Assembly: GCF_004323735.1 (NCBI RefSeq)
Contig: NZ_CP036455.1
Span: 4,645,101-4,709,100, forward strand
Direction: 5' to 3'
DNA from: Streptomonospora litoralis
Lineage (GTDB): Bacteria; Actinomycetota; Actinomycetes; Streptosporangiales; Streptosporangiaceae
DNA length: 64,000 bases
In this document: piece after piece, positions 1-64,000 of the stretch
How the letters are laid out: every line of letters begins with the position of its first letter
Numbering within the stretch: position 1 is the first letter of the stretch
The notes under the pieces: model-generated
The model's database searches: none
Told to the model about the DNA's origin: nothing
Seen by the model: only the letters and a program-made list of their open reading frames with translations
Made by a program: the position numbers and the translations under genes

Positions 1-45
1 CATGCCGGAGTCGTAGGGTTCGATGGACGGGTACAGCGTGCGCAT
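1..45 (-). CDS. pip: Proline iminopeptidase, N-terminal 15 residues only (cut by window edge)
   Basis: The reverse strand reads ATG at 45 and encodes MRTLYPSIEPYDSGM to the window edge. This matches the start of proline iminopeptidases (prolyl aminopeptidases), alpha/beta hydrolases that release N-terminal proline from peptides in the cytoplasm; family members usually begin with a very similar R-x-L-Y-P-x-I-E-P-Y stretch. AAGGA lies about ten bases upstream of the ATG and can act as ribosome binding site. The catalytic triad lies outside the window. The call rests on 15 residues, so the family is likely and the exact enzyme less so. Confidence 0.6.
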   Translation of the reverse strand, partial: MRTLYPSIEPYDSGM

Positions 46-564
46 GGGTGAGGCGTCCTTCGTCGCAGATGTGGCCGGGGCCAATCCTAGAACCGGGCGG
101 AGCGGGCCGGTTCCGCGAACGCGCCGCTGAGCGGGGACGGCGCCGGGAGCCGCGGCAGGCAGGGCGTCGGCCGCCCGTAATTCCCCGGCGCGGCCCGCAC
201 TCGGGGAGCCTCCGGGAACGTTCCTGCACAGGGGGCCTGCGTCCCGGATCGGACGAGCCGAGTCGGCTTGCGATCCCCTCCGGCGCCCCGGCCGACCCGG
301 CATGCGCGGCGCCGCCGGGCGCCGTCGCCGCCGGGGCACCCGACCCGGTGGTGTGACCAGCGTCACATGAAACGGATTCAGTCGGCACGGCGGCGATCCC
401 GTTCCCGCCCACACGGCGCGCCCTTGCGACGGACGCCGGCCATTCCGGGCACCCGGCGGAAGGGGCCACCCGGACGGCGCGCGGTCCGGCGCCGTGCAGG
501 CGCCCCGACCGCGTTAGTGTTTTCAGTGGGTCCGCAGGGGAGACGGAAGAGGGACACAGAGGGC
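46..564. other. 519-bp divergent intergenic region between pip and DAHP synthase
   Basis: No convincing gene is seen. It should hold the promoters of pip (leftward) and of the DAHP synthase gene (rightward). A Crp/GlxR-like palindrome sits at 352-367, and a possible -10 hexamer TAGTGT lies near 512-517, about 50 bases before the DAHP synthase start. Open frames here have atypical Arg/Pro/Gly-rich translations and look spurious. Confidence 0.5.
352..367. promoter_or_regulatory. Crp/GlxR-type palindrome
   Basis: TGTGA at 352-356 and TCACA at 363-367 are separated by six bases, an exact match to the TGTGA-N6-TCACA consensus of cAMP-receptor-type regulators. Actinobacterial GlxR/Crp proteins bind this pattern. 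It lies about 200 bases upstream of the DAHP synthase start and about 300 bases from the pip start, so either gene could be the target. No regulator gene of this kind is in the window. Confidence 0.45.
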
Positions 565-1620
565 ATGCCCAATACCAACGACACTCGCGTCGCCAGCTAC
601 CAGCCGCTGATCGCACCGCAGGACCTTTTGGCCGAGCTCCCGATGGGTCCGGAGCGCGCCGCCCTGGTCGAGGACGCCCGGGCCGAGGTCAAGCGGGTGC
701 TCGACGGGACCGACGACCGCCTGCTGGTCATCGTGGGCCCGTGCTCGGTGCACGACCCCGAGGCCGCGCTGGACTACGCGGAGCGGCTCAAGGCGCTCAC
801 GCCCTCCCTGAGAGAGGACCTGTGCGTGGTGATGCGGGTGTACTTCGAGAAGCCGCGCACCACGCTGGGCTGGAAGGGGCTGATCAACGACCCCGGCCTG
901 GACGAGAGCTACGACGTGCACCGCGGCCTGCGCACCGCCCGCAAGCTGCTGCTGGACATCGGCTCGATCGGCGTCCCCGCGGGCACCGAGTTCCTCGACC
1001 CCATCACTCCGCAGTACATCGCCGACGCCGTCACCTGGGGCGCCATCGGCGCCCGCACCACCGAGAGCCAGGTGCACCGCCAGCTCGGCAGCGGCCTGAG
1101 CATGCCGGTGGGCTTCAAGAACGGCACCGACGGCGACGTGCAGGTGGCCGTGGACGCCTGCGGCGCCTCGGCGGCCTCGCACACCTTCTTCGGCATCGAC
1201 CCCGCCGGCGCGGGATCGGTGGTGGTGACCGCCGGCAACCCGGACTGCCACGTCATCCTGCGAGGCGGGCGCAGCGGCCCCAACTACGACGCGCAGAGCG
1301 TCGGCTCGGCGCTGGGCGTCATCGAGGGATCGGGGCTGCCGCGGCGGCTGATGATCGACGCCAGCCACGCCAACAGCGGCAAGGACCACACCCGCCAGCC
1401 CGCCGTGGCCGAGGCGATCGCCGCGCAGGTGGCCGACGGCCGGCGGGGCATCGTCGGCGTGATGCTGGAGAGCTTCATCGAGGCGGGCGCGCAGCAGCTC
1501 GGCGATCCCGCCGGGCTGGTCTACGGCCGCTCCATCACCGACAAGTGCATGGACTTCTCGACCACCGAGGACGTACTGGCGGGTCTGGCCGAAGCGGTGC
1601 GCAAGCGCCGCTCGGTGTAG
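565..1620 (+). CDS. aroF: 3-deoxy-7-phosphoheptulonate (DAHP) synthase, type I
   Basis: Condenses phosphoenolpyruvate with erythrose 4-phosphate, the first step of the shikimate pathway to aromatic amino acids. The 351-residue length fits AroF/G/H-type enzymes. Visible motifs are GPCSVHD at residues 58-64 with the metal-binding Cys60, EKPRTTLGWKG, TEFLDP, and the C-terminal DASHANSGK with the conserved His. The ATG at 565 is chosen over upstream in-frame codons because GGAAGAGGGA lies just before it and the family homology starts soon after; the upstream extension is low-complexity Arg/Pro sequence. The gene stands alone, facing away from pip. The first enzyme of this pathway is commonly feedback-controlled by aromatic amino acids, but the sequence does not show which. 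Confidence 0.93.
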   Translation: MPNTNDTRVASYQPLIAPQDLLAELPMGPERAALVEDARAEVKRVLDGTDDRLLVIVGPCSVHDPEAALDYAERLKALTPSLREDLCVVMRVYFEKPRTTLGWKGLINDPGLDESYDVHRGLRTARKLLLDIGSIGVPAGTEFLDPITPQYIADAVTWGAIGARTTESQVHRQLGSGLSMPVGFKNGTDGDVQVAVDACGASAASHTFFGIDPAGAGSVVVTAGNPDCHVILRGGRSGPNYDAQSVGSALGVIEGSGLPRRLMIDASHANSGKDHTRQPAVAEAIAAQVADGRRGIVGVMLESFIEAGAQQLGDPAGLVYGRSITDKCMDFSTTEDVLAGLAEAVRKRRSV

Positions 1621-1759
1621 CTCGGCCTTCGAGTAGCCCCGCCTTTGAGTGGGGCCACCGTGCGACGCAGCCGGTCAGCGCGCCGGCCGCCGGGTTTTGC
1701 CCGCCCTTGCCTATCCCGGTCGGGGCCCCGCTGCTAGCCTGGTACCGGTCGCTGACCCC

Positions 1760-1951
1760 GTACGGGAGAGCGTCCGTGCAAGCCGGCACGGGCCGCCGAA
1801 GGAGCAATTCCTCCCCAGTGAACCTCTCAGGCGAGACGGACCGTACGGTCGAGACCACTCTGGAAAGCAGGGGTTCTCCGGAACCCCTCGCCGAAGGTGC
1901 AAGCCGCGCCCGCGCGGCGAAGCTCTCAGGCACCATGACAGAGGGGGAGGA
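1760..1951 (+). ncRNA. Tandem glycine riboswitch (gcvT motif, two aptamers)
   Basis: Two successive copies of the glycine aptamer signature are visible. Aptamer I (about 1760-1849) has GGGAGAG, GCCGAAGGAGCAA and CTCTCAGGC. Aptamer II (about 1850-1951) has GCCGAAGGTGCAA, CTCTCAGGCACCATGACAGA and a G-rich end. Two aptamers in series just before gcvT is the classic arrangement, in which glycine binding switches on glycine cleavage genes. No obvious intrinsic terminator follows the second aptamer, and its G-rich 3' end (GGGGGAGG) is close to a translation start. Control may therefore act on ribosome access; that part is inference. Confidence 0.93.
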
Positions 1952-1995
1952 TGGCAACGCCTGTGACGAAACGACGTCCATCCTCTCGGGAGTGA
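1951..1995 (+). CDS. Possible 14-residue leader peptide after the glycine riboswitch
   Basis: An ATG at 1951 directly follows the purine-rich riboswitch end GGGGGAGG. It opens the frame MATPVTKRRPSSRE and stops with TGA at 1993-1995, two bases before the gcvT ATG. The near-contact with gcvT would allow translational coupling. Against it, the Shine-Dalgarno-like stretch abuts the ATG with almost no spacing, and the peptide has no recognisable sequence. It may simply be untranslated leader. Confidence 0.2.
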   Translation: MATPVTKRRPSSRE

Positions 1996-1997
1996 GC

Positions 1998-3116
1998 ATG
2001 ACTGCGCCGCAGGGACCGGCTCTGCGAACCACACCGCTGCACGACATCCACCAGCGCGCCGGGGCGACCCTGGTCGACTTCGCCGGCTGGGAGATGCCGC
2101 TGCGCTACAGCGGCGAGCGAGCCGAGCACACCGCCGTACGCGAGACCGCCGGCCTGTTCGACCTCTCCCACATGGGCGAGATCCACATCACCGGCCCGCA
2201 GGCCGCCGACCTGCTCGACTACGCCCTGGTGGGCCACCTGTCCAAGGTCACGCCGGGCCGCGCGCGCTACACCATGATCACCGCGGCTGACGGCGGCGTG
2301 CTCGACGACCTCATCGTCTACCGGCTGGCCGACGAGGAGTACCTCGTGGTGGCCAACGCCGCCAACGCCGATTCCGTGCTGACCGCGCTGAGCGAGCGCG
2401 CCCCGGGGTTCGACGCGCTGGTCGAGGACCGCTCCCCCGACTACGCGCTGATCGCCGTCCAGGGCCCGGCGGCCGCCGCCATCCTGGCGCCGCTCACCGA
2501 CGCCGACCTGGACACCATCAAGTACTACGCCGGCTACAACCACGAGGTCGCGGGCCGCCCGGTGCTGCTGGCCCGCACCGGCTACACCGGCGAGGACGGC
2601 TTCGAGATCTTTCTGACCCCCGGCGACGACGCCCCGGCCGTCTGGGACGCGCTGCTGAAGGCCGGCGAGCCGCACGGGCTGATTCCGGCCGGGCTCTCGG
2701 CGCGCGACACGCTGCGCTTGGAGGCCGGGATGCCGCTCTACGGCAACGAACTGGACGCCGAGACCACCCCCTTCGAGGCGAACCTGGGCCGCGTCGTCAA
2801 GCTGGACAAGCCCGGCGACTTCGTCGGCCGCGAGGCGCTGCAGCGCGTCGCCGACACCGGTCCGCACCGCCGCCTGGTGGGCCTTGTGGGCCGCGGCCGC
2901 CGCCCGCTGCGCAAGGACAATACGGTGCTGCTCGACGGCGCGCCGGTCGGGGCGGTGACCAGCGGGGCGCCCTCGCCGACGCTGGACAAGCCCGTCGCCA
3001 TGGCCTACATCGACAGCGGGGCCGACCCGGCCGCCGGCGAGCTGGCCGTCGACGTTCGCGGCCGCCACGAGGCCGTCGACGTCGTCGACCTGCCCTTCTA
3101 CCGTCGGGGTCACTGA
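1998..3116 (+). CDS. gcvT: Glycine cleavage system T protein (aminomethyltransferase)
   Basis: Transfers the aminomethyl carbon from lipoyl H protein to tetrahydrofolate, releasing ammonia. The 372-residue length is normal for GcvT. The N-terminal folate-binding region shows TPLHDIHQRAGATLVDFAGW and LFDLSHMGEI, the middle shows RTGYTGEDGFEIF, and the C-terminal beta-barrel ends in a GAVTSGAPSPTL-type motif. The ATG at 1998 is preceded by GGGAG and lies just after the tandem glycine riboswitch, so expression should respond to glycine. It starts the series gcvT-gcvH-glyA-sdaA. The P protein (gcvP) and L protein are not in the window and must be elsewhere. Confidence 0.96.
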   Translation: MTAPQGPALRTTPLHDIHQRAGATLVDFAGWEMPLRYSGERAEHTAVRETAGLFDLSHMGEIHITGPQAADLLDYALVGHLSKVTPGRARYTMITAADGGVLDDLIVYRLADEEYLVVANAANADSVLTALSERAPGFDALVEDRSPDYALIAVQGPAAAAILAPLTDADLDTIKYYAGYNHEVAGRPVLLARTGYTGEDGFEIFLTPGDDAPAVWDALLKAGEPHGLIPAGLSARDTLRLEAGMPLYGNELDAETTPFEANLGRVVKLDKPGDFVGREALQRVADTGPHRRLVGLVGRGRRPLRKDNTVLLDGAPVGAVTSGAPSPTLDKPVAMAYIDSGADPAAGELAVDVRGRHEAVDVVDLPFYRRGH

Positions 3117-3275
3117 CTCCCGCGGCCGAGACCGCACCCGGGGCGTGCGCCTCCGCAGGCCGAGGCGGCAGAATTCGACGTGGTGGAACCGGTAGCGGTC
3201 CACACGCCGGCCCGGCCCCACGCGCGCCCGGGCGCCGCGCACATCCGGACAACGACGACCTCCTGGAGAGTTGAA

Positions 3276-3656
3276 TTGAGCGTTCCCGCGGAGCTGAACT
3301 ACACGAGCGAGCACGAGTGGGTGGCGATCACCGACGGCGTGGCCACCGTCGGCATCACCGCCTTCGCCGCCGAAGCGCTCGGCGACATCGTCTACGTCGA
3401 GCCGCCGGAGACGGGGAGCAGCCTCACTTCCGGCGACACCTGCGGGGAGGTGGAGTCGACCAAGTCGGTGAGCGACCTCTACGCCCCCGTCAACGGCGAG
3501 GTGGTGGACGTCAACCAGGCCGCCGTGGAGAACCCCGAGCTCATCGGGACCGACCCCTACGGCCAGGGGTGGCTCTTCAAGGTGGAGGTCACCGAGGAAC
3601 CGTCCGAGCTGCTCAGCGCGGAGCAGTACACGCAGTTGACCGAAGGCGAAGGTTAA
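3276..3656 (+). CDS. gcvH: Glycine cleavage system H protein
   Basis: Lipoyl-carrier protein that shuttles the aminomethyl group between the P and T proteins. The 126-residue product begins [15 protein letters not shown] and carries the lipoylation site in [16 protein letters not shown], where the Lys of ESTKSV is modified. The TTG at 3276 is chosen as start because CTGGAGAG lies immediately upstream and the family homology begins a few residues later. A 159-base gap separates it from gcvT, and only four bases separate it from glyA, so at least gcvH and glyA are co-transcribed. Confidence 0.95.
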
Positions 3657-3660
3657 TCAC

Positions 3661-4932
<1,272 letters not shown>

Positions 4933-5039
4933 GGGGCAGGACCTGCCCTCCTGGTGCGGTCGGGGCGCGTGTCGCGCGTTGCGTCCCGGCCGCACCGAAC
5001 ACCACCATCACGCCTGTGCCCGCAAAGGAGGGCAGGACT

Positions 5040-6449
5040 ATGGCGATCAGCGTCTTCGATCTGTTCACGATCGGAATCGGGCCGTCGAGCTCGCACACCG
5101 TCGGGCCGATGCGGGCCGCCCGCACGTTCGCGACCGGGCTCGCCGAATCCGGGCTGCTGGAGAAAACCGCGACCGTGCGCACCGACCTGTACGGCTCGCT
5201 GGCGCTGACGGGCAAGGGCCACGGCAGCGACCGCGCGGTCATCCTCGGCCTGCTCGGCGAGACGCCGGAGGGCGTCGACATCGACGCCGCGCCGGTGCTG
5301 GTGGAGCGGGTGCGCTCGTCGGGCCGGCTGCTGCTGGCCGGTGAGCGCGAGGTCGGCTTCGACCCGGAGTCGCAACTGGAGTTCCGCCGCAAGGCGACGC
5401 TGCCGGGGCACCCCAACGGGATGCGGTTCAGCGCCTACGACGCCGATGGCACGGAGCTGCGTTCGCGCGTGTACTTCTCGGTGGGCGGCGGGTTCGTCGT
5501 CGACGAGGAGGCGGTGGGCGCCGACCGCATCACCGCCGACGACACCCCGCAGCCCTACCCGTTCTCCACCGCCGCCGAACTGCTGGAGACCTGCCGGGAG
5601 ACCGGCATGTCCATCAGCGCGGTCATGGCGGCCAACGAGCGGGCGTTCGGCCGCACCGACGCCGAGATCCGCGACGGGCTGCTCACGATCTGGCGGGCCA
5701 TGCGCGAGTGCGTCCGCCGCGGCGTGACCACCGAGGGCACCCTGCCGGGCGGGTTGAAGGTCCCGCGGCGCGCCCACCGGCTCTACCGCCAGCTCGGTGG
5801 CCACTGCGAGGACGAGGGCCTGGCCGGACCCGACCACGGCGACCCGGCCGACCCGATGCGCGGCACCGACTGGATCACGCTGTACGCGCTCGCGGTCAAC
5901 GAGGAGAACGCCGCGGGCGGCCGCGTCGTGACCGCACCCACCAACGGCGCGGCGGGAATCATCCCGGCGGTACTGCACTACTACGCCCACTTCACCCAGG
6001 GCGCGAGCGACGAGGGCGCGGTCCGCTTCCTGCTCACCGCGGGGGCGATCGGCATCCTGTACAAGCAGAACGCCTCGATCTCCGGCGCCGAGGTCGGCTG
6101 CCAGGGCGAGGTCGGCTCCGCGTCGTCCATGGCCGCCGCCGGCCTCGCCGAGGCCCTGGGCGCCACGCCCGCGCAGGTGGAGAACGCCGCCGAGATCGCC
6201 ATGGAACACAACCTGGGCCTGACCTGCGACCCCATCGGCGGCCTGGTGCAGGTCCCGTGCATCGAACGCAACGCCCTGGCCGCGGTCAAGTCGATCAGCG
6301 CCGCCCGCATCGCGATGCGCGGCGACGGCAGCCACTTCGTGTCCCTGGACAAGGCCATCCGCACCATGCGCGACACCGGCCGCGACATGATGGACAAGTA
6401 CAAGGAGACCAGCCGCGGCGGGCTCGCGGTGAACGTGATCGAGTGCTGA
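5040..6449 (+). CDS. sdaA: L-serine ammonia-lyase, single-chain iron-sulfur type
   Basis: Deaminates L-serine to pyruvate and ammonia with a [4Fe-4S] cluster. The 469-residue product has the N-terminal domain signature [17 protein letters not shown], typical of fused one-chain enzymes. Cluster-type cysteines appear in [11 protein letters not shown] and [13 protein letters not shown]. The ATG at 5040 follows the strong binding site AAAGGAGGGCAGG; an upstream in-frame ATG at 5016 has no such site. The 107-base gap after glyA and the shared direction suggest that it ends the glycine-responsive unit, giving a path from glycine to serine to pyruvate. Confidence 0.94.
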
Positions 6450-6490
6450 GGCGCGACGCCTGTTAACAGAAATCGCGCACTGGAATGCGC

Positions 6491-6519
6491 TTGAATCAGC
6501 CGAGTGTGCGCAATAGAGT
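6491..6519 (+). promoter_or_regulatory. Predicted sigma-70-type promoter for the Abi/HsdM/HsdS operon
   Basis: TTGAAT at 6491-6496 and TAGAGT at 6514-6519 are separated by exactly 17 bases. No other good promoter is seen between the sdaA stop and the first gene of the operon. Transcription would begin near 6526 and leave an untranslated leader of about 180 bases before the GTG at 6706. The surrounding sequence is less GC-rich than the flanking housekeeping genes. Confidence 0.5.
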
Positions 6520-6705
6520 GACGGACACATCGGGGAGGGCCTTAAGGCTCGACCGACGGGTAGCGCCAGTTCGGCATGCCCAGACATAGCTGTGCCCCGG
6601 GCGGCATGCTACGCAGAGGCGGACCCGGGGCTTACAGATTTGATGTTACCAGAACACTCACCCCCCGTCCTCTCGCGCCTCGGCCGAGATAGAACGAAGG
6701 TCGCC

Positions 6706-7368
6706 GTGAGCGCTGACGTCCCGCGCTGGATGGTCTCCACGTACTCCTCGCCGCGGCTGGCGCCCTATCTCCAGCACTGCGACGGCGAAGCCGCCCAAGC
6801 GGTGAATCTGTACAACTGGAACGTGATGGTGTCGGCCGCCTTTTACGGACCGCTTCACACGCTGGAGTTGGCTCTGCGCAACGCCGTCCACGACCGCCTG
6901 AGCGCTCACTTCGGACAGGACCACTGGTGGAAAGACGCAACTCTGCACCATCCGATGACGGCCATGGTCGACCAGGCACGCCGACGCTGCCGGGAGCGGT
7001 TGCAGAGGCCCACCACCTCCGACGACGTGGTCACCGAACTCAACTTCGGGTTCTGGGTGGGGCTTCTGGCCCAGAAGTACGACCGGCACCTGTGGGTTCC
7101 CGCTCTCCACAGGGCCTTTCCGCACTTCCGGGCCAAGCGTCGGCAGCTGCATGTGGAGCTGGAAACCCTGCGCCTCCTCCGCAACAGGATCATGCACCAC
7201 GAGCCGATCCACCACCGGCACCTGGCGGCCGACCACGCCACGCTCTACCGAGTCATCTCCTACATCAACCCCGATGCCGCCTCCGGCATCCAGGTTCTCG
7301 ACCGCGTTCCCGAGATACTCCTGACCAAGGAACGAGCATGTCGGGGTGACGTTCCGCCGCAGTACTGA
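6706..7368 (+). CDS. Abi-like HEPN-domain protein (putative RNase toxin)
   Basis: A 220-residue protein resembling the Abi-like (Abi_2) family. Its N-terminal half shows LYNWNVMVSAAFYGPLHTLE and LRNAVHDRL, typical of the family. The C-terminal half carries LRNRIMHHEPIHHRHL, whose R159-x4-H164 fits the HEPN R-x4-6-H motif; HEPN proteins with this motif are usually metal-independent RNases used in phage defence and toxin systems. The GTG at 6706 has CGAAGG eight bases upstream and sits just before the domain; an upstream ATG at 6592 would add an unconserved tail. Only 11 bases separate it from the methyltransferase gene, so the two are co-transcribed. Codon use is less GC-biased than in flanking genes, consistent with horizontal transfer. 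Nuclease activity is inferred. Confidence 0.75.
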   Translation: MSADVPRWMVSTYSSPRLAPYLQHCDGEAAQAVNLYNWNVMVSAAFYGPLHTLELALRNAVHDRLSAHFGQDHWWKDATLHHPMTAMVDQARRRCRERLQRPTTSDDVVTELNFGFWVGLLAQKYDRHLWVPALHRAFPHFRAKRRQLHVELETLRLLRNRIMHHEPIHHRHLAADHATLYRVISYINPDAASGIQVLDRVPEILLTKERACRGDVPPQY

Positions 7369-7379
7369 GGGAGGACTAC

Positions 7380-9026
7380 GTGAACGAACGCGATGTGTCG
7401 CTGATCTCGCGGGCGCAGCTAGCACACTACGCCGAAGTCAGCCGGGCAGCGGTCACCAACTGGCAAAAGCGCAGTTCCGACTTCCCGGAACCCGCCGACG
7501 CGGCGAATGAGCTGTTCGAACTCGGTCAGGTCGCCGACTGGCTGTCGACACGCGCCGTCCCGGCCAACGCCCGCCACCCCCATGAACCGGTCGGGACCAC
7601 GTATGCCGACCGGGTACGGGCCAACGCTGTGAACAGAAGCGCTGCGGAGACGCCGCGCCCCTCGTCAGCCCCGAGCGAGCTGAAGTCGGGGCCGGACGAG
7701 GACGAGACTCAGCGGCGCGTATGGCGATGGCTGGACCTCCTCCGCGGCCACCTCCACGTCTCGGAAACCTGCGAGGTGCTTCTCGCCCTTCTACACATGT
7801 GCGCGATGCACGAGACCGCCTGGCAGAAGCTCGTCCAACAAGCCGGTCGCCCCGCCGATCTGCCCGAAGAAGCCGCCGAAGTACTTTCGCCGCAGACACA
7901 TGCCCTGCTGGCCCGCGTGTCCGCTGCGACTTTCTGCGAACTCACCGGTGAGATCGCACGGCTGGGAGCCGGCGACCAGCGCCGGGAACGGCTTGCCGAT
8001 GCCTTCGACTACACGCTCTCGGCTCAGGCAACGGCCTTGGGGAAGCGTGGCGGAAACTTCCGAACTCCCGATGCCGTTGTGGCTACGGCTTTCGGCCTGC
8101 TCACATTCGAGAACACCGTTCACCACGTACACGACCCCTTCTGTCGACGAGGGGAGTTTCTCGTCGCCGCTCATCGGTGGTTACGGAGCGCAGCGCCCTC
8201 GACCCGCCTCCGGTTCAGCGGTACAAGCCACACTAGCGAGGACGCGAAGCGGAATCTCGAAATCCATGATGTCGACTCCGAAATCCTCGGCGGCCCGATC
8301 TCACCCGGTGTGCTCCCCGACCTGCCGTACGCTGATATCCTCCTGACCAATCCCCCGTTCAATCATCGCCGGCCGTCAGCACCTCCGGATGAACGCGGGC
8401 TGCCCTATGGAATTCCGCCGGAGTCGAACTCGAACTTCGCCTGGCTCCAACATGCCATCGCCATGCTCGCTACCGACGGTCGAGCAGTGGTGGTCATGTC
8501 GCCAAGCGCTGCGTACTCCACCAATACGCGGGAGAATTCGATCCGCGCGTCCATGGTCGAAGACGGCACCGTGGAGGCCGTTGTGGCGCTTCCACGCCAA
8601 CTCTTCACGGAGACAGCTATCGCGGTGAACCTCTGGTTGCTGTGCCCTCCGAGAGGACACTGTTCGGAGGTGCTTCTCGTCGACGCAAGCGAGTTGGGCG
8701 GGATGGTCTCACGCACCCGCCGTTCACTTTCAGCCGAGGATGTCGGCGCGATCCGCACCGCCTACCGCGCCTGGCGCGCGGGCGCATTCGACGAGTCTGC
8801 AAAACCGGGCATCGGCCGCGCCGTGGGAATCGAGGAAATCCGAGAGCGGGAGTACTCCCTCCACCCACCCTCCTACATCCTGGACTCCAGCGGGTCCGCG
8901 GACGCCGAGGCACCGGCACGCTACGCCGAACTCACCCGCAGGCTCTCTGTCCTGGAGGCACGAATCCCTCAGGTCGATGCGAGAACCCGCCACTTGCTCA
9001 AGGAGATAGACGAATGGATGCGCTGA
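7380..9026 (+). CDS. hsdM: Type I-like N6-adenine DNA methyltransferase (HsdM)
   Basis: A 548-residue member of the N6_Mtase family. Residues 1-60 look like an HTH or DNA-binding region (RAQLAHYAEVSRAAVTNWQK). GKRGGNFRTPDAVV near residue 221 is the HsdM-type entry motif. Motif I is an unusual DPFCRRGEFL near 252 in place of DP-x-C-G-x-G-G-F-L. Motif IV is NPPF near 323, which binds the target adenine. The GTG start at 7380 follows GAGGGAGG. The last 13 bases overlap the HsdS gene, so the two should be translated together. No HsdR (DEAD-box nuclease) gene lies nearby, so this is not an ordinary type I restriction system as it stands; it could modify DNA as part of a defence unit with the upstream HEPN protein. 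Confidence 0.85.
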   Translation: MNERDVSLISRAQLAHYAEVSRAAVTNWQKRSSDFPEPADAANELFELGQVADWLSTRAVPANARHPHEPVGTTYADRVRANAVNRSAAETPRPSSAPSELKSGPDEDETQRRVWRWLDLLRGHLHVSETCEVLLALLHMCAMHETAWQKLVQQAGRPADLPEEAAEVLSPQTHALLARVSAATFCELTGEIARLGAGDQRRERLADAFDYTLSAQATALGKRGGNFRTPDAVVATAFGLLTFENTVHHVHDPFCRRGEFLVAAHRWLRSAAPSTRLRFSGTSHTSEDAKRNLEIHDVDSEILGGPISPGVLPDLPYADILLTNPPFNHRRPSAPPDERGLPYGIPPESNSNFAWLQHAIAMLATDGRAVVVMSPSAAYSTNTRENSIRASMVEDGTVEAVVALPRQLFTETAIAVNLWLLCPPRGHCSEVLLVDASELGGMVSRTRRSLSAEDVGAIRTAYRAWRAGAFDESAKPGIGRAVGIEEIREREYSLHPPSYILDSSGSADAEAPARYAELTRRLSVLEARIPQVDARTRHLLKEIDEWMR

Positions 9027-9772
9027 TCGGACAACTGCCCTCCGATTGGCGTGAACAGCCGCTGGGGGAGATATGCAGCATCCAGGCCGGCCCCTCCGGG
9101 GCTGGCATGTCCTCTCGGGCCTTTACCTCCCACGGGACTCCCGTGGTGCGCCCAGGCGACATCTCCAGACGCAGTGTCACCGACACCGGGCTGGCCAGGG
9201 TCGACGACGCCACCGCCGATCACCTGAAGCGCTATCGGCTCAAGTCGGGCGACATCGTCGGAGCGCGGACGGGAACACTCGGCCGCTTCGCTCTCATCAC
9301 CCCCGAGCAGGAGGGTTGGCTATATAACACCCAGATACTCCGGTTGCGTCCCTCGCCCGAGAATGATTCCGCATACCTCGTGCACTACCTCGCATTGCCC
9401 GCGGTGCAGAAGTGGATTGCTCGGCACGCTTCGGGCAGTACAGTTCGGTCGATAACCCAGCGTACGATGCAGACCCTGCCCACGGCAGTACCGTCACTAA
9501 ATATCCAGCAAGCCATCGGACAGGCGCTCTGCGCCCTCGACGATAAGGCACGCCTGCATGCCGAGATCAGCCGGACCACGGACGAACTGCGGGAGACGGT
9601 GGCCCCGATGCTCCTCTCCGGTCGAGTCCCCCCCGGTGAAGCGAGCGACCGGCAGGTGTCCGAGGGGAGCGGCGAACCGATTTCGAGCGAGGAGATGTCG
9701 GCGACGCGCGAATACTGGCTCTGGCACGGATTCGATGAATCGCCTGCGGACGCCGGGTCGATCCCGCAATGA
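9014..9772 (+). CDS. hsdS: HsdS-like DNA specificity subunit, single target-recognition domain, 3' end altered by an IS
   Basis: A 252-residue protein with one target-recognition domain (LPSDWREQPLGEICSIQAG, GDIVGARTGTLGRFALI, YNTQILRLRP) followed by the conserved helix region (LPTAVPSLNIQQAIGQALCALDDKARLH). Classical HsdS subunits have two such units, so this half-sized form would need to dimerise. The ATG at 9014 overlaps the hsdM end. The last 18 residues (WLWHGFDESPADAGSIPQ) come from the left end of an ISL3-family element. Joining 9716 to 11426, which removes the element and one target copy, gives CGC GAA TAC TGA, so the ancestral protein ended at residue 234 (REY). The reading frame stays open, so the protein may still work. 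Confidence 0.85.
   Translation: MDALIGQLPSDWREQPLGEICSIQAGPSGAGMSSRAFTSHGTPVVRPGDISRRSVTDTGLARVDDATADHLKRYRLKSGDIVGARTGTLGRFALITPEQEGWLYNTQILRLRPSPENDSAYLVHYLALPAVQKWIARHASGSTVRSITQRTMQTLPTAVPSLNIQQAIGQALCALDDKARLHAEISRTTDELRETVAPMLLSGRVPPGEASDRQVSEGSGEPISSEEMSATREYWLWHGFDESPADAGSIPQ
9709..9716. repeat. Left 8-bp target-site duplication of the ISL3 element
   Basis: CGAATACT at 9709-9716 recurs exactly at 11418-11425 on the other side of the element. ISL3-family elements usually duplicate 8 bp. The duplicated bases are the last codons of the original hsdS gene plus the T of its stop codon. Confidence 0.93.
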
Positions 9773-11417
9773 TGCGGGGTGTCGTTCTCCTCCCTCTTCA
9801 CACTGCTCTTTCCGCACTTGGCGGACCTGCGCATCGATGACGTGTACCGGGCTGGGCTCTCGGTACGGATCGCGGCCTCCACCCAAGCCGACGACGCCGC
9901 CTGCCCCGTCTGCGCGACCCGGTCACCACGCGTGCATAGCCGCTATGTGCGCCGCCTCGCCGACACTCCTGTCTCCGGCCGGGAAGTGCTGATCCACCTG
10001 GAAGTCCGCCGGTTCTTCTGCGATGAGCCCACCTGCAAGCGTCGGATCTTCGCCGAACAGGTCCCCGGTCTGACCGTGGCCTACGCCCGGCGCAGCCGGG
10101 GGCTGAGCGACGTGCTCGCCGGCATCGGCATGGCGCTGGGCGGTCGCGCCGGAGCACGCCTGGCAGCGCGGATAGCCGCGGCCGTGAGTCGGATGACGCT
10201 ATTGCGCCAGGTACGCGCCACCCCGGAAAGCCCCGCGGATGTGCCCCGGATCCTGGGGGTTGATGACTTCGCCCTGCGCAAAGGCCACGTCTACGGAACC
10301 CTGCTGGTCGATGCCCAGACCCGACGCCCGGTGGAAGTGCTGCCCGAACGCTCGGCCAGGGCCGTCAAGGAATGGCTCATCCAGCACCCCGGGGTCGAGG
10401 TCGTCTGCCGGGACCGGGCCGGGTGCTATGCCGACGGCATCGCCCAAGGCGCTCCGGACGCGGTGCAGATAGCCGACCGCTTCCATCTGTGGCAGAACCT
10501 CGCCGCGGCCGTGGAACGGGCCGTCGCCCGCCACCGCCGCGACTTCCCGCCCACCACATCCGAACCGGCACCCACAACAACGCCGGCCGAGCCGCCCCCG
10601 GCCGAAACTCCCGGAATCCGGCAGGGGCCGCTGGCCGAACGCACCCGCCGGCGCCACAAGCAGATCCACCACCTGCTCGACCAGGGCCGCACCATCATGG
10701 AGATCGTCGGCGAACTCGATCTCGCCCGCAACACCGTGCGCCGCTTCGCACGCGCCGCAACCGTCGAGGACCTGCTGGCCCGCGACGGCACCGGCAAACG
10801 CCCCCGCCAGGTCGCGAGCTATGACGCCTACCTGCGCGAACGCTTCGCCCACGGGTGCACCAACGCCGCCGTGCTCTGGGACGAACTCCGCCGGCAGGGC
10901 TACAACGGGAGCTATGCGAGCGTGCGCGACCACATCCGCCCGTGGCGCCGCCACGCTGTGCCGCCTCCGGCGCCGGCCCGGCCGCCCACCGCCCGCCGGG
11001 TCACCGCCTGGATCCTCACCCATCCCGACCACCTCGAACATGAGCAGCGGTTGCAGCTCACAGCGGTGCTGGGCGCCTGCCCCGAACTGGCGCGCCTCAG
11101 CGAGCGCGTCCAGGGCTTCGCGCGCATGATGGCCCATCGGCAGGGCCACCGGTTGGAAGAGTGGACCACGGCGGCGCGGAGCGAACAGATCCCCGAACTC
11201 GACTCCTTCGTCCGCGGCCTGGGGCGCGACTGGGACGCTGTCGTGGCCGGGCTTACGCTGCCGCACAGCTCCGGCGTGGTCGAGGGCCACGTCAACCGGC
11301 TCAAGATGCTCAAACGTCAGATGTATGGGCGCGCCAACCCTGACCTGCTGCGCAAGCGCGTGCTGCTCGCTGTCTGATCGCAGGAGCCTGATGCTTCATC
11401 GAATCCGTGCCAGAGCC
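9717..11417 (+). mobile_element. Complete ISL3-family insertion sequence (1701 bp)
   Basis: The element is bounded by perfect 23-bp terminal inverted repeats at 9717-9739 and 11395-11417 (outer ends GGCTCTGGCACGG...). These are flanked by identical 8-bp target duplications CGAATACT. It carries one intact transposase gene. Perfect repeats and an undamaged duplication mean that the insertion is recent. It landed in the hsdS stop codon; the element's left end supplies a new stop 18 codons further on. Confidence 0.95.
9779..11377 (+). CDS. ISL3-family DDE transposase
   Basis: A 532-residue transposase that cuts and moves the surrounding element. An N-terminal zinc ribbon has Cys42/Cys45 (CPVC) and Cys81/Cys86. 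The catalytic core shows GVDDFALRKGHVYGT (Asp162 or 163), CRDRAGCYADG (Asp212) and the C-terminal SSGVVEGHVNRLKMLKR with Glu502, the usual ISL3 order. A central HTH-like region (GRTIMEIVGELDLARNTVRRF) fits DNA binding. The GTG start at 9779 lies seven bases after the altered hsdS stop. The gene appears intact, so the element should be able to move. Confidence 0.95.
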   Translation: MSFSSLFTLLFPHLADLRIDDVYRAGLSVRIAASTQADDAACPVCATRSPRVHSRYVRRLADTPVSGREVLIHLEVRRFFCDEPTCKRRIFAEQVPGLTVAYARRSRGLSDVLAGIGMALGGRAGARLAARIAAAVSRMTLLRQVRATPESPADVPRILGVDDFALRKGHVYGTLLVDAQTRRPVEVLPERSARAVKEWLIQHPGVEVVCRDRAGCYADGIAQGAPDAVQIADRFHLWQNLAAAVERAVARHRRDFPPTTSEPAPTTTPAEPPPAETPGIRQGPLAERTRRRHKQIHHLLDQGRTIMEIVGELDLARNTVRRFARAATVEDLLARDGTGKRPRQVASYDAYLRERFAHGCTNAAVLWDELRRQGYNGSYASVRDHIRPWRRHAVPPPAPARPPTARRVTAWILTHPDHLEHEQRLQLTAVLGACPELARLSERVQGFARMMAHRQGHRLEEWTTAARSEQIPELDSFVRGLGRDWDAVVAGLTLPHSSGVVEGHVNRLKMLKRQMYGRANPDLLRKRVLLAV

Positions 11418-11425
11418 CGAATACT
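11418..11425. repeat. Right 8-bp target-site duplication of the ISL3 element
   Basis: CGAATACT repeats the sequence at 9709-9716. The bases GA that follow at 11426-11427 complete the original TGA stop of hsdS once the element is removed. Confidence 0.93.
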
Positions 11426-11475
11426 GACCAGGTGACGCACGTGAAATCCGACCACCACGGTTGATCATCGGAGGG

Positions 11476-11502
11476 GTGATCGCTGTGGAGGACTGGGCCG
11501 AG
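11476..11502 (+). pseudogene. Possible start of an IS21-type istA transposase gene (remnant)
   Basis: After CGGAGG, a GTG opens the frame VIAVEDWAE, which resembles the first residues of actinobacterial IS21 IstA proteins (usually continuing I-R-R-L-H-R-A). The similarity stops after nine residues and the following sequence does not match. If real, it is the scar of an older insertion or deletion. The match is very short, so this is a suggestion only. Confidence 0.25.
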
Positions 11503-11573
11503 CCCGGCGCCGAGCGAATCGACATCGGCGCCGGTCCATGGGCTCGCTCTCCTTCCGCTGGTACGCCAAGTTC

Positions 11574-11690
11574 CTACCGGCGGCGGCTGCTCCCAGGCGC
11601 ACCCGCCCGAGCCGGCTTCTCGGCGCTCGCGTCTTCCTCCGCGGCAGCCTGATCGGTCTCTCCGTCCGCATCGGTCTCGCGTGCGAGGGA
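11574..11690 (-). pseudogene. Possible orphan C-terminal gene fragment
   Basis: On the reverse strand a frame ending at 11574 reads a charged tail, including ETDADGETDQAAAEEDASAEK, then GAPGSSRRR and a stop. This looks like a real acidic C-terminus. It runs upstream into the DUF1266-like fragment encoded on the opposite strand, so both cannot be complete genes. Probably a broken end left by rearrangement beside the IS; no family is recognised. Confidence 0.2.
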
Positions 11691-11875
11691 CGGGCGAGCA
11701 GTCGCGCCACCACTACCTGACGTGGGCGGAGTTCTCCGCGGGCTACACCCTGGGCCGGTGCCTGCAGTACGACGGCGGCGAGTTCGGCCACTGGTACACC
11801 ACGTCGCGGGACGTGCACCACATGATGGTGAACCACCCGGCCAGCCCGTGGCTGCACATCCCGTTCCGCTTCTGA
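11681..11875 (+). pseudogene. DUF1266-like C-terminal fragment
   Basis: A 64-residue frame from GTG 11681 reads HHYLTWAEFSAGYTLGRC, then FGHWYTTSRDVHHMM and SPWLHIPF. This resembles the C-terminal end of DUF1266 proteins, which are normally several hundred residues long. The N-terminal part is missing and the upstream sequence switches to unrelated material near 11690. I read it as a decayed or truncated gene in the rearranged zone right of the IS. The function of DUF1266 is unknown. Confidence 0.5.
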
Positions 11876-12068
11876 CCCGGGCCGGGCGCCGCGCCTCGAC
11901 GGCTCCGCGGACGGCGCCCAGGTGCCCGGGGGGCTGGATGTGGTGGCGGGCAGGCCGCCTGCGGCGAATGAGTACGCGCACCCATGCGCCTCGAGCGGGC
12001 GAGCGCGACGATGAGGGGAACATCCCCGAGGACGGCGCGCCGATCCCGGCGCGGAGAAGGCGGCAGGC

Positions 12069-12479
12069 GTGTCGAACGATCTTCCGGATCCGAACCACCC
12101 CGAGGAGGCTGCGGCTTCCGCCTCCGAGCCCGCTCAGCCGGATCGAGCCGGAAACGCAGGCGGGACGCGTCCATCCGGCCAGCTGCGATCGGCGTTGGTG
12201 ACCTGCGGGCTGCTGTGCATGCTCATCGGGCCCGCCAGTTGCTACAGATCGCTGGAGATATCCGTCGCGGTCTCGACCAACGGAGTCGGCGATGCTTCGG
12301 CCGCGCAATCGAGCCTGATCACGGGCGTGGCCGCGAGTGCGGGCGTGCCGATCGTGATGGCGGTGATCGCCGCGTTCCGGCGCGACCTCAAGGCCGCGGG
12401 CTGGTCGGCGGCGCTGCTGGCCTGGCCCTTCGTGGTGACGGCGGGCGTACTCTTCTTCGGCTGGACCAGCGGCGGTTGA
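12069..12479 (+). CDS. Small membrane protein, unknown function
   Basis: A 136-residue protein from GTG 12069 with a purine-rich stretch (GGAGAAGGCGG) upstream. Residues 1-38 are a polar, Ala/Pro/Glu-rich cytoplasmic-looking tail. Three hydrophobic segments follow: LVTCGLLCMLIGPASC, SLITGVAASAGVPIVMAVIAAF and LLAWPFVVTAGVLFFGW. A short RRDLK loop between the second and third suggests orientation. No family is recognised. It lies between gene remnants and the SpoIIM-like gene, with 165 bases before the latter; the operator at 12567 suggests that the next gene has its own promoter. Confidence 0.6.
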   Translation: MSNDLPDPNHPEEAAASASEPAQPDRAGNAGGTRPSGQLRSALVTCGLLCMLIGPASCYRSLEISVAVSTNGVGDASAAQSSLITGVAASAGVPIVMAVIAAFRRDLKAAGWSAALLAWPFVVTAGVLFFGWTSGG

Positions 12480-12566
12480 CGGGAGGCGCCGCTCGGTACT
12501 CCCGCCGGTGGGCGCGGGCCGAGACGGCCCCGTTTCCGCGCCGAGGTACTACCAGCGGATCCCGAG

Positions 12567-12595
12567 CTTGACCCTGCCCCGAGGACATGGTCTGG
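12567..12595 (+). promoter_or_regulatory. MerR-type operator/promoter copy A, before the SpoIIM-like gene
   Basis: A 29-base stretch (CTTGACCCTGCCCC...GGACATGGTCTGG) matches 22 of 29 positions, without gaps, to the stretch at 13297-13325 upstream of the merR gene. It contains a TTGACC -35-like hexamer followed by an imperfect dyad (TGCCC-cga-GGaCA). Promoters with a dyad in a long spacer are typical of MerR-family control. The copy lies about 50 bases before the SpoIIM-like ATG. Confidence 0.5.
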
Positions 12596-12644
12596 GATAT
12601 CGGCGAACCGACCGCCGCCCGCCCCGACCATGGAGTAAGCACAC

Positions 12645-13262
12645 ATGCGATTCCTGCGCACACCCTTCCGGATCATCCGCGCGAACCTCGGCGCCTACCT
12701 CGTCATAAACGCGCTCGTCTACGGCGTGTTCCTGCTCGGCATGGGGACGGCCATGGTCTTCCCCGAACTGAGCGCCGCGGAGACCGCCTCCCTGCAGGAG
12801 GACGGGACGGCGGACCTCGTGGCGTCCCTGCTCGGCAACGTGTGGCTGTTCAGCCTGACCATCTTCGCGGTGAACACGCTCACGGTCGCCGTGCCGATGA
12901 TCCTGCTGCCCTCCATGGTCGTGCCGTTCGCCGGGATCGCAGCCTTCCTGTACAAGGCGTTCACCCTCGGGATCTCCCTCGCTCCGCAGGACGAGACCCT
13001 CGCGACGATGATGATCCCGCACTCCCTGACGGTCCTCATCGAGTTCCAGGCCTACGTCCTGATCGTGCTCGGCGCCTACCTCCTCGGCAGGTCCTGGCTG
13101 CACCCGGGGACCGTCGGGGCTCGCAACCGCCGCCAGGGATACCTCCGCGGGCTGCGGCAGGTCGGCTGGATGAGCCTGCCCGCGCTGGCGCTGTTCGTCG
13201 TCGGCGCGGTCTACGAGGCCGTGGAGATCATCTACCTGCTGCCCCCGCTGCTCGCAGGCTGA
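12645..13262 (+). CDS. SpoIIM-like (stage II sporulation protein M superfamily) integral membrane protein
   Basis: A 205-residue protein with about five membrane segments: LVINALVYGVFLLGMGTAMV, LFSLTIFAVNTLTVAVPMIL, VVPFAGIAAFLYKAFTLGI, LIEFQAYVLIVLGAYLLG and ALALFVVGAVYEAVEIIYLL. The order (G-I-x-A-F segment, E-F-Q-A-Y segment, then a final segment with an acidic residue) resembles SpoIIM-domain proteins, whose role in actinobacteria is poorly defined. The ATG at 12645 has GGAG upstream. A shared operator links it to the MerR regulator encoded just downstream. Family assignment is by overall pattern. Confidence 0.6.
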   Translation: MRFLRTPFRIIRANLGAYLVINALVYGVFLLGMGTAMVFPELSAAETASLQEDGTADLVASLLGNVWLFSLTIFAVNTLTVAVPMILLPSMVVPFAGIAAFLYKAFTLGISLAPQDETLATMMIPHSLTVLIEFQAYVLIVLGAYLLGRSWLHPGTVGARNRRQGYLRGLRQVGWMSLPALALFVVGAVYEAVEIIYLLPPLLAG

Positions 13263-13296
13263 GGCCGCCGCAGGGCGGGCTGTGTCCGAAGCACCG

Positions 13297-13325
13297 CTTG
13301 AACATGCCCTTGGGGCATGGTGTGG
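13297..13325 (+). promoter_or_regulatory. MerR-type operator/promoter copy B, before merR
   Basis: Contains the perfect dyad CATGCCC-TTG-GGGCATG at 13303-13319 inside a stretch beginning CTTGAAC and matching the copy at 12567-12595. It lies about 60 bases before the merR start, so it is the natural site for autoregulation. Confidence 0.55.
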
Positions 13326-13386
13326 ACTTCGGCTGGGGGTCATGGTCTCGGGCGTCCGCGGGAACGAGGATCGGGGGAGGCAGACA

Positions 13387-14163
13387 ATGGCCTGGAGCAC
13401 TCGGCAGCTCGCCGAACTGGCGGACACGACCGTGAAGACCGTTCGGCACTACCACGCGATCGGCCTGCTCGACGTGCCCGAACGCGCCTCGAACGGCTAC
13501 AAGCAGTACGGGGTTTCGCACCTCATCCGGCTGGTCCAGATCAAGAGGCTGAGCGAGCTGGGGATACCCCTGGCGCAGATCGCGGCCATGGAGCGGGCCG
13601 ATGAGGAGCCGGACGCGGCGATCCGTGCGCTGGACGCCGAGCTTGAGGCGACGATCGCGCGCCTTACCCGCGTACGTGCGCAACTGGCCGTGATCCTGCG
13701 CCACCGCGCCTCGCCCGAGGTTCCGCCCGGATTCGCGCCCGTCTCGGGCCCCCTCTCCGAGACCAAGCGGTCGCTGCTCATGGTCTACTCGACGGTCTTC
13801 AGCGAGGAGGCCATGGAGGACTTCCGGCAGATGCTGGCCGAGCAGCACGAGACGGACGAGGAGTTCGAGGCCGTGCCCCCCGACGCGGACGACGACGCGG
13901 TGGAGCTGCTTGCCCGGCGGATGGCGCCGGAGATCCGCCGGGGCCGGGAGAAGCACCCGTGGTCGGTGGATCCGGCGGCGCATTCTCCCCGGGGCAGGAA
14001 ACTCGCCGAGAGCGCGCTGGCCTCGGCGGTGGCGGAACTGTACAACCCAGCACAAATCCGCGTCCTGCAACGGGTGAACGAGATCCTCGCCCAAGAGGAC
14101 GAGGAAAGCGCCGACGATACGCCGACACCGCACTCTCCCGGATCCGCCGGCTCCGTCCGATAG
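13387..14163 (+). CDS. MerR-family transcriptional regulator
   Basis: A 258-residue regulator. Residues 1-70 form the MerR winged helix (MAWSTRQLAELADTTVKTVR, YHAIGLLDVPERASNGYKQY, LSELGIPLAQIAAME), followed by a helical dimerisation region around residues 80-105. The C-terminal half (from about SETKRSLLMVYSTVFSEEAM) is acidic and resembles none of the metal- or drug-binding domains I know. The ATG at 13387 follows GGGGGAGG. The perfect dyad at 13303-13319 and its relative at 12567 suggest that it controls itself and the SpoIIM-like gene before it. The inducer is unknown. Confidence 0.85.
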   Translation: MAWSTRQLAELADTTVKTVRHYHAIGLLDVPERASNGYKQYGVSHLIRLVQIKRLSELGIPLAQIAAMERADEEPDAAIRALDAELEATIARLTRVRAQLAVILRHRASPEVPPGFAPVSGPLSETKRSLLMVYSTVFSEEAMEDFRQMLAEQHETDEEFEAVPPDADDDAVELLARRMAPEIRRGREKHPWSVDPAAHSPRGRKLAESALASAVAELYNPAQIRVLQRVNEILAQEDEESADDTPTPHSPGSAGSVR

Positions 14164-14248
14164 GGCACGGGGAGCGGTGCGGCTGAGCCGGCGCACGGTA
14201 CTTCGCCTAGTACTTTCGCCGGATGGGGACGGGCCGAGCCGGGTCGCG

Positions 14249-15070
14249 CTACTCCGGGCGGCGGGCGCGGATGACGCCGTTGCGGGTGGTGATGGTGAAC
14301 GCGCCCGCGTCGGCCACCGTGCGCTCCAGGCGTTCGCGCACGCGGGCGAGGACGTCGTCGAAGGGGACGCCGGACTGGGCGGCCCAGATGCGGTACGAGG
14401 CGAGATGGGGCAGTACGACGTCCGGATCGGCGGTCTCGATGTGCCCCTTCAGCTCGTGCACCTCCACGGCGGCGAACTGCTCGCGCAGTACGTCCGCGCC
14501 GCTGTCGAGCGGGAAGTTGTCGGAGCTGCGGACGCGCCCCGGAGCCTGCTCGACGCCCATCACCTCCGCCGCGGCCGACGCCCACAGCTCGTCCAGCTCG
14601 TGCTTGTCATCCTCGGCGTTGGTGGAGGCGATGAAGACGCCGTCCGGCGTGAGCACGCGGATGACCTCGGTGAGCGCCGCATCCAGGTCGGAGACGTGGT
14701 ACAGCATGTGCATCGCCAGAACGGCGCCGACGCTTTCGGCGCTGACGGGCAGTTCGACGGCGTCGGCGCACACGACGGGCAGCCCCGCCGGCACGTCTTC
14801 GAGCATGCCGAGGGAGGCGTCGGCGCCCACGGCCGCCAGATCCGGGCGCTCGTCACGCAGGCGGGAGAGGTAGCGGCCGTTGCCGCAGCCGAGGTCGAGC
14901 ACCGGGCCCCGCATTCCGGAGAGCATGTCGAGGACGATGCCCGGAAGGTCGAACTGCGGCTCCTGGTGGTCGTAGAGCCGCTGCCGGGCGACGAGGTTGG
15001 TCTGGTCCTTGTAGGCGCCTTCCGAGAGCTGCCGCCGGTCGGTCGCCACGCGCCTGAGTTCCGGGTCCAT
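14249..15070 (-). CDS. SAM-dependent methyltransferase (class I)
   Basis: A 273-residue protein with a Rossmann methyltransferase core. Motif I is VLDLGCGNGRYLSRL near residues 97-109, followed by the acidic loop AVGADASLGML, DAVELPVSAESVGAVLAMHML and the LTPDGVFIASTNAEDD strand. Substrate cannot be read from the sequence; the N-terminal region (RLYDHQEPQFDLPGIVLDML) is shared by small-molecule methyltransferases of actinomycetes. It converges with merR, 85 bases away, with no strong terminator visible between them. Confidence 0.82.
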   Translation of the reverse strand: MDPELRRVATDRRQLSEGAYKDQTNLVARQRLYDHQEPQFDLPGIVLDMLSGMRGPVLDLGCGNGRYLSRLRDERPDLAAVGADASLGMLEDVPAGLPVVCADAVELPVSAESVGAVLAMHMLYHVSDLDAALTEVIRVLTPDGVFIASTNAEDDKHELDELWASAAAEVMGVEQAPGRVRSSDNFPLDSGADVLREQFAAVEVHELKGHIETADPDVVLPHLASYRIWAAQSGVPFDDVLARVRERLERTVADAGAFTITTRNGVIRARRPE

Positions 15071-15135
15071 GCCCTCATCCTGCCCTTGTTGCGCCGGTAC
15101 GGGGAGGGGGCGGGCGAGGGCGCAGTCGGTACTTG

Positions 15136-15294
15136 CTACAGCTCGTCAGCCACGAGGTCCGCGAGGAACGCCTGCCACTCGTGGGCGGGGAACTCGATGT
15201 GGCCCATTCCGCAATACGAAACATGCCCGACGTCCCGGAGCCGGCCGCGGCGATCGTGGCCAAATTCCCAAAGAATGCCGCTGAATTTCGTCAT
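15136..15294 (-). pseudogene. Truncated DUF397 gene
   Basis: From ATG 15294 the reverse strand encodes 52 residues ending GHIEFPAHEWQAFLADLVADEL. The last 22 residues are the typical DUF397 C-terminus and match the intact DUF397 protein at 15706-15903 closely (GHIEFPAAEWRAFLADLTAEQL). The expected N-terminal W-R-K-S-S-Y-S-type motif is absent, and the sequence before the match is unrelated. It looks like a partial duplicate, separated from the intact copy by the repeat cluster. Confidence 0.6.
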
Positions 15295-15379
15295 ACGGGC
15301 ACGATCGTCCCGCCGCCCTGCCCCTTCACGGACACACGCCCCTTCCCGGCACCCGGCACCTGCACTGCCCCTCGGCGGG

Positions 15380-15710
15380 CGGGCCACCGGCGGGCACCGG
15401 AACCGACGCCCGCGGGCCCAGCCCTTCGCCGCCCCCGCCGCCCCGCCGGACGCGCAATCTGGCGAGCACCCGACCCGTTGGGCGGGGGCGCCACCCCGCG
15501 GCGCCCCCGCCGACCACCGCCACCGGCGAGCACCCGACGCGGTGGGCGCGGGCCGAACCCTGCGCCGCCCTCGGTGCCGCTTTTCCGTGAGACCACCCGA
15601 CACCCGGCAGACCAACAAGACCGCACAGCAGACCCGAGCCGCCGCCGGCCGCCGTCACCGGCGAGCACCCAGTGCGGTGATCGCGGGACCGGCCCGCCGC
15701 CAGGACTACA
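15380..15710. repeat. Cluster of dispersed GC-rich repeats (includes full copy A, 15519-15641)
   Basis: At least four blocks starting with a head like CACCGGCGAGCACCC occur near 15384, 15469, 15520 and 15655. The block at 15519-15641 (123 bp) aligns over its full length with 63571-63693 and, inverted, with 57140-57260. The best conserved parts are the head (first 20 bases identical between copies A and B) and the tail (GACCGCACAGCA-ACCCGAGCCG). The cluster fills the gap between a broken and an intact DUF397 gene. No coding frame is convincing. The repeat family is not one I recognise. Confidence 0.75.
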
Positions 15711-15903
15711 GCTGCTCGGCCGTGAGGTCGGCGAGGAACGCCCGCCACTCGGCGGCGGGGAACTCGATGTGGCCGAGGTGGCGGTGCCGGGTATCGCGGA
15801 CTGCGGCGCCGTGGAAGGTGTCGGCGACCTCGACGCAGTTGTTCAGGTCGCTGTAGCTCGACTTACGGAAGTCTGTTGGGGCAGGGAAGTTGTCGTTCAT
15901 CAC
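15706..15903 (-). CDS. DUF397 protein
   Basis: A 65-residue protein: N-terminal FRKSSYSDLNNCVEVA, central VRDTRHRH and C-terminal HIEFPAAEWRAFLADLTAEQL are the marks of DUF397. These small actinobacterial proteins are nearly always encoded beside an XRE/DUF5753 regulator and are thought to be its partner. Such a regulator gene lies 11 bases upstream here, so the two form an operon. AGGAA overlaps the end of the regulator gene. Both GTG 15903 and ATG 15900 are possible starts; the GTG has the better spacing. Confidence 0.88.
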   Translation of the reverse strand: MMNDNFPAPTDFRKSSYSDLNNCVEVADTFHGAAVRDTRHRHLGHIEFPAAEWRAFLADLTAEQL

Positions 15904-15914
15904 GTTCTCGGTTC

Positions 15915-16751
15915 CTACAGCATGTCCTTGAGCATCTGAACCGACGCTTCAGGGTGGCGAGCGAACGTCATCAGATGCTCGAACAGCCGGTTGTAGCGGT
16001 CGAGTTCCTCGTTCTCTTCAAGGTAGAGTCCGTCCGTATCGGTCTCCAAGTAGACGATCGGACGCACGGGCTCACCGAACTCAAGGTAGGCGAAAGGGCC
16101 TCGCAGACCGGCATGCATCCCTGACGCCAGCGGGAGAACCTGCACTGTGACCGAGTTATCCGCCTCTCCAAGATCGATCAGGTGCCGGACTTGCTCTGCG
16201 AAGACGGGCTCGTAAGTCCGAAACCGTAGAAGCGCTGCTTCATCGATAACGGCCCAGACGTCCGGGGGTGCGGCTCTCCGGAGGATCTGCTGTCGCTGTT
16301 GGCGCGTCTCGACAGCACGGTCGATGTCAACTGGCGACTTCCGCAGACTCGCTCGCATCAGTATCTCGACATATCCAGGCGTCTGAAACAGGCCCGGTAT
16401 TCGAGCGAGTTCATATGTCCGGATGCGCGACGCCTCAGCTTCGAAGGCCGGGAAGTCGTCGGTGAAGACGTCTGTGTACTTCGACCACCAGCCACGCTCA
16501 CGAGCCTGTCTGGTCAGGTCGAGGATCGCCTCGCGTCGGCGGCCATCCATGAGTCCGTAGGTGTCGAGCAGACCCTTGATCTCCATGACCGTGGGCTTGA
16601 GCCGCACACCGGTTTCGATGTTGGAGATCTTCCCCATCGACCACTCCGTCAGGTCAGCGACCTGTTCAACGGTGTAGCCCGCTTCGGCACGAGCGCGCTT
16701 GAGCTCATCCGACAGTCGGCGCCGCCGGATGGACGGTCGCTGCTCAGCCAT
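15915..16751 (-). CDS. XRE-family regulator with DUF5753 domain
   Basis: A 278-residue protein. Residues 10-70 are an XRE helix-turn-helix (RRLSDELKRARAEAGYTVEQ, VADLTEWSMGKISNIETGVR). The rest is the DUF5753 domain (YELARIPGLFQTPGYVEILM, QQRQQILRRAAPPDVWAVID, VQVLPLASGMHAGLRGPF, YLETDTDGLYLE). Such proteins pair with DUF397 partners, and some act in differentiation or stress responses in actinomycetes. The ATG at 16751 is chosen because GGGAGACGAC precedes it. It is transcribed away from a set of three overlapping small genes. A CATGA-type motif recurs in the shared intergenic region. Confidence 0.92.
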   Translation of the reverse strand: MAEQRPSIRRRRLSDELKRARAEAGYTVEQVADLTEWSMGKISNIETGVRLKPTVMEIKGLLDTYGLMDGRRREAILDLTRQARERGWWSKYTDVFTDDFPAFEAEASRIRTYELARIPGLFQTPGYVEILMRASLRKSPVDIDRAVETRQQRQQILRRAAPPDVWAVIDEAALLRFRTYEPVFAEQVRHLIDLGEADNSVTVQVLPLASGMHAGLRGPFAYLEFGEPVRPIVYLETDTDGLYLEENEELDRYNRLFEHLMTFARHPEASVQMLKDML

Positions 16752-16901
16752 GTCGTCTCCCGAGTTCGTGCGTGCCTCTCGGATGTTACGAGGAGTCGCT
16801 GATCGTCGCGAACGCGTCATCTGGCCTGAAACCTTCGATCATGAATGCGACCCCCTGACACAGAAATCCCTACGACAATCATGAGGTGAAGACTTGCAAA
16901 C

Positions 16902-16913
16902 ATGAAGCTTCAT
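16902..16913. promoter_or_regulatory. Palindrome in the XRE/small-gene divergent promoter region
   Basis: ATGAAGCTTCAT is a perfect 12-bp palindrome. Related CATGA motifs occur near 16841 (ATCATGAATG) and 16880 (ATCATGAGG), so three similar elements are spread over about 75 bases between the XRE gene and the divergent small genes. They could be operator sites for the XRE protein; this is inference. Confidence 0.35.
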
Positions 16914-16920
16914 AGTCACT

Positions 16921-17340
16921 ATGTGTGTACATCCAAGCACGACTGGACTCGTTGTCCGGCCCGGCCCTTGCGGGGTTCCCTTGCTGCATCTACCACTGAG
17001 CGTCGCCCTCCCACTCCCGCGCGTACTCCTCGCTCCCGGGCGCCCACGCGCCGCGCGGGTGCGGCCATACGTACCGCAGCCCGCGCACGCACCCGCTCCC
17101 GCGTCCACACACCAGCGAGGCGACCACACCGCCTTCTGCGAGATCGCCGAAGCCCACTCCCACGCCTGGCCCGAGATCCGGCGCCTGCCCGGGCCGCTCT
17201 ACGTCGCCGCCGACCGCCCCAACGGGCTGCACGTCTCATCCGACGACCTCGGCGCGTTCGCCGCAGCGCTCGCCGCCCACCCGCACCGAACCGCCGGCTC
17301 CCGCCCCTACCCGCCCCACCCCCGCCAGGCACCGCGGTGA
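16921..17340 (+). CDS. Hypothetical protein, first of three coupled small genes
   Basis: A frame of up to 139 residues. The C-terminal 75 residues (RGDHTAFCEIAEAHSHAWPE, IRRLPGPLYVAADRPNGLHV, SSDDLGAFAAALAAH) look like a real compact domain of small hypothetical proteins found beside XRE/DUF397 loci. The N-terminal part is Pro/Leu/Arg-rich and less convincing, and the ATG at 16921 has no ribosome binding site, so the true start may be internal or the message leaderless. Its stop overlaps the next start (GTGA at 17337). Confidence 0.5.
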   Translation: MCVHPSTTGLVVRPGPCGVPLLHLPLSVALPLPRVLLAPGRPRAARVRPYVPQPAHAPAPASTHQRGDHTAFCEIAEAHSHAWPEIRRLPGPLYVAADRPNGLHVSSDDLGAFAAALAAHPHRTAGSRPYPPHPRQAPR

Positions 17341-17591
17341 CCGCCGCCGGTCCACCCGGGGAACCGCCCACCGCCACCGGCTTCCCCGAAGCCCCCGACC
17401 ACCCCGGCGAGCACTACCCCTACACCTTCGCCCACGTCACGCCCACCGCCTGGACCCAGGTATGCGACCGCTGCGGCCACCGCACCCGCATCGACACCGC
17501 ACCGCGTAACCGAACGCGCACCCGGCGCCGCCCCGCGCCTCCCGCGCCGCTGCCCTACCGCGACTACTTCACGATCGGATTCCAGACATGA
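17337..17591 (+). CDS. Hypothetical small CxxC protein, second of three coupled genes
   Basis: GTG 17337 overlaps the stop of the preceding gene in GTGA. The product has 84 residues with HYPYTFAHVTPTAWTQVCDR, CGHRTRID and a basic tail rich in Arg/Pro. The CDRCGH motif could be half of a zinc site, so a dimer or partner might complete it. No family name is known to me. The stop overlaps the next start in ATGA. Such tight coupling implies that the three products are needed together. Confidence 0.55.
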   Translation: MTAAGPPGEPPTATGFPEAPDHPGEHYPYTFAHVTPTAWTQVCDRCGHRTRIDTAPRNRTRTRRRPAPPAPLPYRDYFTIGFQT

Positions 17592-18022
17592 CCACACCCG
17601 CCACCATGCCGCCCACGACCATGCCGCCCAAGGCCAGGACGCCGGTGGCCCTACCCGCCCCCGACGCTCGCGCCCAGGCCCACCGCCTCAAAGCCCGCTT
17701 CCCCGGCGCGACCTGCTGGCACGGCACCCATACCCGCACCTGGTGGGCGACGCTGCCCGGCCTGCCCCACCTGATCGAAGCGCCCACACCCGCCGCCCTC
17801 GCCGACGCACTTGCCCAAGCACTGGCCGCCGCCCACGCACCTCCCATCCCGGCCGACCTGCTCGCGCCCACCCACCGCGTCCCACCCGCCCCCGCCACGT
17901 CGCAGCCCGCGTTCCGGACACGCTCCGCCCCGCGCCCCCGCCGCCGACCGGCGCGGCGGCCGTGGTCCCAGCGCCCGGTTCGGCCACAGAGCGCGATGGG
18001 GACGACGGCGCCCGTCGGCTGA
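17588..18022 (+). CDS. Hypothetical protein, third of three coupled genes
   Basis: ATG 17588 overlaps the preceding stop in ATGA. The 144-residue product has a small domain (RAQAHRLKARFPGATCWHGT, HTRTWWATLPGLPHLIEAPT, AALADALAQAL) similar in layout to short actinobacterial proteins with a repeated Trp/His beta-sheet and a final Ala-rich helix. A disordered Pro/Arg-rich tail follows. I do not recognise a function. The set faces away from the XRE/DUF397 pair and is probably controlled with it. Confidence 0.55.
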   Translation: MTTPATMPPTTMPPKARTPVALPAPDARAQAHRLKARFPGATCWHGTHTRTWWATLPGLPHLIEAPTPAALADALAQALAAAHAPPIPADLLAPTHRVPPAPATSQPAFRTRSAPRPRRRPARRPWSQRPVRPQSAMGTTAPVG

Positions 18023-18127
18023 CAACCGACCGGAATCCGACTCACCCGTCCCAGCCGCGCCCCCGTCCGTGACCAGGACGGGGGCGCATGCGCGCACTCA
18101 GTACCCGCGCGGAGACCCAGAGTTTTT

Positions 18128-18179
18128 GGAAATAATACTTCCAGATCGGGTTGACGGAGTCGGCCCCAACTCTTAGGTT
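18128..18179 (+). promoter_or_regulatory. Chitinase promoter with upstream dyad
   Basis: TTGACG at 18151-18156 and TAGGTT at 18174-18179 have 17-base spacing, giving a likely promoter with transcription from about 18186. The imperfect palindrome GGAAATAATACTTCC at 18128-18142 lies just upstream of the -35 hexamer, in an unusually AT-rich patch, and may be an activator or repressor site. The DasR-type TGGTCTAGACCA repeat common at streptomycete chitinase genes is not seen here. Confidence 0.5.
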
Positions 18180-18293
18180 TCTTAACACTTCAGGTGCGGA
18201 TCCGAACACTGAGAGCGAGCCCGGCCCGCATGCACCCGGGTTTGCGTCCTTTCCCCGCTCACGGACGCACGGACACCTGGAAGGAGCCCCTCC

Positions 18294-19388
18294 GTGACTC
18301 CCCGACAAACCCGACACGCCCGCCGCGGCCGGTTCTCCGGCCCCTTCACCCGGTTCCCGCGGCTCTCCGCGGCCCTGGCCGGTGCGGCGGCGCTGTCCAC
18401 CCTCGGCGTGGCGGCCGCCGCCGGCCCCGCCTTCTTCTCCGGTGCCGAGCCCGCCTCCGCCGCGCCTGCCGCGCAGGGCGAGAGCGCGGCCCAGGCCGAA
18501 ACCGCAGCGCAGGGCCAGTGGCTCACCGGCTACTGGCACAACTTCAGCAACGGCTCCACCACGATGCCGATCAGCGAAGTCCCCTCCGTCTACAACATGA
18601 TCGCGGTGGCCTTCGCCGGAAACACCGGAACGCCCGGCGGCATCACCTTCGACGTCGCCGAAGGCCAACTCGGCGGCTACACCGACCAGCAGTTCAAGAG
18701 CGACGTCGCCGCCGTCCAGGCCGAGGGCCGCAAGGTCGTGCTGTCCATCGGGGGCCAGAACGGCCACGTGGACGTCACCAACGCCGCCCAGGCGACCGAG
18801 TTCGCCAACACCGCCTACGGGCTGATGCAGGAGTACGGGTTCGACGGAGTCGACATCGACCTCGAACACGGCATCAACGCCCGGTACATGGAAGAGGCGC
18901 TGCGCCAGCTGCGGGCCAAGGCCGGATCGGACCTGATCATCACCATGGCCCCGCAGACCATCAACATGCAGGGCCCGAGCCACGCCTACTACCAGCTGAC
19001 GCAGAACATCAGCGACATCCTGACCATCGTCAACATGCAGTACTACAACTCCGGCACCATGCTGGGCTGCGACGACCAGGTCTACTCGCAGGGGACGGTC
19101 GACTTCCTGACCGCCCAGGCCTGCATCCAACTGGAAATGGGACTGAGCCCCGACCAGGTGGGACTGGGGCTGCCCGCCACCCCTGCCGCGGCGGGCGGCG
19201 GCTACCAGCCGGCCGGCAACGTCATCGACGCCCTGGACTGCCTCGAACAGGGGCGAAACTGCGGCTCCTTCACCCCGAGCGAGCCCTACGGGCCCATCGG
19301 CGGTGCTATGACGTGGTCGATCAACTGGGACGCCACGAACGGCTACGCCTTCGCCGACGCGCTGGGCGCCCGGCTGGGGACCGGCTGA
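18294..19388 (+). CDS. Secreted GH18 chitinase
   Basis: A 364-residue glycoside hydrolase family 18 enzyme that cleaves beta-1,4 links in chitin. The N-terminus is a signal peptide: basic start (RQTRHARRGR), hydrophobic stretch (LSAALAGAAALSTLGVAAAA), then an Ala-rich cleavage area near ASAAPA. The catalytic motif D184-G-V-D187-I-D189-L-E191 has all acids in place, Glu191 being the proton donor. VVLSIGG and the final MTWSINWD motif also fit. There is no separate chitin-binding domain. GTG 18294 is the start, with GGAAGGAG upstream. Two hairpins follow the gene. Confidence 0.95.
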   Translation: MTPRQTRHARRGRFSGPFTRFPRLSAALAGAAALSTLGVAAAAGPAFFSGAEPASAAPAAQGESAAQAETAAQGQWLTGYWHNFSNGSTTMPISEVPSVYNMIAVAFAGNTGTPGGITFDVAEGQLGGYTDQQFKSDVAAVQAEGRKVVLSIGGQNGHVDVTNAAQATEFANTAYGLMQEYGFDGVDIDLEHGINARYMEEALRQLRAKAGSDLIITMAPQTINMQGPSHAYYQLTQNISDILTIVNMQYYNSGTMLGCDDQVYSQGTVDFLTAQACIQLEMGLSPDQVGLGLPATPAAAGGGYQPAGNVIDALDCLEQGRNCGSFTPSEPYGPIGGAMTWSINWDATNGYAFADALGARLGTG

Positions 19389-19475
19389 TCGGCCGAGCAG
19401 CGGCAGCCGATCAGCCGCATCCGCGGCGCCGCGTGAGGCGCGGGCGGGCCGTCCGGCCCTGACCCCGCCGGAGGA

Positions 19476-19525
19476 GGTGGTCGGTCCCGGCGACACATTC
19501 CCCCCGCCTGCCGGGACCGACCACC
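19476..19525. terminator. Hairpin after the chitinase gene
   Basis: A perfect 16-bp stem (GGTGGTCGGTCCCGGC at 19476-19491 with its complement at 19510-19525) encloses an 18-base loop, 87 bases after the chitinase stop. There is no clear T-run. It may act as a terminator or protect the mRNA 3' end. Confidence 0.6.
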
Positions 19526-19627
19526 GTCGTATGAGGACACCCCCAACCGAGGACCCCCTATCGGGCTCCCCTCCCGGTCCACTCCCGTCGGCACGCCGAC
19601 GCCCTGCCCGGACCGGAAGCCCTCACC

Positions 19628-19680
19628 GAGAGGGTGCGGCGCACCAGACATCCCCTGGCGCCGCACCCTCTCTTCCTTTT
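19628..19680 (+). terminator. Intrinsic terminator between convergent genes
   Basis: A perfect 15-bp stem (GAGAGGGTGCGGCGC at 19628-19642, complement at 19658-19672) is followed by TTCCTTTT on the plus strand. It stops rightward transcripts from the chitinase gene and stands ten bases before the end of the leftward sigma-factor operon. Confidence 0.8.
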
Positions 19681-19689
19681 GCGCCTCTT

Positions 19690-20355
19690 TCACCACTTGT
19701 CGACGGGCACCGCGCGGCACGGCGCGGGCTCGCCCTGAGCGACGTAGTAAGCCGACGTCCGATGCTCGCCTTCCTGCGGCACGATGTTCTCGATGACCAT
19801 GGAGTCGCCCGAGTCCACGACGAACGACCACGGCACCTGCGAGCCCACCGCCGGCTGCGACTCCGGTCCCCCTGTCACGCCCGAGTCGCCCGAGTCGCCC
19901 GAGTAGGCCTTACCCACCGCGAACTCCCCGTCGCCGCTTTTCTTCCCGGGGAGCACGGTCATGCTGCCCACCCGCAGGTCGGAGGTGCAGCGGGTGCCCG
20001 GATCCGGATTCCTGATCTCCACAGTCACCCCCGCCTCCCTCAGGTCGGCGGCCAACGCCCGCTGATCGCCCCTATCGAGCGTCAGTTCCTCGATGCTGAC
20101 CTCCACGCTCCCGTCCTGCTTCTCCTCGACGGCGTAGGCCGGCGGCGCCGTCGCACCGGGCACCAGCACGAAGCCCGCGGCGACCGCCGCGCCGCCCGCC
20201 GCTGCCAGACCCAGGCGCGGGGCGGTGACCAGGCGACGCCGGGGCGCGGACTCCCGCGCGCCTTCCTCGTCCTGCCGGGCCGCGTTCAGCGCGACCTCCC
20301 GCTTCAGCTCGCTGAGCAGCCGGTCCTCGAACCGCGACGTCTTGTCCATAGTCAT
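19690..20355 (-). CDS. Membrane-anchored partner protein of the ECF sigma factor operon
   Basis: ATG 20355 overlaps the sigma-factor stop in ATGA, so the two are coupled. The 221-residue product has a short cytoplasmic part (KTSRFEDRLLSELKREVALN), one membrane segment (LGLAAAGGAAVAAGFVLVPG) and an extracellular domain with VEVSIEELTLDRGDQRAL and DLREAGVTVEIRNPDPG. This layout is seen in actinobacterial proteins encoded after ECF sigma genes. It could be an anti-sigma factor, but the zinc-anti-sigma motif H-x3-C-x2-C is absent from the short cytoplasmic part, so control of the sigma factor is a guess. Confidence 0.7.
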   Translation of the reverse strand: MTMDKTSRFEDRLLSELKREVALNAARQDEEGARESAPRRRLVTAPRLGLAAAGGAAVAAGFVLVPGATAPPAYAVEEKQDGSVEVSIEELTLDRGDQRALAADLREAGVTVEIRNPDPGTRCTSDLRVGSMTVLPGKKSGDGEFAVGKAYSGDSGDSGVTGGPESQPAVGSQVPWSFVVDSGDSMVIENIVPQEGEHRTSAYYVAQGEPAPCRAVPVDKW

Positions 20356-21047
20356 GCCTCTCCCTGTGCTTCCCGTGCGTAGGCGATCCGGACCGGCGGC
20401 TGCCCGCTCGGCCGGGCCGGTGCGGCATGCGGATTCGGGACCTGCGCGGGTCCCTGACCGAGCCCCTCCGCCGGTTCGTCCGCGGGTTCCTCCGCGCGCT
20501 CCCCCATCCCGGCACGCAGGAACTTGCGCGCCCGGTACAGCCGCACCCGTGCGGTCACCTTGCGGATGCCGAGTGCCGCCGCGGCCTCGGTGACGGTGAG
20601 CTGGTCGACCGCGACCAGCTCGATCACCTGACGCTCGCCCTCGGGCAGCTCCGCCAGCGACCGCAGCAGCCGGCGGGCCTCCCCTTCGGCGAGGATGCGC
20701 TCTTCCAAGCGGCCGATGTCGTCGGACTCCAGCAGCCGGCGGCCGGCGATGCGGCTGCCGCTGTCGGCCTCGCGCGCGGCGCGACGGCGTTCGGCCGAGA
20801 CCACGTTGCGCGCGATCCCGAACAGCCACGCCGACTCGTTTCCCAGCTCGGGCCGGAAGGTGTGCGCGGAGTCGACAACCGCCAGGAACACGTCGGCGGT
20901 CAGGTCCGCGGCGGTGTGCGGGTCCTCGACCCGCCGCGCCACGAACCGGGTGACCGCGTCGATATGCCGCCGGTAGAACTCCTCGAAGACCTCCGGATCG
21001 CGCGCGGCCTCCCGCGGACCCGCGCGTCTGCTGTGCTCACCTGCCAC
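20352..21047 (-). CDS. ECF-type RNA polymerase sigma factor
   Basis: A 231-residue sigma-70 group 4 protein. Region 2 covers about residues 18-85 (FEEFYRRHIDAVTRFVARRV, DPHTAADLTADVFLAVVDSA, AWLFGIARNVVSAERRR). Region 4 covers about 125-180 (LAELPEGERQVIELVAVDQL, TVTEAAAALGIRKVTARVRL). A Pro/Ala-rich tail of about 45 residues follows, which is longer than usual. It is coupled by ATGA to the membrane protein gene. Target genes are unknown; no obvious autoregulated promoter was identified in the 160 bases upstream. Confidence 0.93.
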   Translation of the reverse strand: MAGEHSRRAGPREAARDPEVFEEFYRRHIDAVTRFVARRVEDPHTAADLTADVFLAVVDSAHTFRPELGNESAWLFGIARNVVSAERRRAAREADSGSRIAGRRLLESDDIGRLEERILAEGEARRLLRSLAELPEGERQVIELVAVDQLTVTEAAAALGIRKVTARVRLYRARKFLRAGMGERAEEPADEPAEGLGQGPAQVPNPHAAPARPSGQPPVRIAYAREAQGEA

Positions 21048-21207
21048 TTGGCGCCTCTCTTACGCATCCTGGTCGCCTTCCGCCTGCGTTCACGGGTACT
21101 TGGCGACCGGAAAGCGAAGCGTTACCGCCGCTGGTCGGAGCTTTCACAGAGGTCCGCGGCGGTGTCGGGGCGGGAGGCGGCACGGGCCCGGTCGGGCTCG
21201 GGAGCGG

Positions 21208-21702
21208 TCAGCGGGTGCGTTCGTAGTGGCGGCGCGCCTTTTCGCGGTTGCCGCAGACGGCCATGGAGCACCAGCGGGCGCGGTTGGCGCGGCTGCGGTC
21301 GAGTAGGAACAGTCGGCACTCGCCGTTGTCGCAGGGGCGTAGTCGGCCGGGCATCCGCTCCTCGGTGGCGGCCCAGGCGAGTACCGCTTCGACGGCCAGC
21401 CGGGCGTGCGGGGGAGTCCGGAGTGTCCACTGCAGACCATCCGAGGTGAACTCCGGAATCCGGTCGACCCCTTCGAGCAGCGGGTTCAATGCGGCCGGGG
21501 AGCGTTCTCCCCTGACCACACCCTGCAGGGCGTCCCGCGCTTCGCGCAGCAGCGCCAGTTCCGCGGTGCTGCCGTCGCCGCCGTGCTCCCGCGCCCAGCG
21601 CCTGCCCGCGGACGACTCCCCGAGTGCGTCCTGCTCCTCGCCACCGACCAGTGGCCGGCTGTTGAGCAGGTCCAGCAGCACGTCCATCCACCACCACCCC
21701 AT
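21208..21702 (-). CDS. CGNR zinc-finger regulator (ABATE domain)
   Basis: A 164-residue protein: an N-terminal ABATE-type domain (MDVLLDLLNSRPL onward) and a C-terminal CGNR zinc finger, LRPCDNGECRLFLLDRSRAN followed by RARWCSMAVCGNREKARRHY, with four Cys. Such proteins are transcriptional regulators, often encoded opposite a hydrolase or transporter gene, as here. ATG 21702 gives the longer form; ATG 21687 is an alternative closer to the domain. The region between it and the divergent hydrolase gene holds two copies of a CTAAC-N20-GTTAG element. Confidence 0.85.
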   Translation of the reverse strand: MGWWWMDVLLDLLNSRPLVGGEEQDALGESSAGRRWAREHGGDGSTAELALLREARDALQGVVRGERSPAALNPLLEGVDRIPEFTSDGLQWTLRTPPHARLAVEAVLAWAATEERMPGRLRPCDNGECRLFLLDRSRANRARWCSMAVCGNREKARRHYERTR

Positions 21703-21732
21703 CTAACCGGATCGAATCCTTTGACAGGTTAG
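21703..21732. promoter_or_regulatory. Operator copy 1 between CGNR regulator and hydrolase
   Basis: CTAAC at 21703-21707 and GTTAG at 21728-21732 form an inverted repeat with 20 bases between, starting one base before the CGNR start codon. It overlaps TTGACA at 21721-21726, which has a weak TTGTAT 18 bases downstream and could serve the hydrolase gene. The identical architecture recurs at 21760-21789. Confidence 0.55.
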
Positions 21733-21759
21733 CCCATGTCGTGCTTGTATGACGAACTC

Positions 21760-21789
21760 CTAACTTGACCAATAGTTCGAAGGGGTTAG
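21760..21789. promoter_or_regulatory. Operator copy 2 between CGNR regulator and hydrolase
   Basis: CTAAC at 21760-21764 and GTTAG at 21785-21789 again enclose exactly 20 bases and end two bases before the hydrolase ATG. They overlap its ribosome binding site GAAGGGG. Two copies with identical spacing, one at each gene start, suggest that one dimeric regulator controls both directions. Confidence 0.55.
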
Positions 21790-21791
21790 AC

Positions 21792-22658
21792 ATGGGCTCG
21801 GTTCACCACCAGACCGCCACCGTCGAAGGCCACGAGATCTTCTACCGCGAAGCGGGCCCCGCCGACGCGCCCGTGATCGTCCTGCTGCACGGCTACCCGA
21901 CCAGCTCGTTCATGTTCCGCGAACTCATCCCGCTGCTGGCCGGGGACTACCACGTCGTCGCCCCGGACCACCTCGGCTTCGGCCGCTCCGCCGCTCCCCG
22001 CGTGGAGGAGTTCACCTACACCTTCGACGCCCTCGCCGAACTCACCTCGGGCCTGCTCGACCAACTGGGTTTGGACCGCTACGCCCTCTACGTCCAGGAC
22101 TACGGCGCCCCCATCGGATGGCGCCTCGCGCTCGAACACCCCGAACGGATCTCCGCCCTCGTCACCCAGAACGGCAACGGCTACGAGGACGGTTTCGTCG
22201 ACTCGTTCTGGACCGACGTCTGGGCCTACGCGGCGAACCCGGGCCCCGGAACCGAGCCCCCCGTCCGCGCCGCCCTGAGCCTCGACGCCATCCGCTGGCA
22301 ATACGTGCACGGGGTGCCCGACCCGAGCCTCGTCAGCCCGGACACCTGGGAGCACGACTTCGCCCACGTCTCCCGTGAAGGCAACGACGAGGTCCAGTTG
22401 GCGCTGTTCCGCGACTACGCGAACAACCGCCCGCTCTACCCGCTACTGCACGAATTCCTGCGCACCAGCGGGATCCCGGTGCTCGCCGTGTGGGGCCGCA
22501 ACGACGAGATCTTCGGCCCGGCGGGCGCGCGGGCCTTCGCCCGCGACGCCGAGGACGCGGAGGTCCACCTGATCGACGGCGGCCACTTCCTGTTGGAGAG
22601 CCACCTGGACGTCGTCGCCGGCTACATGCGCGGCTTCCTCGGGCGGGTGCTGGGTTGA
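21792..22658 (+). CDS. Alpha/beta hydrolase, haloalkane dehalogenase/epoxide hydrolase-like
   Basis: A 288-residue hydrolase. The oxyanion region is VLLHGYPTSSFMFREL. The nucleophile position is YVQDYGAPIGWRLALEHP with Asp103 in place of the Ser of esterases, as in haloalkane dehalogenases and epoxide hydrolases. The late acid is in LAVWGRNDEIF and the catalytic His in LIDGGHFLLES. The ATG at 21792 follows GAAGGGG. Divergent from the CGNR regulator with duplicated operators between, so it is probably induced by a substrate sensed by that protein. Dehalogenase and epoxide hydrolase cannot be told apart here. Confidence 0.88.
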   Translation: MGSVHHQTATVEGHEIFYREAGPADAPVIVLLHGYPTSSFMFRELIPLLAGDYHVVAPDHLGFGRSAAPRVEEFTYTFDALAELTSGLLDQLGLDRYALYVQDYGAPIGWRLALEHPERISALVTQNGNGYEDGFVDSFWTDVWAYAANPGPGTEPPVRAALSLDAIRWQYVHGVPDPSLVSPDTWEHDFAHVSREGNDEVQLALFRDYANNRPLYPLLHEFLRTSGIPVLAVWGRNDEIFGPAGARAFARDAEDAEVHLIDGGHFLLESHLDVVAGYMRGFLGRVLG

Positions 22659-22752
22659 GGAGGTCCGACCGACCACCCGCCCGCGGGGCCTCGCTCATGC
22701 CTCGCCGCTGCTGCCGGCGCGTGCGCCACGGGCGAGGATGCGTCGGCGCGCG

Positions 22753-23253
22753 TCATGCACGAGGCGCGGTGTCGTCGTCTTCGGCCGTCGGAACCGCGCG
22801 GCGGCGTTCGTACCTCCGCTGCGCGTCCGCGTGGGCCTGGCGGAGCAGCCCGATCGCGGTTTCGGAGGTGCGCGCCCCCGGAACCACGATGGCGATCCAT
22901 CCCAGGTCGGCATAGACCGGGTGCGGGATCAGGGTGTCCTCGGCGCCGTAGTCCACCGGCTCCCCGGCGCTCTCCGGACGTGCTCCCAAAAGCTCGGCGG
23001 ACCTCTCCTTGCCGACGTGGACGTTGAGACGCCACCGCCCCGGGTCGTCGAGCCCGGAAACCGGCTCGTCGGGGTAGTCCTTCGTGACGATCGTGGCATA
23101 GGGCTGCTCGCGACGGGGCACCTGCCCGTCGGGGGCGTAGTAGAAGAAGTGGTCGCCCCAGGCGATCTCCGGGTACTCGCTGCCCGCTGTCGGCGCGAGT
23201 TCGAGGACGCCGTCGAACCCGCGCACCGTGTCGAGGATCTGTTCCATACGCAT
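22753..23253 (-). CDS. DUF6194 family protein
   Basis: A 166-residue cytoplasmic protein with the DUF6194 pattern: EQILDTVRGFDGVLEL, PEIAWGDHFFYYAPDGQVPR, PYATIVTKDYPDEP, LNVHVGK and HPVYADLGWIAIVVPGARTS. Function is unknown; the layout resembles MmcQ/YjbR-like or phenotypically cryptic actinobacterial proteins. ATG 23253 or 23247 could start it; neither has a strong ribosome site, so the message may be short-leadered. It faces a MerR regulator across 40 bases that contain a perfect dyad, so the two are almost certainly co-regulated. Confidence 0.75.
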   Translation of the reverse strand: MRMEQILDTVRGFDGVLELAPTAGSEYPEIAWGDHFFYYAPDGQVPRREQPYATIVTKDYPDEPVSGLDDPGRWRLNVHVGKERSAELLGARPESAGEPVDYGAEDTLIPHPVYADLGWIAIVVPGARTSETAIGLLRQAHADAQRRYERRRAVPTAEDDDTAPRA

Positions 23254-23275
23254 ACTTCAAGTGTGAGGTTGAAGT
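23254..23275. promoter_or_regulatory. Perfect dyad operator between DUF6194 and the MerR gene
   Basis: ACTTCAA at 23254-23260 and TTGAAGT at 23269-23275 are a perfect 7-bp inverted repeat with 8 bases between. The dyad touches the DUF6194 start codon and lies 18 bases before the MerR ATG, in a gap of only 40 bases. The form resembles MerR-family operators, and the neighbouring regulator is the obvious ligand. Confidence 0.65.
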
Positions 23276-23293
23276 GCTTATGGAGGGTTTTGC

Positions 23294-24082
23294 ATGGCTG
23301 ACCCCGGTGGATCGGCGGATGGGCTCGGCATGTCCGCGGTGTCGGCGGCCACGGGCTACTCGCGCCAGCAGATCCGTGACCTGGAAGCCCTCGGCGTCAT
23401 CCCCGCCGCGCACCGAGCCCCCAACGGCTACCGCCGCTTCTCCCCCACCCATGTCCGCGACCTGCGTGCCTACCGGGATCTCGCAACCGCGGTGGGACCG
23501 GTGGAGGCCCGCCGGACCATGGCGCTGATCCGCACCGCGGCGCCGGACGAGGCGGCGGCCGCGGTGGCTTCACTCCACGCACGGCTGAACCGGGAGCGGG
23601 AGGAGGCGCTCGCGGCGCAGCGGGCGCTGCGCGCCGTCCGCGCCGAGGCGGCACTCGACTCCCCACCGGCCGCCGGAGACGCGATGACCATCACCGAACT
23701 GGCCGACGCGCTCGGCGTGCGCACCTCGACGCTCCGCTTCTGGGACAAGGCCGGGCTCGTGACACCGGAGCGCGTGACCGCGAAAGCGGGATCGGCGCGC
23801 CGCTACCCGCTCCAGGCGATCCGCGAGGCCCGCATCACCGCGGCGCTGAGGACTGCCGGCTACCGCGTCCCCGACGTCCGGCGAGCCATGGCCGCCGTCC
23901 GGGATCTGCACGACGTCGGCCGGTCGCTGGGCGCCCTCGAAGCCAGAGTCGACTCCATCGCACGGCGCACGCTGGCGCTGCTGCGCGCCGGCACGACGCT
24001 CGCCGACATCATCGCGCCCGAGCACCGGCCGGGCCGCACCGGCGACCCGGCTGCCGGCGACGCCGCCCCCCGCCGCGCATAG
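23294..24082 (+). CDS. MerR-family regulator with two MerR DNA-binding domains
   Basis: A 262-residue protein with two successive MerR-type HTH regions. The first spans about residues 13-75 (VSAATGYSRQQIRDLEALGV, NGYRRFSPTHVRDLRAYRDL); a helical linker follows. The second spans about 130-200 (MTITELADALGVRTSTLRFW, DKAGLVTPERVTAKAGSARR, YRVPDVRRAMAAVRDLHDVG), then a short dimer helix. Usual MerR proteins have one HTH per chain and dimerise, so this chain may behave as a built-in dimer or bind longer sites. ATG 23294 follows GGAGGG. It lies opposite DUF6194 with a dyad between. No effector domain is visible. Confidence 0.85.
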   Translation: MADPGGSADGLGMSAVSAATGYSRQQIRDLEALGVIPAAHRAPNGYRRFSPTHVRDLRAYRDLATAVGPVEARRTMALIRTAAPDEAAAAVASLHARLNREREEALAAQRALRAVRAEAALDSPPAAGDAMTITELADALGVRTSTLRFWDKAGLVTPERVTAKAGSARRYPLQAIREARITAALRTAGYRVPDVRRAMAAVRDLHDVGRSLGALEARVDSIARRTLALLRAGTTLADIIAPEHRPGRTGDPAAGDAAPRRA

Positions 24083-24128
24083 GCCGATAAGGCCGATCAA
24101 CTGCGCGGCGGCAGCGACGGCTTGGGTC

Positions 24129-24158
24129 CCGCGTCGGTGCGGCGACGCACCGACGCGG
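24129..24158. terminator. Bidirectional hairpin between merR and fbiC
   Basis: A perfect 13-bp stem (CCGCGTCGGTGCG at 24129-24141, complement at 24146-24158) with a GCGA tetraloop lies between two converging genes. No T-run is present, but the stem is very stable. Confidence 0.7.
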
Positions 24159-24180
24159 CGCTTCCCCGGGCAGAGCGGAC

Positions 24181-26799
24181 TCAGACCACAGGCAGCCGCA
24201 TCCCGCGGACGCTCTGCGCAACCCCGTCGCTGGCCTCGGCGATCTCGCGGCGCTCGGGCGGGACCTCGCCGTAGAGGGTGGTGCGCTGGCGCAGCGGGCG
24301 GCCGGTGGGCTCGATCAGGGCGCGGATGTCGCCGATGGTCTTGAACGAGCCGTTGTCGGATCCGGCCATGCGGCTGATGGTCTCCTCCATCAGTGTCCCG
24401 CCGACGTCGTTCACGCCCCCGGCGAGCAGTTGGCGGCAGGTGTCCTCGGCCAGCTTCACCCACGAGCACTGGATGTTGTCGATCGTGCCGTGCAGCAGCA
24501 GCCGCGCGAGCGCGTGCACGGCCCGGTTCTCCCGGACGGTGGGGCCGGTGCGCGCGAGCCCGGCCAGATAGATCGGGGCGCTGGTGTGCACGAACGGCAG
24601 CGGCACGAACTCGGTGAAGCCGGGGCGGCCGTTGCGCTCCAGCGAGCGCTGCTGAAGCGAGCGCAGCAGTTTGATGTGGGCGACCCAGTGTTCGGGGGTG
24701 TCGACGTGGCCGTACATCATCGTGGAGGTGGTGGGGATGCCCAGGTCGTGGGCGGTGGTGACCACGTCGACCCAGGCCGAGGCGGGCAGCTTGCCCTTGG
24801 TCAGCACCCAGCGGACGTCGTCGTCCAGGATTTCGGCGGCGGTGCCCGGCAGCGAGTCGACACCGGCGTCGCGCGCCCGCTCCAGCCACGCCTTCACGGA
24901 GGAGTCGGTGCGCGCGGCGCCGTTGACCACCTCCATCGGGCTGAACGCGTGCACGTGGATGCCGGGGACGCGCTCCTTCACCGCGCGGGCGAGGTCGAAG
25001 TAGGCGGTGCCGGGCAGGTCGGGGTGGATGCCGCCCTGCATGCACACCTCGCTCGCGCCCGCTTCCCACGCCTCGGCGGCCCGGTCGGCGACCTGGTCCA
25101 AGGAGAGGGTGTAGGCGTCGGCGTCGCTGCGCCGCTGGGCGAAGGCGCAGAAGCGGCAGCCGGTGTAGCAGACGTTGGTGAAGTTGATGTTGCGGGTGAC
25201 GACGAAGGTCACGTCGTCGCCGACGGTGTCGTGGCGCACGGCGTCGGCCAGGCCCGCCAGCTCCTCCAGCTCGTCGCCGTGGGCGTGCAGCAGCGCCAGC
25301 GACTCCTCGTCGGTGAGGGCGGCGGGATCGCGTTCGGCGCGAGTGAGGGCGGCGCGGATCTCGGGGTCGAAGCGGCGGGGCGCACCGACACCCAGCGCGG
25401 GGCGGGGCATGCGCTCGCGCAGCTGCTCCCAGTCGCCGTAGACGGCGTCGAAGTCCCCGCGGACCTCTGCGGTGCGGCCCTCGGTGTCGATGGCGGTGTG
25501 CAGGTCGGTGCGGCCGGATCCGGCCTCCTGCGGCTCGGGCTCCTGCCAGGGGCGGCCGACGACGCCGGCGTCCTCGCGGGCCAGGCCGGTACCGGGTTCG
25601 GCGAGCGCGGCGACGTGGGCCGACACCCGCGGGTCCAGCCACGGCTCGCCCTGGCGGACGTACTCGGGATAGACCGTGAGCCGCTCGCGCAGGGTGAACC
25701 CCGCTTCGGCGGTGCGCCGGGCCAACTCGTCGATCTGCGGCCACGGGCGCTCGGGGTTGACGTGGTCGGGAGTCAGCGGGGAGACGCCGCCCCAGTCGTC
25801 GATCCCGGCGCGCAGCATGAGCGCGTACTGGTCGCCGATGAGGTTGGGCGGCGCCTGCACGCGCGCCTTGGCGCCCATGACCAGGCGGGTGACGGCGACG
25901 GTGGCGGCCAGCTCGGCCATCTCCGCGTCGGGGCGGTGCATCATCGCGGTGTCGGGCTTGGCCCGGAAGTTCTGCACGATGACCTCTTGGATCGCGCCGT
26001 ACTCGCGGGCGGCTCGGCGCATGGCGAAGACCGCGTCGGCGCGCTCGGCGGTGTTCTCGCCGATGCCGATGAGGATGCCGGTGGTGAAGGGCACTGTGCT
26101 GCGGCCGGCGTCCTCCAGTACGCGCAGCCGCACGGCGGGGTCCTTGTCGGGGCTGCCGTAGTGGGCTTGGCCGCGCTCGGTGAACAGCCGCTCGGAGGTG
26201 GTCTCCAGCATCATGCCCATCGAGGGGGCCACGGGCTTGAGCCGCTGGAAGTCGGACCAGGACAACACGCCCGGGTTGAGGTGGGGCAGCAGGCCGGTCT
26301 CCTCCAGGACCAGAATGGCCATGGCGCGGACGTAGGAGAGGGTGTCCTCGTAGCCGCGCTCGTCGAGCCACCGGGCGGCCTGGCGCCAGCGGTCCTCGGG
26401 GCGGTCGCCCAGCGTGAACAGGGCCTCCTTGCAGCCCATGGCGGCGCCTTGGCGGGCGATCTCCAGCACCTCGTCGGGCGAGAGGTAGGGGGCGTCCAGG
26501 TGGCCGGGCGCGGTGGCGAAGGTGCAGTAGTGGCAGCGGTCGCGGCACAGCCGGGTGAGAGGGATGAACACCTTGCGGCTGTAGGTGACGACGCCGGGGC
26601 GCCCGGCGGCCTCCAGCCCGGCGTCGCGGACGCGCCCGGCGTGGTCGAGCAGCGCGTCGAGGTCGTCGCCGCGGGCCTGCAGCAGCACCTCGGCCTCGGC
26701 GTGGTCGAGAGTCTTGCCGTCGCGCGCCCGAGCCAGCGCACGGCGCATGGACGAGGGTGCGGGGGCGGATTCGGAGTCCCGATGTCCAGCACTTGTCAT
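24181..26799 (-). CDS. fbiC: 7,8-didemethyl-8-hydroxy-5-deazariboflavin (FO) synthase, CofG-CofH fusion
   Basis: Two-domain radical SAM enzyme that builds FO, the chromophore of coenzyme F420, from tyrosine and a ribitylaminouracil. The 872-residue length is normal for FbiC. The CofG half has its cluster motif C85-RDR-C89-HY-C92; the CofH half has C544-YTG-C548-RF-C551. The ATG at 26799 is chosen because homology begins shortly after ([20 protein letters not shown]); an upstream frame extension is Arg/Gly-rich noise. An F420-dependent reductase-like fusion occurs later in the window (44850-45698), a plausible user of the cofactor. Other F420 genes are not here. Confidence 0.97.
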
Positions 26800-26880
26800 G
26801 GCCCGCACGATACGGCGGCGGCCCCGGCCCTCCCAGCGCGCCCCGCCGTGTGTGCACGGGCCCACTCGGCGGGGCCGGCC

Positions 26881-27717
26881 TCAACTCCCCCGCGGCCGCC
26901 GGCGACCGAAGCCGCCCTCGGTGTTGATGATCTGGCCGGTGATCCATCGCGCCTCGTCGCTCACCAGCCAACTGATCAGCCGCGCCGGGTCGTCCGGTTC
27001 GCCGAAGCGGCCGAAGGGGAACATGGGCGCGATCTCGCGCCACTTCTCGTCGGTCAGGTATCCCGTGTCGACCGGACCGGGGTTGACCGTGTTGAGGCGG
27101 ATGCGCTGATCGGCCAGCTGGTCGGCGAGGGTCGTCGTGATGCCCGCGAGCGCCGCCTTGGCCGCGCCGTAGGCGACCTCGCCCGGGAGCGGGCCGAGCT
27201 GCTGCCCGGAGGTCATGAACACGACCGCGCCGCCGTCCCGTCCGTCGTGCCGGTCGGCGAACGCCTGGGTGAGCAGGATGGGGGCGCGCGCGTCGACCGC
27301 CCAGTGCCGGTCGAGGTCCGCTTCGGTCAGCTCGCCCAGCGGGCCGTCCCGGCCGTTCAGGGCGTGGTTGCAGACCAGGATGTCCACGTGGCCGAACTCG
27401 GCTGCGGCGGCGTCGATCACGCGCTGCGCCGCACCCGGCTCGGCGAGGTCGGCGTGCGTGTCGGCCACGCGCGCGTCCTCGGCGGCGAGGCACGAGCGCA
27501 CGCCGTCCAGGACGGCGCTGAGGTCGTCGGCGCCGCAGTCCTGTTCGCGGTCGTGCGGCTGGAAGTGGTGCAGGAACACGCTCGCACCCCAGGCGGCCAG
27601 GCGGCAGGCGACGGCGTAGCCGATGCCGCCGCGCCGACTCACACCCGTGACCACCGCGGTCCGGCCGCGCAGCGGGTGCGGCTCCCGCGCCCCTCGATCA
27701 GGACCGTGCTCGCTCAT
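26881..27717 (-). CDS. Short-chain dehydrogenase/reductase
   Basis: A 278-residue NAD(P)-dependent SDR. The cofactor motif is TGVSRRGGIGYAVA. The NAG-equivalent is LVCNHALNG, the serine is in FMTSGQQLGP, and the Y-x3-K pair is in VAYGAAKAALAG; the C-terminal part has VNPGPVDTGYLTDEKW and ITGQIINTEGGFG. It resembles 3-oxoacyl-ACP-reductase-like enzymes, but the substrate cannot be told. ATG 27717 has GAGG upstream. It is encoded after the methyltransferase gene in the same direction, 110 bases away, and before fbiC. Confidence 0.9.
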   Translation of the reverse strand: MSEHGPDRGAREPHPLRGRTAVVTGVSRRGGIGYAVACRLAAWGASVFLHHFQPHDREQDCGADDLSAVLDGVRSCLAAEDARVADTHADLAEPGAAQRVIDAAAAEFGHVDILVCNHALNGRDGPLGELTEADLDRHWAVDARAPILLTQAFADRHDGRDGGAVVFMTSGQQLGPLPGEVAYGAAKAALAGITTTLADQLADQRIRLNTVNPGPVDTGYLTDEKWREIAPMFPFGRFGEPDDPARLISWLVSDEARWITGQIINTEGGFGRRRPRGS

Positions 27718-27827
27718 GCGGCCGATCCTCGCAGGCGCGCATACGGCGGGCGAGGGGTTTTCCGCGCGGCTGCGGGACCGGGCGCGGCGCCGTCGGCGAC
27801 CGGGCAGGGCGGACAACCGCGACGGGA

Positions 27828-28544
27828 TCAGCCGTCGTCTGACCGCCTGCGGGCGCGGATCAGCACGATGCTGCCGCGGGTGTTGGGACTGCGGGCGTCG
27901 CCCAGGGCGATCAGCGGGGCCAGCGGCGCGGCGGCGTTGAAGCCGACACGGCCGCCGTGGGCCGAGACCGACAGGTAGGTGCGCTCGGCCAGGGCGCCGC
28001 GGAACTGGTAGGTGTGCTCCAGCACGTCCAGGCCGTGTGCGTCGAGAGCGGACGTGAGCGACTCGTGGGTGTAGGTCTGCTTTACGTGGTAGCGGCGGCT
28101 GTGCGCGGCGAACAGGTGCGGCCAGCGTTCGCGGCGCGACAGGCAGTCGGCCGACATCACCAGTTCGCCGCCGGGCTTGAGCACCCGCGCCATCTCGCCG
28201 AGCGCGGCGGGGCCGTCGTCGAAGTGCTCGATGGCGCAGATGGAGAGCACCTTGTCCACCGAGGCGTCGAGCAGCGGCAGCCGCAGCGCGTCGCCCTCCA
28301 CCAGCGCGGGCGCGTGGCGCAGGGTGGCGCCGCGCAGCATCTTGGAGCGGGCGAGGTCGACGGACAGGGCGTCGGCGCCGCGGCGGCGGGCCTGGCCCGC
28401 CCAGTAGCCGTCGCCGCCGGCGACGTCCAGCACGGTCTGCCCGCGCAGGTCCGGGCCCAGCCAGCGCAGCAGCGTGTTGGCCTCCCGGTAGCGGCAGACA
28501 TGGACCTGGTGACCGGCGAAAGCGACGACGTCAGGCATTCCCAC
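27828..28544 (-). CDS. SAM-dependent methyltransferase (class I)
   Basis: A 238-residue methyltransferase. Motif I is TVLDVAGGDGYWAGQARRRG, the acidic loop is ALSVDLARSKML, and VDKVLSICAIEHFDDGPAAL and RVLKPGGELVMSAD follow, the pattern of methyltransferase type 11. Start GTG 28544 or ATG 28538; neither has a clear ribosome site. Substrate unknown. The region upstream (28545-28754) separates it from the divergent hydrolase gene. Confidence 0.82.
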   Translation of the reverse strand: MGMPDVVAFAGHQVHVCRYREANTLLRWLGPDLRGQTVLDVAGGDGYWAGQARRRGADALSVDLARSKMLRGATLRHAPALVEGDALRLPLLDASVDKVLSICAIEHFDDGPAALGEMARVLKPGGELVMSADCLSRRERWPHLFAAHSRRYHVKQTYTHESLTSALDAHGLDVLEHTYQFRGALAERTYLSVSAHGGRVGFNAAAPLAPLIALGDARSPNTRGSIVLIRARRRSDDG

Positions 28545-28754
28545 GCGGGACAGCCTACGGGAACGCGTCGGTCCGCGGACGCGCCAGGTGCGCGGCAGCG
28601 GTGCGGATGCGCTGCCCGGTGAACGCGGTGTTGCGGCGCGTCAGCGATCTGTCAGGGGCGCGGAAGCGGCCAAGGCTAGCGTTTCCGAAACAGCCGCCGC
28701 AGGTGGGACGTGCGGCCCGGCGCCCGGTGCAGCGGGCATGCGGAGGAGAGTGGG

Positions 28755-29690
28755 ATGCCGACGGGGACACCGCCGTCCTGGGAGACCGTGGTCGAGGGCG
28801 CTGGCGACGGCGCGCCGCGCCTGGCGGTGCGCCGCCGCGACGGGACGGGCGTGCCGCTGGTGCTGCTGCACGGGCTGGGCGGCACGTTGGAGGAGTGGGA
28901 ACCGGTGGCGGACCTGCTCGCGCCGCGGCATCCGGTCTACGCCGTCGACCAGCGCGGCCACGGCCGATCCGAGGACAGCGCCCCGACCGTCGAGGGCCAC
29001 CTGGCCGACCTGGCCCGGCTCGTCGACCGGTTCGGGCTGCACACGCCCGTGGTGGTGGGCCACGACATGGGCGGGGTGCTGGCCGCCCTCTTCGCGACGC
29101 GCCGTCGCGACCTGACCGCGGTGGTCGGTATCGACGCGTACGGATGGCCGCGCGCCGACGCCGTGGCCGAGCACCTCGGGCTGGGCTGTGCCGAGGCGGC
29201 CGCCAATGCCGCGGCCGCCCGCGCCTTCGTCGTCGACCAGATGGCGGCGGCCTTCTCCCCCATGCCCGCTCGGGTCTTCGACCGGCTGCTGGAGAGCTAC
29301 CAGGGCGGCGCGTTCGGGCTGCCCGGTGTGGTGCTGCAGGCGACGACGCTGCGCGCGGCGGCGCGCGAGGACCATCTCGTCTCCCCGCGCCCCGGCCCGC
29401 GGGCGCTGCGCGCGCTGTGCGCGGAATTCGGCGCCTACGACACCGGACTCCTCGCCGCCGGCCTGCGGGTGCCGTACCTGAGCCTGGTGGCGCTGCGCCC
29501 GCCGCCCCGGATTCCCGGCGCCCCGGCCCGGTTCAACGAGATCCTGGCCGCCCAGGCGGCCCGCGAGCTGGCTACCTCCGCGCACCGCCGCACGCCGCGG
29601 AGCCTGGACGCGGCACCGCCGAGCCACCTGACAAGCCCCGCTGCGGTCGCGGAGGAGATCGAGCGCTTCCTCGCGGAGCTTCCCCGCTGA
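28755..29690 (+). CDS. Alpha/beta hydrolase with Asp nucleophile
   Basis: A 311-residue hydrolase: VLLHGLGGTLEEWEPVADLL, VDQRGHGRSED and VVVGHDMGGVLAALFAT. The nucleophile elbow reads G-H-D104-M-G, so an Asp stands where most esterases have Ser; that is the arrangement of epoxide hydrolases and dehalogenases. A late His is seen in APPSHLTSPAAV, which is not the usual D-G-H motif, so the catalytic His is uncertain. ATG 28755 follows GGAGGAGAG. It is transcribed away from the methyltransferase gene. Substrate unknown. Confidence 0.82.
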   Translation: MPTGTPPSWETVVEGAGDGAPRLAVRRRDGTGVPLVLLHGLGGTLEEWEPVADLLAPRHPVYAVDQRGHGRSEDSAPTVEGHLADLARLVDRFGLHTPVVVGHDMGGVLAALFATRRRDLTAVVGIDAYGWPRADAVAEHLGLGCAEAAANAAAARAFVVDQMAAAFSPMPARVFDRLLESYQGGAFGLPGVVLQATTLRAAAREDHLVSPRPGPRALRALCAEFGAYDTGLLAAGLRVPYLSLVALRPPPRIPGAPARFNEILAAQAARELATSAHRRTPRSLDAAPPSHLTSPAAVAEEIERFLAELPR

Positions 29691-29849
29691 GCGCGAGGTT
29701 GGACGGGTGCTCGGTCGGCTGCGGCAATGCGGTCGCGGGCGCGAAGCGCCGTTCCCGGCTTGCCGCCGAACGGCGGGCGATCCGCCCCTGCAACGCCGCA
29801 CCCCGCCCAGGGGGCGGCCGGTAGCAGACCGTCCGCAAGGTGTGCGGAC

Positions 29850-29855
29850 TACCCT
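29850..29855 (+). promoter_or_regulatory. -10 element placed for a leaderless message
   Basis: TACCCT ends six bases before the GTG at 29862, and no ribosome binding site lies between. In actinobacteria a TAnnnT hexamer 6-7 bases before the start codon marks leaderless transcripts, so transcription here probably begins at the start codon itself. Confidence 0.5.
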
Positions 29856-29861
29856 GGCCGG

Positions 29862-30890
29862 GTGTTGAACCGCCTTCGCGCCAACCGGTGGGTGCGCCTG
29901 GTCGTCGTCATGGTCGTGCTGGGCTGTGCCGGAGCCGCGTTGTACAGCCGATGGGGCGAGGCGCGCGACGCGTTGGCCGCGCTGTCGCCGTGGGCCGTCG
30001 CCGGTTCGGCGGTGGGGGCCCTGGCAGGGCTCGGCGCGCAGATGATGGCGTGGCGGGCGGTGCTGGCCGACCTCGGGTCGCGCCTTCCCGTCGACACGGC
30101 GGCGCGGATCATGTTCCTCGGTCAACTCGGCAAGTACCTGCCCGGCTCGGTGTGGGCGTTCGTGGCGCAGGTGGAACTGGCCCGCGACTACGACGTGGCA
30201 CGGCAGCGCGGCGTGACCGCGACCGTGCTCGCGGTGGCGGTGACCCTGACGGTGAACCTGGCGGTGGCGGCGGGCACGCTGCCGTTCGTCAGCGCCGAGG
30301 CCGCCCGCCGCTGGTGGTGGGTACTGGGCCTGGCGCCGGTACTTCTGGTGCTGCTGCATCCGCGGGTGGTGACCGCCTTCTTCCACACGGCGGTGCGCGT
30401 CGTGCGCCGCACACGCGCGAAGAACCGGTCGCTGCCCGACGACGGCGAACTCGAACACATCAGCGGACGCGGCATGGCCGCGGCCCTGGGCTGGTCGCTG
30501 GCGGCCTGGGTGCCGCTGTCGCTGCACGTGTGGACGCTGGTCACCGCCGCCGGCGGCGGAGCGGACGTCCGCGCGCTGCCCGCTGCGGCCGGAGCTTACG
30601 CGCTGGCCTGGACGCTGGGTGTGCTGGTCGTCTTCGCCCCGGCCGGGTTGGGCGTGCGGGAGCTCGTGCTCGTGGTGGGCCTCGCGCCGGTCCTCGACCC
30701 CGGCTCGGCCCTCGTCGTCGCCGCGCTCTCCCGGTTGATCATGACGGCCGCCGACCTGCTGTGGGCGGGCGGAGCGCTCCTCGCCACCCGCTCGGCGGCG
30801 AAGCGGCCCGGTGCCCCGGCAGCGGGCGGCCGCGGTCGGGTGGACGGCTCCGCTTCCGGACGAAACGACGGCGACGCGCCTGCGGGCTGA
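29862..30890 (+). CDS. LPG-synthase transmembrane-region (UPF0104/YbhN-like) flippase-type membrane protein
   Basis: A 342-residue integral membrane protein with about eight segments, e.g. LVVVMVVLGCAGAALYSRWG, AVAGSAVGALAGLGAQMMAW, VTATVLAVAVTLTVNLAVAA and WVLGLAPVLLVLLHPRVVTA. The motif GQLGKYLPGSVWAFVAQVEL and the late VFAPAGLGVRELVLVVGLAP with following ALSRLIMTAADLLW are the signature of the lysylphosphatidylglycerol synthase TM family. Some members flip or modify membrane lipids; this one has no aminoacyl-transferase domain. GTG 29862 is preceded by a -10 hexamer rather than a ribosome site. The Gly/Ala-rich tail is probably cytoplasmic. Confidence 0.85.
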   Translation: MLNRLRANRWVRLVVVMVVLGCAGAALYSRWGEARDALAALSPWAVAGSAVGALAGLGAQMMAWRAVLADLGSRLPVDTAARIMFLGQLGKYLPGSVWAFVAQVELARDYDVARQRGVTATVLAVAVTLTVNLAVAAGTLPFVSAEAARRWWWVLGLAPVLLVLLHPRVVTAFFHTAVRVVRRTRAKNRSLPDDGELEHISGRGMAAALGWSLAAWVPLSLHVWTLVTAAGGGADVRALPAAAGAYALAWTLGVLVVFAPAGLGVRELVLVVGLAPVLDPGSALVVAALSRLIMTAADLLWAGGALLATRSAAKRPGAPAAGGRGRVDGSASGRNDGDAPAG

Positions 30891-31203
30891 ACCGTCCGGC
30901 GCCCGGCCCCTTCCGCTGTGCCGGAGAACCGCCGACGCCACCTGGAACTCCGCAGCGCCGGTGCTGTCACAGGTGGAGCGCAAAACCTGGCACCGAGCCC
31001 GGTAGGCGCGCCCACCCGCCCCGTTGCGGAAACCTGAAGTTCCGGTGAGAATCCTGTGTGAAAGCTGAGCGAACGTATCCGCAACCATGCGCGTATTCGA
31101 CCCGGCCCCCGAAGGCGTCCGGCCACACTGTGCCTGGTGCTCCCCGGGTCCGCCCGCTCCCGTGGAGGATTTCTCCCTACTCCAACCTCGCAAGGGACAT
31201 CCC
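30891..31203 (+). other. 313-bp gap before the FkbM gene
   Basis: I see no gene. An upstream in-frame ATG (31087) would extend the next protein with an unconserved stretch and lacks a ribosome site. The part around 31020-31080 is relatively AT-rich and probably carries the promoter of the FkbM-type gene, but no convincing hexamer pair was found. Confidence 0.4.
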
Positions 31204-32202
31204 GTGGTCATGAACCGGATACGCCGCTTCGTGCGCCGCCACCTGAGGGCGCGCCAGGCGGAACAGAAGCGTTCCGACCGGCCCCAACAGGACCGCCCGC
31301 CACAGCCTCCCGTCGAGGTCCAACGGACCCCGCCGCCTCCCCCGGCGCGCGAGTTCGAACTCCCCCTCCCCCGCCGCGACGGCGACCTGGACGCCGAACC
31401 AGCGGCACTGGCCTTCTCCGCCCCACGCGGGCTTTGGGTACCGCGCAAGCTCGAAAACCGGGGACTCGCCGGCTTCGAGCCCGAGACCGTCGCCTGCTTC
31501 CTCGCCGCGCTGGACTACGCCCGCCCGGGGGCGGTGCTCGACGTGGGCGCGAACGTGGGGCTGTACGGACTGCTCGCCGCAGCACGCTGCCACCGTGCCG
31601 TGTACTCCTTCGAACCCACCCCGCGCGTCGCGGCGGCCGCGCGGAAGCTGGCCGCGGCCAACGACCTCCCCGTGGAGGTGGTGGAGCTGGCGATGAGCGA
31701 CCGCAGCGGGGAGGCCGCACTCTCGATCTCGTCGATGTCGGACGCGTCCAACTCGCTCGCTGAGGGCTTTCGCCCTTCGACCGACCGGATCCAGGTGGAG
31801 GTGGACACACTGTCCGGCTGGTGCGAGCGCACCGGCACATCGCCGGCTGTCATCAAAATCGACACCGAGACCACAGAACCGGATGTCATCGCCGGGGGAC
31901 ATGATGTGCTGCGGGAGTCCCGCCCGTGGGTGTTCTGCGAGGTCCTGCCCGGCCACGGCGCCGAGAAGCGCCTGATGGAGTCGCTGCGGCCGCTCGGCTA
32001 CACCTGGTATCAGCTGAACGGGGAACTGCCCGCACCGGCACCCGCCACCATCGACGGCCCCGGCGCCGACCACCACCAGCGCATGTGGCTCTTCGCACCG
32101 GAACGGCCGACGGACGCCATGTGGAAACGCGCCGACGAGTGGAGCCGCGCCCTGCGGGATTGCGCACCGGTCCCGGCGGAAACCTCGCATGAGCCTGCCT
32201 GA
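31204..32202 (+). CDS. FkbM-family methyltransferase
   Basis: A 332-residue protein. Residues 1-65 are basic and Pro/Gln-rich (VRRHLRARQAEQKRSDRPQQ), probably disordered. The methyltransferase core follows: VLDVGANVGLYGLLAAARC, YSFEPTPRVAAAARKLAAAN, VVELAMSDRSGEAALSI, and the FkbM-type VEVDTLSGWC and VIKIDTETTEPDVIAGG. FkbM enzymes methylate oxygen atoms of polyketides or sugars; substrate unknown here. The start GTG 31204 has AAGGGA upstream; ATG 31210 is possible. It converges with the acyltransferase gene, which together suggests modification of a cell-surface glycan or small molecule. Confidence 0.88.
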   Translation: MVMNRIRRFVRRHLRARQAEQKRSDRPQQDRPPQPPVEVQRTPPPPPAREFELPLPRRDGDLDAEPAALAFSAPRGLWVPRKLENRGLAGFEPETVACFLAALDYARPGAVLDVGANVGLYGLLAAARCHRAVYSFEPTPRVAAAARKLAAANDLPVEVVELAMSDRSGEAALSISSMSDASNSLAEGFRPSTDRIQVEVDTLSGWCERTGTSPAVIKIDTETTEPDVIAGGHDVLRESRPWVFCEVLPGHGAEKRLMESLRPLGYTWYQLNGELPAPAPATIDGPGADHHQRMWLFAPERPTDAMWKRADEWSRALRDCAPVPAETSHEPA

Positions 32203-32225
32203 CGCCGGGGCTTGCGGCCCTGCGC

Positions 32226-32936
32226 TCAGACCTCCGGGGGCGCGATGTTGCCGCGGTCGAGCGGGCCCGCGGTGTCGTCACCGTCTCCGCCTGCGGACTC
32301 ACCACCGCGCAGGGGCGGGACCCAGCCCGCCTCCGGGTCGTAGCGGCGCACGACCCGGCCGGGGATACCGGCGACCACGCTGTGGTCCGGGTACTCGCCG
32401 GGGCGCACCACCGTGGCGGCGGCGACGACGCAGTTGCGCCCCAGCCGCACGCCCGGCAGCACGACGGCGTTGGCGCCGATCCAGGTGCCGTCGCCGATGC
32501 GCACCGGGTCGTCGGCGGGCCACTGGCGGCCGACCGGGACGTCGACGTCGGTGTAGACGTGGTTCTGGTCGGTGATGTAGACGTAGGGGCCGGTGAAGAC
32601 GTCGTCGCCCAACTCGATGGAGCGGTGCGCCACGACGTGCGAACCGCGCCCGATCGTGCAGCCGTCGCCGATGCGGATGAGCGGCCCGGCCGCGCCCAGC
32701 TCCTGACCGGGCACCATGCCCGCGGTGAGGGTGATGTCGGCGCCCAGCAGCGTGTGCGCCCCGAGGGCGATCCACCGTTCGCCGAAGACGGTCGCGGGCG
32801 GGAAGGCGATCGAGGTTCCCGGCCCGTAGGCGGCGAACCGCCGCGCGGCCCGAGAGCCCGAGCGTACGTCGGCGTGGCGCCGCGCCCAGGACCACAGTGT
32901 GCGCAGCACCCAGGACACCAGTCGTGACACCCGCAT
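32226..32936 (-). CDS. Hexapeptide-repeat acyltransferase
   Basis: A 236-residue left-handed beta-helix protein: repeated V-x-I-G-x-x-x units (LIRIGDGCTIGRGSHVVAHR, VRIGDGTWIGANAVVLPGV, RLGRNCVVAAATVV) and the catalytic-loop sequence YITDQNHVYTDVD as in maltose/galactoside O-acetyltransferase relatives. It ends with the AGIPGRVVRRYDPE motif. The acceptor is unknown. It starts at ATG 32936, seven bases from a dyad that is nearly identical to one before the thiolase gene. Convergent with the FkbM gene, 23 bases apart. Confidence 0.88.
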   Translation of the reverse strand: MRVSRLVSWVLRTLWSWARRHADVRSGSRAARRFAAYGPGTSIAFPPATVFGERWIALGAHTLLGADITLTAGMVPGQELGAAGPLIRIGDGCTIGRGSHVVAHRSIELGDDVFTGPYVYITDQNHVYTDVDVPVGRQWPADDPVRIGDGTWIGANAVVLPGVRLGRNCVVAAATVVRPGEYPDHSVVAGIPGRVVRRYDPEAGWVPPLRGGESAGGDGDDTAGPLDRGNIAPPEV

Positions 32937-32942
32937 CCCTAT

Positions 32943-32957
32943 CTACTGGCCGGTAAC
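32943..32957. promoter_or_regulatory. TetR-type box copy 1, at the acyltransferase start
   Basis: CTACTGGCCGGTAAC contains the near-palindrome TACTGGCCGGTA, 10 of 12 symmetrical positions. It differs by one base from CTACTGGTCGGTAAC at 36004-36018 upstream of the thiolase gene. Boxes of this kind are typical of TetR-family regulators of lipid metabolism in actinobacteria. No TetR gene is in the window. Confidence 0.5.
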
Positions 32958-33030
32958 AAGGGGCGTCTGCGATTATGCACGTCGGCCCCATACCGGCGGA
33001 CGCCGCCCCGGCGCACCCGCGCCCCGCGAC

Positions 33031-33059
33031 GGCGCCGCCGCGCCCGGGCGGGCGGCGCC
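33031..33059 (-). terminator. Hairpin after cystathionine beta-synthase
   Basis: GGCGCCGCC at 33031-33039 pairs with GGCGGCGCC at 33051-33059 across an 11-base loop, 25 bases past the end of the leftward cbs gene. GC-only stem and no T-run, so termination strength is uncertain. Confidence 0.45.
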
Positions 33060-33083
33060 CCGCACCACCCGTCCCGGACCGCG

Positions 33084-34451
33084 TCAGCCCGAAAGGTGGG
33101 CCAGCACGTCCTGGCGGGTCAGCACCCCCGAGGGCTTGCCGTCCATCAGCACCACGACCGCGCCGGCCTGCTGCAGCAGCTCCACGCACCGGCTGACCGG
33201 CTCTCCCGAACCCACTACCGGCAGCGCGGCGCCCATGTGCTGCTCGACCGACTCCTCCAGGCGCGCGCGCTCGTTGAACAGCGAGTCGAGCACGTCGCGC
33301 TCGGCGATGGCGCCCACCACCTCGGCGGCCATGACCGGCGGCTCCTCCTTCATCACCGGAAGCTGGGAGACGCCGTACTCGCGCATGATCGACACCGCCG
33401 TGCCGACGGTCTCGTGCGGGTGGATGTGCACGAACTCCGGCATCTCGCGGCCCTTGGAGGCGAGCACGTCGGCGGCGGTGGGCTCCTCGGTCTCCTCGGC
33501 GAGGAAGCCGAAGTCGGCCATCCACTCGTCGTTGAAGATCTTGCCCAGGTAGCCGCGGCCGCCGTCGGGCAGCAGGACCACGATGACGTCGTCGGGTCCG
33601 CACCGCTCGGCCACGCGCAGCGCGGCGACCACGGCGAGCCCGCAGGAGCCGCCCACCAGCAGCGTCTCGTCGCGCGCCAGGCGGCGGGTCATCAGGAACG
33701 AGTCCTTGTCGCTGACGGGCACGACCTCGTCGCAGACCGAGGGGTCGTAGGTCTCGGGCCAGATGTCCTCGCCCACGCCTTCGACGAGGTAGGGCCGCCC
33801 GCTCCCGCCGGAGTAGACCGAGCCCTCGGGGTCGGCGCCGATGATCTTCACCCGGCCCTCGGAGACCTCCTTGAGGTAGCGCCCGGCGCCGGTGATGGTG
33901 CCGCCGGTGCCGATACCGACGACCAGGTGGGTGACGCGCCCCTCGGTCTGCTCCCAGATCTCCGGGCCGGTGGTGCGGTAGTGGGACTCCGGGTTGGCCT
34001 TGTTGGCGTACTGGTTGGGCTTCCACGCGTTGGGGATGGTCTGGGCCATCCGCTCGGAGACGGAGTAGTAGGAGTCGGGGTGGTCGGGGGCGACCGTGGT
34101 CGGGCACACCACCACCTCGGCGCCGTACGCGCGCAGCACGGCGAGCTTGTCGTTGCCCACCTTGTCGGGGCAGACGAACACGCAGCGGTAGCCCTTCTCG
34201 GCGGCGACGATGGCCAGGCCGACGCCGGTGTTGCCGGAAGTGGGCTCGACGATGGTGCCACCGGGCTGCAGTTCGCCGGTCTTCTCGGCGTCCTCGACCA
34301 TCCGCAGCGCGATCCGGTCCTTGACCGAGCCGCCGGGGTTGAAGTACTCGACCTTGGCCAGCACGGTCGGGGCGAGCCCGCTCGTCACCTTGTTCAGCCG
34401 CAGCAGCGGAGTGTCCCCCACGAGGTCGATCAAGTTGTTGTGCACCCGCAT
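33084..34451 (-). CDS. cbs: Cystathionine beta-synthase
   Basis: PLP enzyme joining serine and homocysteine to cystathionine in reverse transsulfuration. The catalytic domain covers about residues 1-320: PLP-Lys44 in FNPGGSVKDRIALRM, PTSGNTGVGLAIVAAEKGYR and GIGTGGTITGAGRYL, which binds the PLP phosphate. Residues 335-455 contain two CBS domains (FVHIHPHETVGTAVSIMREY and VSRCVELLQQAGAVVVLMDG), a regulatory pair. The 455-residue length fits bacterial CBS. Start ATG 34451. Cysteine synthases lack the C-terminal pair, so CBS is the better call. A link to the sulfate-activation gene later in the window is possible but not close. Confidence 0.93.
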   Translation of the reverse strand: MRVHNNLIDLVGDTPLLRLNKVTSGLAPTVLAKVEYFNPGGSVKDRIALRMVEDAEKTGELQPGGTIVEPTSGNTGVGLAIVAAEKGYRCVFVCPDKVGNDKLAVLRAYGAEVVVCPTTVAPDHPDSYYSVSERMAQTIPNAWKPNQYANKANPESHYRTTGPEIWEQTEGRVTHLVVGIGTGGTITGAGRYLKEVSEGRVKIIGADPEGSVYSGGSGRPYLVEGVGEDIWPETYDPSVCDEVVPVSDKDSFLMTRRLARDETLLVGGSCGLAVVAALRVAERCGPDDVIVVLLPDGGRGYLGKIFNDEWMADFGFLAEETEEPTAADVLASKGREMPEFVHIHPHETVGTAVSIMREYGVSQLPVMKEEPPVMAAEVVGAIAERDVLDSLFNERARLEESVEQHMGAALPVVGSGEPVSRCVELLQQAGAVVVLMDGKPSGVLTRQDVLAHLSG

Positions 34452-34861
34452 TGCTGAGCCCCTCTCACGTGCAGCGCCATCGCTCGGCGGCCCGCCCGGT
34501 GCGCGGGAGCGGCCGCTGCCCCGACTGTAACGGCCCCGGTTCGGCGCTCCGCGTTCGCCGTCGAGCGGGAACGCGGACGCCGAGCGCGGCGCGCCGCGGT
34601 GGGCCCGCTACCCCGGCGGGGTCTTGTTGTTACCCCGCTAAAGCGTCGGTGACACGCCGGAAGCGCGGTGACGCACAGCTTGTGAACGACTCCGCGGGCG
34701 GGAACACCCTTTTCAGGACCACCGTTTTTCCATCGGGTACGGACGCAACAGCCGCCCGCCGATGAGGCGCTCGCCGCGCGGTGCCGCCGGTCGCACGGCG
34801 GGCTCGCGGGTGCCTTACGGGCGGGCGGCGACAACCGACCGCTCGACGCAGGGAGGCGGAG
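34452..34861. other. 410-bp divergent gap between cbs and the SGNH hydrolase gene
   Basis: No gene is supported. A 9-bp hairpin (TCCGCGTTC at 34548-34556, complement at 34569-34577) lies 100 bases upstream of cbs, perhaps in its leader or a remnant terminator. The part at 34620-34760 is relatively AT-rich and probably includes one of the divergent promoters. Confidence 0.4.
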
Positions 34862-35980
34862 ATGGTGCTGCGCGCCGCACAGGCCAGGAGGATCGCCGCG
34901 GCCACGGCGTTCGGTGGAGGCGGCCTGACGCTGCTGGGGGCCACGACCGTTGGCCTGCTGTACCTGCAGGCGCGGATGGCGGTGAAGGCGGTCGGCTTCA
35001 CCGAGTGGAAGGCCCCGCGGGTCAACGGCGTCTACGGGCGCGGCCCGGGCGAGCCGCTGACGTTCGCGATGATGGGCGACTCCACCGCGGTGGGCTTCGC
35101 GGTCGCCGAGGCGGCACACACGCCGGGCAGCATGCTCGCCTCGGGCATCGCCGCGGTCGCCGACCGGCCGGTGCGGCTGCGCCGCGTCGCCCGCATCGGC
35201 GCCACCTCGGCCCAGTTGGGCGCGCAGGTGGAGAAACTGCGCGGTCGGCGGCCGGACGTGGCGGTGATCTTCATCGGCGCCAACGACGTCATCCACCGCC
35301 TGCGCCCGGCCGACTCGGTGCGCCACCTGCGCGAGGCCGTGCGCGAACTCGTCGCCGGGGGCACTGCCGTCGTTGTGGGCACGTGCCCCGACCTGGGCAC
35401 CATCCAGCCGATCGGGCAGCCGCTGCGCTACATCGCCCAGCGCGCCTCGCGCCAGCTCGCCGCCGCGCAGACGATCGCGGTCGTCGAGGAGGGCGGCCGG
35501 ACGGTGTCGTTGGGCAACCTGCTCGCACCCGACTTTCTGGCCCGTCCCGACGAGATGTTCGGACCCGACCGCTTCCACCCCTCCGCGGAGGGCTACGCCT
35601 ACGCCGCGGCAGCCGTGCTGCCCTCCGCCTGCTCGGCGCTGGGCCTGCTGCCGCCCGTTGCCGAGGGCCCCGAGGCCGACGCCGGGGAGGGCGTGCTGCC
35701 GGTGCACCGCGCCGCCGCCGAAGCTGCCGAGGAGGGCGGCAGCGAGGTCAGCCGGGCCCGCGTGGGGACCCCCGAGCGCGGGGTGCGCGGCCGCTGGGCC
35801 GCTCTCATCCGCCGGCCGTGGAGCTCGCAGCCCGCGCAGCAGGACGGCGCGGAGCAGCCCGCCCGGCAGGCGCCGAAGCAGGAGCGCAGCGAGGGTGACA
35901 CGAACCCGGGCGCGGGTAGCGGCGCCGACGCGCCCGGCAATGCCACCCCGGAGGTGAGCGAAAGCTCCGCGAGAGGTTAA
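34862..35980 (+). CDS. SGNH/GDSL-type hydrolase, membrane-anchored
   Basis: A 372-residue protein. An N-terminal hydrophobic segment (AAATAFGGGGLTLLGATTVG LLYLQ) looks like a signal anchor. The SGNH core shows block I MMGDSTAVGFAVAEA (nucleophile Ser in GDS), an expected Gly in RIGATSAQLG, block III FIGANDVIHR and block V DRFHPSAEGYAYAAAA with the Asp/His pair. A charged, disordered tail of about 100 residues follows. Probable esterase or lipase at the membrane; substrate unknown. ATG 34862 follows GGAGGCGGAG. A shared-box-controlled thiolase gene follows after 61 bases. Confidence 0.87.
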   Translation: MVLRAAQARRIAAATAFGGGGLTLLGATTVGLLYLQARMAVKAVGFTEWKAPRVNGVYGRGPGEPLTFAMMGDSTAVGFAVAEAAHTPGSMLASGIAAVADRPVRLRRVARIGATSAQLGAQVEKLRGRRPDVAVIFIGANDVIHRLRPADSVRHLREAVRELVAGGTAVVVGTCPDLGTIQPIGQPLRYIAQRASRQLAAAQTIAVVEEGGRTVSLGNLLAPDFLARPDEMFGPDRFHPSAEGYAYAAAAVLPSACSALGLLPPVAEGPEADAGEGVLPVHRAAAEAAEEGGSEVSRARVGTPERGVRGRWAALIRRPWSSQPAQQDGAEQPARQAPKQERSEGDTNPGAGSGADAPGNATPEVSESSARG

Positions 35981-36003
35981 CGTCGGGTATCACACCGACA
36001 GAC

Positions 36004-36018
36004 CTACTGGTCGGTAAC
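36004..36018. promoter_or_regulatory. TetR-type box copy 2, before the thiolase gene
   Basis: CTACTGGTCGGTAAC, 24 bases before the thiolase start. It matches the box at 32943-32957 in 14 of 15 bases. The TAC...GTA arms form an imperfect dyad. Similar elements precede fatty-acid degradation genes in actinobacteria, which fits the thiolase. Confidence 0.5.
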
Positions 36019-36041
36019 CGCCTCGTAGAAAGGCCGCGGAC

Positions 36042-37265
36042 ATGCCCGAAGCCGTCATCGTCGCGACCGCGCGTTCGCCCATCGGACGCGCCTTCAAAGG
36101 CTCGCTCAAAGACATCCGCCCCGACGACATCACCGCGCAGATCGTCTCCGCCGCGCTGGCCAAGGTCCCGCAGCTGAACCCGTCGAGCATCGACGACCTC
36201 ATGCTGGGCTGCGGCCTCCCCGGCGGCGAGCAGGGCCACAACCTCGCCCGCATCGTCGCGGTCCAGCTGGGTCTGGACGAGGTGCCCGGCACCACGCTGA
36301 CCCGCTACTGCTCCTCCTCGCTGCAGACCACCCGGATGGCCTACCACGCCATCAAGGCCGGCGAAGGCGACGTGTTCGTCTCCGCGGGCGTGGAGATGGT
36401 CAGCCGCTTCACCAAGGGCAACAGCGACTCCCTGCCCGACACCAAGAACCCGGTGTTCGCCGACGCCGAGGAGCGCACCGCCAAGCGCGCCGAGGGCGGC
36501 GCCGAGATCTGGCGCGACCCGCGCGACAACGACCAGCTGCCCGACGTCTACATCGCCATGGGCCAGACCGCCGAGAACGTCGCACAGATCCGCGGCGTGT
36601 CGCGGCAGCGCCAGGACGAGTTCGGCGTGCGCTCGCAGAACCTGGCCGAGCGCTCCATCGACAACGGGTTCTGGAGCCGGGAGATCGCCCCCGTCACCCT
36701 GCCCGACGGCTCGATCGCCGACACCGACGACGGCCCGCGCCGCGGCACGACCTACGAGAAGGTCTCCGAGCTGCAGCCGGTGTTCCGCCCCGACGGCACT
36801 GTCACCGCCGGCAACTGCTGCCCGCTCAACGACGGCGCCGCCGCGGTCGTCGTCATGAGCGACACCAAGGCCGCCCAGCTGGGCCTGACCCCGATCGCGC
36901 GCATCGTCTCGACCGGTGTCAGCGCACTGTCCCCGGAGGTCATGGGCCTGGGTCCGGTTGAAGCGTCGCGCCAGGCGCTGGCCCGCGCGAACATGAGCAT
37001 CGGCGACATCGACCTGATCGAGATCAACGAGGCCTTCGCCGCGCAGGTGCTGCCCTCCGCCGACGACCTGGAGATCGACATCGAGAACCAGCTCAACGTC
37101 AACGGCGGCGCCATCGCGGTGGGCCACCCCTTCGGCATGACCGGCGCCCGCATCACCGGCACGCTGCTCAACGGCCTCGACTTCCACGACAAGACGTTCG
37201 GCCTGGAGGCCATGTGCGTCGGCGGCGGGCAGGGCATGGCCGCCGTCTTCGAGCGGCTGAGCTGA
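36042..37265 (+). CDS. fadA: Acetyl-CoA C-acyltransferase (thiolase)
   Basis: A 407-residue thiolase that cleaves 3-ketoacyl-CoA to acetyl-CoA and a shortened acyl-CoA, or condenses two acetyl-CoA. The nucleophile Cys90 is in LTRYCSSSLQTTRMA. NVNGGAIAVGHPFGMTGAR holds the catalytic His, and the second Cys is in EAMCVGGGQGMAAVF. Length and motifs fit degradative thiolases. ATG 36042 is preceded by AAAGG. The promoter area contains a TetR-type box shared with the acyltransferase gene. A strong hairpin follows the stop. No partner hydroxyacyl-CoA dehydrogenase gene is adjacent. Confidence 0.93.
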   Translation: MPEAVIVATARSPIGRAFKGSLKDIRPDDITAQIVSAALAKVPQLNPSSIDDLMLGCGLPGGEQGHNLARIVAVQLGLDEVPGTTLTRYCSSSLQTTRMAYHAIKAGEGDVFVSAGVEMVSRFTKGNSDSLPDTKNPVFADAEERTAKRAEGGAEIWRDPRDNDQLPDVYIAMGQTAENVAQIRGVSRQRQDEFGVRSQNLAERSIDNGFWSREIAPVTLPDGSIADTDDGPRRGTTYEKVSELQPVFRPDGTVTAGNCCPLNDGAAAVVVMSDTKAAQLGLTPIARIVSTGVSALSPEVMGLGPVEASRQALARANMSIGDIDLIEINEAFAAQVLPSADDLEIDIENQLNVNGGAIAVGHPFGMTGARITGTLLNGLDFHDKTFGLEAMCVGGGQGMAAVFERLS

Positions 37266-37296
37266 GCCGCCCCGGCGCGGCGGGCCGCCGCTTCAC

Positions 37297-37322
37297 GGCC
37301 GGGGGGTATTCCGCCCCCGGCC
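37297..37322 (+). terminator. Hairpin after the thiolase gene
   Basis: GGCCGGGGG (37297-37305) pairs with CCCCCGGCC (37314-37322) around an eight-base loop, 31 bases after the stop codon. GC-rich stem, no T-run. Confidence 0.6.
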
Positions 37323-37588
37323 ACCGCCGACCCCACCGTGCCACCCCGGCCGGGCCGAAGTGGGGCGAGGCTCCGGCGAGGGCGAGTGCGCTACTGCAGC
37401 GGAATCGCGCCGCTCGCGGCGGGGCTCCGGCCGGAGGCGACGCGAACCCCGGCACCGCCGGGGGTGTGGGCGCCGGGAGACATCCGGGCGAACGCTGGGT
37501 GACGAAAGCGGGACGAGCGACCGAAAAAACCGGTGGTAAAAGACCGCCTGCAGGTCTTGTCCGAACCGTGATCCTGATGCAGTGTCGC

Positions 37589-37607
37589 AGGTAAGTGCCA
37601 CTCACCT
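37589..37607. promoter_or_regulatory. Palindrome upstream of the DUF4287 gene
   Basis: AGGTAAGTGCCACTCACCT is a 19-base imperfect palindrome (8 of 9 arm positions pair). It ends two bases before the ribosome site GGAGG of the next gene. It could be an operator or an mRNA hairpin that limits ribosome access. Confidence 0.35.
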
Positions 37608-37619
37608 ACGGAGGTGCCA

Positions 37620-37865
37620 ATGTCGGTAACCCACTCGCCGGAGATGCACGCGCAGCTTATCGCCCGGATCCCGACCGTCACCGGCCGCGAACTCAGCGAG
37701 TGGTTCGACACTCTGGAGGAAGGCCCCGGTCTCTCCCGCTGCTTGGAGCGCACCAACTGGCTGGCCGACGAGTACAACCTCAGTCACGGCTACGCCCAGG
37801 CGATCGTCCAGGAGTACGACCGGCGCCGCCGCAACCGTACGCCCATCCCGAACCAGCGCACCTGA
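37620..37865 (+). CDS. DUF4287 family protein
   Basis: An 81-residue protein beginning MSVTHSPEMHAQLIARIPTV and containing ELSEWFDTLEEGP, NWLADEYNLSHGYAQAIVQE and a basic end. This matches DUF4287, small actinobacterial proteins of unknown role. ATG 37620 has GGAGG at the right distance; GTG 37614 in frame does not. A 354-base gap precedes it, with GC-rich sequence then a more AT-rich promoter-like part near 37520-37560. A 21-bp perfect hairpin terminates it. Confidence 0.85.
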   Translation: MSVTHSPEMHAQLIARIPTVTGRELSEWFDTLEEGPGLSRCLERTNWLADEYNLSHGYAQAIVQEYDRRRRNRTPIPNQRT

Positions 37866-37903
37866 TGCCCGCTGTGCCGATGATCCCGTGCGGCCCGCCG
37901 CAG

Positions 37904-37948
37904 CACGACGACGCCCCGTCCGGTGCGACCGGACGGGGCGTCGTCGTG
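37904..37948. terminator. Strong bidirectional terminator hairpin
   Basis: A perfect 21-bp stem (37904-37924 with 37928-37948) closed by a three-base GCG loop lies between the converging DUF4287 and Bax-inhibitor genes. It begins CACGACGACGCCCC. It is the most stable hairpin noted in the window. Confidence 0.9.
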
Positions 37949-37976
37949 TAGGCGCTCCGACGTGCCAGGACCCGAA

Positions 37977-38017
37977 GACGTGCCGGGCTCCGCGGTAGTG
38001 CCGCGGAGCCGCACGTC
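37977..38017 (-). terminator. Second hairpin, end of the Bax-inhibitor gene
   Basis: Outer arms GACGTGC/GCACGTC (37977-37983, 38011-38017) and inner arms GGCTCCGCGG/CCGCGGAGCC form a long two-part stem, 20 bases past the leftward stop codon. It probably ends the Bax-inhibitor message. Confidence 0.7.
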
Positions 38018-38037
38018 CGGCGGCCGCTAGTCGGCCG

Positions 38038-38946
38038 CTACTCGCTGAAGAGCGACTTCAGGATCCACAGCAGCCGCAGGATCTCGATGTAGAGCCAGAC
38101 CAGCGTCACGGTCAGGCCGAAGGCGAGCTGCCAGGAGAACTTCCGCGGCAGGCCCATGTTCAGCGCGTCCTCGACAGCGCGGAACTCGATCATCAGCATC
38201 GCCGCGGCCAGCGTGACCGCGATGAGCGAGATGCCCAGCCCCAGCATGGAGGGCTCACGCAGGCCGAACCCGCCCGGCATGAACAGCGCGGCCACGAAGT
38301 TGGCCAGCAGCAGCACCAGCAGGCCCAGCGTCGCGGCTGCGACGACCTTGATGAAGGTGTTGGTGACCCGGATGATCCGGAAGCGGTAGACGGCCAGCAC
38401 CGCGCCCGCGGCGAACAGGGTGCCGAAGACCGCCTGGGTCACCAGCGAGCCCATGGCCGCGCCGTTCTGGGCCATCAGCGACCGTTCGAGCAGACCGCTG
38501 AGGCCGCCGACGAACAGCCCCTCCAGCGCGCCGTAAGTCAGGATCAGCGCCGGGTTCGTGGACTGGCGGAACGCGATCACCAGGCCCAGCACGAGTCCGC
38601 CGAGGACGCCGAGCAGCGCCAGGCCCAGTGCCAGCGGGTTGCCCGCGACCGCCAGGAAGTAGGTGGGCACGGCCGTCAGCACGACCAGGCCCAGCGTCAT
38701 CGAGGTGCGCACGACGACGTCGTCGATGCTCATCCGCTCCGCGGGCGAGGTCGCCTGCGGACCGTAGCCCGGCTGGGGGTAGCCGGGCTGTGCGTAACCG
38801 GGCTGCGGGTGGCCGTAGCCCTGCTGGGGGTAGGTCTGGCCGTAGGGCTGCTGGTAGCCCGCCTGATAGGGCGCGCCCTGGCCGTACGGCGACTGGCCGG
38901 ACCGCATCGCCCGCTTGAGAACGGGGTTCGAACTCCTCAACCGCAT
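38038..38946 (-). CDS. Bax inhibitor-1/YccA family membrane protein
   Basis: A 302-residue protein. Residues 1-75 are a Tyr/Gln/Pro/Gly-rich disordered tail with repeated Q-P-G-Y units. Seven membrane segments follow, including LGLVVLTAVPTYFLAVAG, LGLALLGVLGGLVLGLVIAF, ALEGLFVGGLSGLLERSLMA and LGLLVLLLANFVAALFMPGG, then the late FRAVEDALNMGLPRKFSWQL before the last segment and ILRLLWILKSLFSE. This fits the actinobacterial YccA-like group, whose biochemical role is not settled. ATG 38946 with GAAAGG upstream. Two hairpins follow the stop. Confidence 0.93.
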   Translation of the reverse strand: MRLRSSNPVLKRAMRSGQSPYGQGAPYQAGYQQPYGQTYPQQGYGHPQPGYAQPGYPQPGYGPQATSPAERMSIDDVVVRTSMTLGLVVLTAVPTYFLAVAGNPLALGLALLGVLGGLVLGLVIAFRQSTNPALILTYGALEGLFVGGLSGLLERSLMAQNGAAMGSLVTQAVFGTLFAAGAVLAVYRFRIIRVTNTFIKVVAAATLGLLVLLLANFVAALFMPGGFGLREPSMLGLGISLIAVTLAAAMLMIEFRAVEDALNMGLPRKFSWQLAFGLTVTLVWLYIEILRLLWILKSLFSE

Positions 38947-39098
38947 GTCTGCGCAAGCCTTTCCAGGGCGTCACGTGTATGCCGCTAACGTAACGCACGG
39001 CGACCCGATCCGGTTCCCTTCTCCGCGTCACAGCTCGGACTCGCCACCGGATCCCGCGGTCGCCGAGCGGATCAGGCCGCCGGGTGCGCGGGCCGCGC

Positions 39099-40025
39099 TC
39101 AGCGGTCGCTGACCAGCGAGCGCGCGAAGAACGCCACGTTGGCCGGGCGCTCGGCCAGGCGGCGCATGAAGTAGCCGTACCACTGGTCGCCGTAGGGCAC
39201 GTAGACCCGCATGCGGCGACCCTGCGCGGCGATGCTGCGCTGCTCGTTCTCCCGGATGCCGTAGAGCATCTGGTGCTCGTAGCCGGCGGGGCCGCGGCCG
39301 CAGCCGTCGGCCAGCGTGCGGGCGATCCCCACCAGCCGGGGGTCGTGGGTGGCCACCATCGGGTAGCCCTCGCCAGCCATGAGGGTGCGCAGGCAGCGCA
39401 CGTAGGAGCGGTCGACCTCGGCTTTGTCGCGGTAGGCGACCGAGGCGGGCTCGTCGTAGGCGCCCTTGCACAACCGCACCCGCGAGCCGGCGCCGGCGAA
39501 GTCGCGGCAGTCGGCCTCGGTGCGGTGCAGGTACGCCTGCAGCACCGCGCCCACCCACGGGAAGTCCGCCCGCAACTCGGCCAGGACGGCCAGCGTGGAG
39601 TCGACCGTGGTGTGGTCCTCCATATCCAGGGTGACCGTGGTGCCCGCTTCGGCGGCGGCCGCGCACACGCGCCGGGCGTTGTCCAGCGCGATCTTCTCGC
39701 CGTCGTGCGGGAGGAACTGCCCCACCGCCGACAGTTTCACCGAGACCTCGGCGCGCTCGGCCAGACCCGAGCGGCCCAGCTCCGCCAGCAGCCGGGTGTA
39801 GGCGTCGACGGTGGCTTCGGCCTGCGAGGCGTCGGCGACGTCCTCGCCGAGGTGGTCCAGGGTGACCAGGCGGTCCGCGGTCACCCGCGCCACGGGCGGC
39901 AGCGCGTCCGCCAGAGTGGAGCCGGCGACGTACTTGGACACCAGGTGGCGGGTGATGGGCGCGCGCTCGACGAGCGTGCGGCAGGTGCTCGACCGCGCGG
40001 CGGCCAGCAGTGTCGTGCGAAGCAT
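39099..40025 (-). CDS. pruB: Proline dehydrogenase
   Basis: FAD enzyme that oxidises L-proline to 1-pyrroline-5-carboxylate at the membrane. The 308-residue monofunctional form has motifs VSVKLSAVGQF, TLDMEDHTTVDSTLAVLAEL, AYLHRTEADCRDF, RLCKGAYDEPASVAYRDKAE, YPMVATHDPRLVGIA, YEHQMLYGIRENEQR and RVYVPYGDQWYGYFMRRLAE, all characteristic. ATG 40025 has GAGG upstream. It follows pruA on the same strand with a 113-base gap containing an 18-bp hairpin. The divergent PucR-type gene is the likely regulator. Confidence 0.95.
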   Translation of the reverse strand: MLRTTLLAAARSSTCRTLVERAPITRHLVSKYVAGSTLADALPPVARVTADRLVTLDHLGEDVADASQAEATVDAYTRLLAELGRSGLAERAEVSVKLSAVGQFLPHDGEKIALDNARRVCAAAAEAGTTVTLDMEDHTTVDSTLAVLAELRADFPWVGAVLQAYLHRTEADCRDFAGAGSRVRLCKGAYDEPASVAYRDKAEVDRSYVRCLRTLMAGEGYPMVATHDPRLVGIARTLADGCGRGPAGYEHQMLYGIRENEQRSIAAQGRRMRVYVPYGDQWYGYFMRRLAERPANVAFFARSLVSDR

Positions 40026-40084
40026 GCGTGACCTCGATTTCCTCACGCCGACCCGTGTCGCGGCCCGGCGGTACTCGGCTGGGA

Positions 40085-40125
40085 CCGCCGGGCCGCGCGA
40101 CCGGTCGGGTCGCGCGGCCCGGCGG
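40085..40125 (-). terminator. 18-bp hairpin between pruA and pruB
   Basis: A perfect 18-bp stem (40085-40102 with 40108-40125, loop GGTCG) lies between the two proline catabolism genes, which run in the same direction. It may cut down read-through into pruB or stabilise the pruA message 3' end. Confidence 0.7.
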
Positions 40126-40138
40126 CGCGTCCGCCCGG

Positions 40139-41764
40139 TCAGCCCTGGTGGGGGTAGGCGGAGGACTTCGGCGGAACGAAGGTCTCCTTGATCGAGCGCG
40201 GGCTCGCCCAGCGGGCGAGGTTCTGGGCGCTGCCGGCCTTGTCGTTGGTGCCCGAGGCGCGGGCTCCGCCGAAGGGCTGCTGGCCCACGACCGAGCCGGT
40301 CGGTTTGTCGTTGACGTAGAAGTTGCCGGCGGCGAAGCGCAGCGCCTCGTGCGCGGCGGTGACGGCGCCGCGGTCGGTGGCGATGACCGCTCCGGTCAGC
40401 GCGTAGGGCGAGCCCCCGTCCACCGCGGAGAGGATGCGCTCGTAGTCGTCGTCCTCGTAGACGTGCACGGCGATGATCGGGCCGAAGTACTCGGTGCGGA
40501 ACACGTCGTTGCCGGGGTCGGTGCCGACGAGCACGGTGGGCCGGACGAAGTAGCCCTCGGAGTCGTCGGCGGTGCCGCCGGCGACGATCTCCAGCGTGTC
40601 GTCGGTGCGCGCCCGCTCCAGCACACCGGCCAGCTTGTCGAAGGAACGCCGGTCGATGACGGCGCCGAGGAAGTTCCCCAGGTCGGTGACATCGCCCATG
40701 GGCAGTGCCTCGACCTCGGCGACCAGGTCTTCGCGGATGCGCTCCCACACCGACCGGGCGACGAAGGCCCGCGAAGCCGCGGAGCACTTCTGGCCCTGGA
40801 ACTCGAAGGCGCCGCGCACGATCGCGGTGCGCACCACGTCGGGGTCCGCCGAGGAGTGGGCGACGATGAAGTCCTTGCCGCCGGTCTCGCCTACCACGCG
40901 GGGGTAGGAGCGGTAGTTGCCGATGTTCTCGCCGACGGTGCGCCAGAACTGCTGGAAGACGCGGGTGGAGCCGGTGAAGTGCACGCCGGCCAGCTCCGGG
41001 TCGGCCATGACGGCCTCGGAGACCTCGGCCCCGTCGCCGGTGACCATGTTGATGACGCCCGGGGGCATGCCCGCCTCCTCCAGCAGGCGCATCAGCAGGT
41101 GGGCGGAGAACTGCTGGGTGATCGCGGGCTTCCACACCACGACGTTGCCCATCAGCGCCGGCGCCGTGGGCAGGTTGCCCGCGATCGCGGTGAAGTTGAA
41201 GGGGGTCACCGCGTAGACGAAGCCCTCCAGGGGGCGCTGCTCGACCCGGTTCCACTGGCCGGCGGGGCTGTAGGGCTGCTCGGCCATGAGCTTGCGGGCA
41301 TAGGAGACGTTGAAGCGCCAGAAGTCGATGAGCTCGCAGGCGGCGTCGATCTCGGCCTGGATGGCGGTCTTGGACTGGCCGAGCATGGTGGCGGCGTTGA
41401 GCCGCTGCCGCCAGGGGCCGGCGAGCAGGTCGGCGGCGCGCAGCAGGACCGCGGCGCGCTCGTCGAAGGGCATGGCGCGCCAGGCGGGGGCGGCCTGCTT
41501 GGCGGCGGCCACCGCGGCGCGCGCGTCCTCGCGGGTGGCGGTGCCGAGGGTGCCCAGGACGCTGGAGTGCTTGTGCGGCTGAACGACGTCGACGCGCGCG
41601 CCGCCGCCCATGCGCCGCTCGCCGCCGATCGTCATGGCCAATTCGACCGGCTCCTTGGCCAGCTCGGTGAGCTCGGCGGTCAGCTCCGCCCGCTCGGGGC
41701 TCCCGGGCGCGTAGGTCAGGACCGGTTCGTTGACCGGCGTGGGGACGTTCGTGACGGCGTCCAT
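40139..41764 (-). CDS. pruA: 1-pyrroline-5-carboxylate dehydrogenase
   Basis: NAD enzyme oxidising glutamate semialdehyde/P5C to glutamate, second step of proline use. The 541-residue length fits the P5CDH group of aldehyde dehydrogenases. Motifs: YAVTPFNFTAIAGNLPTAPA, VHFTGSTRVFQQFW, RVVGETGGKDFIVAH with the general-base Glu, FEFQGQKCSAASRAFV with the catalytic Cys, and EYFGPIIAVHVYEDD. ATG 41764 follows GAGGGAGGG; an upstream in-frame start is not needed. It faces the PucR-type regulator across 138 bases. Confidence 0.96.
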   Translation of the reverse strand: MDAVTNVPTPVNEPVLTYAPGSPERAELTAELTELAKEPVELAMTIGGERRMGGGARVDVVQPHKHSSVLGTLGTATREDARAAVAAAKQAAPAWRAMPFDERAAVLLRAADLLAGPWRQRLNAATMLGQSKTAIQAEIDAACELIDFWRFNVSYARKLMAEQPYSPAGQWNRVEQRPLEGFVYAVTPFNFTAIAGNLPTAPALMGNVVVWKPAITQQFSAHLLMRLLEEAGMPPGVINMVTGDGAEVSEAVMADPELAGVHFTGSTRVFQQFWRTVGENIGNYRSYPRVVGETGGKDFIVAHSSADPDVVRTAIVRGAFEFQGQKCSAASRAFVARSVWERIREDLVAEVEALPMGDVTDLGNFLGAVIDRRSFDKLAGVLERARTDDTLEIVAGGTADDSEGYFVRPTVLVGTDPGNDVFRTEYFGPIIAVHVYEDDDYERILSAVDGGSPYALTGAVIATDRGAVTAAHEALRFAAGNFYVNDKPTGSVVGQQPFGGARASGTNDKAGSAQNLARWASPRSIKETFVPPKSSAYPHQG

Positions 41765-41902
41765 GGGCCCTCCCTCGGATCTGCTGGATGAACCGGACAA
41801 ACCTAGATCACCCGCACCCGCCGGGACCTTGTCGCGGATTCCACCGTTCATCCGGTGCGCTTGGCCGATGGAACAAAGAGGGATGGGCCAGAATGGACCG
41901 TC

Positions 41903-43705
41903 ATGGACGTGCCATCGGATCCCTACGGCGCGCCCGCCGCGGCGGGCGCCGCCGGTGAGAGCGCGGGTATCCCGCTGCGGCAGCTGCTGCTGGCGGTGGG
42001 CGACCCGCTCGTGGACGTGCTCGCGGCGCCCGCGGGGCTGGATGTGCGGGTGGACAACGTCGTCATCGTCGACCCGGAGGACGAGGCAGAGGCGTCGGTC
42101 GGCGACCTGGTGCTACTGATCGGTGCGCGGGGCAGCGCGGCCCGCCACCTGGTGCGCGCCGCCGCGCGGCGCGGCGCCGCGGCGGTTGCCGTGAAGGCGG
42201 CCTCCGACGAACCCGCCTACCCGCCGCCGCAGGGCTGGCAGTCCGCGCCTGCGGTGCGGCGCGGCGGCGACGAGGTCGCGCTGCTGCGCACCGAGGCCAG
42301 CGAGGCCGGGGTGGCGCTGCTGGCGGTGCGGCCCGAGGTGCGCTGGGACCAGCTGCAGTCGCTGTGCCGCAGCGTGCTCGACGACGCCCGGTTGACCTCC
42401 GCCGCGGACCTGGGCGAGTCCGGGGGCGATCTGTACTCGCTGGCGCAGACGATCGCGGCGCTGACGGGCGGCCTGGTGACCATCGAAGACTCCGCCAGCC
42501 GGGTGCTGGCCTACTCCACCGGCGAGGAGGTCGACGAGCTGCGCCGGCTGTCGGTGCTGGGCCGCCAGGGGCCCGAGCAGTACCTGGCGCTGCTGCGGGA
42601 ATGGGGCGTGTTCTCGCGTCTGCGCGCCGGCGAGGAGGTGGTGCACATCGACGAGCATCCCGAGCTGGGCATCCGGCGCCGGCTCGCGGTGGGCATCCAC
42701 GCCGGTTCCCAGCCGCTGGGCACGATCTGGGTGCAGGAGGGCGCGCGGCCGCTGGCCGCGAACGCCGAGGAGGCCCTGCTGGGCGCGGCGCGGATGACGG
42801 CGCTGCAGATGGTGCGCCACCGCACGGAGACGACCGTGGGGCTGCGGCTGCGCGACGACCTGCTGGCCAGTCTGCTGGAGGGCCGCATCGAGGCCGCCGC
42901 GCTGGCCGACACCATCGAGGTCACCGCCGACCGGCCGGCGCTGGTCGTGGCGTTCGCGCTGTCGCCGGGCACCGCGCCGGGCCGAAGCGGTTCGCAGCAG
43001 ACGCGCACTGAGGAGAGGGACCGCTCGGGCCGCGAGCTGAACCGGCGGCGGCTGGTGGACCTGATCAGCGTGCACACCGCGGCCTACCGCCGCACATCGC
43101 TGGTCACGGCCGTGGGCGGACGGATCTACGTGCTGATGCCCGACCTGACCCGCCAGGCGCCGGGCGCCGCGGAGACCTCCGGCGAAGGGGCGGCGCGCCG
43201 CTCGGCGGAGTCGTCGGTGCTGGCGCTGACTCGCAAAACCGTCGAGGCGGCGCGCGCCACCCTGGGTGTGGCGGTACAGGGGGCGGTGGGATCACCCGTG
43301 GACTCGCTGGCGGCCATCCCCGACTCCCGCGCCGAGGCGGACCGCATCCTCGACGCGATGGGCCGCGACCTGGCCAACGACGTCGCCACCATGTCGGACG
43401 TGCGCACCCGGGTGCTCATCAGCGAGACGCTGGCCTACCTGCGCGGCACCCCCGCCCTGCGCGACCCCCGGGTCAGCGCCCTGGCCGAGCACGACGCCGC
43501 CCAGGGCTCCGACCTGGTGGTGTCGCTGCTGGCCTACCTGGAGGACTTCGGCGAGGTCCGCACCGCGGCCAACCGCCTGCACATCCACCCCAACACCCTG
43601 CGCTACCGCGTCCGCCGCGCCGAGCAGGTCAGCGGCATCGACCTGGCGGACCCGACCCAGCGCCTGTTCACCCACTTGCAACTGCTGTTGGAGCGAGGCA
43701 CATGA
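41903..43705 (+). CDS. PucR-family transcriptional regulator, likely of proline catabolism
   Basis: A 600-residue protein with an N-terminal sensor part (PLRQLLLAVGDPLVDVLAAP, DNVVIVDPEDEAEASVGDLV), a central GAF/GGDEF-like region and a C-terminal HTH_30 domain, FGEVRTAANRLHIHPNTLRY followed by RVRRAEQVSGIDL, the mark of PucR/CdaR regulators. Such proteins are found beside proline degradation genes in actinobacteria, and divergence from pruA supports that role. ATG 41903 lacks a clear ribosome site; CAGAAT eight bases upstream may be a -10 box of a near-leaderless message. Its stop overlaps a small gene (ATGA). Confidence 0.88.
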   Translation: MDVPSDPYGAPAAAGAAGESAGIPLRQLLLAVGDPLVDVLAAPAGLDVRVDNVVIVDPEDEAEASVGDLVLLIGARGSAARHLVRAAARRGAAAVAVKAASDEPAYPPPQGWQSAPAVRRGGDEVALLRTEASEAGVALLAVRPEVRWDQLQSLCRSVLDDARLTSAADLGESGGDLYSLAQTIAALTGGLVTIEDSASRVLAYSTGEEVDELRRLSVLGRQGPEQYLALLREWGVFSRLRAGEEVVHIDEHPELGIRRRLAVGIHAGSQPLGTIWVQEGARPLAANAEEALLGAARMTALQMVRHRTETTVGLRLRDDLLASLLEGRIEAAALADTIEVTADRPALVVAFALSPGTAPGRSGSQQTRTEERDRSGRELNRRRLVDLISVHTAAYRRTSLVTAVGGRIYVLMPDLTRQAPGAAETSGEGAARRSAESSVLALTRKTVEAARATLGVAVQGAVGSPVDSLAAIPDSRAEADRILDAMGRDLANDVATMSDVRTRVLISETLAYLRGTPALRDPRVSALAEHDAAQGSDLVVSLLAYLEDFGEVRTAANRLHIHPNTLRYRVRRAEQVSGIDLADPTQRLFTHLQLLLERGT

Positions 43706-43860
43706 CGGACCCTGATCCGGACTCGATCCCGGCCGACCAGCGCTGGTTCCGGCCCGACGAGTGGCAGAAGGGCGAGCGCGAGGCCACCTGGGAGATCGCC
43801 GCAGGCGAGGTCACCTACTGCGAAGATGTCGACGCGATGTTCCACGGGCTGGACCGCTAG
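43702..43860 (+). CDS. Small acidic protein translationally coupled to the PucR gene
   Basis: ATG 43702 overlaps the PucR-gene stop in ATGA. It encodes 52 residues, MTDPDPDSIPADQRWFRPDE then WQKGEREATWEIAAGEVTYC and DAMFHGLDR. The W-x-x-G-E-R-E-A-x-x-x-I-A-A-G-E pattern is like the C-terminal part of several antitoxin-type proteins, but no DNA-binding part is present. Codon use is normal for the genome. It might be a small partner of the regulator or a degenerate antitoxin tail; function unknown. Confidence 0.55.
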   Translation: MTDPDPDSIPADQRWFRPDEWQKGEREATWEIAAGEVTYCEDVDAMFHGLDR

Positions 43861-43901
43861 ATAGGAGGGCACGACAAGTACAGCAAACCCCTGCGGCGAT
43901 G

Positions 43902-43919
43902 TAATACCCGTATTATGCT
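43902..43919 (+). promoter_or_regulatory. vapB promoter with overlapping dyad
   Basis: TAATAC-CC-GTATTA (43902-43915) is a perfect 6-bp inverted repeat in AT-rich sequence, rare in this genome. It overlaps the -10 candidate TATGCT at 43914-43919, which ends six bases before the ATG at 43926. No ribosome site is visible, so the message is probably leaderless, and a protein bound to the dyad would block the polymerase. Confidence 0.6.
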
Positions 43920-43925
43920 GACGCC

Positions 43926-44261
43926 ATGGGCAAGGTACGAATAAGCATCAGCCTCGATCCCGAGCAAGCCGAGCGCATAAGGGCGCACGCCGATAGGGCC
44001 GGGATGGACGTCTCCGCGTACTTCGTCAACGCCGCCACCCGGCAGATGGCGGAAACCGAAGCGATCGAGGACAAGTTTCGAGAAGTCGATGCGCTCATCG
44101 ACAGCGTAGAAGAAGAAGGTCGCTTGCTTGGACCGCCTTCCGACGACGAGACCGAGCCTGTGACCTTGACCGAGGAGGAACGCCGCCACGTCGAAAGAGT
44201 GGTGGGACTCGTGCTCGGAGCGGCAGACGACGATCCTTCGTCGGGAGGTGCCGCCGCTTGA
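43926..44261 (+). CDS. vapB: Antitoxin of a VapBC-like pair
   Basis: A 111-residue protein. Residues 1-45 resemble a ribbon-helix-helix DNA-binding fold (GKVRISISLDPEQAERIRAH, ADRAGMDVSAYFVNAATRQM). The rest is acidic and probably binds the toxin (DETEPVTLTEEERRHVERVV). ATG 43926 lies six bases after a -10 hexamer overlapped by a perfect dyad, which fits self-repression by this protein. The stop overlaps the toxin start (TTGA). Family assigned from layout and partner. Confidence 0.7.
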   Translation: MGKVRISISLDPEQAERIRAHADRAGMDVSAYFVNAATRQMAETEAIEDKFREVDALIDSVEEEGRLLGPPSDDETEPVTLTEEERRHVERVVGLVLGAADDDPSSGGAAA

Positions 44262-44746
44262 CCGAGCGCATCGCGGTGTATGACACGGGGATGCTCATCG
44301 CCATCGCGTCACGCAAGGCAACGGCGGTTCAGATCCATCGGGAAATTCGCGATCGGGCATCGCATCGCCCCATCGTCCCGGGCCTTGCCCTGATCCAGGC
44401 ATGGAGACCGGAACCGGGGCTCGCCCACACTTTGAGCACTTTGCTGAAGGACTGCACAGTCCCGCACGCGAGGTCGTCATCGCCGCCGTTTCGGCGCACC
44501 GATGCCGGACGGCACGATTGCATAGCCTGCTCGACGGCGCCGGACGTCCGGGACCTGCGGCGCATCGGCGCGGCACTGGGGACAGCCGACTTTCCGTCCA
44601 AGAAGCGGCCCGATGCTGTAGACGCCTCAGTCGCCTGGATTGCGATGAAGCACCGCGAATCACTCCTGCTGACCAGCGATCCCCGTGACATGACCGCCTA
44701 CCTTGCTGCCCTACACGACCACGACACCCGGGTGGTCGCTGTGTGA
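44258..44746 (+). CDS. vapC: PIN-domain toxin of a VapBC-like pair
   Basis: A 162-residue PIN-domain RNase-like protein. Acidic residues appear in VYDTGMLIAIASR (Asp9), RPDAVDASVAWIA (Asp119, Asp122) and LLLTSDPRDMTAYLAAL (Asp141). The stretch VPGLALIQAWRPEPGLAHTL is the usual second motif with Gln at the Glu position, as in related actinobacterial proteins. Residues 70-98 (ARSSSPPFRRTDAGRHDCIA onward) have no match in ordinary VapC proteins and look inserted, so activity may be lost or changed. TTG 44258 overlaps the antitoxin stop and follows GGGAGG. Confidence 0.72.
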   Translation: MTERIAVYDTGMLIAIASRKATAVQIHREIRDRASHRPIVPGLALIQAWRPEPGLAHTLSTLLKDCTVPHARSSSPPFRRTDAGRHDCIACSTAPDVRDLRRIGAALGTADFPSKKRPDAVDASVAWIAMKHRESLLLTSDPRDMTAYLAALHDHDTRVVAV

Positions 44747-44771
44747 GGTCGACCTCCGGCCCGGCTGCGGA

Positions 44772-44807
44772 CGCTTCCCGGGCGGAGGCCCTACCCCCCG
44801 GGAAGCG
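44772..44807. terminator. Bidirectional hairpin between vapC and the F420-reductase/hemerythrin gene
   Basis: An 11-bp perfect stem (CGCTTCCCGGG at 44772-44782, complement at 44797-44807) with a 14-base loop stands between two converging genes. Confidence 0.6.
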
Positions 44808-44849
44808 CCAGCACCGCCGAGTCCGCCGGTGCGGGGGACAAACGGTGCG

Positions 44850-45698
44850 TCACAGCACCATCGCATTGAGGACCGGCACGAGCTGCTGCTCCTCGTAGTC
44901 CAGGTGGGCCTCCAGGTCCGTGATGAGGCGGTCGACGTCGTTCCGGACGGTCGCGGCATCGGTCTCGGCGTCGGCGAGAACGCTCTGGAGCCGTTCCAGG
45001 AGCTCGGCGACGCGCTCGTGCTCCTCGCCGAGGCGCGTCATGACCTCGGACAGCTCCGGGTGGCTCCCGGCGACCGCGGGGAACACGCCGCCGTCCTCCA
45101 TCGAATGGTGGTAGCCCAATCCCTGGCACACGGTCAGGCAGTTGACCCGCAATTGGGCGCCCAGGCGCGGGCCGGAGCGGGCGAGTTCGCCGCGGATCGT
45201 GGCGAGTTCCCGGCGGAAGGCGTCGTGGATCGCGATCAGGCTGTCGCCCAGCCGCTGCTCCTCGGGCGCGCCGGTGACCATGGTCAGTGCGACTACCGGG
45301 ATCCTCCGCTCGGTCTTGGCCTGGTATTCGGCCCAGCCGGGGTCGCTCTCGACGGCGCGGGCGAACATCGCGTCGCGCTCCTCGCCCTGGAGCACGACCG
45401 CGTCGGCCTCGCCGGTGAAGACGCCGTCCTCGACCGTGACTCGGGGGTCGGCCCGCAGGTTGTGGAACCACGCCGGGTGGCGGGGCGCGCCGCCGGCGGA
45501 GGCGATGATCAGGTTCCGCTCCCCGTCGGGCAGGTAGCCCACGGGCACGGTGTGCCGGTTGCCGCTGCGGGCGCCGGTGGTGGTCAGCAGCAGGAGGCGG
45601 GCCCCCTCGAACATGCCGCCGACACGGCCGCGGTTGGCGCGGAACTCGTCGATGATGGACTGGTTGAAGTCGTGGAACGAGGCGATTTCATCGGTCAT
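44850..45698 (-). CDS. F420-dependent nitroreductase-family domain fused to a hemerythrin domain
   Basis: A 282-residue two-domain protein. Residues 1-140 match the deazaflavin (F420)-dependent nitroreductase/quinone reductase family: LLLLTTTGARSGNRHTVPVG, LIIASAGGAPRHPAWFHNLR and ADPRVTVEDGVFTGEADAVV. Residues 150-282 match a hemerythrin HHE domain: IAIHDAFRRELATIRGELAR, GYHHSMEDGGVFPAVAGSHP, LGEEHERVAELLERL and HLDYEEQQLVPVL, giving the His/Glu ligands of a di-iron site. This joins a hydride-transfer domain with an oxygen/NO-sensing iron domain. FbiC in the same window makes the cofactor precursor. Substrate and function are inferred. Confidence 0.85.
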   Translation of the reverse strand: MTDEIASFHDFNQSIIDEFRANRGRVGGMFEGARLLLLTTTGARSGNRHTVPVGYLPDGERNLIIASAGGAPRHPAWFHNLRADPRVTVEDGVFTGEADAVVLQGEERDAMFARAVESDPGWAEYQAKTERRIPVVALTMVTGAPEEQRLGDSLIAIHDAFRRELATIRGELARSGPRLGAQLRVNCLTVCQGLGYHHSMEDGGVFPAVAGSHPELSEVMTRLGEEHERVAELLERLQSVLADAETDAATVRNDVDRLITDLEAHLDYEEQQLVPVLNAMVL

Positions 45699-46238
45699 GT
45701 GGTGCGTACTCCAGGCGTGGTGGACCCGCTGTCGCGGTGGAAGGTCGGCTCGGCGCGCACGCGGCTCGGTTGCCGGCGATGTGCGCGGGTGCGGTGGCGA
45801 GCGGACGCGTCGACCGGCCGCCCGGTCGGGGCGGAGCGGCGGGATTCGGACCTATGAGCACATAACGTGACGGCGCGCACCCCGCGTAGGGGCATGGGGA
45901 GAGGCCCGCGGTCGGCGCGGAAGGCTCGGTCGGCACCGGTGCTTCGACGGATCACCGGGCGGGGGACGACGCGTGAACTCGGCGCGTCAGATCAGACGAC
46001 GCCCGTGAATGCGGTGCTCACGACATCATCCCCTTCGAGGTACGGTGCCGGGCCCGCTCGTCCCGCATGCGGGAATCGAGCGCGCCTGAGCGGCACGCGC
46101 CAGATTCAATCCCACCGGCTACCCGCTGTCAACCGCCGTGGCCGCCTCCGGCCGCCGCCCGGCGACCGGCGAGGAAGTGCAGGCGGACCGTTCCACGCAG
46201 CCCGGGGTGCTGCGGCGGGTTCCGAGGCCCGCCGACCG
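45699..46238. other. 540-bp gap upstream of the F420-reductase gene and downstream of the tRNA
   Basis: No gene is supported; the open frames have Arg/Pro/Ala-rich translations, and one reads into the tRNA. A perfect 14-bp palindrome TCCCGCATGCGGGA lies at 46061-46074. The promoter of the leftward fusion gene is expected near 45700-45870. No integrase or attachment repeat was noticed beside the tRNA. Confidence 0.4.
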
Positions 46239-46312
46239 TACCCCCGGTCGGATTCGAACCGACACTTGTGACCCTTTTAGGGGGCCTGCCTCTACCATTG
46301 GGCTACGAGGGC
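46239..46312 (-). tRNA. tRNA with unusual anticodon loop (CCUAAAA; nominal anticodon UAA)
   Basis: On the reverse strand a full cloverleaf can be drawn: acceptor GCCCTCG/CGGGGGT (two G-U pairs), D arm with GCC/GGC and the GG of AATGGTAG, anticodon stem GGCCC/GGGTC, variable loop ACAAGT, T arm GTCGG-TTCGAAT-CCGAC, discriminator A, and no encoded CCA. The anticodon loop (46275-46281, reversed) reads CCTAAAA. In the standard register the anticodon is UAA, which would read UUA (Leu), but position 33 is C instead of the near-universal U, and the short variable loop is not that of tRNA-Leu. Decoding identity is therefore uncertain; reading AAA is another register. Confidence 0.75.
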
Positions 46313-46318
46313 GGCACC

Positions 46319-46324
46319 ATCATA
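46319..46324 (-). promoter_or_regulatory. -10 box (TATGAT) directly before the tRNA
   Basis: On the reverse strand TATGAT ends exactly six bases before the first G of the tRNA. Transcription would then begin at or within a base of the mature 5' end, with little or no leader for RNase P to remove. No convincing -35 was seen at the normal distance. Confidence 0.6.
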
Positions 46325-46558
46325 CCGGGGACGGCCGTTTCAGCGGGATTCGCACTGCTTCGGCCTGCCAACAGACGAAACGGCCGGTCCGCACCGCGTG
46401 ACCAGACGTTCGCGCAGCCCCCGCCCGCGTGCGCCTGCATGACGGAAACCCGCTCCGCCGCGCGCTCGTCCGCTGCCGACCGGTACCGGCCAGGATGAAC
46501 GCCGCCCGAACGACGCCGAGGGCGGCACCGTCCGGCGTGTCGCCCGCGACCACGGAAA

Positions 46559-46586
46559 CGGCCGGTCCCCCGCCAGGGACCGGCCG
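46559..46586 (-). terminator. Hairpin after ndh
   Basis: An 11-bp perfect stem (CGGCCGGTCCC at 46559-46569, complement at 46576-46586) with a six-base loop lies 38 bases past the leftward ndh stop. The 312-base stretch between ndh and the tRNA holds this and the tRNA promoter, and no gene. Confidence 0.7.
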
Positions 46587-46624
46587 CCTCCTCGGGTGCG
46601 GCGGCCGAGGCCGTCCGCGGGGCC

Positions 46625-48004
46625 TCAGCTGACGCGGCGCAGCAGGCGGCCGTTCTCGACCTGCGGCTTGGCCGCGCTCTCGAACGCCTGGCGGGGCTCT
46701 TCCATCTCCGGCAGCGCGGCGTAGTCGCGGCGCAGGAAGAAGCCGACGATCCAGTCCGCCAGCACGCGCGCCTTCCGGTTGAAGGTGGGCACCGCGTAGA
46801 GGTGGTAGGAGCGGTGGGCGTACCAGGCCAGGCGACCGGTCAGCTTGATCCGGCCGAAGAGCTGGGCCGCGCCCTTGTGCAGCCCGAGTCCGGCGACCGC
46901 GCCGAGGTTGCTGTGGCGGTAGGGCCGCATCTCGGTGCCGCGCAGCGCGGCGATGACGTTGTCGGCCAGGACCGGGGCCTGGCGGACCGCGTTCTGCGCG
47001 TTGGGCGGGTAGAAGCCCCCGGCGCCGTCGGGCACTTGGGCGTTGTCGCCGCCGGCGAAGGCGTTCTCCACCCCGTTGAGGGTGAGGTACTCGCTGGTGT
47101 CGAGGTGGCCCTTGGGACCCAGCGGCAGATCGCCGGCCTGCACGACCGGGCTCGGCTTGACGCCGGCGGTCCACACGAGCGTGCCCGCGTCGAACTCGGT
47201 GCCGTCGCTGAGCTTGATGTGCTGGTCGACGGCCGACTCCAGGAAGGTGGACAACCGGATGTCGATCCCGCGCCGCTTCAGCTGGTTCAGCGCCTTCTCG
47301 CCGACGTCGGCGCCGACCTCGGGCAGGATCTTGTCGGCGGCCTCGATCAGGTAGAAGCGCAGGTCGTCGGCGCTGATGGAGGGGTAGATCCGGGTGGCGT
47401 CGCGGGCCAGGTCCTCCAGTTCGGCGATCGCCTCGGCACCGGCGAAGCCGCCGCCGACGAAGACGAAATTGAGGGCCTTGCGGCGGATCTCCGGGTCGTC
47501 GGTGGAGTCGGCGATGTTCAGCTGCTCCAGCACGTGGTTGCGCAGGAACACGGCCTCCTCGACCGTCTTGATGCCGATCCCCCACTCGGCGAGCCCGGGG
47601 ATGGGCAGCGTGCGGGAGACGGCGCCCGTCGCCATCACGATGTAGTCGTAGGAGATCTCCCGCGGCTCGCCCACGGCGGGTTCGAAGTGGGCCGAACGGG
47701 CCGCGTGGTCGACGCGGATCACCCGCCCGGTGAGCACGCGCGCCCGGTTGAATACCCTGCGCAGCGGCACGACGACGTGGCGCGGCGAGATGCTGCCCGC
47801 CGCGATCTCGGGGAGGAAGGGCTGGTAGGTCATGTAGGAGTTGGGGTCGACGACCGTGATGCGGGCTTCGCCGGGCCCCAGCGTCTTCTCCAGCCGCTTC
47901 GCGGTGTACATCCCGAGGTAGCCGCCGCCGACGATGAGGACGTGCGGGATCTCCGCCTCGTCACCGCCGCCGTGCACCAGCCGGTAGTTCCTGCCTTCGG
48001 TCAT
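46625..48004 (-). CDS. ndh: Type II NADH dehydrogenase (NDH-2)
   Basis: Single-chain, non-proton-pumping NADH:menaquinone oxidoreductase on the inner membrane face. The 459-residue length is typical. The FAD-binding motif is VLIVGGGYLGMYTAKRLE near residue 22, and the NADH-binding motif is FVFVGGGFAGAEAIAELEDL near 176. MTYQPFLPEIAAGSISPRHV, the FAD-site FAGGDNAQVP and the C-terminal amphipathic region FNRKARVLADWIVGFFLRRD also fit. Two Rex-type boxes lie upstream, suggesting repression when NADH is low. Start ATG 48004. Confidence 0.94.
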   Translation of the reverse strand: MTEGRNYRLVHGGGDEAEIPHVLIVGGGYLGMYTAKRLEKTLGPGEARITVVDPNSYMTYQPFLPEIAAGSISPRHVVVPLRRVFNRARVLTGRVIRVDHAARSAHFEPAVGEPREISYDYIVMATGAVSRTLPIPGLAEWGIGIKTVEEAVFLRNHVLEQLNIADSTDDPEIRRKALNFVFVGGGFAGAEAIAELEDLARDATRIYPSISADDLRFYLIEAADKILPEVGADVGEKALNQLKRRGIDIRLSTFLESAVDQHIKLSDGTEFDAGTLVWTAGVKPSPVVQAGDLPLGPKGHLDTSEYLTLNGVENAFAGGDNAQVPDGAGGFYPPNAQNAVRQAPVLADNVIAALRGTEMRPYRHSNLGAVAGLGLHKGAAQLFGRIKLTGRLAWYAHRSYHLYAVPTFNRKARVLADWIVGFFLRRDYAALPEMEEPRQAFESAAKPQVENGRLLRRVS

Positions 48005-48154
48005 CGCGCATCCGCCCTTGATTCCCGTTCCACGCCCCCGGTCCGGGGCGCCAAGATCGGTAAGTCTTCGTTGACTGGCATGTTCCCGGTCGGCTTTCGA
48101 CGGAAAGAATGCTCTTCTTTGCCAGGGGAGTCGAGGGTTCCTCCCTCGCCTTGC

Positions 48155-48172
48155 TTGTGCATCCTTTCACAA
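48155..48172. promoter_or_regulatory. Rex-type operator 1 upstream of ndh
   Basis: TTGTGCATCCTTTCACAA differs at one position from the Rex operator consensus TTGTGAA-N4-TTCACAA and is flanked by GC on both sides in further symmetry. It lies 150 bases upstream of the ndh start. Rex, the NADH/NAD sensor of Gram-positive bacteria, is known to repress ndh-type respiratory genes in streptomycetes. Confidence 0.7.
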
Positions 48173-48258
48173 GCCCCCCGTAACATAAAAGGGAGACCGG
48201 GGACAGGTTTAGACCATCATAAGGCCACTCAAACAGTCATATGTGCAGGTCAGGACGC

Positions 48259-48276
48259 TTGTGAAGGCTTTCACGT
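48259..48276. promoter_or_regulatory. Rex-type operator 2 upstream of ndh
   Basis: TTGTGAAGGCTTTCACGT matches the consensus TTGTGAA-N4-TTCACAA except for the last two bases. It is 104 bases further upstream than operator 1, in the same 485-base gap between ndh and ppx. The two sites bracket the likely ndh promoter region, which is AT-rich (48180-48245). No gene is seen in the gap. Confidence 0.65.
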
Positions 48277-48489
48277 GCCAGATCGCCCGTGATGCGTCTC
48301 ACCGATGCCACCGACCGGCGTCACACCGGCCTCGGTGTCCCCGTCCCAGCGCACGGCGCTTTTCGCGAGGCACTGAAGCGGACTGCGCGCTCCGCCCGCG
48401 CAGGCTCACCCCGCGGCGGCGGATCGGATGCCGTGATGCAGCCGCGACCCGACCGCCCGGGGCCGGGTGCGGGCGCGGACCGGTGGTCC

Positions 48490-49524
48490 TCAGGCTCCGC
48501 CGGAGCCCTCGGCGGTGTGCTCGGCGCCGTCCTCGGGGGAGTCCAGACACAGCCCCCAGGCGATGCCGTCGAGGATGTCGTGCTCGCTGGCCACGAACCC
48601 GGCCGCCCCCGTGCGGGTCACCACACGCGAGAGGATCAGCGCGCCGGCGCCGATCACGTCCACGCGGCCCGGGTGCATAACGCCGATCGCCGCCCGCTGT
48701 CCGTGGGTCATCGCGAGCAGTTCCCGGGCGATCTCGTGCACCCGCTCGGCGGGCACCCAGGAGTGGTGGATGCGTTCGGGGTCGTACTCGGGCAGGTCCA
48801 GGGCGATGCCCGCCACCGTGGTGGCCGTCCCGGCCACGCACACCAGCGAACCGGCCGCCTCCAGCGGGACGGTTGCGGCCGCCTCGTCCAGGGCGGCGTC
48901 GACGTCGGCCGTCGCGGCCGAGATCTGCTGTGCGCTCGGCGGGTCGTCGGTGAGATGGCGCTCGGCCAGCCGCACGCAGCCGATGTCCACCGACCGCGCG
49001 GCCCGCACCGGCCCCGCATCGGCGGGCGCGTTCTGCGGATCGCGGTGGCCCAGCACGAATTCGGTGGAGCCGCCGCCGATGTCGACGATCAGAAACGGCG
49101 CGTCCAGGCCGCTGTCGGTCCCCTCCAGCTCGGCGGTCGCGCCGATGAACGACAGCTCGGCCTCCTCGTCACCGGTGATCACCTCGGGGTCGACGCCGAT
49201 GATCCCGCGCACCCCCTCGATGAACTCCTCGCGGTTCCCCGCGTCGCGGGTGGCGCTGGTGGCCACCATGCGCACGGCATCGGGCCCGGGTTCGACGCCG
49301 TTCTCGCGCATCAGTTCGGCGTAGGTGCGCAGCGCGGCGAACGTGCGCTCCAGCGCCTCGGGTGTGAACTCGCCGGTGCGGTCGACACCCTGGCCCAACC
49401 GCACGACCTCCATGCGCCGCTCCAGATCGACGAGCTGGACCTCGCCGTCCTCCATCCCGATCAGTGCCGATACCAGCAGCCGGATGGAGTTGGTGCCGCA
49501 GTCCACGGCGGCCACAGTGGTCAC
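48490..49524 (-). CDS. ppx: Exopolyphosphatase (Ppx/GppA family)
   Basis: Removes terminal phosphate from polyphosphate or pppGpp. The 344-residue length is that of the short actinobacterial form. Motifs: VAAVDCGTNSIRLLV (first phosphate loop), VVRLGQGVDRTGEFTPEALE, MVATSATRDAGNREEFI, ITGDEEAELSFIGA, FLIVDIGGGSTEFVLG (second phosphate loop) and VAGTATTVAGIALDL. GTG 49524 overlaps the stop of the DUF501 gene in GTGA and has GAGGGGA upstream, so the two are coupled. The ftsB-eno and DUF501-ppx order here is common in actinobacteria. Confidence 0.93.
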   Translation of the reverse strand: MTTVAAVDCGTNSIRLLVSALIGMEDGEVQLVDLERRMEVVRLGQGVDRTGEFTPEALERTFAALRTYAELMRENGVEPGPDAVRMVATSATRDAGNREEFIEGVRGIIGVDPEVITGDEEAELSFIGATAELEGTDSGLDAPFLIVDIGGGSTEFVLGHRDPQNAPADAGPVRAARSVDIGCVRLAERHLTDDPPSAQQISAATADVDAALDEAAATVPLEAAGSLVCVAGTATTVAGIALDLPEYDPERIHHSWVPAERVHEIARELLAMTHGQRAAIGVMHPGRVDVIGAGALILSRVVTRTGAAGFVASEHDILDGIAWGLCLDSPEDGAEHTAEGSGGA

Positions 49525-50144
49525 CTGGTCGTCCCCTCGGTGTCGTCGTCTCGCCCGCCCGGCCCGGTGCCCCGGGCGGTGCCGCCGGAGGAACCGGCGG
49601 CCGCGTCCTCGCGGTCCGCGCAGGCGCACGGGCCGTCCTCCCACCAGCTCGGCAGGGCGTCCAGGGCCTCGCGGCCGAAGAGGTTGGCCCCCGGCCGCGC
49701 CAGCTCATGGGCCACCAGAGCGTGCAGGCACTTGACCCGCTCGGGCATACCGCCCGCGCTCTGCATGCCCTCGGGCAGCGGCGCGGAGCCGTCGCGGGCG
49801 GTCTGCTCGGCGCGCTCGGCCAGGTAGCCGCGGTGGGCGCGCTCGTAGGCGGCGCGCAGCTCGGGGTCTTCGGCCAGCCGCTCCTGCATCCGGCGCATCA
49901 GCCCGCCGGCCTCCAGAGTGCCGATCGCCGAGGCCGCGCGGGGGCAGGTGAGGTAGTAGAGGGTGGGGAACGGCGTGCCGTCCTCCAGCCGCGGCGCCGT
50001 GCGCACCACGTCGGGCAGGCCGCACGGGCAGCGGTGGGCCACGGCGCGCAACCCGCGCGGGGGGCGGCCCAGCTGCCGCCGCACCGCCGCGGCGTCGGCG
50101 GCGGGAAAGCGGTCGGCGGATGCGGCGTGTTCGGCGGAAGTCAT
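49521..50144 (-). CDS. DUF501 family protein
   Basis: A 207-residue protein: VRRQLGRPPRGLRAVAHRCP, CGLPDVVRTAPRLEDGTPFP, TLYYLTCPRAASAIGTLEAG, AYERAHRGYLAERAEQT, GGMPERVKCLHALVAHELAR and GPCACAD. The Cys/His pattern (H-x-C-P-C-G, Y-L-T-C-P, K-C-L-H, C-x-C) may bind a metal. The function of DUF501 is not known. It is encoded between ftsB-eno and ppx in many actinobacteria. ATG 50144; the end overlaps ppx. A short Gly/Thr-rich tail is present. Confidence 0.9.
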   Translation of the reverse strand: MTSAEHAASADRFPAADAAAVRRQLGRPPRGLRAVAHRCPCGLPDVVRTAPRLEDGTPFPTLYYLTCPRAASAIGTLEAGGLMRRMQERLAEDPELRAAYERAHRGYLAERAEQTARDGSAPLPEGMQSAGGMPERVKCLHALVAHELARPGANLFGREALDALPSWWEDGPCACADREDAAAGSSGGTARGTGPGGRDDDTEGTTR

Positions 50145-50236
50145 GGCGCCTTCAGCGTAGCCCCTGGCAGCACCCGCCACGCACGCCGACGGGCCGACGC
50201 TCCCCGCGGTGACGGCGCCGCCGCGGCGCCGGGCAC

Positions 50237-50242
50237 TAGCAT
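50237..50242 (+). promoter_or_regulatory. -10 box for a leaderless message
   Basis: TAGCAT ends seven bases before ATG 50250, and no ribosome binding site is visible. This spacing fits a transcript that starts at the start codon. Confidence 0.5.
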
Positions 50243-50249
50243 CGCAGGC

Positions 50250-50876
50250 ATGGCAGACACCTGGACCGCGGATCTCTGGTTCGACCCGTCGTGCCCCTAT
50301 ACCCGCGTCACCGCGAGGTGGCTGATGGAGGCCACCCAGGTGCGGCCCATCAGCGTGCGCTGGCGGGTGATGAGTCTGGCTGTCCTCAACGAGGGCCGCG
50401 AGGACGATCCCGAAGGCGATCCCGAGGGCTACCTGTGGATCCCGGCGCGCATCTGCGCCGCTGTGCAGGTGGAGCACGGACACGAGGCGCTGGGCCGCTT
50501 CTACGACGCACTGTGGGCCTCCCGCGAAAGCGGCGGCTCCTACGACCCGGTCGCGGGTTTCGCGGAGGTGCTGGCGCACGCGGGCCTGCCCGCCGAACTG
50601 GCGCGGGTGGGAACCTCCGACGCCTACGACGGCGCCCTCCGCGCCTCGCACGCGGAGGGCTACGGGCTGGTCGGCGGCGACATCGGCAGCCCGGTGCTGG
50701 CCGCGACGGCGCCCGACGGGAGGCGGGCGGCCGCGCTGTTCGGCCCGGTGATCTCCCAGGTGCCGCGCGGCGAGGACGCCGGACGGCTGTGGGACGGGGC
50801 GGTACTGGTGGCCGGCACGCCCGGGTTCCACACCGTCAAGGGGCCGCCGCAGGCCGAGATCTCCGGGCCGACTTGA
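50250..50876 (+). CDS. DsbA-like protein of the mycothiol-dependent nitroreductase (Rv2466c) family
   Basis: A 208-residue thioredoxin-fold protein: ADLWFDPSCPYTRVTARWLM, EATQVRPISVRWRVMSLAVL, YDALWASRESGGSYDPVAGF and GDIGSPVLAATAPDGR. It follows the Rv2466c pattern, in which the active site is C-P-W-C; here it reads C-P-Y-T, so only the first Cys (Cys16) remains. That suggests a monothiol mechanism with mycothiol. The start at ATG 50250 is preceded by a -10 box and no ribosome site. Divergent from DUF501, convergent with ftsB. Confidence 0.8.
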   Translation: MADTWTADLWFDPSCPYTRVTARWLMEATQVRPISVRWRVMSLAVLNEGREDDPEGDPEGYLWIPARICAAVQVEHGHEALGRFYDALWASRESGGSYDPVAGFAEVLAHAGLPAELARVGTSDAYDGALRASHAEGYGLVGGDIGSPVLAATAPDGRRAAALFGPVISQVPRGEDAGRLWDGAVLVAGTPGFHTVKGPPQAEISGPT

Positions 50877-50896
50877 CTCGGCTCCGCAGGGCCGGG

Positions 50897-50923
50897 CGCC
50901 GGGGTGGTAACCGGTCCCCGGCG
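50897..50923. terminator. Hairpin between the DsbA-like gene and ftsB
   Basis: CGCCGGGG (50897-50904) pairs with CCCCGGCG (50916-50923) around an 11-base loop in the 53-base gap between converging genes. Confidence 0.5.
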
Positions 50924-50929
50924 ATCGTG

Positions 50930-51706
50930 TCAGTCGGTCGGCTCCGCCTCGGGCACGGTCCGCTCCTCCTTCGGCTTGTCCGCTTCCAGCACCGACTTCC
51001 ACAGGCGGTCGAACCACGGCTCGCCGGAGTCGGCGCCGCCGTCGGCGCCCTGATCGTCCTCGTCGGAGACGACGACATAGGCGCGCTCGCCCGGGTATTG
51101 GTAGTGCAGCCGGGTGCGGGCCTCGCGCTCGATGTAGGCGGGGTCCCGCAGCTCCTCGCGGCGCTCGCGCAAGTCGGCGACGGCCTGTTCGGTCTGCGCC
51201 TGCTCCTCGCGCAGCTCGGCGATCCGCGCCCGCTGGGCCAGGTACTCGCGCAGGGGGTAGGCCAGGCTGAGCGCGATGACGCAGATGACCAGGGCCAGGA
51301 TGGCCGCGCGGCTGGTCAGTGCGGGGCGGCTGCGTCCGCCGCCCGAGCCGCTTCCTTTCCCGCCGGAGCCGGACGAGCCGCCCCCTTTCCCGCCCGAGCC
51401 GGACGAGCCGCGGCCCGCACGCCGGGCGTCGGAAGGCGCCGAGCCCCGGGCCGCCGAGCGGCCCGTGGCCGCCCCGCGGGCCTTGGACGACGGCGCGGCA
51501 TCGATCGGCACCACCGTGGAGTCCCCGGAGGCCGAGCCCATCGCCTCGGCGTCTGCGCCGGAGCCTTCGGCCGGACGCGGACGCGCCGGCGGGCGCCGCC
51601 CGCCGGACGACGCCGCGTCACCGGCACTCCGGCCGGAGGCACCAGAGGCCGACGGCCGCGCCCTGGTCGGGCGAGGCCGCTTCGGCTGCTCTGGCACCTC
51701 GGGCAT
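50930..51706 (-). CDS. ftsB: FtsB/DivIC-type septum formation initiator
   Basis: A 258-residue bitopic membrane protein of the divisome. Residues 1-130 are a long disordered, Arg/Ser/Gly-rich cytoplasmic tail with repeated GSGGKG units. One membrane segment follows (AAILALVICVIALSLAYPLR), then a coiled coil (AQRARIAELREEQAQTEQAV, ADLRERREELRDPAYIEREA) and the conserved RTRLHYQYPGERAYVVV. This is the FtsB/DivIC plan with an unusually long tail. It starts 11 bases after the eno stop on the same strand, an arrangement found in most actinobacteria. Confidence 0.9.
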   Translation of the reverse strand: MPEVPEQPKRPRPTRARPSASGASGRSAGDAASSGGRRPPARPRPAEGSGADAEAMGSASGDSTVVPIDAAPSSKARGAATGRSAARGSAPSDARRAGRGSSGSGGKGGGSSGSGGKGSGSGGGRSRPALTSRAAILALVICVIALSLAYPLREYLAQRARIAELREEQAQTEQAVADLRERREELRDPAYIEREARTRLHYQYPGERAYVVVSDEDDQGADGGADSGEPWFDRLWKSVLEADKPKEERTVPEAEPTD

Positions 51707-51717
51707 GACCGGACAGG

Positions 51718-53581
<1,864 letters not shown>

Positions 53582-54508
53582 ATGCAGACCCTCGTCATCC
53601 TGGGTTTCGTCGGCCTCCTGGCCCAGCTCGTCAACGGCAGCCTGGGCATGGGCTACGGCATCAGCACCACCAGCGCGCTGCTGGTCATCGGCACCAGTCC
53701 GGCGCTCGCCTCGGCGACCGTGAACCTCTCGCAGGTGGGCTCCCAGATCGCCTCTGGTTTCGCACACTGGCGGTTCGGCAACGTCGACTGGGCCGTGGTC
53801 TGGCGCATCGCCGTGCCCGGAGCGCTGGGCGCCTTCGTCGGCGCGGTCTTCCTCAGCCGGCTGTCCACCGAGGCGGCGGGCCCGCTGATGTCGACGATCC
53901 TGCTCATCCTGGGCACCTACCTGCTGGCGCGCTTCACTTTCCGCGAACTGCCCCGGCCCGACCTCGGGCGGCCGCTGCGCGCCGGGTTCCTGGCCCCCGT
54001 CGGCCTGTTCGCCGGGTTCATGAACTCCACCGGCGGCGGCGGATGGGGCCCCGTGGGCACGTCGGCGCTGCTGGCCAGCGGGCGGCTGGAGCCGCGCAAG
54101 GTAATCGGTTCGATCAGCGTGGGCGAATCGGCTGTCGTGATCGCCGGCAGTATCGGATTCGCGATCGGTCTCGGCCTGGGGGGCATCAACCTCACCTGGG
54201 TGGCCGCCATGCTGCTGGGCGGCCTGCTGGCGGCCCCCATCGCCGCGTGGCTGGCCAGCCACGTGCCCGCGCGCATGCTCGGATCCCTGGTGGGCGGGCT
54301 GATCATCTTCACCAACACCCGCGTGCTGCTCGACAGTGATGCCGTCGGCGCCTCCACGGGCGTGTCCGCGGCCGTCTACGGCGCGGTCGCACTGGTGTGG
54401 GCGGGCGCCGTGGCGTGGTCGCTGCGGGCGCACCGCATCGAGCGGCGGGAGAGCCGGGCGGCCGCATCCGCCACCGAGCACTTCGCCGCCGCGGAAGCCG
54501 GCGACTGA
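53582..54508 (+). CDS. TauE/SafE-family sulfite/organosulfonate exporter-like membrane protein
   Basis: A 308-residue protein with about eight membrane segments, e.g. LVILGFVGLLAQLVNGSLGM, IAVPGALGAFVGAVFLSRL, LMSTILLILGTYLLARFTF and AVVIAGSIGFAIGLGLGGIN. The family signature GMGYGISTTSALLVIGTSPA and the repeat-like GFMNSTGGGGWGPVGTSALL are clear. These proteins move sulfite, sulfonates or related anions; substrate unproven here. ATG 53582 with GGGAAGG upstream at some distance. A sulfate-activation gene lies 3 kb further on. The AGAGGT direct repeats upstream could bind a sulfur-responsive regulator. Confidence 0.88.
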   Translation: MQTLVILGFVGLLAQLVNGSLGMGYGISTTSALLVIGTSPALASATVNLSQVGSQIASGFAHWRFGNVDWAVVWRIAVPGALGAFVGAVFLSRLSTEAAGPLMSTILLILGTYLLARFTFRELPRPDLGRPLRAGFLAPVGLFAGFMNSTGGGGWGPVGTSALLASGRLEPRKVIGSISVGESAVVIAGSIGFAIGLGLGGINLTWVAAMLLGGLLAAPIAAWLASHVPARMLGSLVGGLIIFTNTRVLLDSDAVGASTGVSAAVYGAVALVWAGAVAWSLRAHRIERRESRAAASATEHFAAAEAGD

Positions 54509-54659
54509 GACCGGCGCGGTCGCGGCGGGCACCCATACCCGTTACCCACACCACCGAGGGCAGCGGACCCACTCCTTTCGGTGCCGCGCGACGTTGCCGT
54601 ACCTACACCCGAAACAGCGTTTTCGGACGCGCCTGCGGGGAAGATGCCCTAGGCCGACC

Positions 54660-54665
54660 TATAGT
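54660..54665 (+). promoter_or_regulatory. -10 box upstream of the FtsW/RodA gene
   Basis: TATAGT stands 151 bases before the ATG at 54817 in the 308-base gap after the transporter gene. It is the best promoter-like hexamer there; a matching -35 is not obvious. Nothing else was seen in the gap. Confidence 0.35.
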
Positions 54666-54816
54666 GCCCCGGTAGTACGTCAGCGGGCCCGCACCGACCC
54701 ACCCGGCACAACCCGACCGACCCGTCCCCTCGCGACACCGCAAGTCCCGCTCCACGGCGGCCGCGCGCCGCAGCGGCGCTGAGCGGGACCTACCGGCGAA
54801 CCCGAGGCGAGGCGGA

Positions 54817-56280
54817 ATGGCCACACCCGCACCCGGCGCGAACGCCCCCCATCCGAGCGTCCCCGTCCGGCGCCGCAACGCCGAACTTGTGCTGACGCTC
54901 TTCGCTGTCGGCGTGTTCGCGCTGAGCCTGAGCCTGGCCGGACTGCAGATCGACGGCCGGGTGCCGGACCGTTTCGGCGTCTACACCTGCGCCTTCGGCG
55001 GCCTCGCCGCCACCGCCCACATCGCGCTGCGCTTCCTGGCGCCCTGGGCCGACCCGCTGATCCTGCCGGTGGCCACCGCCCTCAACGGCGTGGGCCTCAC
55101 CGTCATCTGGGGCCTGCACACCGCAGCGGGCGCGGGCCCGGCCGAATCCGATCGCCAACTGCTGTTCACGGCGCTGGGCATGGCGGCCTGCGTCGGCGTC
55201 CTGGCGGCGGTGCGCCGGCCGGCGCGCCTGCAGCGTTACCGCTACCTGACCCTGACCGCCGGGATCGTGCTGATCATGCTGCCGATGCTGCCGGTCGTGG
55301 GCATCGAGGTCTTCGGAGCGCGCCGCTGGATCGGCTTCGCCGGCTACACCGTGCAGCCTTCGGAGTTCGCCCGCATCCTGCTGATCGTCTTCCTCGCCGG
55401 CTACCTCGGCCACAAGCGCGACGTGCTGGCACTGGCCGCCCGCCAACTGCGCGTCGGCCCGGTCAAGATCTTCAGCCTGCCGCGCATGCGCGACCTGGGA
55501 CCGATGACCACGGCCTGGGGCGTGGCGATCCTGCTGCTGGTCGGAACACGCGACCTGGGCACCTCGCTGGTGCTGTTCAGCGTCTTCTTGGCGATGCTCT
55601 ACACCGCCACCCGGCGCAAGTCCTGGGTCGGCATCGGCCTGGCGATGTTCCTGGCCGGCGCGGCAGCGGCATACGCCGTCTTCTGGCACGTGCGCCAGCG
55701 CGTCACCATCTGGATCGACCCCTTCGACGCCGAGACCTACCGCGCCGTCGGAGGCAGCCGCCAACTCGTGCAGGGGCTGTTCGCGCTGGCCGACGGCGGC
55801 CTGACCGGTGTCGGCTTCGGCCGGGGCCGCGCCGCCGGTATCTTCGCCTCCGACAGCGACCTGATCCTCATCTCCATCGGGGAGAAGTTCGGCCTGGCCG
55901 GGTTGATGGCCGTCCTCCTGCTGCTGCTCCTGGTCGCCGAGCGCGGCTATCGAACCGCGCTGGCCTCCCGCGACGTCTTCGCCAAGCTCACCGTCTCGGG
56001 CAGCGCCTTTCTGCTGGCGTTCCAGGTTTTCGTGGTGCTGGGCGGGGTGACGCGGGTGATCCCGATGACGGGCATGACGACGCCGTTCCTGTCCGCCGGC
56101 GGGTCGTCCCTGGTGTCGACGTGGATGATCATGGGGCTGTGGCTGCGCTTCAGCGACACCGCCCGCCGCCCCAGCAGCGCCGTTCCGGCCCGCGACGACG
56201 CGGGCATGCCCGACTCGGGCCCGCGGGTGGGCCAGACGGTCCTGTTCAGTCCCAATAGGCGCGCCACTGCTCGGGCGTGA
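54817..56280 (+). CDS. SEDS-family peptidoglycan polymerase (FtsW/RodA/SpoVE)
   Basis: A 487-residue membrane protein with about ten membrane segments that polymerises peptidoglycan glycan strands from lipid II. Visible motifs: VFGARRWIGFAGYTVQPSEF, LLLVGTRDLGTSLVLFSVFL, GGLTGVGFGRGRAAGIFASD, SDLILISIGEKFGLAGLMAV and GMTTPFLSAGGSSLVSTWMI. The active-site Asp region matches. RodA or a sporulation-type paralogue fits better than divisome FtsW, because no division cluster surrounds it; no partner penicillin-binding protein is adjacent. ATG 54817 with GAGGCGAGGCGG. Its 3' end overlaps the convergent mazG by 35 bases. Confidence 0.9.
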   Translation: MATPAPGANAPHPSVPVRRRNAELVLTLFAVGVFALSLSLAGLQIDGRVPDRFGVYTCAFGGLAATAHIALRFLAPWADPLILPVATALNGVGLTVIWGLHTAAGAGPAESDRQLLFTALGMAACVGVLAAVRRPARLQRYRYLTLTAGIVLIMLPMLPVVGIEVFGARRWIGFAGYTVQPSEFARILLIVFLAGYLGHKRDVLALAARQLRVGPVKIFSLPRMRDLGPMTTAWGVAILLLVGTRDLGTSLVLFSVFLAMLYTATRRKSWVGIGLAMFLAGAAAAYAVFWHVRQRVTIWIDPFDAETYRAVGGSRQLVQGLFALADGGLTGVGFGRGRAAGIFASDSDLILISIGEKFGLAGLMAVLLLLLLVAERGYRTALASRDVFAKLTVSGSAFLLAFQVFVVLGGVTRVIPMTGMTTPFLSAGGSSLVSTWMIMGLWLRFSDTARRPSSAVPARDDAGMPDSGPRVGQTVLFSPNRRATARA

Positions 56281-57004
56281 GCGTGCGCGGATCGTGCCCT
56301 TCTGCGCGCGCCTGCGCCTCGGCCGCGCGCAGGCGCGCGTCGAACCGGCGGGCCGCCGAACGCAGGTCCAGCTCCGGGTCGGCGCCGGCGCGGCGCTCCT
56401 CGGCCACCCCGGCGAACAGCACACCCCCGCCCTGGCCGTCGTCGCCCACCAGATCCTCGGGCACGCCGTTGCGGACGGCCCGCTTCTGCAGCTCGTAGGC
56501 GAGCAGAGCGGCGGGCTGGCCGAACGGCACCCCTTCCAGGATCGAATCGCCGCGGCCCTTCTCGGCGCGCTCGGCGGCCTTGATCTCCTCCCAGTTCGCG
56601 CGGACGTCGTCGGCGCCCTCGACTTCGGTTCCGCCGAAAACGTGCGGGTGGCGCCGGGTGAGCTTGTCGACGATGCCGGCGGCGACGTCGTCGACCGTGA
56701 ACCCGTCGGCGCCGCGCTCCTCGGCCACGCGGGCGTGGAAGACCACCTGCAGCAGCACGTCGCCCAGCTCCTCGCGCAGGGTCGCCAGGTCGCCCTGCTC
56801 GATGGTCTCCAGGGTCTCGTACGCCTCCTCGATGAGGTACTTGGCCAGCGACGAGTGCGTCTGGGCGGCGTCCCACGGGCACTCGCGCCGCAGCACGTCC
56901 ATCACCTCGACCAGGTCGAGCACCCGGCTGCCGCGGGCCGAAGGCGCCGCGCTCTCCTCGCTGCCGCCGGTGCCGCCACCGGTCCCGACTGAGCGGTCGC
57001 TCAT
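56246..57004 (-). CDS. mazG: Nucleoside triphosphate pyrophosphohydrolase MazG
   Basis: Hydrolyses nucleoside triphosphates, notably aberrant ones, to monophosphates. In the 252-residue protein the MazG core is LDLVEVMDVLRRECPWDAAQ, TSSLAKYLIEEAYETLETIE-like text (THSSLAKYLIEEAYETLE) and LATLREELGDVLLQVVFHAR, with the E-E-x-x-E plus E-x-x-D metal motif. FTVDDVAAGIVDKLTRRHPH VFG and NWEEIKAAER follow. ATG 57004 is preceded by GAGGTGGAG; an upstream GTG 57013 is less likely. It converges on the FtsW/RodA gene with an overlap of 35 bases. Confidence 0.94.
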   Translation of the reverse strand: MSDRSVGTGGGTGGSEESAAPSARGSRVLDLVEVMDVLRRECPWDAAQTHSSLAKYLIEEAYETLETIEQGDLATLREELGDVLLQVVFHARVAEERGADGFTVDDVAAGIVDKLTRRHPHVFGGTEVEGADDVRANWEEIKAAERAEKGRGDSILEGVPFGQPAALLAYELQKRAVRNGVPEDLVGDDGQGGGVLFAGVAEERRAGADPELDLRSAARRFDARLRAAEAQARAEGHDPRTLTPEQWRAYWD

Positions 57005-57489
57005 CGGCTCCACCTCTCTGCGACTCGGTTGTCGGCGGCTTCGACGGGATGGCCTCCGACCACGGGGGCTTCGGAGCCGCCCGGCCCAGCCTAGGTGAGT
57101 GAGGATGAGCGAGTCCGATGTCTTCGGTCGTCGGCGAGACGGCTCGGGTCCGCTGGGCGGCCTTGTGGCCTGCCGAGCGGCGGGCGGCCTGGGAGAGAAG
57201 CGGCGGCAACGGCGGCGCGGATGCGCCCCCGCGCCCAGCGGGCAGGGTGCGCGCCGGTGGCCCGCCCGACGGCGCGCCGAGACTGACTTCAGGGACGGTT
57301 TCGGCGCCCACAGCGGTTCCAGGGACAGCCTCGGTGAAGATCGAGCGTCCGCATGTCCGTTCTGCCGGGCTTGGTGGGCGCCTTCGTGCGCAAATTACGA
57401 AAGAACGGTTTCTGGTTTGGGAATTTCCACACGACGGCTGCGGGCGCGCACCGAGTACGGGACTCCCCTCAGCAACCTCCCACGCGGCC
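57005..57489. other. 485-bp gap between mazG and the APS kinase gene
   Basis: Holds an inverted copy of the dispersed repeat (57140-57260). To its right is a more AT-rich patch (57380-57440) with the inverted repeat CCGTTCT/AGAACGG around 57358-57406 that could end APS-kinase transcripts. No coding frame is convincing. Confidence 0.45.
57140..57260 (-). repeat. Dispersed repeat, copy C (inverted)
   Basis: Read on the reverse strand this begins CCACCGGCGCGCACCCTGCC and ends AAGGCCGCCCAGCGGACCCG AGCCG. It matches the head and tail of the repeats at 15519-15641 and 63571-63693 with more divergence in the middle. It lies just upstream of mazG. Confidence 0.55.
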
Positions 57490-59070
57490 TCAGGCCGCCG
57501 GCTCCGCCGGCAGCCAGCCGCCCGCGCGCAGCGCCGCCAGCACCTCTGCCACCGACTCGCCCACGGTGCGGCCCTCTGTGTCGAGCACCAACTCGGCGTC
57601 CGCGGGCTCCTCGTAGGGATCGGAGATGCCGGTGAACTCCGGGATCTCCCCCGCGCGGGCCTTGGCGTAAAGCCCCTTGCGGTCGCGGGCCTCGCAGACC
57701 TCCAGCGGAGTGGCCACATGCACCAGGAAGAAGTCGCCGACCTCCTCGACCATCGCCCGCACCTCGGCGCGCGTGGCGGCGTAGGGGGCGATGGGCGCAC
57801 ACACCGCGACGCCGCCGTGCCGGCTGATCTCGGCGGCCACGTAACCGATGCGGCGGATGTTCAGGTCGCGGTCGGCGCGGGAGAACGTCAGACCCGCCGA
57901 GAGCAGCCGGCGCACCACGTCGCCGTCGAGCAGGCTCAGCGTGCGGCCCGACCGGCGGATGCCGTCGGCGACCCCGCGCGCGATCGTGGACTTGCCCGAC
58001 CCCGACAGGCCGGTGAAGAAGACCGTCAGCCCGCGCTCGGTGCGGGGTGGGCGGATGCGCGCCAGCTCCGCGGCGACTCGCGCGGGGGTGAACCAGGCGG
58101 GCAGCCCGCGCCCGAGCGCCAGCAGCTCCTCGACCTCGGCGTCGCCTGGAAGGGCGGCCGCGGCCTCCGGCACCGCCTCGGCGGCCGGGCGCCACTGCTC
58201 CTCGCCGCTGTCGTAGACCCACTCCGGCGCGCGCTCCACCGGGATCGGCGCCTCCTGGGGGACCGGAGCCCCCGCGGCGCCGGGCTCGTCGACCAGCAGC
58301 AGGCGCGTGGCACCGTAGGCGCGGGCGACGTGGGCGCGCAGCAGGTCGCGCCGCTCGGCCGGCAGCGGGACGGCGCTGCCGGCGAAGGTGCGCGGCAGGG
58401 TCGCCACGACGAAACGCGTGGGTGCGGGCAGCAGCGGCTCGGCGGCCAGGACCACCGGCGCCACGCCCTCGCTCTCCAGCGGCGCGTCGACGACCACCAG
58501 CACCTCGGCTCGGCCCTCACCGCCCAGCTCATCTGCCGCGGTGCGGATCTGGTGCAGCTCGCGGTGGTGCAGCGGGCGGTCGGTGACCACGGCCAGCACC
58601 GGGAAACCGGAGTCGCCGGCGAGCTCGCGCTGGCCGCGCACCTGCTCGGGCGATACGCGCATGTGGCGCAGGGCACCGTAGACCGGCGGCTGGGCGAAGC
58701 GGACCTCGCCGGCGAGCCGGTGGCCGGGCGCACCCGCGCCGCCGTCCTCTCCGGGGAGCGCCTCGGCGCCGGACCACCACCGCTGGCCGACCCGCAGCTC
58801 GGCCAGTGGGGCGCCCTCGGGGTCGGTCAGCAGCAGCCGGTCGGCGTCGGCGAGCTCGTCGGGCACCGGCAGGGTGACCGGTACCGGCCACGGCGTGCCC
58901 TCGGGCATACGGCCGTGCTTGGCTACGGAGGCGGCCTCCTCGCGGGTCATGAACCCGGTCAGCGGGTAAGCTCCGCTCAGGATCGACTCCAGGTGGGCCA
59001 GGCTCACCGGATCGGGCGCGAACACCGGTGCCGCCGCCTCGTCCTCGCTGCGGTCCCTGCTGTCGCTCAA
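57490..59070 (-). CDS. cysC: Adenylyl-sulfate (APS) kinase with ATP-sulfurylase-like N-terminal region
   Basis: A 526-residue protein. The C-terminal 180 residues are an APS kinase making PAPS: P-loop FFTGLSGSGKSTIARGVADG near residue 354, LLDGDVVRRLLSAGLTFSRA, DRDLNIRRIGYVAAEISRHG and the FLVHVATPLEVCEARDRKGL strand. The N-terminal 340 residues resemble ATP sulfurylase (LAHLESILSGAYPLTGFMTR, TDRPLHHRELHQIRTAADEL), but its active-site N-P-x-H-x-x-H is changed to RPLHHRE, so adenylation is doubtful. TTG 59070 is chosen for GGGAGG upstream; GTG 59091 is an alternative. The 380 bases up to 59450 hold its promoter. Confidence 0.88.
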   Translation of the reverse strand: MSDSRDRSEDEAAAPVFAPDPVSLAHLESILSGAYPLTGFMTREEAASVAKHGRMPEGTPWPVPVTLPVPDELADADRLLLTDPEGAPLAELRVGQRWWSGAEALPGEDGGAGAPGHRLAGEVRFAQPPVYGALRHMRVSPEQVRGQRELAGDSGFPVLAVVTDRPLHHRELHQIRTAADELGGEGRAEVLVVVDAPLESEGVAPVVLAAEPLLPAPTRFVVATLPRTFAGSAVPLPAERRDLLRAHVARAYGATRLLLVDEPGAAGAPVPQEAPIPVERAPEWVYDSGEEQWRPAAEAVPEAAAALPGDAEVEELLALGRGLPAWFTPARVAAELARIRPPRTERGLTVFFTGLSGSGKSTIARGVADGIRRSGRTLSLLDGDVVRRLLSAGLTFSRADRDLNIRRIGYVAAEISRHGGVAVCAPIAPYAATRAEVRAMVEEVGDFFLVHVATPLEVCEARDRKGLYAKARAGEIPEFTGISDPYEEPADAELVLDTEGRTVGESVAEVLAALRAGGWLPAEPAA

Positions 59071-59450
59071 CCCGGCCTCCCGACCATTCACCGCCGTCTC
59101 TTCTGCGCAACAGCGTATGCCGCCTGCCGGACGGACGGCACGCGTGCCCGCGGGCTCCTCGCCGACCGCTCGGACCACCCGCCTCTCGCGGGCCCCCGGC
59201 GCCGGGAACACCCCGGGCGGACCCAGCGTTACCACAGGTGTCCACCGCACAACACGTCCACGCGGGAAGCTCCGCAGCAGCAGGGGCACCCGGCCGGTCC
59301 TCCGACGAATCCGACCCCTCGCTCGCGCTCGGCGAGGAGACCGCGCGGCGGCCGCGGCGCACCGCCCCCGCCGCCGCGCCCGATCCGACCGAAACCCCGC
59401 AGCCGTGCCGCCCGCCCGCGGCGGCTCCGCGAGGACATCCAAGGAGGGAC

Positions 59451-59698
59451 ATGACCGGGGCCACATCCCGGATACCCGACTCCGTGCACCCGCGTGCGGC
59501 GGGGAGCGTAGGCTTGCCTGTGGGGAGCCCGCCGACCCGCCGCGGGACCGGCCCGGCAGCGCGCGCATGCGGCGCACCGCGATCGGCCGCCGAACGCACC
59601 GGGAGCCCGCTCCCTTCGACCGCGCACTGCAGGAGCACCGCGGGCCGCGCGGAGCGCAGCACGGCCGATTCCACTGCCACAGTCTTTCCTCTGGTGAT

Positions 59699-59702
<4 letters not shown>
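59451..59702 (+). CDS. Small ORF coupled to mfd, unknown product
   Basis: The ATG at 59451 is preceded by an ideal ribosome site, AAGGAGGGAC. The 83-residue frame ends with TGA overlapping the mfd ATG (ATGA at 59699-59702). The product (MTGATSRIPDSVHPRAAGSV onward) is Ser/Ala/Arg/Thr-rich with no recognised domain, and codon use is less GC3-biased than in real genes nearby. The site and the overlap suggest that its translation brings ribosomes to mfd, which has only a weak site of its own. It could be a regulatory leader ORF rather than a protein gene. Confidence 0.4.
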
Positions 59703-63310
<3,608 letters not shown>

Positions 63311-63836
63311 TCGTGGCAGGGGCGTCGGCCTGAGGCCCCCGATCCGGCGGACCCCCGGGCGATGCGAGCGCCCGCAACCGCGCCCCGCCGCGCTGCCTCC
63401 ACCCTGCGCGGGCCCGGTAGGGGGCACGGCGACACCCAGCCGGCCCGCCGACGCCGGTAGGTCCCCTATGCCGGTCCATCCGGCGATGATCGCGAACTTA
63501 TGGCCGCGGAATACGCTTACCTGCGACCATAGGTTCACGATAGACGGGCCAAGCCGCCCCGCCACGCACCGCCACCGGCGAGCACCCGACCCGATGACCG
63601 CGGGCCGACCCCTGCGCCGTCCTGGGTGCCCGTCGTTCCCGTCAGGCCACCATCACCCGGCAGCCCTCAAGACCGCACAGCAAACCCGAGCCGTAACCAG
63701 CCTCCCGCCGCCCGGGGGGATTTTCCGACAGGGCGGCGATCTTGCGCGTGGATAACCTGCACGTTCCCATAAAATGACTACCCTAGGTGTTCTAGTTAAT
63801 ACCGAAAGTGGTAGCCGGGGAAAGGAACGGGCCGGT
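63311..63836. other. 526-bp gap after mfd with inverted repeat and dispersed repeat B
   Basis: An imperfect inverted repeat pairs 63490-63509 (TCGCGAACTTATGGCCGCGG) with 63520-63540 across a ten-base AT-rich spacer; its G+C content is lower than the surroundings. Repeat copy B follows at 63571-63693. Near 63770-63790 is an AT-rich stretch with TACCCT (possible -10) before the last gene. No gene is supported. Confidence 0.5.
63571..63693 (+). repeat. Dispersed repeat, copy B (123 bp)
   Basis: Begins GCCACCGGCGAGCACCCGAC and ends CAAACCCGAGCCG. It has the same length as copy A at 15519-15641; the first 20 bases are identical, and about four-fifths of positions match overall with one small gap. 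The central 25 bases differ most. It lies in intergenic sequence, as does copy C. Confidence 0.8.
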
Positions 63837-64000
63837 ATGGACACCGCCGCCGGAGGGGACCTCACAGACGTCACAGCTGCGCTGCGCCGCCGGTGGCCCA
63901 TCGTGGCCGCGGGGACGGCCGCCGGCCTGCTGCTGGCGGTGGCGGCGCTGGTCGTTCTGCCGCAGACCTACGTCTCCACCACGGCCGTGCACGTCCGCCC
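63837..64000 (+). CDS. Wzz/chain-length-determinant-like polysaccharide protein, N-terminal part
   Basis: ATG 63837, with AAAGGA upstream, opens a frame running off the window (54 codons). It reads DLTDVTAALRRRWPIVAAGT, then AGLLLAVAALVVLPQTYVST, then TAVHVRP. A short cytoplasmic start, a membrane segment at about residues 22-45 and a following beta-strand with S-T-T-A-V are the start of Wzz-type polysaccharide co-polymerases. The rest, including any kinase domain, is outside the window. Confidence 0.75.
   Translation, partial: MDTAAGGDLTDVTAALRRRWPIVAAGTAAGLLLAVAALVVLPQTYVSTTAVHVR

Follow-up and report, generated by a model that had tools for sequence, protein, structure and literature searches.

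Positions 46239-46324 of the window, that is, of the whole 64-kb stretch of Streptomonospora litoralis DNA that was analysed, raise the question of what a tRNA gene does that bears the leucine anticodon UAA but has neither the long variable arm expected of leucine tRNAs nor the usual U at position 33. With high confidence, the gene is regarded here as a functional, single-copy tRNA-Leu(UAA), the counterpart by position of a class II gene, whose long arm was most likely lost in place and whose product would be charged with leucine and read UUA; charging and decoding are inferred. Its oddities belong to a wide lineage feature rather than to a stray or decayed gene, and the ordinary job of inserting leucine at UUA is very probably done by a tRNA of unexpected shape.

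The gene, its fold and its promoter

A tRNA-Leu(taa) at 46238-46312 on the minus strand was the single tRNA found by ARAGORN in the window, and the Rfam model RF00005 scored 46312-46239 of the same strand at 47.8 bits against a cut-off of 29. The elements of the gene are as follows.

46239-46312, minus strand: tRNA-Leu(UAA) of class I, with a short variable region; no other tRNA gene of the genome has a UAA anticodon; from ARAGORN, Rfam RF00005, fold and covariation
46275-46281, minus strand: anticodon loop CCUAAAA (C32 C33 U34 A35 A36 A37 A38); from the sequence and the base-33 comparison
46264-46269, minus strand: variable region ACAAGU, 6 nt, with U48 at its 3' end; from the sequence
46319-46324, minus strand: -10 box TATGAT, 6 nt before base 1; from the sequence and the upstream comparison

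C33 corresponds to position 46280 and the anticodon UAA to 46279-46277. The minimum-energy fold is the cloverleaf with the loop CCUAAAA, which together with the Rfam score upholds the cloverleaf drawn in the first-pass annotation, with a z-score against shuffles of just -1.54. The acceptor stem ends in G1-U72, and the discriminator A73 is followed by CGG, so CCA is not encoded. Other registers of the anticodon loop were considered and rejected, since none gave a paired stem either by eye or in the fold, and no other register or isotype was assigned by ARAGORN or RF00005. The anticodon and the short variable arm are confirmed by the sequence and by ARAGORN; class II tRNAs have variable regions of at least 10 nt, as do the genome's own leucine tRNAs with anticodons CAG and GAG (15-16 nt), and the 6 nt found here place the gene outside that class. 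The oddity of position 33 also stands, as 47 of the genome's 48 distinct tRNA sequences have T at this position and tRNA-Leu(UAA) alone has C.

The span of 46239-46324 that was originally marked comprises the tRNA plus the -10 box on the minus strand, and TATGAT does lie six bases before base 1. This spacing predicts a transcript start at or next to base 1, from the box itself, with CCA presumably added afterwards. TAnnnT exactly 6 nt upstream was found in 59 of 86 distinct upstream regions of the named C33 loci (9 more have it at 7 nt) and at 23 of 28 loci of the own genome and its near relatives. Among other short-arm loci of the class, the motif stands at 6-7 nt in 2 of 28 and at 8-9 nt in 6 of 28; for the long-arm loci of the class, the corresponding counts are 1 and 13 of 26. 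Within the genome itself, 4 of 54 tRNA genes have TAnnnT 6-7 nt before base 1, the other three being those for Lys-UUU, Ser-CGA and Ser-GGA. A transcript with no leader, as suggested earlier, is thus plausible but not special to this gene, and a leaderless promoter as a special trait finds no support in view of the four genes that share the close spacing. A different arrangement was seen at the Frankia loci L156, L164, L172 and L173, where a conserved block CCTACGTAGC..GGTAGAAA precedes tRNA-Leu(UAA) by about 20-45 bases, in contrast to the TATGAT pattern of other loci.

Leucine identity, the synthetase and the meaning of UUA

The genome (5.8 Mb in two contigs) contains 54 tRNA genes over the Rfam cut-off, for all of which the anticodon was read. 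UAA occurs in one gene only, and the idea that this might be an extra UAA tRNA is thereby corrected. Three of the five leucine isoacceptors, UAA, CAA and UAG, are without the long arm, which is kept by CAG (84 nt) and GAG (86 nt). The UAA tRNA is 75 nt as called, and its two short sisters are located as follows.

C1:2453241-2453314: own tRNA-Leu(CAA), short arm, 75 nt as called
C1:1006665-1006738: own tRNA-Leu(UAG), short arm, 75 nt as called

Leucine identity in E. coli resides in A73, A15-U48, G18G19 and A20a, and E. coli tRNA-Leu variants deprived of the long arm remain active (PMC9976931, section 12); A14 is also named for E. coli in the available parts of that review. The full set (A73, A14, A15-U48, G18G19 and A20a) was found in tRNA-Leu(UAA) together with the leucine anticodon. 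When the 48 distinct tRNA sequences of the genome were scored, A14, A15-U48, A20a and A73 occurred jointly in all five leucine tRNAs and in none of the 43 others, one row of which, Lys-CUU, was misparsed in the T arm. The set recurs in 33 of 34 distinct C33 tRNAs from the named loci and in 17 of 19 from the own genome and near relatives, the three misses apparently arising from a GGG run that shifts the register of the scoring. Among class loci it was present in 25 of 25 distinct short-arm tRNAs (30 loci) and in 17 of 23 tRNAs from long-arm loci, where the six misses are real or unparsed departures at position 20a. The first-pass annotation had held the missing long arm against leucine; this argument falls because two sister isoacceptors are also short and the identity set is complete.

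A single leucyl-tRNA synthetase (LeuRS) above the family cut-off was found in the genome, as in 14 of 15 other genomes, the fifteenth being an assembly with 6% contamination. Judged from sequence and literature, this bacterial-type enzyme would charge tRNA-Leu(UAA) with leucine, and it would do so by reading A73 and the D-loop/15-48 corner (A14, A15-U48, G18G19, A20a) instead of the arm, as E. coli LeuRS does. A change in LeuRS as the simple partner of the short arm was considered and discarded, since the architecture of the enzyme does not track arm length, and no compensating change came to light. LeuRS proteins without the insert before MSKS occur in the long-arm families f26, f34, f7 and f16 and in the short-arm families f1 and f38, and the same shorter match to the LeuRS profile is shared by two long-arm families, f20 and f15, and two short-arm families, f21 and f28; in this comparison the script recovered no MSKS motif in 5 of the 15 proteins, the own one included, and took a wrong motif in a sixth. 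The LeuRS of two Frankia genomes, G056 and G078, match the bacterial profile over different ranges and look like two types within one family.

The meaning of the codons was examined by replacing TTA, TTG and CTA with X, aligning homologues and reading the residue opposite, with CTT as the comparison. The set comprised 730 ORFs (249,292 codons), which are the author's own GC3-based calls, from 116 C33-bearing loci, of which 115 gave ORFs, plus the window and the LeuRS locus. Leucine was the majority residue at 521 of 618 TTG sites and 89 of 112 CTA sites, compared with 475 of 570 CTT sites, at the C33-bearing loci. Of the genome's own tRNAs, the short CAA and UAG forms serve TTG and CTA, and the long GAG form serves CTT. 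Since TTG and CTA align with leucine about as CTT does, the short-arm CAA and UAG tRNAs very probably deliver leucine, the arm lengths being those of the own genome; of the 22 genomes that represent the window's family in the class sample, 13 matched the short-arm pattern for CAA and 18 that for UAG. For TTA just four informative sites were obtained, two with a leucine majority, one with a Phe/Leu mixture (F 35, L 28) and one with Lys, and these sites would be compatible with leucine without proving it.

The ORFs of the window contain three TTA codons, whose use is putative, as each precedes, on the N-terminal side, the part with matches to known families. TTA accounts for 2 of 17,012 codons in four stretches taken from elsewhere in the genome, and the connection to a rare codon made by the first-pass annotation holds. 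As in the bldA type, the gene is the only tRNA for UUA and UUA is very rare. The leucyl-tRNA would then read a codon used about 1-2 times per 10,000.

Genomic place and the spread of short arms and C33

The gene has conserved neighbours, two of which are listed here.

46625-48004, minus strand: NDH-like pyridine nucleotide-disulphide oxidoreductase gene (Pfam PF07992, synteny), a frequent upstream neighbour in short- and long-arm genomes
48490-49644, minus strand: Ppx/GppA phosphatase gene (Pfam PF02541), the second conserved neighbour

A DNA search with the tRNA gene matched 39 of 60 genomes, the own genome included, with six genomes of the window's family among the misses. The tRNA-Leu(UAA) gene lies downstream of the NDH gene on the same strand at 84 of 104 named C33 loci and at 21 of 28 loci of the own genome and near relatives, while an NDH gene was found at 0 of 30 loci of other own tRNAs used as a control; a Ppx/GppA homologue was present in the fetched stretch at 75 of 116 C33 loci. 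The same place downstream of NDH was found at 16 of 30 short-arm and 17 of 26 long-arm loci of the class. It is thus one positional gene, with a long arm in some families and a short arm in others, and the arm was most likely altered in situ, given how often both forms follow the same NDH gene. Its counterpart by position is the ordinary class II tRNA-Leu(UAA) gene of the relatives.

The spread of the two forms was surveyed by pattern searches within Actinomycetota. Among 246 genomes of the class, 171 matched the short-arm UAA pattern and 62 the long-arm pattern, with 19 matching neither and 6 both, several of these 6 looking like chance matches. The window's family contributes 22 genomes to this sample, every one of which matches the short UAA form, and all 21 of the family f20 have the long form, with no short one. 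The family f20 is presumably Streptomyces, an assignment made partly from the bldA-like sequence. The short-arm CAA pattern occurs in 144 of the 246 genomes, f20 among them, and the short-arm UAG pattern in 27, of which 18 belong to the window's family. In a phylum sample that overlaps the class sample, 76 of 296 genomes matched the short UAA pattern, some of them by chance. On a tree of the NDH genes, the arm state changes at least four times (two of these changes forced by starred branches) and base 33 at least three times; the tree was made by a quick method from 50 rows, is not a species tree, and contains long branches that make the stars less trustworthy.

The loop CCUAAAA with C33 is present in all five other Streptomonospora genomes searched, and in the family sample the C33 pattern was found in 80 of 150 genomes, in 77 by a real tRNA according to the author's reading, so that the loop asked about in the first-pass annotation is indeed conserved in relatives. 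Among the matches listed (80 of 116), the C33 genomes belong to Nocardiopsis, Streptomonospora, Thermobifida, Thermomonospora, some Actinomadura and Actinoallomurus, as well as to Frankia, Parafrankia and Pseudofrankia; because of the last three, the family f19 was taken for Frankiaceae. In the class sample, the C33 pattern proved by the author's reading to be a true tRNA in 14 of 22 genomes of the window's family and in 19 of 20 of f19. The remaining f19 genome, G229, carries a long-arm U33 tRNA-Leu(UAA) (C79:12028-12068, locus L124) and would make a useful outgroup for dating arm loss and C33. As it is alone in f19 with a long arm and U33, short arm and C33 therefore go together within that family. 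By eye, C33 was seen on no long-arm tRNA-Leu in the class and family samples, though the pattern allowed long arms. On the NDH tree, the Frankia genes grouped with long-arm U33 families under a starred branch, so that Frankia seems to have evolved the short arm and C33 anew, with transfer of the tRNA gene as an alternative.

C33 is a stable feature that probably arose in at least two lineages, and most likely a tolerated, near-neutral change of the U-turn that slightly weakens decoding. A yeast-tRNA study of the 1980s is said to have found that amber suppression did not essentially require U33. No link of C33 with rarer UUA was found, TTA making up 14 of 81,693 codons with C33 and 13 of 89,437 with U33 in five genomes each, with the first 60 codons per ORF dropped. 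A bolder proposal, for which the chances seem low, is that arm loss combined with the U33-to-C33 change is a repeated route to a deliberately slow (or C-to-U edited) reader of UUA, taken independently in Frankiaceae and in the Nocardiopsis/Actinomadura group; if true, this would be a UUA-based translational switch without the class II design of bldA.

Alternative readings and known leucine tRNAs

Decay was a possibility left by the first-pass annotation; C33 and the absent arm would then mark a tRNA or pseudogene that has survived by chance, a reading that is now scarcely credible. It could draw on C33, on the G1-U72 end pair, on the Rfam score, which is the lowest among the genome's 54 tRNAs above the cut-off, and on a codon that is almost unused. 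However, G1-U72 is also present in the own Glu, Lys and Met tRNAs, and an alignment of 50 short-arm sequences (49 distinct, out of 71 at hand) shows standard pairing in 99.6% of its 980 base-pair cells and two-sided changes in 15 of 20 pairs, values reached in 0 of 500 shuffles. Neither the broken stems nor the missing conservation of a tRNA pseudogene was found; the loop is the same throughout the other searched genomes of the genus, the -10 box is conserved, and the genome has this UAA tRNA alone. Reassignment of UUA, by a tRNA with a leucine anticodon that accepts another amino acid, would suit the class I shape and the leucine majority at just two of the four informative TTA sites, yet it is highly improbable in view of the full identity set, which within the genome is exclusive to leucine tRNAs, of the positional orthology with class II tRNA-Leu(UAA), and of UUG and CUA, which the genome's short-arm sister tRNAs read and which stand opposite leucine about as often as CUU. 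An altered position 33 and a near-absent codon might also be expected of a tRNA working outside ordinary translation, as a tRNA-like regulator or as an amino-acid donor for a biosynthetic enzyme. This role is very unlikely for the only UAA anticodon serving a codon still in use, and the conserved neighbours, NDH, Ppx and farther housekeeping genes such as that for enolase, include none that is biosynthetic in the donor sense.

Unlikely, though of greater weight, is an origin in which the arm was never lost and the gene was instead overwritten with a short tRNA-Leu of phage or plasmid origin. Short-arm tRNA-Leu with the same or a similar D-arm motif occurs in phages of Streptomyces, Bacillus, Synechococcus, Sinorhizobium and Microbacterium and in a Curtobacterium plasmid; 13 of 16 distinct leucine tRNAs in eight phage and plasmid records were short-armed, these eight being taken from 38 records with a match; one Nonomuraea record was examined besides. 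Moreover, the short and long forms differ throughout, beyond the arm. Against overwriting, many short- and long-arm genomes share the NDH-linked place (gene conversion from an imported copy would look alike), at which all five C33 relatives of the genus also have tRNA-Leu(UAA). In viral contigs, the strict short-arm pattern matched 0 stretches and a looser pattern two (L334 and L335, IMG/VR). A 635-kb uncultured phage (LR745206.1, 388749-390023) has two tRNA-Leu(UAA) genes a short distance apart, one of 76 nt with the short arm and one of 92 nt with the long arm.

The preferred reading, a working tRNA-Leu(UAA) that lost its arm in place, departs from the literature at hand. According to the available parts of a 2023 review, the long arm of tRNA-Leu is kept everywhere except in animal mitochondria (PMC9976931), and the consulted portions of this review and of PMC7609411 place tRNA-Leu in class II without mention of a bacterial exception. 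In the open-licence literature as far as its text was available, no description of short-arm tRNA-Leu as a general actinobacterial feature was found, and one may exist elsewhere. In the accessible text of PMC6582537, one short-loop tRNA-Leu(TAG) is noted in a mycobacterial tRNA gene cluster; it resembles the present gene as a bacterial tRNA-Leu with a short variable loop, but it is a cluster gene beside a normal long-loop isoacceptor, whereas the present gene has no UAA companion and is one of three short forms among five isoacceptors. For M. tuberculosis, tRNA-Leu-2, 3 and 5 are named as long-looped in the part of PMC11541572 at hand, a naming which suggests that the other leucine tRNAs of that species are without long loops. 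The animal mitochondrial tRNA-Leu(UUR) is likewise a leucine tRNA without the long arm, the human one being specified by A73 and A14 (PMC9976931, in its available parts); in contrast to it, the present gene lies on a bacterial chromosome and has a regular cloverleaf and an ordinary bacterial LeuRS. With the class II tRNA-Leu(UAA), including bldA of Streptomyces, it shares the anticodon, the codon, the leucine set, the rarity of the codon in high-GC genomes and the NDH-linked place (seen at 17 of 26 long-arm class loci), and it differs from the bldA type in its C33 and in lacking the long variable arm. The developmental significance of bldA may not extend beyond Streptomycineae, as stated in the available text of PMC4255298.

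The long-arm rule is contradicted by most of the 246 class genomes for UAA (171 pattern matches) and by many for CAA (144). If f20 is Streptomyces, then the form of the classic regulatory tRNA bldA is the less common one in the class sample, and isotype rules based on the long arm will misjudge actinobacterial genomes. The short-arm genomes offer natural experiments on how LeuRS tells leucine tRNAs from others, in that the gene keeps its place whether or not it has the arm, is served by one LeuRS and has changed state several times, and C33 offers a natural test of how far bacterial decoding needs U33.

Several other features were observed in the window. About 1.5 kb from the tRNA, a ribbon-helix-helix/NikA-like gene is followed, with an overlap of 4 bases, by an ORF of 162 aa (43926-44746, plus strand). 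The 162-aa protein had no matches in Pfam, NCBIfam or PADLOC, and the pair resembles a toxin-antitoxin system, for which a PIN-type toxin would be a guess based on sequence alone. An Abi-like protein is encoded at 6592-7368 (plus strand), below the cut-off in Pfam and matching the PADLOC model PD-T4-5 with an E value of 2.7e-14. The C-terminal part of a 1397-aa protein at 59117-63310 (plus strand) matches several defence helicase models, the best with an E value of 5e-11. A glycine riboswitch aptamer at 1850-1951 (plus strand) scored 67.5 bits, over the Rfam cut-off.
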